Assembly (NCBI GenBank): GCA_021324615.1
Contig: JAJPIT010000127.1
Location: 1-33,729 of the forward strand
Direction: 5' to 3'
DNA length: 33,729 nt
Source: Terriglobia bacterium
GTDB lineage: Bacteria; Acidobacteriota; Terriglobia; Bryobacterales; Bryobacteraceae
Shown here: in pieces, positions 1 through 33,729 of the stretch
How positions within the stretch are numbered: position 1 is the stretch's first letter
Layout: the number at the start of each line of letters is the position of its first letter
Position numbers and translations under genes: made by a program
The notes under the pieces: model-generated
Told to the model about the DNA's origin: nothing
The model's input: the letters and a program-made list of their open reading frames with translations, nothing else
Database searches by the model: none

Positions 1-1
1 G

Positions 2-1015
2 TTTCCGGAAACGCCGGTGGCGGCCTTTACCGCCAGCGCCACGCGCGCCGTGCGGCACGACATCATCGCGCAACTGAGGCTGCGCGATCCCGCGAAATTC
101 GCCATGAGCTTTCATCGGCCGAATTTGCGATACGTGGTCCATCCCTGCGGCCCCCGCGATCAGGACCGGCTCCTGTTTTCCGCGCTCGAATATTACGACG
201 AAGGCAACGTCATCCTCTACGCGCCGACCATTCGCGCCGTGGAGGAAACCGAAGCGCTTCTGTCGCGCAAGGGACATCCGGTGGTCGCCTATCACGGCCA
301 GATGGATAACGCGAGGCGCCAGCGGAATCAGGAAGCGTGGATGGCCGGGGAAAAGCGGATTCTGGTCGGCACCGTCGCCTTCGGCCTGGGGATCAATAAG
401 CCGGACGTCCGCGCCGTGCTGCACCTTTCGCTGCCGAAATCGCTGGAGCAGTATTATCAGGAAGCCGGGCGCGCCGGACGCGACGGGCTCCCGGCCGATT
501 GCGTCCTCCTCTGGCAGAGGCGCGACATCGGACTACTGGCGCATTTCATCGCTCAGCTTCAGGACCACCAGGAAAAACAACGGGCCTGGCAGCGCTACCA
601 CGCGATGCGGCGATTTGCCGAAAGCGAGGAGTGCCGCCACCGGCAGATTTGCCTGCACTTCGGCGAGACACCGAAGTGGGAGCGGTGCAATGCCTGCGAC
701 CGCTGCGGCGCCATCCCCGAATGGATCAGCGGCGCGCCGGCCGGAAAGCGATCCTCGCGCGTTGCGGCGAAGCCGGCGATCGATGCGCCGGCGCATTCAG
801 AGATGCGCGATGCACTGAAGCAGTGGCGCCGCGACCTGGCGAAAGAAATCGGGACGCCGCCCTACGTGATCCTGCACGATTCGACGCTCGATGCGATCTG
901 CCGCCGTGCTCCCCGAACGCTCGCGCAGTTGTGCGAGGTGTCCGGAATCGGCGAAAAGAAGGCGGAGCGGTTCGGAGAGGCGATTCTCGAAATCGTCGCC
1001 AGGTGTGCGAATTAG
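2..1015 (+). CDS. recQ: ATP-dependent DNA helicase RecQ, C-terminal part (5' end outside window)
   Basis: 3'-5' DNA helicase of recombinational repair; the first helicase lobe lies upstream of the window. The frame is open to the left edge, so no start is seen. Counting from the GTG codon at 17, the helicase C lobe shows the family hallmarks: the SFHRPNL segment, the GTVAFGLGINKPDVR motif and QEAGRAGRDG (motif VI). The RQC zinc site follows, with Cys at about 206, 224, 227 and 230. A single HRDC domain ends the protein at about residues 260-332, with the helix-hairpin GIGEKKAERFG. The layout is that of a typical bacterial RecQ. The next gene follows after 23 bp on the same strand, with no evidence of a shared function. 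Confidence 0.95.
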   Translation, partial: FPETPVAAFTASATRAVRHDIIAQLRLRDPAKFAMSFHRPNLRYVVHPCGPRDQDRLLFSALEYYDEGNVILYAPTIRAVEETEALLSRKGHPVVAYHGQMDNARRQRNQEAWMAGEKRILVGTVAFGLGINKPDVRAVLHLSLPKSLEQYYQEAGRAGRDGLPADCVLLWQRRDIGLLAHFIAQLQDHQEKQRAWQRYHAMRRFAESEECRHRQICLHFGETPKWERCNACDRCGAIPEWISGAPAGKRSSRVAAKPAIDAPAHSEMRDALKQWRRDLAKEIGTPPYVILHDSTLDAICRRAPRTLAQLCEVSGIGEKKAERFGEAILEIVARCAN

Positions 1016-1038
1016 CATTTCGTATTAAGGTTGTAGAA

Positions 1039-1932
1039 ATGAGAAACGTTGCCTTAGTTTTGATCGCATCGATGACCCTGGCGGCGCAGCCGCCGCGGAA
1101 GCCGCTGGCGCGGTTGCAGGCCAATATCGAGCGGATCACGAAATCGGTGAACGCGAAATGGGGGATTTACATGAAGTGCCTGGAAACAGGCGATGAAATC
1201 GCGATCAACGCCGATGAGCCGATGGACACGATGAGCGTGATCAAGATCCCGCTCATGGTCGAATCGTTCCGCCAGATCAACGAAGGCAAGTTTTCGCTGG
1301 CCGATCGCGTCGTCATCAAAGAAGAAGATAAGCGGCCCGGGACGGGGGTGATCCGGTCGCTCGACGCCGGCGCGAATCTGACGATCAAGGATCTGCTCAC
1401 CTTGATGATTATCGTCAGCGACAATACCGCGACCGATCTGATGTACGGCAAAATCGGAGGTCCGGAGGCGCTCAACCGCGAGATGGACCGGCTTGGATTT
1501 AAAACCATTCGCGCGCAGCGGACCGGCAAAGAATGGTTCGCGGCGCTGGCGGCGGCGCCATCGCGCGACGAATTTCACCGCGAAGGCAAAACGCCGTTCG
1601 GACTATCGTCGCCGCGGGAAATGGGCAAGCTGCTTGAAATGATCAAGCGCGGCCAGGTGGTGAATCAGGCGGCGAGCGATCAGATGCTGGCCATCATGCG
1701 CGGCCAGGTCTATTCGTCGCGGCTGCCGAAGTATGTGACCGGATATCGCCTGCCGCACAAAACCGGCGATTTCCTGCCCTATGTGGCCAATGACGTGGGA
1801 ATTTTAGAAAGCCCGTCGCGCAATATCGTTTTGTGCGTATTTACGGCCCAGCATTACGGCGTGGGAACGTATCTGGAAGACGCCATCGGCCGGGTGGCGG
1901 AGCTGGTGGGCAATTACTACGCGGCGCAGTAG
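1039..1932 (+). CDS. exported class A beta-lactamase-like serine hydrolase
   Basis: 297 residues. The ATG at 1039 gives a clean signal peptide (about residues 1-17, ending A-A-Q), so the longer upstream open frame, which overlaps recQ, is rejected. Class A/PBP-type active-site motifs are present in order: SVIK (S66-x-x-K69), SDN (127-129) and KTGD (241-244). The protein should lie in the periplasm and act on beta-lactams or a related amide or ester. The omega loop is unusual. Where classical enzymes carry R-x-E166-x-E-x-N, this one reads RTGKEWFAALAAAPSRDEF, so a Glu may survive (KEW) but the Asn is absent. Hydrolysis of beta-lactams is therefore uncertain, and it may be a penicillin-recognising relative with another substrate. 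Confidence 0.85.
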   Translation: MRNVALVLIASMTLAAQPPRKPLARLQANIERITKSVNAKWGIYMKCLETGDEIAINADEPMDTMSVIKIPLMVESFRQINEGKFSLADRVVIKEEDKRPGTGVIRSLDAGANLTIKDLLTLMIIVSDNTATDLMYGKIGGPEALNREMDRLGFKTIRAQRTGKEWFAALAAAPSRDEFHREGKTPFGLSSPREMGKLLEMIKRGQVVNQAASDQMLAIMRGQVYSSRLPKYVTGYRLPHKTGDFLPYVANDVGILESPSRNIVLCVFTAQHYGVGTYLEDAIGRVAELVGNYYAAQ

Positions 1933-1974
1933 ATGCCGCCCGGCGCTGGCTGGGCTGTCCCGCGCCTGATTTTC

Positions 1975-3726
1975 TCAATTTCCCGCCGGCGGCGGCACGA
2001 TGGGGAGCTTCGGCAACGGCTCGCGCGCCGGTTCGAATTCCATCTCCTCGAACAGCACGCCCGGCGCGATCACCGCCGTCGGCGCCAGATAACCTCCGGC
2101 TCCGATCAGCGCGAGCGGCGCGGCGTTGTTCACGAAATCGAACAGCGCAATTTCACGCGAAGCCGCCAGAATATCGCGCAGCGAGCGCGTGGACACGCCG
2201 CGGAAGCGCAAGCCGCGCACCAGTTCTTCGCGGCCGTCGGGATAGACGCGGTAGACCAACAGCGGCGGGCTCACCGGCATCGCCGAACCGCCCGATTGCG
2301 AGCAGGCCTGCGCCAGGGCCCGCAGTTCGCCCGCTCCGCCGGAAAACGGAAAATCCAGCTTGCGAACCAGCATGCCGTAAGGCTTGCCGCTCTGTTTCAC
2401 CAGGTCGATCAGCTTCTGCTTGAGATCGGCGAGCGGAACGGATTCGGCCGCGCTGACGAAAAGATTGGTGATCGCGGCGCGTGCCGCGCCGTAGCCGCCC
2501 GGCATTCTCGCGTGCCCGTTCGATTCCGGAAAATTTTTGATGGGCTGCCGCGTAGTGAGGAAATTCTTCAGAACCCCCTTTTCGATCAGCGACACCGGTT
2601 TTTCGGGAACGCCTTCCAGATCGAACTGTTCGTAGCCGGCGAGCGGCTTGCCCTGAAACGACTGCTGCGTCGGATCGTCCTTTACGTCCATCCAGGCGGG
2701 TAAAACACGCGAGCCAAGCTTTGTTTCAAATTCGCTGGCGAGAAAATTCACCTGGCGTCCCGGCTCGGCCAGCGGCTTCCGCGGAATGCGGACATTGTCG
2801 CCCAGCAGTTGCGCGAACAACTGCGCCGCCGCGCGCGGCTCAAACAGCACCGGACCCGAATACGCCTCGCCGGCGGGGGCCTTGGCCAGCGCGCGAATAT
2901 TTTCGGCCATGGCGGCGAGCACCTGGCGCATCTCGGGCTCCGGCGCGAGGTCGCCGATTTTCAGCGATGGAAACTCGGCGGCGTCGCGCAGCAGCGCGCC
3001 GTCGGGAGCCTGGCCTTCGGCCTTGGCCGCCAGCAGGGCGATGCGGTCGGGATACCGCAACATGGTGCCCTCGTTGTTCAGCAACCACTGGACGCCGTCG
3101 ATCACCTCGAAATCGACCCCGGAAGCCAGCACTTCCGGATAGGCGTTGAATACCGCCGACAGGTTCACCGCGCGCGCCTCCAGGGCCGCCGCGTCGAGCT
3201 TCTGACGGGTCACCTTGGCCAGGCTTTTCACCGGATCGGCGCGCGCGAAATCGGCCAGCTTTTCGGCCGGCGCGCTGGCGCTGTTGAGCGCGGCGCGCTT
3301 GCGGGCCATCGATTCCAGCGCGGCCTTGTAAGCGCGGTCGGTCGCCAGCCAAAAACATTCGCGCAGAGTATTGTAGTTGTCGTCGAGCGGCCACTGGAGG
3401 TCGAAGCGCGAGCCGCTGTAGAAGCCGCTGAAAATATGGCCGGTGTCGTCGAAATCGTAGCTGCCCACGCGTACCTGGATCACTGGCACGCGCGTGTGGT
3501 TCCGCTCCACGCTCACCACCGCGCCCAGGGAAGCGCTGACGCGGAACGTTTCCTGATCGGTGAGCGAATAGCTGATGAAATACGGAATGTCGTCGCCCCC
3601 GCCGGCCACCACCCGAAGCTGGCGCGAACGGTCCATCTCATCGCGCATGGCCCGCAACACCACGTCGTCCTCCGCGGACTGGCACAGCGCGGCGGCCGGC
3701 AGAAGCAGCAGAAGCCAGCGCGTCAT
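1975..3726 (-). CDS. exported TldE/PmbA-like subunit lacking the metalloprotease motif
   Basis: 583 residues with an N-terminal signal peptide (MTRWLLLLLPAAALCQ). The C-terminal half has the TldD/PmbA fold signatures: the SNGHARMPGG stretch, a GKPYGMLV strand and VYRVYPDGREELVRG. The metal-binding HExxxH is replaced by FAQLLGD, and the C-terminal Cys ligand of TldD is absent (FVNNAAPLALIG). In the characterised E. coli pair, TldD carries the zinc and TldE/PmbA does not, so this is inferred to be the non-catalytic partner. Its start overlaps the stop of the upstream TldD-like gene in an ATGA, which suggests translational coupling and equal amounts. Odd point: both proteins carry signal peptides, whereas the E. 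coli pair is cytoplasmic. Confidence 0.88.
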   Translation of the reverse strand: MTRWLLLLLPAAALCQSAEDDVVLRAMRDEMDRSRQLRVVAGGGDDIPYFISYSLTDQETFRVSASLGAVVSVERNHTRVPVIQVRVGSYDFDDTGHIFSGFYSGSRFDLQWPLDDNYNTLRECFWLATDRAYKAALESMARKRAALNSASAPAEKLADFARADPVKSLAKVTRQKLDAAALEARAVNLSAVFNAYPEVLASGVDFEVIDGVQWLLNNEGTMLRYPDRIALLAAKAEGQAPDGALLRDAAEFPSLKIGDLAPEPEMRQVLAAMAENIRALAKAPAGEAYSGPVLFEPRAAAQLFAQLLGDNVRIPRKPLAEPGRQVNFLASEFETKLGSRVLPAWMDVKDDPTQQSFQGKPLAGYEQFDLEGVPEKPVSLIEKGVLKNFLTTRQPIKNFPESNGHARMPGGYGAARAAITNLFVSAAESVPLADLKQKLIDLVKQSGKPYGMLVRKLDFPFSGGAGELRALAQACSQSGGSAMPVSPPLLVYRVYPDGREELVRGLRFRGVSTRSLRDILAASREIALFDFVNNAAPLALIGAGGYLAPTAVIAPGVLFEEMEFEPAREPLPKLPIVPPPAGN

Positions 3727-5384
3727 TGCGGGTTCTCCGCCGGCGGGCGGCTCAGATACGGCGGCCGGTCCTGCGAGCGTTCCTTGCGCTGCACCTCGAT
3801 CTCCGAGACAAGAATCGCCGGAGCGATGGCCGAGACGGGAACATCGCCGGATTCGGCGCCGCAGATGCCGTTGAAAACCTCCATGCGGTCCGAGGTCGCC
3901 ACGATTTTCGCAAAGCTCGCCAGCGGCGTGCCCACGATATCGACGCCGCGAATCAACTCATCGGGCCGCCCGTCGGGATACACGCGATAGACCACCAGCG
4001 GAACCACGGTGAAGGCCTGCAAGCCGCGCCGCGCCGTGGTGGTGTATCCGCTCACCACCTGGTCGAAGAACAGACCGTAAGGCTTGCCCTGCCGCTTCAC
4101 TTCCTCAATCAGCATCCTGCGCAGCTCCGCGTCGCTGACCGTCTTGGAGGATTCGACGAACAGATTCGACTGGCGGGAAACGACTTCGAATCCCGGAGAG
4201 CGGCGGCCGTGGCCGTTGGAATGATCAAAGCCCTGGATCGGCGAGCGCGACATTAAAAACGTCTTGAGAATTCCACGGTCGACCACCTCGACCGGCCGAG
4301 CTTTGACGCCCTCGTCGTCATAAAGATAATGGCCGTTCAGCGCCGTGCCTTGAAAGTCGGCGCGCGTAGGATCAAAGATTACCGAAAGAAATTCGGGCAG
4401 CACGGGCTTGCCGACGCTTTTGGTAAACGTCTGGCCCTCGGCTTCGTCCTTCTGGCGGTGGCCTTCGATGCGGTGGCCGAAGATCTCGTGAAAAAAGACG
4501 CCGGCGGCGCGGCCGGAGAGAATCGCCGGGCCGACAAAGGGATCCGCCGGCGGCGCCCGCAACAAATCCGAAAGAGTCTTTCCTGTTTTTTCGACGGCGG
4601 CGAGAATCTTCGCGTCATTCGGCAGTTTGGAGGGATCATCCGCCTCGAAGGTCTCCATCGTGCTGAGATCCATGCCGTCGCCGGCTTTGCCGCGCGCCGT
4701 GATCACCAGGCGGGCAAACAAACGGCCGAACTCCAGGCGCGTTCCTTCGCTGGTAACCAGCGCCGTTTGGACGCGTTCGGCTTCGACGGCGACGGCGGAG
4801 TTCAACGCCCCCGGATATTGGTCGAATCCGGCGGAGAGCCTGCGCAGGCGCCTGGCCCAATCGGCCGCGTCGAACTTATAGGCGGGGGCCGCGCTGAAGA
4901 AGACCTGCGGCGTTTCGCTCGAGAAATCGGCGGAGTCGTCGCCGGCGGCGGCGTGCAGCTTCTCGTCGGCTGTGATCCGCACCAGACGGTCGGACGCGGC
5001 CCGGTAGACGCGGTCCGTCGCCAGCCATAGCGAGCGGCGGATCGAAAGCGGGTTATCGTCGAGCGCAATCGGCGTGGCGCTGGTGAAGCGAATGCGGTCC
5101 GTGCTGCCGGTGCGATGGTAATTATCGAATTTTGGACTTCCGGCGCGCACGGTCACGTCCAGCAGGCGCCGCCGCCCGTGGTTCTGGGCGTCGATGGAGC
5201 CGCGGCTGGCGACGATGATATCGTTCTCGTCGTCGATGACCTCGTAGCCGAGGAAGTACGGCGCCGGGTCAGCCTTTTCCTGGAGGATGGAGAAGTTGCG
5301 ATCGAGCTCGCCGGAGAGAATCTTGATCAGAGGAGATTGCGCGCGGGCGGAGACCGCCAGAAGAAGGAGCAGCAGGCAACGCAC
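3723..5384 (-). CDS. exported TldD-like metalloprotease subunit
   Basis: 553 residues. The GTG start at 5384 is preceded by a strong GGGAGG site a few bases upstream. Signal peptide MRCLLLLLLAVSARAQ. The zinc motif HEIFGH is at 299-304, inside HEIFGHRIEGHR. A second signature, GICGAESGDVPV, places a Cys at about 508, where TldD proteins have their third metal ligand. VYRVYPDGRPDELIRG is shared with the downstream partner. TldD/TldE complexes cleave unfolded or small peptides inside a closed chamber; the substrate here is unknown. The gene sits between a response regulator (30 bp upstream) and the PmbA-like gene (4 bp overlap), so the three are probably one transcript. Confidence 0.9.
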   Translation of the reverse strand: MRCLLLLLLAVSARAQSPLIKILSGELDRNFSILQEKADPAPYFLGYEVIDDENDIIVASRGSIDAQNHGRRRLLDVTVRAGSPKFDNYHRTGSTDRIRFTSATPIALDDNPLSIRRSLWLATDRVYRAASDRLVRITADEKLHAAAGDDSADFSSETPQVFFSAAPAYKFDAADWARRLRRLSAGFDQYPGALNSAVAVEAERVQTALVTSEGTRLEFGRLFARLVITARGKAGDGMDLSTMETFEADDPSKLPNDAKILAAVEKTGKTLSDLLRAPPADPFVGPAILSGRAAGVFFHEIFGHRIEGHRQKDEAEGQTFTKSVGKPVLPEFLSVIFDPTRADFQGTALNGHYLYDDEGVKARPVEVVDRGILKTFLMSRSPIQGFDHSNGHGRRSPGFEVVSRQSNLFVESSKTVSDAELRRMLIEEVKRQGKPYGLFFDQVVSGYTTTARRGLQAFTVVPLVVYRVYPDGRPDELIRGVDIVGTPLASFAKIVATSDRMEVFNGICGAESGDVPVSAIAPAILVSEIEVQRKERSQDRPPYLSRPPAENPQ

Positions 5385-5414
5385 GATCCTCCCAGGATAA
5401 CAGGGCGGAGCCAG

Positions 5415-6107
5415 TCAGGCCGGTATCCGCTCCCGCCATCCATTCAGCGCGAGGCCGTAGCGCCCGCGAATGCCGGTCTTTTCGAAGATATGCTTCAGAT
5501 GGATCTTTACGGTGCCGGGCCGGATGCCCAGCTCCTGGGCGATTTCCTTGTTTTTGCAACCCTGCTCGACCAGCTCCAAAACCTGCTGCTCGCGCGGGGT
5601 CAGCTCGCTGCGGGGGTGGCCCTCCGCGCGGCAGGGATCGCGAAAGACGCTGTCCTCCATCCAGCTTCGCCCGGCGGCGACGGCCCGCAGGCAGGCGAGA
5701 ATGGAACCGACCGCCGCGGTCTTTCGCAGGATTCCGCGCGCTCCCGCTTGCAGCAGACGCAGCGCTTCGGCTTCGCTCACCGACACGCCCCAGACCACCA
5801 CCGCCGTCCTGGAGGAGCCGTGCGGCAGCTCCGGCTGATCCGCCGGCGGCGCCAGCCAATCCAGAACGGCCTGGATGCCGAATGCCTTATCCATTAACAA
5901 AACGTCTGGCGGGTTCTGTTGCGACAAATCCATGGCGCGTTCCAGCGAATCGCATCCGGCCAGATATTTCAGGTCCGCGCAGCCCTCCAGTATGGCGCGC
6001 ACACCTTCCATCGTCACCGGCTGCGAATCGCACACCAAAACGCCGCGAGCGTCCTCCGTACCGTTCGCCGTGTGAACCCGGTTCGCGCTTTCTTCCGCGA
6101 TTACCAC
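5415..6107 (-). CDS. NarL/LuxR-family response regulator
   Basis: 230 residues, GTG start with a GGAGGGG ribosome site just upstream. Receiver domain about residues 22-142: acidic D27, probable phospho-acceptor D73 (LLMDK) and the conserved Lys at 129 (ILRKT). LuxR-type HTH at about 168-222 (LTPREQQVLELV ... GTVKIHLKHIFEKTGI). It should bind DNA when phosphorylated by a HisKA_3 kinase. No kinase is adjacent; one such kinase lies at 23659-24813, but nothing in the sequence links the two. Transcription runs on into the TldD-like pair, and an ATPase gene with a receiver-like domain lies divergently 176 bp away. Confidence 0.9.
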   Translation of the reverse strand: MVIAEESANRVHTANGTEDARGVLVCDSQPVTMEGVRAILEGCADLKYLAGCDSLERAMDLSQQNPPDVLLMDKAFGIQAVLDWLAPPADQPELPHGSSRTAVVVWGVSVSEAEALRLLQAGARGILRKTAAVGSILACLRAVAAGRSWMEDSVFRDPCRAEGHPRSELTPREQQVLELVEQGCKNKEIAQELGIRPGTVKIHLKHIFEKTGIRGRYGLALNGWRERIPA

Positions 6108-6283
6108 GTTTCCCCTCCGTGAATCGATTTGCCAGCACGGGTCTTATCGCCCGCCGGCGTCTTTTTTTTTAGTTCGCGGATGCAGGCGAGGTTCTCATGT
6201 TATGATCGCTTCTAGTCGAAATTACTTCTTTGGAACGGATTCCAAACTGGTCCGAAAGCGGGCGGCGTAGGGGATGACAGGCC
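6108..6283. promoter_or_regulatory. divergent intergenic region
   Basis: A 176-bp spacer between the divergent response regulator and CpaE-like genes, so it must hold promoters for both. A TATGAT hexamer at 6201-6206 is a possible -10 for the rightward gene, but no good -35 lies at the right distance. A run of nine T residues lies at 6162-6170. No clear operator was seen. Confidence 0.35.
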
Positions 6284-7492
6284 ATGCAGCATCGTGAGGG
6301 CTCCGCCCCAAGCTCCCGGCGCGCCGTTTTGATCTCCCCCATGCCGCGGATCCGGCAGGAGTTAGCGCCCCTGTTGGCGGGCCATCTTGCCGGCGCCTCG
6401 ATTCTCGAAGTGAACGCCTATCCCTCGCCGCGCGACCTCGGCCCGACGCTGACCGGCGGCACGCACCTAGTTTTTCTCGACATGATCTCGGACTCCGAGC
6501 AGGCGCTGCAACTGCTCGGCGAAATGACGCGTCTGGAGACGGCGGTTCCGGTCATCGCGGTGCTCGCCGGCGACGATTCGGATCTGATCCTGCGCTGCCT
6601 GCGCGCCGGCGCGGTCGATTTTCTGATCCAGCCGTTCACCGCCGATCAACTGGAAGCTGCGCTGGCCAAACTCGCCCGCCTTCAGCCGGGCGGGGATCAG
6701 CCCGCCAAGGAAGCGGCCAAGATTTTCGCGGTCATGCCGGCCAAGGGAGCCTGCGGCGCCACCACCATCGCCTGCAACCTGGCCTTTCAATGGAAACGCC
6801 TCGGCGCCAAGAAAATCTTATTGGCGGATCTGGACCCGTTCGCCGGAACCATGTCGTTCCTGTTGAAAATCAAATCGACCTTCAGCTTCCTCGACGCGCT
6901 GCAGCGCGCCCATGAGCTCGATTCGGATCTGTGGGACGCCATGGTCACCAACGTCTCCGGCGTCGATGTGCTGCTGGCTCCGGAACTGATGGTAGAGGGA
7001 ACGGCGGAGCTGCACGACGCCTCGCCCATTTTGGAATATGCCCGGCACGCCTACGATGTCATCGTAGTGGATACCGGCAGCGTTTACGGGGACTGGAATC
7101 TGAATACGGCTCGGCTCGCCAACGAACTGCTGCTGGTGACCACCAACGAGCTTCCCGCGTTACAAGCCGCGCAGCGCGCGCTGTCGTATCTGGACACCAA
7201 CCGCATCGGCCGATGGAAGATCCGGCTGCTGGTGAATCGCTACTACCGCGACGTGGGATTGAGCCGCGAAGTGATCGGGACCGCGCTGCATACCGAAGTC
7301 TTCGACATTCTGCCAAGCGATTACGAAGCGGTGCAGAAGTCGCTGCTGGAGGGAAAGCCCGCGCCGTCCAGCACGGTCTTCGGCAAAGGCATCATGCAGC
7401 TCGCCGACCGGCTGGGAGGGCGTACCGGGACGGCCAAAAAGAGCGCGCCGCTCGGAGGCCTGCTCAATCTGTTCAGCCGGACCAAGAGCTAA
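6284..7492 (+). CDS. CpaE/TadZ-like protein: degenerate receiver plus MinD/ParA-type ATPase
   Basis: 402 residues. N-terminal receiver-like domain (about 13-130) with an Asp in FLDMISD (D66), but the switch Lys is replaced by Gln (LIQPF), so phosphorylation is doubtful. Deviant Walker A KGACGATT at 154-161 is typical of MinD/ParA ATPases, followed by LLADLDPFAG and a VIVVDTGS Walker-B-like strand. This is the CpaE/TadZ architecture, which places tight-adherence (Flp) pilus machines at the pole. No other tad/cpa gene is in the window, so the gene is an orphan here and may position another complex. The ATG at 6284 fits; a purine-rich GGGGA lies about 10 bases upstream. Confidence 0.87.
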   Translation: MQHREGSAPSSRRAVLISPMPRIRQELAPLLAGHLAGASILEVNAYPSPRDLGPTLTGGTHLVFLDMISDSEQALQLLGEMTRLETAVPVIAVLAGDDSDLILRCLRAGAVDFLIQPFTADQLEAALAKLARLQPGGDQPAKEAAKIFAVMPAKGACGATTIACNLAFQWKRLGAKKILLADLDPFAGTMSFLLKIKSTFSFLDALQRAHELDSDLWDAMVTNVSGVDVLLAPELMVEGTAELHDASPILEYARHAYDVIVVDTGSVYGDWNLNTARLANELLLVTTNELPALQAAQRALSYLDTNRIGRWKIRLLVNRYYRDVGLSREVIGTALHTEVFDILPSDYEAVQKSLLEGKPAPSSTVFGKGIMQLADRLGGRTGTAKKSAPLGGLLNLFSRTKS

Positions 7493-7502
7493 AGGCGCCT
7501 GC

Positions 7503-7548
7503 GGCTCCGCGATTCCCCCGGAGCCAGCTCCGCCCCGCCTCACTTTTT
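7503..7548 (+). terminator. possible terminator between convergent genes
   Basis: A GC-rich inverted repeat (GGCTCCG at 7503-7509 against CGGAGCC at 7519-7525, 9-base loop) lies just after the CpaE-like stop. The TTTTT run at 7544-7548 is some 18 bases past the stem, so intrinsic termination is uncertain. Confidence 0.3.
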
Positions 7549-8658
7549 GGCCGGCACTTCGCCGCCGGCGGGCCGCACTCCGCGTTCCTTCCAATCGAGC
7601 AGCTCCGAAAATCCGCGGCGGATTTCGTTGGGCAGAATCGCGCAGTGGCCGTCGTGATTCACATACTGCTGGACGAATAAATCGCCGTCGCCGGCGGTTT
7701 CCGCCGTGGTTTGATAGCTGTTGGGAATCCAGACCGGAACCAGCGGATCGTAGCTGGTGTGGATGGCCAGCATCGGATTCAAGATCCGGCCGGTCGGCGT
7801 GTAGTAGGTCTGAAGATACTCCTGCGCCTTGGGATCGGCGGCGTAACGCTGGATTTCCGCGTTCGTCCTGGCGTCGTCCAGCGTGCCGTTGTAGATGGTG
7901 TTGCGATTATCGAACGGATTGCCGCCGGCGCGGTCGTTCAGTTCCTTGATCAGATAGACCAGAAACGCCGTGGTCGCCGCCAGATCCTGGTTGTTTTTAA
8001 GATTGCCGTCGTGGAAACGGCGCAGGGACGCGGCCTTTTCCGGCGCCGCATCAAGCGCCCGCTCGATGCGGGCGATCAGCTCCTTGTTGTTGGTGGTCTT
8101 CACGAAATCCCTGGGAATTTTCGTGGGTTCCGGCAAAATTCCCGGGAAATAATAGTTGAAAAGGACGTAACTGTCGAAGGCGCCGCGGGACATAAACCAC
8201 TCCGGCGCGGCGAGCGGCCCGCACAGCGGCAGCGCGGCGTCATAGGTGGTCGGATAGCGCTCCATTAACATCATCGTCAGAAATCCGCCCATGGAGTGGC
8301 CGGTGACGAAGGTGCGCCTGGGTTTGCCGTATTTGTCCAGAAAATAGCGGCGCAGGCTTTCCGTATCGACCACAGCCTGCTCCACCGCCCAGCCTCCGGC
8401 CGCGTAGCCGGATTGCGCCACGGCGTAGCCTTCCTCGGTGAAGACGGCCAGGAAAGGGGCGATCGGCCGGGCATCATATTTCACCGGCTCGGCCGCGTAG
8501 CCGTGGCAGTAGACCACCAGGCTCCCGTTCCAGTTTTCGGGAACATCGATGCGGAACGCGGCGCCGTTGATCGATCCGATCTCGGTCTTGGGCGCGGCGG
8601 TGATCAGAGCGGGGGCGAACGCGGCGAACAGCGCCGCGCCGAGGGATATGCGGTGCAT
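7540..8658 (-). CDS. exported alpha/beta hydrolase
   Basis: 372 residues, signal peptide about 1-21. Alpha/beta-hydrolase fold: VVYCHGY oxyanion region at 48-54, nucleophile elbow GHSMGG (Ser122), an acidic residue in SYDPLVP, and the C-terminal His in NHDGHCAI. A cap region lies between about 140 and 250. Family members hydrolyse esters or amides; the substrate cannot be read from sequence. It is convergent with the CpaE-like gene and stands 58 bp from the next gene on the same strand. Confidence 0.88.
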   Translation of the reverse strand: MHRISLGAALFAAFAPALITAAPKTEIGSINGAAFRIDVPENWNGSLVVYCHGYAAEPVKYDARPIAPFLAVFTEEGYAVAQSGYAAGGWAVEQAVVDTESLRRYFLDKYGKPRRTFVTGHSMGGFLTMMLMERYPTTYDAALPLCGPLAAPEWFMSRGAFDSYVLFNYYFPGILPEPTKIPRDFVKTTNNKELIARIERALDAAPEKAASLRRFHDGNLKNNQDLAATTAFLVYLIKELNDRAGGNPFDNRNTIYNGTLDDARTNAEIQRYAADPKAQEYLQTYYTPTGRILNPMLAIHTSYDPLVPVWIPNSYQTTAETAGDGDLFVQQYVNHDGHCAILPNEIRRGFSELLDWKERGVRPAGGEVPAKK

Positions 8659-8716
8659 GTGGCAATGATAACTCAGGCAGCTCGCGCGCCGGCGAAGGCG
8701 ACGGGCAACTCTCGCG

Positions 8717-9649
8717 CTACTCGATCAGTCCCAGTTTTCGCAGCGTGGCAGCGGGTTCTGCGCCGCCATTTTCATCGAAATGCGACACGGGACCCGTTTC
8801 CCGTCCGTTCTCCAGCGCAACTCCATAGGGCGGATCGCCGAAGGGGAAAATTTTCTTTAACGTCTCCAGATCGAGCGAGGGTTGCATCTTCAACCCGGTA
8901 TCGTGAATGAAGGAAGCGGCGAACTGCGGCATCGAGGTGGGGATTCCGATGATCCGCACGTCGCTCCGCCAGTGCAGCTTGGCCATGCCTCGCGCCGCCG
9001 CGTCGCAATGGCTGCAATTGGGGTCGTAAAAGAACAGGAAAATGGTTCCATGTTGCAGCGAATACGGCTTGCCATCCACGGTGATCGAGTCGGGAGCTTT
9101 CGCGCCCGTCTGCCGCGAAAGCGCGAAGGCGTAGCTGCCTCCCGCGCACAGCGCGATGACCGCGGTGACCGCCGCCGCGCGCTTCCACGAGTCCACCGGC
9201 TTTGCGAACCATCCCGCCAGAACCGCCGCCAGCAGCATCCCCGCGTCTTCGGCGAAGAACGCCGGGCCCACGGCCCGCTTCACCCACGGAAAACAACTGC
9301 AATCGCGCCCGATCAGCGCCGAATAGTTATATCCGATATAAATCATGAACACGACCAGCAGCAGCGAGGCCAGTAGCGATCCCCATCGGCGGAAGCGCGG
9401 GATCAACACCAGAACTCCCGCCGCCGTTTCGCCGATGGCCAGCGCCAAGGTGGACGGCATACTGAACTGGTAAGGCATCAGAAGCTGCTCGAGCATTCTG
9501 GACCAGCCGAACGGATCGCTCATCTTCCACAGGCCGGCGCTGAGGAACAGCAGCGCCGTGACCAGCGCGCCGGCCCAGCTCACCGCGCTCTTCCAGGCCG
9601 GCATCTCCAGCGGGCGATGCCTCGCCGCGGCCATTGTCGTCGCATCCAT
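8717..9649 (-). CDS. MauE/DoxX-type membrane domain fused to a thioredoxin-like domain
   Basis: 310 residues. The N-terminal half has four predicted membrane helices (about 22-42, 66-83, 90-110, 133-148) with a GRDCSCF motif in a loop (Cys117 and Cys119), as in MauE/DoxX-like proteins. A fifth helix (about 157-177) leads to a thioredoxin-like domain with the redox pair CSHC at 212-215, preceded by TIFLFFYDPN. The fold suggests a membrane thiol-disulfide relay that oxidises or reduces exported proteins. The loop CSC may pass electrons to the periplasmic CxxC; this is inference. Start ATG at 9649; only 42 bp separate it from the divergent oxidoreductase gene. Confidence 0.85.
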   Translation of the reverse strand: MDATTMAAARHRPLEMPAWKSAVSWAGALVTALLFLSAGLWKMSDPFGWSRMLEQLLMPYQFSMPSTLALAIGETAAGVLVLIPRFRRWGSLLASLLLVVFMIYIGYNYSALIGRDCSCFPWVKRAVGPAFFAEDAGMLLAAVLAGWFAKPVDSWKRAAAVTAVIALCAGGSYAFALSRQTGAKAPDSITVDGKPYSLQHGTIFLFFYDPNCSHCDAAARGMAKLHWRSDVRIIGIPTSMPQFAASFIHDTGLKMQPSLDLETLKKIFPFGDPPYGVALENGRETGPVSHFDENGGAEPAATLRKLGLIE

Positions 9650-9691
9650 GACCGTATTCTAGCGGGAAAACATGACAGAATAAATCCTTAT

Positions 9692-10702
9692 ATGCGAGTA
9701 GGAATCATCGGCACCGGCGCCATTGCACACAAGCACGTGCAGGCTTACCGCAACATCGGCTACGAGGTCGCCGTCTGCAGCGACGAACACGCCGCCTTCG
9801 GGCGGGCCTTCGCCGAGCGCTACGGCATCCGCTTCGCCGAACGATGGGAGGAGGTCTGCTCCGGCGCAGACGTCGATTTCGTCGACGTCTGCACCTTCCC
9901 GAACTTCCGGCTGGCCGCGGTGGAGCGCTGCGCCGCCGCCGGCAAGCACGTTCAGGTGCAGAAGCCGATGGCGATCGAGCTGGCCGACGCGCGGCGGATG
10001 ATCGAGCTGGCGCGGGCGGCCAATATCCGGCTGGGCGTGGTGAGCCAGCACCGTTTCGATGACGCCAGCCTGTTTCTCAAACCGGCCATCGACACCGGGC
10101 GGCTCGGAAAAATTCTCCAGGCCGACGCATACGTGAAGTGGTGGCGCTCGGACGAGTATTATGCGCGGCCCATCAAGGGATCCTGGGAAGTGGAGGGCGG
10201 CGGCGCGCTGATCAATCAGGCCATTCACCAGATCGATATTCTGCTGTGGCTGTGCGGTCCGGTGAGTCATGTGCACGGGGAATGGGAGCTGGGCGCGGCG
10301 CATAAAATCGAATCGGAAGACGTGGTGAGCGCGCTGCTGCGCTACCGCTCCGGCGCCATCGGAGTGGTGCAAGCCTCCACCGCGATCCGTCCCGGTTATC
10401 CGGAGCGGGTCGAAATTCACGGCACCAGAGGCTCGGCGGTCATTACCGGCGACCAGCTTACGGCGTGGGATGTGGAGGGCGACGCCGGCGCTCCGGTGGC
10501 GGCCCGCGCTGCAACCGGCGCAAGCGATCCCATGGCCATTTCGCTGACGCCGTTTGAGCGGCAGTTTCTGGATTTTGGCGCGGCGATTCGCGAGAACCGC
10601 GATCCGGTGGTATCCGGCGAAGAGGGCTTCCGCGCGCTGCAGTTGGTGCAAGCCGTGTATCAATCCTGCCGCCAGGGCCAGAAGGTGAGGATCGATGCGT
10701 GA
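9692..10702 (+). CDS. Gfo/Idh/MocA-family NAD(P)-dependent oxidoreductase
   Basis: 336 residues. The ATG at 9692 starts directly at the Rossmann strand MRVGIIGTGAIA, so a longer upstream frame is not used. An EKP-like catalytic motif reads QKP (90-92), and the C-terminal substrate domain carries NQAIHQIDILLWLCG with catalytic-type His179. Family members oxidise or reduce sugars, inositols and related polyols; the substrate is not evident. The stop overlaps the homoserine kinase gene by 8 bp, which implies co-transcription. Confidence 0.9.
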   Translation: MRVGIIGTGAIAHKHVQAYRNIGYEVAVCSDEHAAFGRAFAERYGIRFAERWEEVCSGADVDFVDVCTFPNFRLAAVERCAAAGKHVQVQKPMAIELADARRMIELARAANIRLGVVSQHRFDDASLFLKPAIDTGRLGKILQADAYVKWWRSDEYYARPIKGSWEVEGGGALINQAIHQIDILLWLCGPVSHVHGEWELGAAHKIESEDVVSALLRYRSGAIGVVQASTAIRPGYPERVEIHGTRGSAVITGDQLTAWDVEGDAGAPVAARAATGASDPMAISLTPFERQFLDFGAAIRENRDPVVSGEEGFRALQLVQAVYQSCRQGQKVRIDA

Positions 10703-11579
10703 CTGGCGGAGGGTCCGCGTGCCCGCCTCGAGCGCGAACCTCGGCCCGGGCTTCGACGGCCTCGCTCTGGCGGCCGGGATGTATCTGGAATGCCGTTTTC
10801 GCGAGTCGGATACCCTGCGGATCCGGGCCAGCGGGCGCGATGCCGGGGAGATTTCCTGCGGCGAGGATAATCTGATCTGGCAGGCGGCGGTCCGCTGCGG
10901 GGCGCGCACGCCGCTGGAGCTGGAGATTTCCAACGACATTCCGCTGGGCAAGGGATTGGGCTCCAGCGCGGCGGCGGTAACCGCCGGCGTGGTCATCGCC
11001 TCCGCCCTGGGCAACTGCGGATGGGACCGCGCGCGGGTGCTCGAAGAGTCGGCGCGGATCGAAGGGCATCCGGACAACGTCGCCGCCTGCGCGCTGGGCG
11101 GCGTCACCGCCAGCGCCGCCGATGCCGCCGGGCGGGCCCGCGCGGTGCGCATCCGGCTGCACGAAAATTTTCGAATCGGCGTGGTGATCCCCGATTTCCG
11201 GCTGCCCACCAGCCAGTCGCGCGGCGTCCTGCCGGAGTTTTATTCGCGGCGCGACGCGATCTTCAACATTCAGCACGCTTCGCTGTTAACCGCCGCGCTG
11301 GCCAGCGGAGACCGCAGCGTTTTCCCCGAGGCCCTGGAGGATCGCATGCATCAGCCCTACCGTTACCGGCTGGTGCCGGGCCTGGAGGAAATCACGCGCC
11401 TGCGCGCTTGCGGACTTTTGGGCTGCGCCCTGAGCGGCGCCGGACCGTCGCTGCTGGTTTTTTATGAGCGCGGCGCCGATTCGGTCTGCGAGATCGTCGC
11501 CCAAGCCTTCGCCGGGCACGGCCACAGATGCGAAATCTGGCGCGGGGAGATTCCGCAAAACGGCTACGAAGTATTCTGA
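10695..11579 (+). CDS. thrB: homoserine kinase
   Basis: 294 residues. Phosphorylates homoserine with ATP in threonine synthesis (cytoplasm). GHMP-kinase signatures in order: VRVPASSANLGPGFD (8-21), PLGKGLGSSAAA (83-94, the phosphate loop), EGHPDN, and the C-terminal SGAGPSLL loop. The length is normal for ThrB. It overlaps the upstream oxidoreductase gene by 8 bp. The usual neighbours thrA and thrC are absent, so the threonine genes are split in this genome. Confidence 0.93.
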   Translation: MRDWRRVRVPASSANLGPGFDGLALAAGMYLECRFRESDTLRIRASGRDAGEISCGEDNLIWQAAVRCGARTPLELEISNDIPLGKGLGSSAAAVTAGVVIASALGNCGWDRARVLEESARIEGHPDNVAACALGGVTASAADAAGRARAVRIRLHENFRIGVVIPDFRLPTSQSRGVLPEFYSRRDAIFNIQHASLLTAALASGDRSVFPEALEDRMHQPYRYRLVPGLEEITRLRACGLLGCALSGAGPSLLVFYERGADSVCEIVAQAFAGHGHRCEIWRGEIPQNGYEVF

Positions 11580-11606
11580 CGCGCGCCGCGGCCGGGCCCC
11601 GCCGGT

Positions 11607-12296
11607 TCAGGACTGCGCGGAGCGCTGAAGCAGAAACGCCGTGAACAAGGTCGCGTCGTATCCGGCATGCAGGATCGCCGCCGCCGCCGTCGAGCCGGTT
11701 TTGATCCGCGCCACGCCAAACGCCACTCCGGCCAGACCCACCGTCAGCAGCACCTGCCAGGCCCAGTGATATTGCGGCCCGTGCAGCGCCGCGAACAAGG
11801 CCGCCGTCACCAGCACGCCCGCCGCGCTGCCCAGCGATCGCGCCAGCAGCGGCAAGAGAAATCCGCGAAAGACGATCTCCTCGAAAACCGGGCCGATGAG
11901 CGCGCCGAAAACCACCGTCAGGATGAGCGAGGCGCGATTGGTGATCAAATTCTCAATCAACGGCTCCGGCGGCGCGCGCAACCCGGCGGCGAACACCGCC
12001 AGGCCGATCGCCAGAGGCGGCCCTCCGGCCATCCAAACCGGCGGAAACCGGAAGTTCCATCCGAGCGACCGCCACAGCGGGCGGCTGTATTTGACCGACA
12101 GAATGAAATAGAGCGATCCCAGCAGCACCGTGTATAAAATCATCTGCGAAACGATGGTCCGCACGCCCTCGGCGCGAAAATGGAAGGGCCACACCGCGGC
12201 AATCGCGATGGCATAGGCGGGCACGAAGGATCCGATAAACAACGCCACGTCCTCGTAGCCCCAAAAGGGCTCGCGCCGGCCGTCCTCAGGCGTCAT
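11607..12296 (-). CDS. CPBP-family intramembrane glutamic endopeptidase
   Basis: 229 residues, with several hydrophobic helices (about 17-38, 49-68, 85-104, 121-138, 158-172, 180-196). CPBP/Abi catalytic motifs: EEIVFRG at 139-145, His172 in ALHGPQ, and a third polar motif, ILHAGYDA, near 210. Relatives include CAAX prenyl protease-like and bacteriocin-immunity proteins; the natural substrate is unknown. The start overlaps the upstream stop as ATGA, so it is translationally coupled to the DHS-like gene. Confidence 0.9.
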   Translation of the reverse strand: MTPEDGRREPFWGYEDVALFIGSFVPAYAIAIAAVWPFHFRAEGVRTIVSQMILYTVLLGSLYFILSVKYSRPLWRSLGWNFRFPPVWMAGGPPLAIGLAVFAAGLRAPPEPLIENLITNRASLILTVVFGALIGPVFEEIVFRGFLLPLLARSLGSAAGVLVTAALFAALHGPQYHWAWQVLLTVGLAGVAFGVARIKTGSTAAAAILHAGYDATLFTAFLLQRSAQS

Positions 12297-13294
12297 CCCG
12301 CGTCTTCGACCAGCGCCGCCGCCAGCAGCGGGATCATCAGCTCATGGTGCCCGGTGATGGCGAACCCGCGGCCGCCGCTGCGCGCGTGCGGCCGTTCGAC
12401 GACGTTGACCCGGGGCCGGTAATGCTGCAAAAAATCGAAGTTCACCGTGGTGAACTCCGCCAGCGGGAAGCCCAGATTGCGGACCACCGAAACCGCTTTC
12501 AGAAATACTTCGGGCAGCACCACGGCCGAGCCGAGATTCAGATACACGCCGCCGCGATCCAGGCCGCGCAGCAGCGCGCACAGCAGGCGGAAATCGCGAT
12601 GCGTCGCCGCGCCGATGGCTCCCGCGTCCGCGGCCGGGTGGGTGTGCGGAGTGTCGGTGCCGATCGCCACGTGGACCGTCAGGGGAACCGAACTTTGATA
12701 CGCGCCATAAACGATGCTGTGCGGCGCAAACTCCGGCTGGGCCAGCGACTCCAGCCGCCGCCCGAGCGCTTCGCCCATGCCGATCCCGTCGCGGCTGCCC
12801 TCGGCGATGGCCGCGTTCATTTCGCGCCCGGTCTCTTCGGCCGCGCCGAATCGCCCGTCGGGCAGCACGGCTTCCACGTCCTCACTGGTCTGGCCGGCGA
12901 TGGCGATCTCGAAGTCGTGAATCGACGCCGCTCCGTTCATCACGAAGGCCGTCACCCAGCCGCGGCGCATCAGATCAAGCAGAACCCCGCCCAGCCCGCA
13001 CTTGATCACGTGCCCGCCCAGGCCCCACAGCAGCGCCCGTTTTTCGCGCCGCGCGCGGCGGATGGCATCGATCACCGCGCGAAAGGAGTCGCCCGCCAGA
13101 ATGCGCGGCAGCGTGTCGATCCATGCCTTCACGCCGCCGCCGGAGTAGGGTTTGGCGAAGTCCGCGACGCGAACTTTTCCCCCGCGCGCCTGGATCGGCA
13201 CGGTTTGCAGCGCTTCAAACGAGAGAGGTTTTTCCGGGTATCGGCTCATGAAGGGATCCGTCTCCGCCGCCGGCGGCTCACGCCGCCCGCCCAT
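12293..13294 (-). CDS. unassigned conserved protein resembling the deoxyhypusine synthase fold
   Basis: 333 residues from the upstream ATG; an internal ATG at 13249 (residue 16, [11 protein letters not shown]) is preceded by GGAG and would remove the 17-bp overlap with uvrA, so the shorter form is likely. Conserved-looking blocks: [38 protein letters not shown], and later GTDTPHTHP and [20 protein letters not shown]. The alternation of Gly-rich loops and strands resembles the NAD-binding fold of deoxyhypusine synthases, but I recall this only as a general similarity. Bacteria normally lack the hypusine pathway, so function is open. No signal peptide or membrane helix was seen. Confidence 0.75.
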
Positions 13295-16058
13295 CCGGCA
13301 GCACCGTCTTCAGCGCCTGCGCGGTGTAGCTGGCCGGATTTTTCACAACATCCTCCGGCGTTCCCGCCGCCACCAGACAGCCGCCGCGGTCGCCGCCCTC
13401 CGGACCCAGATCGATGATCCAGTCCGCGGTCTTCACCACATCGAGTTGATGTTCGATCACCACGACAGTATTGCCCAAATCGACCAGGCTGTGCAGCACA
13501 TCCAGCAGCTTGCGCACATCCTCGAAGTGCAGTCCCGTGGTCGGCTCATCCAGGATGTACAGCGTTTTGCCGGTCTGCCGGCGGCTCAGCTCGCGCGCGA
13601 GCTTGATTCGCTGCGCCTCGCCTCCGGAGAGCGTCGTCGAGGACTGACCCAGATGCAAGTATCCCAGCCCAACCTGCACCAGCGTCTCCAGCTTGGCCTT
13701 GATCTGCGGAATATTCTCCAGAAGCTTCAGCGCGTCCTCCACCGGCATTTCGAGCAGGTCCGCGATCGAACAGCCCTTGTATTTCACCTGCAAAGTTTCA
13801 TGATTGTAGCGGCGGCCGCGGCAGACGTCGCAGGTGACGTAAACGTCGGGCAGGAAATTCATCTCGATGCGCTTCAACCCGTCGCCCTGGCAGGCCTCGC
13901 AGCGGCCGCCTTTCACATTGAAGCTGAACCGGCCCGGCTTGTAGCCCCGCTCGCGCGACTCCGGCAGGCGCGCGTAAAGATCGCGAATCAGCGTGAAGAC
14001 CTGAGTGTAGGTGGCCGGATTGGAGCGCGGCGTGCGCCCGATCGGCGATTGATCGATCTCGATCACCTTGTCAATCTGCTCCAATCCCTCGATGTCCCGG
14101 TGCGCGCCCGGCTCGGCGCGCGACGCATACACCGCACGGGACGCGGCGCGGTACAAAATATCGTTCACCAGCGTCGATTTTCCGCTACCGGAAACTCCCG
14201 TCACCGCGATGAACAGGCCCAGCGGGAACTCGACGTCCAGATTTTTCAAATTATGCTCGGCCGCGCCGCGGATGACGATTCGCTTCCCGGTCGCCATGCG
14301 CCGCACCGGCGGCGTTTCGATCCGGCGCGATCCCGCCAGATACTGGCCGGTCAGGGATTTCGCGCTTTGCTCGATCTGCTTCGGCGTGCCTTGCGCCACC
14401 AGATCGCCGCCCAGCCTTCCCGCGCCCGGGCCCAGGTCGATCACGTAATCGGCGCGCTCGATCGTCTCGGCATCGTGCTCCACCACCAGCACCGTGTTTC
14501 CCAAGTCGCGCAACCGCGCCAGCGAATCGAGCAGGCGGCCATTGTCGCGCGGGTGCAGGCCGATGGAAGGCTCGTCCAGCACGTAAAGCACCCCGCGCAA
14601 ACGCGATCCGATCTGTGTCGCCAGGCGAATCCGCTGCGCTTCGCCGCCGGAAAGCGTCGCCGCCGAACGGTCCAGAGTCAAATATTCCAGCCCCACCGCG
14701 ATCAGAAACTCCAGCCGGCTGCGAATTTCTTCCACCGGCCGGCCGCCGATGGCGTGTTCGCGCCCGGTCAACTCCCAACTCCGCACGGTGGCCAGCGCGC
14801 GCGCCAGCGGCATCTCGGTCAACTCCGCGATGGTCACCCCTTTCACCCGCACCGCCAGGCTGGCCGGCTTCAACCGCCGCCCGCGGCACTGCGGGCAGGT
14901 CGACGGCGACATCCATTGCAGGAACCACTCGCGGTAGCTTTCGCTGGCGCCCTCCTGAAGCGGTTCGTAGGATTCCAGAACGCCGATCACCCCCCTCTGC
15001 CCGCCCGCCCCTTCCAGCAAAATCGCCTGCGATTTCGCCGGCAGATCGCCGAAGGGCGTCCCGAGCGGAATTTTGTATTTTGCCGCCAGGGCTTGAATCG
15101 CATGCGCCATGTAGGCGGAGCTTCCGCCCGGCCCCAGCGCGCCATCCAGCAGCGGCCGCGAAGGATCGACGATAATCTTGGCCGGATCGAAGCTCCACTT
15201 GCTGCCCAGCCCGCTGCACGCCGGGCAGGCGCCGAACGGGGAGTTGAAGGAAAACGAACGGGGCTCCATCTGCGGTACGCTCGCCCCGCAATCCGGACAG
15301 GCCAGTTTTTGCGAATAAAGCCGCTCGGCGCCATTCACGATCGCCACGGTGACCAGACCATCGGCCAGCTTGGTGGCCGTGCGGATTGAAGCCTCCAGGC
15401 GCTTTTCGATCTCCGGCTTGATCAGCAGACGGTCGACCACCACCTCGATGGTGTGATTCTTGCGCCGGTCCAGCGTGATTTCTTCGTCCAGCGCCCGCAG
15501 AACCCCGTCGATGCGCGCCCGCAGGAAGCCCTGTTTCGCCAGCTTCTCCAGTTCCTTCTTATACTCGCCCTTGCGCCCGCGCACCACCGGCGCCAGGATC
15601 ATCACCCGGTCCCGCGGCTTCAGCGCAAGCACCTGCTCCACGATCTGCTCGGTGGTCTGGCGCGAAATTTCGTGCCCGCAGTTGGGACAGTGCGGCACTC
15701 CCATCGCCGCATAGAGCACCCGGAGATAGTCGTAGATCTCGGTAATGGTGCCGACCGTCGAACGCGGGCTGCGGTTAGTCGTTTTTTGCTCGATCGAAAT
15801 CGCCGGGCTCAAGCCGTCGATGGAATCCACTTCGGGCCGCTCCATCTGATCCAGGAACTGGCGCGCGTAAGGCGACAGCGTCTCCACGTACCTCCGCTGT
15901 CCCTCGGCGTAAATGGTGTCGAAGGCCAGCGACGACTTCCCCGATCCGCTCAGGCCGGTGATGACGGTCAGGCTGTTGCGCGGAATCTCCACGTCGATGT
16001 TCTTGAGGTTGTGTTGCCGCGCCCCGCGCACGGTGATCCGGTCCAGCAAGCCTTCCAT
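13278..16058 (-). CDS. uvrA: excinuclease ABC subunit A
   Basis: 926 residues from the ATG at 16058 ([12 protein letters not shown]). A 16-residue extension to a TTG at 16106 is open but poorly supported. UvrA is the damage-recognising dimeric ATPase of nucleotide excision repair. Walker A of the first ABC module is at 35-42 (GLSGSGKS). The first zinc finger is C-x2-C near CPDCGAS and CPAC, followed by the ABC signature [12 protein letters not shown]. The second module has [10 protein letters not shown], the second zinc finger (CEACQGDG ... CDVCRGRR) and [12 protein letters not shown] with [10 protein letters not shown]. All key motifs are intact. It leads a minus-strand group with the two genes below it. 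Confidence 0.97.
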
Positions 16059-16176
16059 TCTCCCATATTCACGGCTGCGCCCCGCCCCGATTTCTCCCCG
16101 GCTCAACGCGATAGCGCTTCCACGGAATACCGCCGGCCGGATCGCGATTTAAAACACGATCGTGACCAAAGAACGA

Positions 16177-16308
16177 ATGACGACGATCTGGTCGCTCAAA
16201 AACCGGCGGGAAATCGCAGTCCGGATCTACTACGCCGTAGAGGCCTCGCCGCGCGGCCGCTTGTTTCGCCTGGAACGGGTCGAGCGCTTTGAAGATGTTT
16301 CCCGGTGA
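16177..16308 (+). CDS. possible small basic protein
   Basis: 43 codons from ATG at 16177, or 48 from an in-frame GTG at 16162; an in-frame TAA lies just upstream. The peptide begins MTTIWSLKNRREIAVRIYY and is rich in Arg and Glu. Codons are GC3-biased like the neighbours, which favours real coding. There is no clear ribosome site and I do not recognise the family. It lies in the otherwise empty space between the divergent uvrA and glucosaminidase-like genes. Confidence 0.3.
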   Translation: MTTIWSLKNRREIAVRIYYAVEASPRGRLFRLERVERFEDVSR

Positions 16309-16549
16309 CGCAGTTACAGTCCGGCGGCGCGCCAAGAAACGGGCCTGAAGAGGCGGAGTCTAACCGGAGGATCTGCCTTGGGCGAGAAATCGACGAAGGA
16401 GACTCAGATGAACCAACAATTCGCGCCAACTCTTCGCGGACGACGGATCCGGCGATCCGGAAAAGAACGCGAAAACGCTGCGAAAAACGGTGGAGGACAT
16501 GCCTAAAGGCTTCCCGCCGAAACCCAAAGGCTGACGCAAATCGGACATC
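16309..16549 (+). other. intergenic stretch with a possible frameshifted small gene
   Basis: An AAGGAGA ribosome site (about 16396-16402) stands at ideal distance before an ATG at 16408, but that frame closes after 32 codons. The +1 frame from about 16412 to the TGA at 16532-16534 reads like a protein (LFADDGSGDPEKNAKTLRKT, then VEDMPKGFPPKPKG) yet has no start codon of its own. Dropping one base near 16413 would join the two into about 41 residues. It may be a decayed small gene, a sequencing error, or chance. Confidence 0.3.
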
Positions 16550-17083
16550 ATGATCGCACCTTTCCGGAAGGGGAGGTGTCTGGACGGGCGCGCGTTTTTC
16601 AGATTGTGCGGCGTGGTGCTGCTGGCGTCGCTGGCCCTCCGCCCGGCAGCGGCTGCGGAGCCGGCTCGAACCGTTTCCGACGCCCGGGCCCGCAGGCTAC
16701 AGGCGTTTTTTGAAGCCCACCGCTGCCCCGGCCCCTGGCACATCGCGGATTATCTGCGCGCCGCCGACACCTACGGAATCGACTACCGCCTGCTGCCCGC
16801 GCTTTCTCTGCGCGAAAGCACCTGCGGCCGATATGCCCGCGCCAACAACCGCTGGGGCTGGAATTCGGCCAAAACCGGATTCACCAGCGTTCGCGCCGGG
16901 ATCGACTCGATCGCCCGCGAGCTGGCCCTGGGCGGAAGCTACCGCGGCAAGACGCTCGACGGGAAACTTCGCGCCTACAATCCCAACCCGCTCTACGCGG
17001 TCCAGGTCCGGAAGCTGATGCGGGAAATCGATGCGGATGAAGCAGCCTGCCCGCCGGCGGCGACGCTCCCGGCGTGCCCCTAA
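16550..17083 (+). CDS. exported glucosaminidase/lysozyme-like cell-wall hydrolase
   Basis: 177 residues. Signal peptide or N-terminal membrane anchor at about 14-36. The mature domain resembles the glucosaminidase (Flg/LytB-type) fold: YGIDYRLLPALSLRESTCG carries the probable catalytic Glu, then NNRWGWNS and the FTSVRAGIDSIARELA helix, ending NPNPLYAVQVRKLMREI. It should cut the glycan backbone of peptidoglycan. It is compact and has no binding repeats. Its stop overlaps the stop of the convergent amidase gene by 4 bp. Confidence 0.75.
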   Translation: MIAPFRKGRCLDGRAFFRLCGVVLLASLALRPAAAAEPARTVSDARARRLQAFFEAHRCPGPWHIADYLRAADTYGIDYRLLPALSLRESTCGRYARANNRWGWNSAKTGFTSVRAGIDSIARELALGGSYRGKTLDGKLRAYNPNPLYAVQVRKLMREIDADEAACPPAATLPACP

Positions 17084-18600
17084 CGCGCGCCGGCCGGTTG
17101 TCTGGCGGCCTGGAAATGGCTCAGCGTATTGGCGTAGCTGGCGATGCCGTTGTACAGCGCCTCCGCGATCTTCTGGCGATGCTCGGCCTTGCGGAGCAGC
17201 GCCTCGTCGCTGGCGTTGGTGAGGAATCCGATCTCCGCTAGTACGCTCGGCATCTCCGCGCCGATCAACACCACAAACGGCGCTTTCTTCACCCCGCGAT
17301 TCTTCGCCGCCGGATTGCTCCGCGAGGAAATTCCATACAGTGCCGTCTCCACCCGCGACGCGAATTCGCGTGATTCGTCGATCTTATCCTTCAGCGCGAT
17401 TTTTTGCAGCAGTTCTTTCAGCTCGAAAACCGAGCGTTCGGAACTCGCGTTTTCACGCGCCGCCACATCCAGCGCCGTGCGCGAGGTGGTGAAGTTCAAG
17501 TAATACGTCTCCACGCCGGAAACCGCGCGATAGGGCGACGAATTGGCGTGAATGGACAGAAAAAGGTCCGCTTTTTTATCGTTGGCGATCTGCGTACGCT
17601 GCTCCAGCGGAATGAACGTATCGTCGTTGCGGGTGTAGATCACTTCCGTGTTCATCCGCGATTCGAGCAGCGCTCCGAGCCGCCGGGCGACGTCGAGCAC
17701 CACATCCTTTTCATACAACCCCGAAGGGCCGTGTGTTCCCACGTCGTGGCCGCCGTGTCCAGGATCGAGAACCACGCGGCCCAGCTTCAGGCCGAGCACG
17801 CGGGTTAAAGAACGGCCGCCATTGGCGTTGCGCCGCGCCGGCAGAGGCTCGGTTTCCGGCGCGGAGCGGGGCGCGGCCGGCCCAATCGACGGCTCCGGCG
17901 CGGCTCCCGCCGGAGCCGTGACCCGTGCTACGAGCACGCTGGCCGCGGGCGCGGGCGAAGCGGAGCCCGTCCCATCCAGCAGCAAACCGGATGGCGGCGG
18001 CAGCAACTCGGGCGGCGTCTCCGCGCGCGGCGGATCCCGTCTTGCCGGCGGCGGATCGAACTTCTTCGGGGCCGGACTCGCGGCGTCAGCCAGCACGGTT
18101 TTCACCAGATCTTCTTCCGCCGGAGCAGCCGGCGCATCAGTGCTGGTCTTGGCTCCGGCGCTGGCGGTGGAGAAAGGCGCGGCCGAACCCCTGGCCCGCA
18201 ATTCGATCATCAAGCGGTTGGGGCTGGAAAGCTGCGATGCCGTAAAGGAGGCGTCCCGCTGTAAATCGAGCACCACGCGCGTCACGCCGGGCTGGGTCTC
18301 CGCCGTCCGGATCTGCTTCAGCAGCCCGTCGCCCACGGCAATCACCCGTATTCCTTTGTTGCCCACCTCGGGCCGCGCGCCGATAATGTCGAAGAAAAGC
18401 CGGTCGGGATGCTCCAGCCGGTCGGATTTGTAGTGAAAATCGCAGGAAACTTCAATCGCCACGCGCGTCACGTCGCCCAGCGACCAGAACCGCACCGCCG
18501 TGACCTTGCCCGCCTGACCGCCCAAGACCAGGGCGGCGCAGGCGAATCCGGCCAGCAGGCCGAGACTATTCTTGCGCGGTTCTGAGATACAACCTGCCAT
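17080..18600 (-). CDS. N-acetylmuramoyl-L-alanine amidase with AMIN domain
   Basis: 506 residues from the ATG at 18600 (MAGCISEPRKNSLG); the arginine-rich extension further upstream is the antiparallel reading of the transglycosylase gene. Membrane or signal segment at about 12-30, AMIN domain at about 33-135 (septal targeting in E. coli AmiC), then a long Pro/Ala-rich linker (about 140-270). Amidase_3 domain at about 276-490: zinc ligands H282 (DPGHGG), E297 (YEKD) and H351 (SIHAN), and catalytic E456 (LAEIGFLTN). It cleaves the amide between MurNAc and the stem peptide, probably during cell division. Its start overlaps the upstream transglycosylase by 35 bp, so the two wall enzymes are co-expressed. 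Confidence 0.92.
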   Translation of the reverse strand: MAGCISEPRKNSLGLLAGFACAALVLGGQAGKVTAVRFWSLGDVTRVAIEVSCDFHYKSDRLEHPDRLFFDIIGARPEVGNKGIRVIAVGDGLLKQIRTAETQPGVTRVVLDLQRDASFTASQLSSPNRLMIELRARGSAAPFSTASAGAKTSTDAPAAPAEEDLVKTVLADAASPAPKKFDPPPARRDPPRAETPPELLPPPSGLLLDGTGSASPAPAASVLVARVTAPAGAAPEPSIGPAAPRSAPETEPLPARRNANGGRSLTRVLGLKLGRVVLDPGHGGHDVGTHGPSGLYEKDVVLDVARRLGALLESRMNTEVIYTRNDDTFIPLEQRTQIANDKKADLFLSIHANSSPYRAVSGVETYYLNFTTSRTALDVAARENASSERSVFELKELLQKIALKDKIDESREFASRVETALYGISSRSNPAAKNRGVKKAPFVVLIGAEMPSVLAEIGFLTNASDEALLRKAEHRQKIAEALYNGIASYANTLSHFQAARQPAGAR

Positions 18601-19231
18601 TCTCGTCGATAAACTCTTCGAGCTTCGGGTGCTTGTCCTCGATCGCGGCCTGCGGCTGCGTTTCGGCCGCCGCCGGGCCAGCCTGCGCGCGGCGCGCCTG
18701 ATCGTATTGGCTGGCCACGCGCTCCACGTAATCGCGCGTCTCCTTGTAGGGCGGAATTCGCCGGTATTTGTCCACCGCGCCCGGACCGGCATTATAGGCC
18801 GCCAGCGCCAGCCGGTCGTCTTTATAAATGCCTTGCAGATACTTGAGGTACTTCACGCCCGCTTCGATATTCTCGCGCGCATCGAAGCTGTCGCTCACGC
18901 CCAGCATGCGGGCGGTCGACGGCATCAGTTGCATCAGGCCCTGGGCGCCTTTGGGAGACACCGCGCGCGGGTCGTAGTTGCTTTCCGCCTGAATCATGGA
19001 ATGGACCAGCAGCGGATCCACGCCCTGGGCGCGCGCCGACTGTTCCACCAGATCGGCAATCTGCCGGGGGATGCTTCGGGGGCCGATTTCGCGCCGCACC
19101 AGCTTCCCCGTGCGCGGATCCACGCGCACCACAAAGGTGTGGCGCTCCGGAGCCGGGCCCGGCGCGTCCGCGGCTTTACCGCTTTCGGGAGAGGCGGCCA
19201 GCATCGCCATGAAAAAACAAATATATCTCAT
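18566..19231 (-). CDS. exported lytic transglycosylase, SLT domain
   Basis: 221 residues from the ATG at 19231 (MRYICFFMAML), giving a signal peptide of about 20 residues; the longer open frame upstream is antisense to mobA. The SLT/lysozyme-like domain starts near residue 57. Catalytic Glu83 is in MIQAESNYDPRAVSPKGAQG, followed by LMQLMPSTARMLGV and LALAAYNAGPGAV, the standard family-1 motifs. It cuts glycan strands to 1,6-anhydro ends. It stands immediately upstream of, and overlaps, the AMIN amidase gene; mobA is divergent 57 bp away. Confidence 0.92.
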   Translation of the reverse strand: MRYICFFMAMLAASPESGKAADAPGPAPERHTFVVRVDPRTGKLVRREIGPRSIPRQIADLVEQSARAQGVDPLLVHSMIQAESNYDPRAVSPKGAQGLMQLMPSTARMLGVSDSFDARENIEAGVKYLKYLQGIYKDDRLALAAYNAGPGAVDKYRRIPPYKETRDYVERVASQYDQARRAQAGPAAAETQPQAAIEDKHPKLEEFIDENGRLYLRTAQE

Positions 19232-19288
19232 TTTGTTTCTTTTGGCCAGGCCGCCGGGGCGCGGCAACCCATACGCTATCATCATCTC

Positions 19289-19849
19289 ATGACTGGCCTT
19301 TCGCGCGCGGGATTCGTTCTGGCCGGCGGCGGCAGCTCCCGGATGGGCCGCGATAAGGCGATGCTGCCGCTGGGCGGCGAGACCATGCTGGCTCGCATCG
19401 CGCGGCTGGTGCGGAGCGTGGCGGGCAGCGCCGCCATCCTCGGGCCGCCGGAACGCTACGCCGCCTTGGGCTATCCCGTCATCGCCGATCCATTCCCCGG
19501 CTGCGGGCCCATCGCCGGGGTTTATTCCGCGCTGAGCCTCACCGCCGCCGACTGGAACCTGATCGTCGCCTGCGATATGCCGGATCTGACGCCGGATCTG
19601 CTCGAAGAACTTTTTTGCGCCGCCGCCAGAAGCGGCGCCGACGCCGCCGTGCCGAGCTCCGCCGCCGGACTCGATCCGCTGTGCGCGGTTTACCACCGCC
19701 GCCTGGCCGCTCGGGCGGCTTGCGCGATCAGCCGCAAAATTTTTAAAATGCACGATTTTCTTTCCACCCTTACGCTTGAACTGGTGCCGGTCGCCGACGC
19801 CGCGCCGCTTAAAAATATCAATACCCCCGAGGAGTGGACCGCCCGATGA
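19289..19849 (+). CDS. mobA: molybdenum cofactor guanylyltransferase
   Basis: 186 residues from ATG at 19289. Transfers GMP from GTP to molybdopterin to form the MGD cofactor. The nucleotide-binding start LAGGGSSRMGRDK is at 11-23, followed by a Lys-bearing loop. The metal-binding CDMPD is at 95-99, and a DPLCAVY strand is followed by the typical C-terminal INTPEEW. The last codons overlap the next gene (ATGA), so mobA and the ABC ATPase are coupled. No other molybdenum-cofactor genes are nearby. Confidence 0.9.
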   Translation: MTGLSRAGFVLAGGGSSRMGRDKAMLPLGGETMLARIARLVRSVAGSAAILGPPERYAALGYPVIADPFPGCGPIAGVYSALSLTAADWNLIVACDMPDLTPDLLEELFCAAARSGADAAVPSSAAGLDPLCAVYHRRLAARAACAISRKIFKMHDFLSTLTLELVPVADAAPLKNINTPEEWTAR

Positions 19850-20604
19850 GCGCGCCCCGCGATCCGGAGGGCCGGCGATACATCGAATTCCGCAACGTAT
19901 ATAAGACGTTCGATCACCCCGTTTTAGTCGACGTGAGCTTTCACGTCCAGCCGGGCGAAACCCTGGCGATCATCGGGCGAAGCGGCGTCGGCAAGTCCGT
20001 GACTCTCAGCCACATCATGGGTTTCCTGCGGCCCGACGCCGGGCGCGTGATCGTCTCCTACGAGGACATCACCGATTATCCGGAGTCCGAACTGCGCCGC
20101 ATCCGGAAAAAGGTGACCATGGTGTTTCAGTCCGGCGCGCTGTTCGATTCGCTGACGGTAGGCGAAAACATCCTGTTTTCGCTCGAATTGCGCGACGATT
20201 ACGACGAAAAAAATAAGGAAGACGTGGTGAACGGGCTGCTCCAGATGGTCGACCTGCTGGAGTACAAGGATCATTATCCCAACGATCTTTCCACCGGCTA
20301 CAAGCGCGCCGTGGCCATCGCCCGCGCCCTGGCGGCGCAGCCGGAGTGCATCCTCTATGACGAGCCGACCACCATGGTGGATCCGATCATGTCGGATCAC
20401 CTCACCAATCTGATGCTGCGCCTGAAAACGCAACTGCGCCTGACCAGCGTGGTGGTGACCCACGATCTGGAGCTGATGTGGCGCCTCGCCGACCGCGTGG
20501 TGGTGCTGTTTGAGGGCCGGGCGATTTACTGCGGGCCGGTGAAGGATCTGGAGAAATCGCCGCACCCGCACATCCAGGAGTTTTTGGCCCTCGACCGGGT
20601 GTAG
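19846..20604 (+). CDS. ABC transporter ATP-binding protein, MlaF-like
   Basis: 252 residues from the ATG at 19846, which overlaps the mobA stop. Walker A GRSGVGKS at 44-51, Q-loop Q95, Walker B ILYDEP at 169-174 and switch His206 (VTHD). The fold order and the D-loop TTMVDPI point to the Mla/Ttg2-type lipid-transport ATPases. The ABC signature is LSTGYKR rather than LSGGx, an unusual change in a usually fixed motif. No permease (MlaE) or MCE protein lies beside it in this window, so its partners must be encoded elsewhere. Confidence 0.88.
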   Translation: MSAPRDPEGRRYIEFRNVYKTFDHPVLVDVSFHVQPGETLAIIGRSGVGKSVTLSHIMGFLRPDAGRVIVSYEDITDYPESELRRIRKKVTMVFQSGALFDSLTVGENILFSLELRDDYDEKNKEDVVNGLLQMVDLLEYKDHYPNDLSTGYKRAVAIARALAAQPECILYDEPTTMVDPIMSDHLTNLMLRLKTQLRLTSVVVTHDLELMWRLADRVVVLFEGRAIYCGPVKDLEKSPHPHIQEFLALDRV

Positions 20605-20677
20605 CGCGGCGCCGGAGTCTCCCCCCGCTTCGCGCCGCGTCCGCACGTGGGAGAATGGCGGTGAGGCAGGGAACTCC

Positions 20678-22663
20678 ATGCGAACAGCCGTCCTTGTTTT
20701 TTTGGCCGCCACAGCCTTGCCGGCGCAGACGCCCACCATCGAGCAGTCGTTGAATCTGAAAACCGCCGCCTCGCCGCGCATTTCACCCGACGGGCGCTAC
20801 ATCGCTTATACGGTTTCGGAAACCAACTGGGACGAGAATGCCTTCTACACGCAGATCTGGATGGCCATGCCGGCCACCGGCGAGCGTTATCAATTGACGC
20901 ATGCCAAGAAATCCTCCAGCGATCCGCGCTGGTCGCCGGACTCCAAGCGTCTGGCGTTTCTCTCCGATCGCGACGGCAGCCAGCAGATCTATGTCATCTC
21001 GCCCGGCGGCGGCGAGGCCGCCCAGCTTACGCATTTCGAAGGCGGCGTCACGGAATTCGAATGGTCGCCCGACGGGAAAAAGATCGCTTTCACCTCCGCC
21101 GGTCCGGAAACCAAAGCGCGCAAGGATCGCAAGGAAAAGTTCGGCGATTTCGAAATCGTCGGGGGGGATTACGCCATGGTTCATCTTTGGACAATCAACG
21201 CCGATGAGGAAAAACCCAAGCCGGAAGCGCTGACCTCGGGAGCCGAATTCAGCGTGGAAGGGTTTCAATGGTCGCCCGACTCCAAACGCGTCGCCTTTAG
21301 CGCCACGCGCGATCCGGATCTGTCAAGCGGCGACACCGCGGATATTTACGTCGTGCGCCTTTCCGACAAGTATGTGCGGAAGCTGGCCGATTCGCCCGAG
21401 CCGGACCGCAATCCGATCTGGTCGCCCGATGGACGCGAGATCGCCTATGAAACCGGCGGCGGATGGTACCGCAACGCGCACGTGGCGATCGTTTCGGCCG
21501 AAGGCGGCAAGCCGCGCATTGCCAGCGCGGGCTTCGATGAAAATCCGCGCCTGATTCGCTGGTCGGCAGACGGAATCTATTTTGAGGCCGCGCAGCGAAC
21601 TTCAGCACATCTGTTCCGGCTGGATCCGGCGACGGGAGCCGTGGAGCGGATCAGCGCGCCGGAAGAACTGCAGCTCGGCGCGCCCAGCTTCAACGGCGAG
21701 GGTTCCCGGCTGGTCTTTACTTGCGCGTTTCCCAATAAATACCCGGAGATTTGCACGTCGCCAGTGGCGCCCTTTGCGCCCCATCCGGTCACCAGCATGA
21801 ACGACCAGCTCAAGCCCTGGAAGCTGGCCACGCGTGAGCTGTTCGAGTGGAAATCCAAGGACGGTACGCCGATCGAAGGGATTCTGATCAAACCCGCCGA
21901 TTTCGATCCCGCCAAAAAATATCCGCTGCTGGTGGTGATTCACGGCGGCCCGACGGGGACCGATCATCCCTCAATTACCGGCGACCGCACTTATCCGATC
22001 GAGTTGTTCGCCGCCAAAGGCGCGGTGATTTTGCGGCCCAACTATCGCGGATCGGCGGGCTACGGGGAAAAATTCCGGTCGCTCAATGTCCGCAATCTGG
22101 GCCTGGGCGACGCCGACGACGTGCTGAGCGGCGTTGACGCCCTGATCGCCAAGGGCTACATCGATGCCGATCGCATCGGCGCGATGGGCTGGAGCCAAGG
22201 CGGCTACATTTCCGCATTTCTGACGACGTACACGACGCGTTTCAAGGCCATCTCGGTGGGCGCGGGAATTTCGGATTGGATGACCTACTACGTCAACACC
22301 GACATTCATCCGTTCACCCGCAATTACTTGCAGGCGACGCCCTGGGACGATCCTGAAATTTACCGCAAAACGTCGCCGATTACGTACATAAATCGCGCGA
22401 AAACGCCCACTTTGATTCAACACGGCGAGCTGGATAAACGCGTGCCAATTCCCAACGGCTACGAGTTGTATCAGGGACTCAAGGACCGCGGCGTGCCGGT
22501 GAAGATGATTGTTTACAAAGGGTTCGGCCATGCCATCAACAAACCGAAGCAGCAGAGCGCGGTCATGGAACACAACTACGAATGGTTCAGCCGGTGGATC
22601 TGGGGCGAAACGGGTCCGGCGGCCGCGCCCGCGGCCAGCGCTTCTCCGGCGCCGCGGCAGTAA
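20678..22663 (+). CDS. secreted S9-family prolyl oligopeptidase-like peptidase
   Basis: 661 residues with signal peptide (about 1-17, ending ALPAQ). The N-terminal beta-propeller has at least five TolB/PD40-type blades (for example SPRISPDGRYIAY, PRWSPDSKRLAF, FEWSPDGKKIAF, FQWSPDSKRVAF, IWSPDGREIAY). The C-terminal alpha/beta-hydrolase domain (about 400-640) carries the triad: Ser506 in GWSQGGY, Asp586 in GELDKRVP and His618 in GFGHAINKP. These enzymes cleave peptides, often dipeptidyl or acylaminoacyl substrates, in the periplasm. It stands alone between convergent and parallel neighbours. The C-terminal tail is Ala/Pro-rich. Confidence 0.93.
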   Translation: MRTAVLVFLAATALPAQTPTIEQSLNLKTAASPRISPDGRYIAYTVSETNWDENAFYTQIWMAMPATGERYQLTHAKKSSSDPRWSPDSKRLAFLSDRDGSQQIYVISPGGGEAAQLTHFEGGVTEFEWSPDGKKIAFTSAGPETKARKDRKEKFGDFEIVGGDYAMVHLWTINADEEKPKPEALTSGAEFSVEGFQWSPDSKRVAFSATRDPDLSSGDTADIYVVRLSDKYVRKLADSPEPDRNPIWSPDGREIAYETGGGWYRNAHVAIVSAEGGKPRIASAGFDENPRLIRWSADGIYFEAAQRTSAHLFRLDPATGAVERISAPEELQLGAPSFNGEGSRLVFTCAFPNKYPEICTSPVAPFAPHPVTSMNDQLKPWKLATRELFEWKSKDGTPIEGILIKPADFDPAKKYPLLVVIHGGPTGTDHPSITGDRTYPIELFAAKGAVILRPNYRGSAGYGEKFRSLNVRNLGLGDADDVLSGVDALIAKGYIDADRIGAMGWSQGGYISAFLTTYTTRFKAISVGAGISDWMTYYVNTDIHPFTRNYLQATPWDDPEIYRKTSPITYINRAKTPTLIQHGELDKRVPIPNGYELYQGLKDRGVPVKMIVYKGFGHAINKPKQQSAVMEHNYEWFSRWIWGETGPAAAPAASASPAPRQ

Positions 22664-22696
22664 ACGCACAACAGCGCGGTTGGGGAACCGCCGCGG

Positions 22697-23662
22697 TCAT
22701 CTGGGGCGGAGCCATCCGGCGCCGATCTGGCCATGCAGATTTTCATCCGGCCGGGCCACGTCGCCGCCGCCGAACCACACGCGGATCGCATCCGGCGTCA
22801 CTTCGACCGTGGGATCGCAAACCACTTCGCGGTCCCAGGCCTCGGATCCGGCAATCGGCGGAAAGGCCGGGTCGCGCTCCCATTGAACGCCGTCGCGGGA
22901 CCGCGCCAGGCCGATTCGCCGCCGTTCCCCGCGGGCGCGTCCGGTGTAGAGCATCCAATACGATCCACCCGACGACCATACCGCCGGTTCGCCTAAGCCC
23001 ATTTCATCGAATGCGCCGGGCGGGCCCGGCTCGAGAATCGGATTGGACCGCAGTTTTTCCCAAACGACGCCGTCGCGCGACCGCGCCAGGCCCAGGCGCT
23101 GCCGCCGCGCGCGATCGAGGCCGGTGTAGAACAGATAAAACCAGCCCCCGGCGCGAATCACATAGGGATCGCTCACGCCGCGCTCATCGAAACTGCCCAC
23201 CGGACCCGGCGCGAGCACCGCATCGCCATGCCTGGTCCAGGAAACGCCGTCGCGGGATCGCGCCAGGGCGATGCGAAACGGATCGCCCGCTTCATACCAG
23301 TAGAGAATTTCATCGCCGGCGGCCAGCGCCGAGCCGTTTGCGGCGATATAACTTCCTTCCCATCCCGAAGGCGACAACACGCGTCCCCGCGTGCGCCAGT
23401 TTGTTCCAGTCGAAGAAGCAGCCAGCGCGGTGTGCCACGTCTTGCCGTCGAACTCGGAATAAAGATTCAGATATTCGCCGTGAAATTGCACCACGGAGGG
23501 ATTGAGCACGTCGCTCATTGCGCCGCGTGCCAGAACCGGCGCGGGATCCGCCGACCAGGCGAAAGGCGCCTTCGGACCCGCCGCATCGGGCGCGGGCAGC
23601 GCGAAATCGGCGTACCGCCCGCAGCCGGCGAAGAGTAAAAACGCTGGAATCAGCCTTTTCAA
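22697..23662 (-). CDS. lipoprotein with glycosidase-like five-bladed beta-propeller
   Basis: 321 residues. Lipobox LFAGC puts the acylated Cys at position 14, so it is a membrane-anchored lipoprotein. The body shows repeated propeller blades with the tag LARSRDGV at about 133, 192 and 252 (period about 60 residues), each followed by W and preceded by YT- or YWY-type strands. This is the fold of GH43/GH32/GH130-like glycosidases, with acidic candidates in SFDERGVSDP and AFDEMGLGEP. Whether it is an active sugar hydrolase or phosphorylase or a binding protein is undecided. Its start overlaps the histidine kinase stop (ATGA), so it is translationally coupled to a signalling gene. Confidence 0.8.
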   Translation of the reverse strand: MKRLIPAFLLFAGCGRYADFALPAPDAAGPKAPFAWSADPAPVLARGAMSDVLNPSVVQFHGEYLNLYSEFDGKTWHTALAASSTGTNWRTRGRVLSPSGWEGSYIAANGSALAAGDEILYWYEAGDPFRIALARSRDGVSWTRHGDAVLAPGPVGSFDERGVSDPYVIRAGGWFYLFYTGLDRARRQRLGLARSRDGVVWEKLRSNPILEPGPPGAFDEMGLGEPAVWSSGGSYWMLYTGRARGERRRIGLARSRDGVQWERDPAFPPIAGSEAWDREVVCDPTVEVTPDAIRVWFGGGDVARPDENLHGQIGAGWLRPR

Positions 23663-24813
23663 ACCGGAATCCGGATTTCGAGAGTCGCGCCCTGGCCCGG
23701 GCGGGAATCGATCTGCATCTCGCCATTGAGCATGCGCACGCGGCGTTTGATGCTCGCCGGACCGAGCCGCAGCAGTTCGAGCTCCTCGAGACTGAACGAC
23801 CCGCTGAACGGGAAGCCGGCGCCGTTGTCTTCGGCGCGAATCTCGATTGTATGATCGCGCATGCCAAGCGACAAGGCCATGCGCGTGGCGCCGGAGTGTT
23901 TTTGGACGTTGTGCAGGGTCTCGCGGACGATTTGCAGCAGCTCGAGGGAAACTTCCGTCTCGGCGGGGTCGTGAATCTGGTTGTGGCTGGCGAAGCTTGT
24001 CTGGATGCCGGTGTCGCGCTGGAACTGGTCCACCATACGGCTGAGCGAAGCCGGCAGGCTCACGCCTTCATCCGGCGGGCGCATGCTGCGGACGAAGCTG
24101 CGCAGGTCGCTGACCTGGGTTTTGCACAGCTCCTGCAACTGGGTCAACTCCTGGCGCGCGGCTTCTATGTCGCGGCCGAGGAGTTTGCGAATGATCTCCA
24201 GCCGCATCTGGAAGCTGATGAAGCTTTGCAGCGGGCCGTCGTGGAAGTCGGCGGCGATGCGCTGGCGCTCGGCCTCGCGCGCGCCCTGGGCCTGGCTGCG
24301 GATGATCACGTTGTGGCGCAGGGTGTGCGACAATCTGCGGTCCAGATACCGCTTCAAAAGCGCCGCCGGAAGGGCTACGCCCGCGGCCCCCAGCGCCACC
24401 CACTCCAGGGCCATTTCGCCGCGCGGAGCGAATGAAAGCGCGAGGAGGACGGCCGCGCCGCCGGCCGCCAGCACGCGCTTGAGGTCGTGCAGAACCGCCG
24501 CGGAAGCGAGCAGGTATCCGCACAACAGGGTGGCTGGCCATCCGGCTCCCGGCCACGCGAGCCAGCCCGCCGCGATCAGCCAGTTCCAAAATCCGAAAAA
24601 CAGGGCGTCGGCGATGAGGGCGACGCCGGCGCGAATCGCCGAATCAAATTTCGCTTCAAACAGCGCCCCAATGGCGTAAACCGCGTACGCCGCGAGCACC
24701 GCGAGAATCGAGGCGAAGCGCTCATCGGCGGCGCGCGCGTACCAGGCCAGACACAGCAACGCCAGCGCGACGCGTGCGATCCGCAGAGCCAGGCGGCCCC
24801 GGTAGGGAACCAT
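23659..24813 (-). CDS. membrane sensor histidine kinase, NarL/DesK type
   Basis: 384 residues. About five membrane helices fill residues 10-150 without a recognisable sensor loop. HisKA_3 dimerisation helix with the phospho-His191 in REAERQRIAADFHDGPLQ. The ATPase domain follows, with ETLHNVQKHSGAT (N-box), EDNGAGF (G1) and the C-terminal RPGQGATLEIRIP. It should phosphorylate a LuxR-type regulator; none is adjacent. It is the middle gene of a methyltransferase-kinase-lipoprotein operon (5-bp gap above, ATGA overlap below). Confidence 0.92.
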   Translation of the reverse strand: MVPYRGRLALRIARVALALLCLAWYARAADERFASILAVLAAYAVYAIGALFEAKFDSAIRAGVALIADALFFGFWNWLIAAGWLAWPGAGWPATLLCGYLLASAAVLHDLKRVLAAGGAAVLLALSFAPRGEMALEWVALGAAGVALPAALLKRYLDRRLSHTLRHNVIIRSQAQGAREAERQRIAADFHDGPLQSFISFQMRLEIIRKLLGRDIEAARQELTQLQELCKTQVSDLRSFVRSMRPPDEGVSLPASLSRMVDQFQRDTGIQTSFASHNQIHDPAETEVSLELLQIVRETLHNVQKHSGATRMALSLGMRDHTIEIRAEDNGAGFPFSGSFSLEELELLRLGPASIKRRVRMLNGEMQIDSRPGQGATLEIRIPV

Positions 24814-24818
24814 ATCCG

Positions 24819-25343
24819 TCAGCGCCGGTACAGGTACAGCCGATGGCTGCGTCCTTCGCCGTCGTCATCGATGTCCACGGTCTTGACGGGCTTCCAGGCG
24901 GAGAATTCAAAGTCGTGCGCGACCACGCGGGCGCCTTTCTTGAGCTGCCTTTCAAGCAGCGGCGTGACTTTATCGTTGGACATCGGCAGCAGGTAGACGG
25001 TGAGAAGATCGGCCGAGGAGTAATCCTGCTTTAGCAGGTCGCCGTGAATGATGCGCGCGGTTGACGACAGGCCGAGCGAACGGATTTTTTCCATGCTTTG
25101 CCGGTACAGCGAGTCGTCGAACTCGACGCCGGTCGCGTCGGCATGGAACTGCTGCGCGGCCATGATGACGATGCGGCCGTCGCCGGAGCCGAGGTCGAAC
25201 ATTTTCTCGCCGGCCTTCAGCTCGCCCAGATTGAGCATTTTTTCGACGATGATCCGCGGGGTCGGATAGTAGGGCGCGAGTTTTTCGATCTTCTCCTGGG
25301 CGAAGACAACACAGGCGCAAAGTAGAAATCGCAAGGGCCGCAT
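24819..25343 (-). CDS. exported FAM173-like SAM-dependent methyltransferase
   Basis: 174 residues. Signal-peptide-like start MRPLRFLLCACVVFAQ. Class I methyltransferase motif I is FDLGSGDGRIV (49-59), preceded by YYPTPRIIVEKML and followed by GVEFDDS, GDLLKQDYSSADLLTVYLLP and HDFEFSAWKP. This string of motifs matches the FAM173/ATPSCKMT-type lysine methyltransferases known from mitochondria and bacteria. Odd point: an enzyme that needs SAM appears to carry an export signal. Either the N-terminus acts as an uncleaved anchor facing the cytoplasm or the substrate is modified before folding. First gene of the operon with the sensor kinase. Confidence 0.82.
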   Translation of the reverse strand: MRPLRFLLCACVVFAQEKIEKLAPYYPTPRIIVEKMLNLGELKAGEKMFDLGSGDGRIVIMAAQQFHADATGVEFDDSLYRQSMEKIRSLGLSSTARIIHGDLLKQDYSSADLLTVYLLPMSNDKVTPLLERQLKKGARVVAHDFEFSAWKPVKTVDIDDDGEGRSHRLYLYRR

Positions 25344-25435
25344 TTATGACCTACTATAACGCCGCCGCACGAGGAAGATCGGCCAGACGCGGCCTTCCAT
25401 CCTCATAATGTGCTAAACTCCCGACCGAGGGTCCT

Positions 25436-25957
25436 ATGAAAAGAATCACTTTCCTGACCATGCTGGGCGCCGCCGCGCTTCTGGCGCAGCCGCCGCAGCA
25501 GCACACGCACTTGAAAGTCGGCGACATGGCTCCCGACTTCACACTTCCCGATCAAAACAACCATCCCGTGAAGCTTTCCGATTTTCGCGGCAAGAAGGCC
25601 GTGGTTTTAGCCTTCTTCCCGGCCGCGTTCACCGCCGGCTGAACGCGCGAACTTACCGCCTACCAGTCTGGTATCGGCAAATTTAAAGAGGTAGACACGC
25701 AGGTGCTGGCCATCAGTGGCGATTTCATAGCCACCCTCAATCACTGGTCAAAGGAGCTGAACGCCGACTTTCCGATGCTGTCCGATTACAAACGCGAGGT
25801 CATGAAACAGTATGGCGTTTTGGGCGAAAAATCATACTTGGCCAACCGGACCACGTTTGTGATCGATCAGGACGGAAAGATCGTGTCTATTGAAGAAGGC
25901 AACTCCGCGATCGACCCCACGGGGGCGGTCACGGCTTGTAGCCGATTGAAACATTAG
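25436..25957 (+). CDS. exported peroxiredoxin, probable selenoprotein (in-frame TGA = Sec69)
   Basis: 173 residues if the TGA at 25640-25642 is read through. Signal peptide about 1-18 (MKRITFLTMLGAAALLAQ), then the AhpC/TSA fold: VGDMAPDFTLPDQ and FRGKKAVVLAFFPAAFTAG. The TGA then sits exactly where the peroxidatic Cys belongs in the P-x-x-x-T-x-x-C motif, and the frame continues TRELTAYQ with normal family sequence for 104 more codons (WSKELNADFPMLSD, TTFVIDQDGKIV). A candidate resolving Cys is at 168. A SECIS-like hairpin follows the TGA at the right distance. It would reduce peroxides in the periplasm. Alternatives are a TGC/TGT-to-TGA mutation or a sequencing error; the intact downstream frame argues against decay. 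Confidence 0.87.
25640..25678 (+). promoter_or_regulatory. putative bacterial SECIS element
   Basis: After the TGA at 25640-25642, a hairpin forms from GCC (25658-25660) plus TACCA (25661-25665), loop GTC (25666-25668), TGGTA (25669-25673), a two-base bulge TC, and GGC (25676-25678). The apical loop begins with G and lies 24 bases after the TGA, within the range usual for bacterial SECIS elements that recruit SelB. The hairpin lies inside the coding region, as in known bacterial selenoproteins. Confidence 0.65.
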
Positions 25958-25987
25958 GGGTTAGGAGTTTAACTCTTCGATCCCGAG

Positions 25988-26022
25988 AGCCCCGGCGGCC
26001 CCTGCCGGGGCTTTGTTTTTTT
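25988..26022 (+). terminator. intrinsic terminator after the peroxiredoxin
   Basis: Perfect 9-bp stem AGCCCCGGC (25988-25996) against GCCGGGGCT (26004-26012), 7-base loop, followed by a T-rich run to 26022. It closes the peroxiredoxin transcript and isolates the downstream sorting cassette. Confidence 0.9.
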
Positions 26023-26089
26023 CGGACCATGCGAGCTACACCGCATGATCTGTTTTTGTTCGCTTTGGTGCGTTTTATACAAATACCAC

Positions 26090-26118
26090 TTGACGGGAAT
26101 GAGTCCCCGCTATATCCT
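26090..26118 (+). promoter_or_regulatory. sigma70-type promoter of the IPTL-CTERM/XrtH cassette
   Basis: TTGACG at 26090-26095 and TATCCT at 26113-26118, spaced by 17 bp. Two direct copies of CCTAGT follow within the next 25 bases, perhaps an operator. The resulting leader before the ATG at 26264 is about 140 bases, and no known riboswitch was recognised in it. Confidence 0.5.
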
Positions 26119-26263
26119 TATCCCTAGTCATACTCCTAGTGCGGATAACGGGTTAGCTCGGAGGCGCTCAAACCCGCTGGTCAGTAAGTGTAAGGTCTTT
26201 GGACTTGTCGAGATAGCGTGGGCGTGTCAACGCTCGCGACTTTTTAAAGGATGCCGATCCTCT

Positions 26264-26917
26264 ATGAGAATTGCACTTGGTTTGAGCCTGTTAGCCGGTT
26301 CCCTCACGCTTTCGGCGGGCACTATTTGTCCCGCCGGTTCGGGGGCAAACCCGTTTCCTTACTCGCCGGACCCGACCGGGACCGGTTGCAATGCGGTCAT
26401 CACCATCGCCGCGAATGGATCCGTCAGTGTGGCGGTCACCGATTCGACGCCCTATGAATTCGGCGAGGATGTTCTTATCGGTGTCAAGAACAATTCGTCG
26501 ACTCCGGTGAGTTCGATCGCCTTGAACGGCGGCTCAGGCGGATATATTTTCGATCTTGACGGCGACGGAATCTGCATATACACGTTCGTGGGAAGCAGCT
26601 ACTGTTCCGCGAGCCAGCAGTCCGGGACCGATCCCCAGGATTACTATGGCCCGACGTCGACGTTTACGAACATTAACCAGACCACGCTCAATTCCGGGAC
26701 GGTGAACTTCAATCCTCCGATCCCGCCGCATGGAGGCACGACGTATTTCAGTTTGGAGGGCGTTCCGTCGGCGAACCTTAGCGCGACGGTCACGGGCACC
26801 GGATCCAGCGTGAGCACCGCTCCCACGCTGGGCGAATGGGGTATGATTCTGCTGGGCGCGCTGCTGATCGGTTGCGCCGCTTTCCTTACGGGAAGAAAGG
26901 CGAATCAGACGGTCTGA
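26264..26917 (+). CDS. secreted IPTL-CTERM (exosortase H substrate) protein
   Basis: 217 residues from the ATG at 26264; an in-frame extension upstream reads through the promoter and is rejected. Signal peptide about 1-18. The ectodomain is Gly/Ser/Thr-rich with several Cys residues and blocks such as PYSPDPTGTGCN, FDLDGDGICIYTF and GTTYFSLEG. The C-terminus is a sorting signal: APTLGEWG (186-193), a membrane helix (194-208) and a basic cluster RK. This matches the IPTLxxWG tag recognised by exosortase H, whose gene follows 13 bp downstream. The protein is probably cleaved or processed at the tag and delivered to the surface. Ectodomain function unknown. Confidence 0.85.
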   Translation: MRIALGLSLLAGSLTLSAGTICPAGSGANPFPYSPDPTGTGCNAVITIAANGSVSVAVTDSTPYEFGEDVLIGVKNNSSTPVSSIALNGGSGGYIFDLDGDGICIYTFVGSSYCSASQQSGTDPQDYYGPTSTFTNINQTTLNSGTVNFNPPIPPHGGTTYFSLEGVPSANLSATVTGTGSSVSTAPTLGEWGMILLGALLIGCAAFLTGRKANQTV

Positions 26918-26930
26918 AGCCGGCGTTTTC

Positions 26931-27449
26931 ATGAGTCGTACGACGGCGAAGTTCCTGCTGGTCTTTATCTGTAGTTTTCTGGCCGGATTTGGATTGCTGA
27001 TCACGCCCGCCGGCCGCCCGCTGATGGTGAAGTACTCGGCGGCCGTAGTGAGACTTTCGGCCGCGCTGATCTCCACCTTCGGGGGAACGGCCAAGGTCGA
27101 TGGCGATCAGGGCGTGGTTTTGCTCCATCCAACGCATCAGTTGGGCGTGGCGATGATGGATGGATGCAACGGCATCAACGTGACGGTGCTGTTGTGCTCG
27201 GCGGTGCTGGCGTTTCCGGCCTCCTGGACCGCACGAGCCAAGGGCGTGTTGACCGGCATCCTTGCCATCCAATCCATCAATGTCGTAAGATTCATCAGCT
27301 TGTTTTACATCCTGCAATACAGCAAGCCGCTATTCGATTTCGCGCACCACTACTTGTGGGAGAGCCTGATTATGCTGGACGCGCTGGTGGTTTTCTGGCT
27401 ATGGGCGCAGCGTGTTTTGCGGGCGCCCGCCGTCAAGAGTGCCGCGTAA
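26931..27449 (+). CDS. xrtH: exosortase H (IPTLxxWG-CTERM-specific)
   Basis: 172 residues, mostly membrane helices. The exosortase catalytic triad is visible: Cys79 in DGCNGINV, Arg120 in QSINVVRF and His139 or His140 in FAHHYLWES. The small size and the IPTL-type substrate next door fit XrtH rather than the larger EpsH/XrtA enzymes. It is an inner-membrane transpeptidase-like protease that processes the C-terminal sorting tag. It lies between its substrate and a membrane partner in one operon. Confidence 0.88.
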   Translation: MSRTTAKFLLVFICSFLAGFGLLITPAGRPLMVKYSAAVVRLSAALISTFGGTAKVDGDQGVVLLHPTHQLGVAMMDGCNGINVTVLLCSAVLAFPASWTARAKGVLTGILAIQSINVVRFISLFYILQYSKPLFDFAHHYLWESLIMLDALVVFWLWAQRVLRAPAVKSAA

Positions 27450-28086
27450 TCCGTATCTTCCGTTTCTGATTCGCGGATCGGCGGCCATGATCGCCATGCT
27501 GGCAATCTGGTGGCTGTGGTTGCGGCCGCCGTTGCTGTTTCTACTACGCGGCGTCGAGCCGTTCGCGTTGATGCTGGCCAATGGCGGCGAGGCTTCCATC
27601 ACCGCCGGAGATTCGGGAGATTGGAATTTTCGCGTTCCCGTGGAAGACGTCCACCGGCAGGACGGCAAGCTGGTGAAGATTCACAGCGTCGAATTCACCA
27701 TTCCCCTTGAAGATGTGACGCTTTTTACGTTTAGCTGGCCGGTGTTCTGGGCGGTGATGATCGCCGCGCCCGGTCTGAAGGCGAACTGGCGGGCGCTGCT
27801 GGCCGGCACCGCTCTGCTGGCGGTGATCGAGCCGGTTCTTCTGCTGATCTTTGTGCAAATCGACACGCGGGCGGTTCTGACGCAATGGCACCCCGAAAAT
27901 AGAGCGGGACTGGCGGCGTGGCTGCGCGAGTACGGCACGTATTTGAACAACAACGTAATGCCGTTTTTGACGCCGATCGCGCTGGCGGTTGCGCTGCATC
28001 CACGCCTGCGTTCGCTGATCGCCGCTTCCAGGCCTGGCGAGCGCGCGAAAGCTGTTTCCACGGTATCGCGAAAAAGCCGCCGCTGA
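27439..28086 (+). CDS. exosortase H-associated membrane protein
   Basis: 215 residues from the GTG at 27439 (MPRNPYLPFLIRG), overlapping the xrtH stop by 11 bp; an alternative GTG at 27412 adds nine residues. Helices at about 15-36, 100-115, 122-146 and 175-190. A soluble segment (about 48-95) separates the first helix from the rest, containing WNFRVPVEDVHRQDGK. Such genes accompany XrtH elsewhere; the role (partner, chaperone or substrate handler) is not known. Basic C-terminus. Confidence 0.8.
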   Translation: MPRNPYLPFLIRGSAAMIAMLAIWWLWLRPPLLFLLRGVEPFALMLANGGEASITAGDSGDWNFRVPVEDVHRQDGKLVKIHSVEFTIPLEDVTLFTFSWPVFWAVMIAAPGLKANWRALLAGTALLAVIEPVLLLIFVQIDTRAVLTQWHPENRAGLAAWLREYGTYLNNNVMPFLTPIALAVALHPRLRSLIAASRPGERAKAVSTVSRKSRR

Positions 28087-28255
28087 ATCTAGCTACTTTC
28101 CGTCACAAAATGGTGGCTCCGACGTCGCGCCAAAATAAGTTTGAGTTGGTGTTAAAACATTCTTCCGGTCATAATTAGTGAGTAGGGCGAGAACAGGAAT
28201 CAATGTGAGAATCAACGGAATCTCTTCGCCCCATGGTCTTGCCCGCTCCGCCGCA
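28087..28255. other. intergenic stretch before the IS remnant
   Basis: No convincing gene. A weak promoter-like pair (TTGGTG near 28146 and CATAAT near 28170) points rightwards, but the short frame behind it runs antisense into the IS remnant and is not credible as a gene. Confidence 0.4.
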
Positions 28256-28256
28256 C

Positions 28257-28845
28257 CCGGGCCGGATGAAGCTCAGCTTTACGCATGCCGGAGTGCCCAC
28301 GCATCCAGCGCTTTGCCTGCGAACTCGCTTCCGTTATCGGTGGTGATCGACTCCGGCGCAGGGCGGCCCTGTTCCATCACGCGCTCCAGCTCAGCCACGA
28401 CTTTGTTGCCCGTCATCGAACGCTCCGCTTCCAGCGCAATGCACTTGCGCGTGAACTGATCGATCACGCTCAGCACCCGAAAGTTCCGTCCGTCTTCGGT
28501 CCGCTCCTGAATGAAATCCATCGACCAGCGTTCGTTCGGACGTACTACGACGCTCAGCGGAACACGCGCACGGCTCGCCCGCTTCTTGCGCTGTTTGGTG
28601 CGCACCATCAAACCTTCCTCGCTGTAGATCCGATACACCCGCCTGGCATTGACCTTCCATCCTTCGCGCTTCAACAGCACCGTCAGCCTGCGATAGCCAT
28701 ACCGCACCCGCGTCGCGGCCAGCTCCTTCAGCCGCGAGCGCAACGCAACCTGCGGATCGCGACATGGCCGATACCGCAGTGTTCCTCTCGGCACTTTCAT
28801 CAGCCCCGCCGCACGACGCTCGCTGACTCGGAACGAGTCGTGCAC
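28257..28845 (-). pseudogene. IS3-family transposase OrfB, frameshifted and truncated
   Basis: The frame ends at 28279 (188 residues shown from an internal ATG). It has the HTH_21-like region (YGYRRLTVLLKREGWKVN) and the rve integrase core with the first Asp in RWSMDFIQE and the second in ITTDNGSEF. The catalytic Glu is lost. At the end, ...WALRHA-stop continues as VKLSFIRPG in the next frame, so one base has been lost, and the rest of the integrase is gone. It is entered from orfA by a probable -1 frameshift at A-AAA-AAG (28884-28890). Not functional. Confidence 0.85.
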
Positions 28846-28877
28846 CCAATGCGCGGCTTCTCGCCGGCGGCGTGGCT

Positions 28878-29123
28878 TTATAGCTTTTTTGAGATCACCT
28901 CTTGCAGGATGTGTTTGTCCAGCGCCAAATCCGCCACCAGCCGTTTGAGCTTGTCGTTTTCCTCGCGGAGCTGACGCAACTCGCGCAACTCGCTCACGCC
29001 GATGCCGGAGTAGAACGTCGCCGTGCTAATGCCCATCCGCCGGCATATCTCCTTGGTCGTCTCCCCACCTTCCTGCGCAGTGATGGCCGCGACGATCTGT
29101 TCCTTGGTGTGTCCCTTTGGCAT
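28878..29123 (-). CDS. IS3-family transposase OrfA
   Basis: 81 residues, intact HTH_Tnp_1 protein: EQIVAAITAQEGGETTKEICRRMGISTATFY is the DNA-binding helix-turn-helix, followed by a leucine-zipper-like coiled coil (LRELRQLREENDKLKRLVADL). A ribosome site, AAGGAGG, precedes the ATG. The 3' end holds the slippery AAAAAAG run used by IS3 elements to make the OrfAB fusion. Since OrfB is broken, only this DNA-binding part can be made. Confidence 0.85.
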   Translation of the reverse strand: MPKGHTKEQIVAAITAQEGGETTKEICRRMGISTATFYSGIGVSELRELRQLREENDKLKRLVADLALDKHILQEVISKKL

Positions 29124-29214
29124 CTCAAGGTCCTCCTTTTAGACCTTAGCCGAAGCTTCCTTGCCGTGGATGTTTCCAGTTTCAACTGGTACAGTTTTTG
29201 GGTTTTGGGTCAGC

Positions 29215-29340
29215 ATGTCGCGGAAGGGAAATCCTGAGGACAACGCGGCGTGCGAGTCGTTCATCCAAACGCTGAAGTACGAGGAGGTCCTGCGCAACGA
29301 GTACCGGGACTTGGCTGAAGCGCGCGCCTCCATTGGCGAG
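29215..29340 (+). pseudogene. fragment of a second IS3-family transposase (OrfB C-terminal part)
   Basis: About 42 codons, MSRKGNPEDNAACESFIQTL then KYEEVLRNEYRDLAEARASI, the region around the catalytic Glu of IS150-type OrfB. Sequence before it is lost to the adjoining IS3 element, and similarity ends at about GEFL (29340). Opposite orientation to the element at 28256-29212, which probably inserted into or next to it. Confidence 0.8.
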
Positions 29341-29743
29341 TTCCTGGGTGTTCTTTTGGGTGCCAGCTTGCGGCGAACTGCCGCCTTCCGTTGGTCGGCC
29401 CAGAGCATTCGCACAAGGGCGCGACCGAGATTGCGCCCTGCTCATCGTCCGCGATGAGTCGCACCGGCTATCCCTTGGCGGGTTGCTCCAGGAGCAGAGC
29501 TTACCTTCGTTTCGCCGAGTGTATCCAGCATGCTAGGAAAAGGTCTTGCCGGTCGAGGAATTTTCAGCGAACGGCGAACTGCGTCTTAACTGTTTGTCTC
29601 AGCCGAGGGGGCAAGCGCAATTCTCTAACCCTCTCATCACGAGGCGTGGCACGCCCTTCTAATGACAGGGCCAAGCATGGCCAAGACGAACCCTGGACAA
29701 GCTCGCCTAAATGTTGTATTCATCTAACGCTGGAGGATTCACG
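29341..29743. other. remnant DNA upstream of the TonB receptor
   Basis: About 400 bp with short overlapping frames but no recognisable protein; probably leftover mobile-element sequence plus the receptor promoter. The only clear signal is the GGAGG ribosome site at 29732-29736. No promoter stood out. Confidence 0.5.
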
Positions 29744-32700
29744 ATGCGCCTTCGATATACCGCCTTCACGCTGCTGCTGGCATCCGCCGCCTGGGCGCAA
29801 ACCTTTCGCGGCGGCTTGAACGGATCGGTGACGGACACGACCGGCGCGGCGATTCCGCAAGCCACTGTACGCCTGGATAACGCGGCGACCGGCTTCTCCC
29901 GCACCACTTTCACCACCAGCGCGGGCGAGTACAGTTTCCCCGATCTTCCCACCGGCATCTACACGCTCACGGCCTCGGCCGGCGGATTTGAAACCAAGAA
30001 AGTCGAGAACATCGAAATCGCGGTTACCAAAACCACCGCCATCAACGTGCAGTTGGGTGTCGCGCAGCAGCAGCAGACGGTGGAGGTTTCGGCAGCCGCG
30101 GCGAACCTGGACACCACCACCAGCGATCTTTCCGCGGTGGTGAACGACAAAACGGTGCAGGATCTGCCGATCAACGGGCGGGATTTCCGGCAGATGATCA
30201 AGCTGGCGCCCGGAGTGACCTCGTCGGCCACCACGCCTTCGGTCAACGGAACGCGCTTCTCGTCGAACAACTACCAGGTGGACGGCGCCGACAACAACGA
30301 CGTGATGTATGGTTATACCTCGCAGAACCAACCTGGTGTGGCGGGGATTCCCGGCGGGCTGCTTCCGGTGGACGCTATCGATCAGTTTTCGGTGGAGACC
30401 AATGCCGGGGCCGACGTCGGCCGGAACGCGGGATCAAACGTCAATATGGTGATCAAGTCCGGCACCAATGATTTTCACGGCACCGTGTATTTTTTCAACC
30501 GCAATGAGGATTTGGCGGCGCCTTCGCCGCTGTTGCCGCCGGGCAGCCGCCCGCAGGAGATCCGGAACAACCAGCCGGGATTTTCCTTGGGCGGTCCGAT
30601 CCGGAGAAACAAACTATTCTTTTTCCTGGCCGGGGAGATTCAGCTCGCCATCGCCGGCGAATCGATTTCGGACACATCGCCGTCGGCTGCCTGGGTCGCC
30701 GCGGGCGAGGCGGAACTGGCCAAGTACAACGTCCCCGTAAATCCGGTGTCGCTGAATTTGCTAAGCATCTGGCCCGCCGCCAGCCGCACTGGCCCGGCGA
30801 CGCCGAACAATTACCTGGCCAACGCCCTGGATACGTATAACAGTTTTAACGGTCTGGGCAAGATCGATTATCGCTTCAACGAGAAGCACTCTCTTTCGGT
30901 TCACTATTTCGGAACCGGCGGCACGCAAGTCGCCGATGTCGGTTCCCATTACAAGGATTTCTTCCAGACCGCGCCCATGCACGTGCATAACATCTCCGTC
31001 GTGGAGAACGCGATCCTGTCTCCGCGGCTGCTCAACCAAGTCACCCTCGCCACGAATTACTTCATGCAGACCTTTCAGGACAACAATCTCGCCTTTAACG
31101 CCGCCGCGCTGGGGCTCAACACCGGATCGAATATCATCGGCGCTCCGACCATCACCATCTCCGGCTTCGACTACGTCGGCGCCACCCAGCCCGCCGGTCG
31201 CACCGACACGACCGGCCACGTCACCGACAATCTCTCCTACAGCATCGGCAAGCATCAGTTCAAAATTGGCGGCGAATACCGCCGGGCGCAGCTCGATGTG
31301 GCGTACTTCAACAACGCCCGCGGCACTTTCACCTTCGACGGGTCGCGCGGACCGTGGGCTAACGATCCGGCCGCCTCGGCCGACCTGCAGTCGATCTCCG
31401 ACTTTCTGGCCGGCATGCCCAGCAACGCCAGCGGCGCCACCATCCAGCGCGGATTGCCGGAACCGGTTTGGCAGCAGAACACCGCCGATTGGTGGGTGCA
31501 AGATAACTATCAGGTGCTGCCGCAGCTCAACATCAATTTTGGCGTCCGCTATGACTACATCGGAGTGCTTCACGACAGCGCCAACAACCTTGCGAACTTC
31601 ATTCCGGGCCAGGGATTTGTCACAGGCCAGCTCTATCAGAGGAATCCCTACGATTTCGCGCCACGTTTCGGTTTTGCCTATGCGCCGAAATGGGTTTCCC
31701 GGCTGGTCATCCGCGGCGGCGTGGGGCTGTTCTATGACGTGACGCCGGTCGCCGCGGTGGCTTTCACGGGGTCGTCAAACGGCGCCGCAAACGGCATCGC
31801 GTACAACCCCGGCGGCCCCAATCCGGTGTATACACTCTCGGCGCAAAACGTGGTCTTCCAGCCGGACGTGCCTGTATTCGGAAACACAGTCGCCAAGCCG
31901 CCGTTCGGCGCGGCGTCCGTGAATCCGCAATTTAAGACGCCCTATACGCTGAACTACGATTTGAATGTCCAGGTGAAACTCACCAACTCGACCCTGTTGC
32001 AGACCGGATATGTGGGAAACGTAAGCCGGCACCTGGAAACGCTCCTGGACATCAACCAGCCGATCAACGGCGTTCGGCCGCTGGCCACGGAATATCCGGC
32101 GCTGGCGGCCATCAATCAGTTGAACACCAACGGCAATTCGAACTACAACTCGCTTCAGACGTCGCTTCACCAGCAGCTTTCCCGGGGATTCACCGCCAAC
32201 GTCAACTACACCTGGAGCCACGCCATCGACGACGATTCCAGCTACACCACGCCGATGAACAGCTACAATCTGGCGCTGGACAAAGGCAACAGCACCTTCG
32301 ATGACCGTCACATCCTGACCGGCTTCTTCAGTTACGACGCGCCGCAACTGGCGCATTTCGCTCCGCGCCTGACCAAGGGCTGGGTGCTCAATGCGCTCAT
32401 GACCTTCACCTCGGGATTGCCGATCAACGTTACCACCGGCAGAAACACCGATGGGACGGGCGAAAATAAGGATCGCGCGAATCTGGTCGGCGGCGTCGAT
32501 CCGTACGCCGGCTTCGCCCCCCTCCCCGGAACCAGAGCCCGTCTCTATTTGAACAGGGCTGCATTCGCCGTGCCCGCCAACGGCACGTACGGCAACCTCG
32601 GCCGCGACGCGCTTTACGGTCCTCGTTTCGGTTCTATCGATTTCTCGATCTTCAAACGGACGCCCATCACCGAACGCATCAACACCGAGCTTCGCGCCGA

Positions 32701-32851
32701 GATTCTGAACCTCTTCAATGAGGTCAACTGGCGTGCTCCCAGCACTTCGTTATCCAGCGGTACGTTTGGGGAGGTCGTTCAGACGCGCTGTACGGCGCTT
32801 CCGCTCCCGGGCTGGGCTTTGGCGAGCCGCGTAACGTGCAACTGGCCCTGA
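29744..32851 (+). CDS. Oar-like TonB-dependent receptor with C-terminal frameshift
   Basis: 1035 residues as read, ATG at 29744 with GGAGG seven bases upstream. Signal peptide about 1-18 (MRLRYTAFTLLLASAAWAQ), a carboxypeptidase-regulatory-like domain (about 20-110, GSVTDTTGAAIPQATV), plug domain (about 120-260, with INGRDFRQMIKLAPGVT and YQVDGADNND), then a large outer-membrane barrel. Acidobacteria carry many such receptors for polymer or chelate uptake. The current frame ends in RVTCNWP, which is not a barrel end. The -1 frame between about 32778 and the TGA at 32863-32865 instead reads DALYGASAPGLGFGEPRN then VQLALKIIF, the normal beta-signal. So one or more bases were lost or gained near 32765-32790. 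Confidence 0.9.
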   Translation: MRLRYTAFTLLLASAAWAQTFRGGLNGSVTDTTGAAIPQATVRLDNAATGFSRTTFTTSAGEYSFPDLPTGIYTLTASAGGFETKKVENIEIAVTKTTAINVQLGVAQQQQTVEVSAAAANLDTTTSDLSAVVNDKTVQDLPINGRDFRQMIKLAPGVTSSATTPSVNGTRFSSNNYQVDGADNNDVMYGYTSQNQPGVAGIPGGLLPVDAIDQFSVETNAGADVGRNAGSNVNMVIKSGTNDFHGTVYFFNRNEDLAAPSPLLPPGSRPQEIRNNQPGFSLGGPIRRNKLFFFLAGEIQLAIAGESISDTSPSAAWVAAGEAELAKYNVPVNPVSLNLLSIWPAASRTGPATPNNYLANALDTYNSFNGLGKIDYRFNEKHSLSVHYFGTGGTQVADVGSHYKDFFQTAPMHVHNISVVENAILSPRLLNQVTLATNYFMQTFQDNNLAFNAAALGLNTGSNIIGAPTITISGFDYVGATQPAGRTDTTGHVTDNLSYSIGKHQFKIGGEYRRAQLDVAYFNNARGTFTFDGSRGPWANDPAASADLQSISDFLAGMPSNASGATIQRGLPEPVWQQNTADWWVQDNYQVLPQLNINFGVRYDYIGVLHDSANNLANFIPGQGFVTGQLYQRNPYDFAPRFGFAYAPKWVSRLVIRGGVGLFYDVTPVAAVAFTGSSNGAANGIAYNPGGPNPVYTLSAQNVVFQPDVPVFGNTVAKPPFGAASVNPQFKTPYTLNYDLNVQVKLTNSTLLQTGYVGNVSRHLETLLDINQPINGVRPLATEYPALAAINQLNTNGNSNYNSLQTSLHQQLSRGFTANVNYTWSHAIDDDSSYTTPMNSYNLALDKGNSTFDDRHILTGFFSYDAPQLAHFAPRLTKGWVLNALMTFTSGLPINVTTGRNTDGTGENKDRANLVGGVDPYAGFAPLPGTRARLYLNRAAFAVPANGTYGNLGRDALYGPRFGSIDFSIFKRTPITERINTELRAEILNLFNEVNWRAPSTSLSSGTFGEVVQTRCTALPLPGWALASRVTCNWP

Positions 32852-32951
32852 AAATCATCTTCTGATGGAGAACTTCAAGGGGCCGCTTACCAGCCCTTAC
32901 TCCAGGCTTACGGCGGCGCCCCCCTCCTTCACGCACCAGGTTCAGGACCGG

Positions 32952-32974
32952 CGCCCGATGGCCAGGCTCGGGCG
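32952..32974 (+). terminator. possible stem-loop between receptor and sigma factor genes
   Basis: CGCCCGA (32952-32958) pairs with TCGGGCG (32968-32974), with a 9-base loop. The T run (ATTTTTT) starts about 15 bases further on, so this is at best a weak intrinsic terminator. Confidence 0.3.
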
Positions 32975-33037
32975 ATCCGCCGGCGCAAATTTTTTGAACG
33001 CTGCGGGTTTGCGCCACGTTGTTATAGTGAGGTATAG

Positions 33038-33673
33038 ATGGCCCTCACCCCAGGTACTCTCAAAGGCAATGAGGCGTTCGACGAGTCCGTGCTGGTGGCG
33101 CGCGCCAAGGCCGGCGATGCGGCCGCGTTTACGGAGCTGGTGAACCATTACGAGCGCAAGATCTATCGGCTGGCCAAACACATCACCCAGAACGACGAGG
33201 ATGCCGAGGACGTGCTCCAGGAAACGTTCCTCAAAGCCTATGAGCACCTGGAGGGATTTCAGGGAAATTCCAAATTTTACACCTGGATCGTTCGTATTGC
33301 GGTGAACGAGGCGCTCATGAAGCTGCGGAAGCGCCGCGGCGACCGTACGGTTCCACTGGATCAACCCGTGGACACAGGCGAAGAAATGGTGGCAAGAGAG
33401 ATCGCGGTTTGGGAAGATAACCCGGAAGAGCGTTATTCCCGGGAAGAAATGCAGGACATTCTGGACCGCGCCGTGCAAGGGCTAAAACCTGATTTCCGCA
33501 CCGTTTTCATCCTTCGTGACATCGAAGAATTGAGTACCGAAGAGACAGCGGAAGCTCTCGGGATCTCAGTTCCGGCAGTGAAAAGCAGACTGTTAAGGGC
33601 CCGCTTGGCGCTGCGGGAGAAGTTAACCCGCCAGTTCAAGCGGAAAGGGGAAGACGTCTTTGCTCACTTGTAA
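33038..33673 (+). CDS. ECF sigma-70 family RNA polymerase sigma factor (RpoE-like)
   Basis: 211 residues. ATG at 33038 with a GAGG site. Region 2 at about 32-100 (LVNHYERKIYRLAKHITQ, DVLQETFLKAYEHL, FYTWIVRIAVNEAL) and region 4 at about 148-203 (LKPDFRTVFILRDIEELSTEETAEALGISVPAVKSRLLRARL). It redirects RNA polymerase to stress-type promoters. The next gene starts inside its last codons, the usual arrangement with an anti-sigma factor. Confidence 0.95.
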   Translation: MALTPGTLKGNEAFDESVLVARAKAGDAAAFTELVNHYERKIYRLAKHITQNDEDAEDVLQETFLKAYEHLEGFQGNSKFYTWIVRIAVNEALMKLRKRRGDRTVPLDQPVDTGEEMVAREIAVWEDNPEERYSREEMQDILDRAVQGLKPDFRTVFILRDIEELSTEETAEALGISVPAVKSRLLRARLALREKLTRQFKRKGEDVFAHL

Positions 33674-33729
33674 GCAGTTCCTTCAGGAACTCAACGATTA
33701 TTTGGATCCCGCGACCGATCCGGATCTGA
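33660..33729 (+). CDS. probable zinc-finger anti-sigma factor, N-terminal fragment
   Basis: The TTG at 33660 follows an AAAGGGGAAG ribosome site and overlaps the sigma factor by 14 bp. The 23 visible residues begin LLTCKQFLQELNDYLDPATD, like the N-terminus of zf-HC2 anti-sigma proteins, where a Cys near the start begins the zinc motif. The rest lies outside the window. It would bind and silence the ECF sigma factor just upstream. Confidence 0.75.
   Translation, partial: MLTCKQFLQELNDYLDPATDPDL

What the first reader, a model, noticed from the sequence alone, without database searches (positions are those of the whole stretch)
25436..25957. Exported peroxiredoxin with selenocysteine at the peroxidatic position
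The TGA at 25640-25642 falls exactly at the catalytic Cys of the P-x-x-x-T-x-x-C motif, and the peroxiredoxin frame continues intact for 104 codons. The protein also has a signal peptide, so it would be a periplasmic selenoprotein. An annotation pipeline would split it into two short fragments or call it a pseudogene.
Basis: partly seen in the sequence, partly recalled or inferred. Interest (0 to 1): 0.85.

Follow-up and report, generated by a model that had tools for sequence, protein, structure and literature searches.

The report
Exported selenocysteine peroxiredoxin of soil Acidobacteria
A soil bacterium carries a gene for a probably exported antioxidant enzyme whose key atom is selenium, easily missed because its selenium codon looks like a stop; relatives of the gene occur in its family and in other families of the phylum.

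Summary
Confirmed. TGA 25640-25642 lies at the peroxidatic position (P62-x-x-x-T66-x-x-U69) of an intact 173-aa AhpC/TSA peroxiredoxin with a signal-peptide-like start. The same genome (Bryobacteraceae-like draft, Acidobacteriota) holds tRNA-Sec, SelA, SelB, SelD and two further TGA-bearing genes (selD, an fdhA-like gene). Among 150 distinct family orthologues the codon is TGA in 122, TGC/TGT in 28, nothing else. A hairpin (UACCA-GNN-UGGUA type) stands at a fixed place after TGA in 119 of 122 Sec genes and 1 of 28 Cys genes (apparently a fossil), against 1.2 of 122 after codon resampling; compensatory changes support it. So this is a selected selenoprotein gene, not a pseudogene or error.

The fold is closest to AhpE. 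Sec-containing peroxiredoxins are known; an exported, AhpE-like branch with a C-terminal Cys is a new variant. A Planococcus plasmid relative with TGA and the C-terminal Cys, but no signal peptide, is already annotated across the TGA. Sec insertion, activity, reductant and location are inferred, not shown.

The parts
25436..25957 (+). Selenocysteine peroxiredoxin gene with signal-peptide-like start (173 aa, TAG stop)
25427..25431 (+). GAGGG, Shine-Dalgarno-like stretch 4 nt before the ATG (by eye)
25436..25486 (+). Signal peptide (MKRITFLTMLGAAALLA, cleavage before Q18 inferred)
   Evidence: sequence; A17 126 of 150 and Q18 136 of 150 in orthologues; crude rule
25619..25621 (+). P62 of the active-site motif
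   Evidence: P in 117 of 122 family Sec copies, V in 18 and S in 1 of 19 other-family copies
25631..25633 (+). T66 of the active-site motif
   Evidence: T 113, S 9 of 122 Sec copies
25640..25642 (+). TGA read as selenocysteine 69, peroxidatic residue
25661..25673 (+). SECIS-type hairpin UACCA-GUC-UGGUA, loop begins with G
25847..25849 (+). R138, candidate catalytic Arg, invariant
   Evidence: 150 of 150 and 19 of 19
25937..25939 (+). C168, invariant C-terminal Cys, candidate resolving residue
   Evidence: 150 of 150 and 19 of 19 in other families
25986..26014 (+). Terminator-like hairpin with T run

Best explanation
The gene encodes an exported peroxiredoxin whose peroxidatic residue is selenocysteine. 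SelA, SelD and tRNA-Sec make Sec-tRNA; SelB binds the hairpin 19-31 nt after the UGA and delivers Sec instead of termination (genes and hairpin shown; insertion inferred). The signal peptide sends the protein to the periplasm (inferred). There the selenolate of U69, helped by T66 and R138, reduces a peroxide and becomes a selenenic acid; C168 in the C-terminal helix attacks it to form a selenenylsulfide, which an exported thioredoxin-like protein reduces (inferred from conservation and from how peroxiredoxins work).
For: TGA or Cys codon only at the site, 122 and 28 of 150. Hairpin at a fixed place in 119 of 122 Sec copies and 1 of 28 Cys copies, 1.2 of 122 on average (maximum 5) after codon resampling. 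Double changes that keep pairs: AU/UA, CG/UA, AU/GC; loop G in 141 of 141. Residues under the hairpin are kept in Sec but not Cys forms: G79 118 of 122 against 13 of 28 (related sequences, so the test is only a guide). tRNA-Sec, SelA, SelB, SelD in this genome; 118 of 120 family genomes listed with a TGA copy show tRNA-Sec and/or SelB. C168 in 169 of 169, and not in the 6 Cys peroxiredoxins put in the tree as outgroup. AF2 model, pLDDT 90.6: U69 near the start of a helix, C168 in the last helix; nearest solved fold AhpE, TM 0.89-0.92.
Against: No experiment. Folded alone, the window's hairpin region is no more stable than shuffles (z -0.10). A loose hairpin rule (any place +16 to +37) fires in 122 of 122 Sec copies but also in 17 of 28 Cys copies; only the fixed place separates them. 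3 of 122 family copies and 3 of 19 other-family copies (pair counts) lack the 4-pair hairpin there. 5 of 122 family Sec copies lack P62, and the 19 other-family copies have V (18) or S (1). No conserved neighbour names the reductant: the commonest cluster lies near 21 of 169 genes. The U69-C168 distance could not be measured. 24 of 169 N-termini fail my signal-peptide rule, 16 match a Tat-like pattern, 1 a lipobox. At E 1e-25, 317 of 396 genomes of the phylum sample have no match.
Confidence: 0.85

Rival explanations
1. Pseudogene or assembly error: the TGA is a true nonsense change or a miscalled TGC/TGT.
For: The window comes from a draft assembly in 127 contigs.
Against: 122 of 150 distinct orthologues share TGA at this codon with the frame open beyond it; the 97%-identical locus L040 also has it; hairpin under selection.
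Confidence: 0.01
2. UGA is read as Cys or Trp by a changed code or a suppressor, without selenium.
For: The site is Cys in 28 of 150 orthologues.
Against: tRNA-Sec, SelA, SelB and SelD present; SECIS-type hairpin tied to TGA; 14 of 122 TGA-bearing genes also end with TGA as stop; of 22 genomes with Cys copies only, 6 show neither tRNA-Sec nor SelB, against 2 of 120 with TGA copies.
Confidence: 0.02
3. A selenoprotein, but 1-Cys type: C168 is structural or binds a partner, and an external thiol reduces the selenenic acid directly, as in AhpE.
For: Closest fold is AhpE, whose entries 1xvw and 1xxu are titled 1-Cys peroxiredoxin; the distance of C168 to U69 is not known.
Against: C168 is invariant in 169 of 169 Sec and Cys forms, which I would not expect of a merely structural lone Cys in an exported protein.
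Confidence: 0.25
4. Not a peroxide scavenger but a thiol oxidase, redox sensor or relay in the cell envelope.
For: Signal-peptide-like start; no operon partner found; P62 replaced by V or S in 19 of 19 other-family copies.
Against: P62, T66, U69 and R138 all kept in this protein; whole AhpC/TSA fold.
Confidence: 0.12

Closest known systems
Bacterial Sec-containing peroxiredoxins (Prx, PF00578/COG1225, motif TxxU; PrxU of Eubacterium acidaminophilum)
   Same: Sec at the peroxidatic position of PxxxTxxU, AhpC/TSA domain (motif as given in passages of PMC13188914 and PMC9312934)
   Different: NCBIfam peroxi_PrxU scores 77 against a cut-off of 270; here a signal-peptide-like start and a C-terminal Cys. 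PrxU has a Cys three residues after Sec (recalled, from no call); here there is none.
AhpE subfamily (Mycobacterium tuberculosis AhpE, 4x0x, 5id2)
   Same: Best fold matches, TM 0.89-0.92, 38-39% identity; PxAF(T/S)xxC-type active site (passages of PMC5302317)
   Different: AhpE has Cys as peroxidatic residue; the passage gives a conserved Val/Ile before it, here Gly; here Sec, C168 and a signal-peptide-like start
Planococcus lenghuensis plasmid redoxin WP_332309485.1 (L244)
   Same: In-frame TGA at the same site inside an annotated CDS; C-terminal ACENL matches ACSRL
   Different: No signal peptide by eye; 38% identical to the query
PrxQ/BCP (NF006960)
   Same: Best NCBIfam model by score, 93 bits
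   Different: Below its cut-off of 140; no Cys five residues after the peroxidatic site, as the paralogues in L125 and L140 have

Membership tests
Peroxiredoxin (AhpC/TSA, PF00578) | Domain match over the gathering score | tested here: met
   132.2 bits, cut-off 26
Peroxiredoxin (AhpC/TSA, PF00578) | P-x-x-x-T/S-x-x-C/U motif and catalytic Arg | tested here: met
   P62, T66, U69, R138 in this protein; in the 19 other-family relatives P62 is V (18) or S (1)
Bacterial selenoprotein | In-frame TGA aligned with Cys in homologues | tested here: met
   122 TGA, 28 Cys codons, of 150
Bacterial selenoprotein | SECIS hairpin just downstream, G at the start of the apical loop | tested here: met
   119 of 122 at a fixed place, loop G in 141 of 141; the G rule is recalled
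Bacterial selenoprotein | selA, selB, selC, selD in the genome | tested here: met
Bacterial selenoprotein | Selenium in the purified protein | not testable with these tools
AhpE subfamily | AhpE fold | tested here: met
   TM 0.89-0.92
AhpE subfamily | Val/Ile directly before the peroxidatic residue | tested here: not met
   G68 in 150 of 150; signature from passages of PMC5302317
NCBIfam PrxU equivalog (NF040737) | Curated score cut-off of 270 | tested here: not met
   77.3 bits
PrxQ/BCP (NF006960) | Curated score cut-off of 140 | tested here: not met
   93.1 bits
Exported protein | Signal peptide, cleavage, periplasmic location | tested here: inconclusive
   Signal-peptide-like N-termini, 145 of 169 by a crude rule; no predictor or experiment available

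The most novel reading that the evidence does not exclude
Bryobacteraceae and several other Acidobacteriota families keep an exported selenoperoxidase of an AhpE-derived subfamily of its own, working by a selenenylsulfide between Sec69 and a C-terminal Cys; it may be a main reason why many of them keep the Sec machinery. In Bryobacteraceae Sec decoding may also use an upstream cis signal (GGU-GGU before UGA).
Probability: 0.35. Interest if true: 0.65.

Novelty: new variant of a known kind. Interest (0 to 1): 0.52.

Why it matters
The papers that I searched say little on selenium use in soil Acidobacteria: a 2006 survey counts 4 selenoproteins (PMC1794560), deep-Sep lists 3 selenoprotein genes in one genome (PMC12013277), a 2026 review does not name the phylum (PMC13188914) (passages; searches). 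An exported selenoperoxidase kept by 122 of 150 orthologues in one family, and found in other families, would tie selenium supply to peroxide defence at the cell envelope of these bacteria. The Sec/Cys switches, one with a hairpin still standing beside a Cys codon, make gain and loss of Sec testable. A pipeline that reads TGA as stop would cut this gene in two.

Tried and rejected
Single-sequence folding of the window's hairpin region gave no signal (z -0.10); a loose hairpin rule also fired in 17 of 28 Cys copies. Only position and comparison across genes separate Sec from Cys. Neighbourhood clustering found no partner near more than 21 of 169 genes, and none of the 18 clusters printed includes the window's own neighbours; flanks were a few kb and sometimes cut by contig ends. 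A promoter scan found none. PHROGs gave an unnamed family and a weak peroxiredoxin one. Of four plasmid relatives read, only L244 has TGA at the site. That Prx might be the only selenoprotein besides SelD was dropped: an fdhA-like gene (below the TIGR01591 cut-off) has one in-frame TGA in ...ENQARIUHSS, with a CCCCA-GUC-UGGGG hairpin; other selenoprotein families were not searched. A general upstream GGU-GGU-UGA rule was rejected: it holds in Bryobacteraceae (103 of 122 at -1) but in 1 of 19 other-family copies, and not in the window's own gene (GCC GGC TGA).

Rows dropped: of 165 matches, one search used 159 (150 bits or more), and 150 after identical DNA was removed. Matches that one search did not list were not fetched: the cross-table covers 142 of the 169 genomes with a match. 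In one search, 73 of 86 listed rows show one TGA, but only 19 besides the window's own were fetched and checked at the site. The tree rests on 142 columns with many open forks; 15 switches is the minimum on that tree, with 5 forced by starred branches.

Full report
What is there. The window lies in a 3.94 Mb draft genome in 127 contigs, 99.3% complete. Its closest named locus in genome contigs is a Terriglobia MAG, Centralia_MAG_187 (L040, 97% identity); other close loci are titled Bryobacterales, Bryobacteraceae or Acidobacteria. I infer a Bryobacteraceae-like member of the Acidobacteriota, and call the group code f1 of the genome search 'the family'. At 25436-25957 an ATG opens a frame that, with TGA as Sec, runs 173 residues to TAG. 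U69 stands at the peroxidatic site of P62-x-x-x-T66-x-x-U69. The read-through protein matches AhpC/TSA at 132 bits.

Is the TGA selected? In the family 169 of 237 genomes match at 1e-30. From and the fetched stretches, one search found 165 matches; 159 reached 150 bits, 150 after identical DNA was removed. The aligned codon is TGA in 122, TGC in 27, TGT in 1. The query carried Cys there, so the search did not favour TGA. Beyond the family, 79 of 396 genomes sampled over the phylum (the window's own included) match at 1e-25, 317 do not; the 61 best of 86 listed rows all show one in-frame TGA, and 73 of 86 overall. The 19 of these that I fetched all have TGA at the site.

Hairpin. Downstream of the TGA, at +19 to +31, Sec genes carry (U)ACCA-GNN-UGGU(A) or a paired variant. 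The four inner pairs with a G-first loop stand at that place in 119 of 122 Sec genes and 1 of 28 Cys genes. When the codons are resampled with the proteins kept, the mean is 1.2 of 122 and the maximum 5 in 300 trials. Pairs +20:+30, +21:+29 and +23:+27 show double changes that keep pairing; the other-family copies mostly use U-A at +21:+29 (16 of 19); the first loop base is G in 141 of 141. At codon 79 GGT is used in 114 of 122, against 8.5% of Gly codons elsewhere in the same genes. Against this: alone, the window's region folds no better than shuffles (z -0.10); a loose rule that lets the hairpin stand anywhere fires in 17 of 28 Cys copies too; and 3 of 19 other-family copies lack the hairpin at that place. 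The one Cys gene with the hairpin in place, L038, looks like a recent Sec-to-Cys switch.

Machinery. This genome has tRNA-Sec, SelA and SelB, and SelD, itself with a TGA. One search covers the 142 family genomes whose rows one search listed. Of 120 with a TGA copy, 85 show tRNA-Sec and SelB, 11 tRNA-Sec only, 22 SelB only, 2 neither; one of those two, G148, has SelD, the other, G029, is 55% complete. Of 22 with Cys copies only, 14 show both, 2 SelB only, 6 neither. tRNA-Sec absences rest on E 1e-11; a laxer look is blurred by tRNA-Ser, which scores up to 51 bits in this genome. SelD supports the reading: 22 of 30 loci read have TGA, 13 of the 22 with CCAAA-GGU-UUUGG at the same distance and the others with variants, by eye. 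An fdhA-like gene with TGA makes three selenoprotein genes found; I did not search other families.

Evolution. On a tree of 175 proteins, with the Sec column and the hairpin columns masked, Sec and Cys need at least 15 changes, 5 of them forced by well-supported branches. The root is not inferred by the program; many Sec lineages with scattered Cys tips suggest mainly Sec-to-Cys, which is my inference. Six listed genomes carry both forms; in two of them the copies are neighbours (L069, L091).

Mechanism. The AF2 model (pLDDT 90.6) is closest to AhpE (TM 0.89-0.92). U69 is near the start of a helix; C168 lies in the last one. C168 is invariant in 150 family and 19 other-family copies, Sec or Cys, and absent from the 6 Cys peroxiredoxins put in the tree as outgroup. 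I take it as the resolving residue, likely but not shown; I had no coordinates to measure a distance. The signal peptide is judged by eye and by a crude rule (145 of 169 pass). The partner reductant is unknown and no conserved neighbour was found.

What is known. Sec peroxiredoxins of the TxxU type are an established family (passages of PMC13188914, PMC9312934, PMC5029168). A 2006 survey counted 3 selenoprotein families and 4 selenoproteins in Acidobacteria, and deep-Sep lists 3 selenoprotein genes in Occallatibacter riparius, without naming them in the passages I saw (PMC1794560, PMC12013277); a relative of this gene may be among them. A Planococcus plasmid gene with TGA at this site and the same C-terminal Cys is annotated through the TGA. 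My searches (listings, and passages where read) showed no paper on an exported Sec peroxiredoxin or on this gene in Acidobacteria; subscription papers are mostly not held.

Verdict. The observation and the main interpretation stand. It is a new variant of a known kind: with a signal-peptide-like start, AhpE-like, with an invariant C-terminal Cys, and present in several Acidobacteriota families.

Noticed in passing
L056 1531-1533 and 29 further selD loci: selD itself carries TGA in 22 of 30 loci read; the codon before the TGA is GGT in 22 of 22, but GGT in 1 of 8 Cys forms.
   Followed up: yes
L228: fdhA-like gene with in-frame TGA (ENQARIUHSS) and hairpin CCCCA-GUC-UGGGG, the same loop as in the peroxiredoxin gene.
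   Followed up: partly
codons 67 and 68 of the orthologues: In Bryobacteraceae the two codons before TGA are GGT in 106 and 103 of 122, against 8.5% of Gly codons elsewhere in these genes; unexplained. The window's own gene is an exception.
   Followed up: partly
L038: Cys copy that still carries the hairpin in place: probable fossil of a recent Sec-to-Cys change.
   Followed up: partly
L179-L197: Outside the family the active-site Pro is Val in 18 of 19 and Ser in 1.
   Followed up: no
window 26264-28083: IPTL-CTERM protein, exosortase H and an XrtH-associated-like membrane protein (33 bits, cut-off 35) side by side.
   Followed up: no
window 28279-29120: Two ORFs on the minus strand with transposase parts (rve, HTH_Tnp_1), insertion-sequence-like.
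   Followed up: no
window 8717-9646: MauE/DoxX-like membrane protein with a CxxC stretch (PNCSHC), a possible envelope thiol donor, 16 kb away.
   Followed up: no
window 29711-32848: Large outer-membrane beta-barrel protein with a carboxypeptidase-regulatory domain.
   Followed up: no
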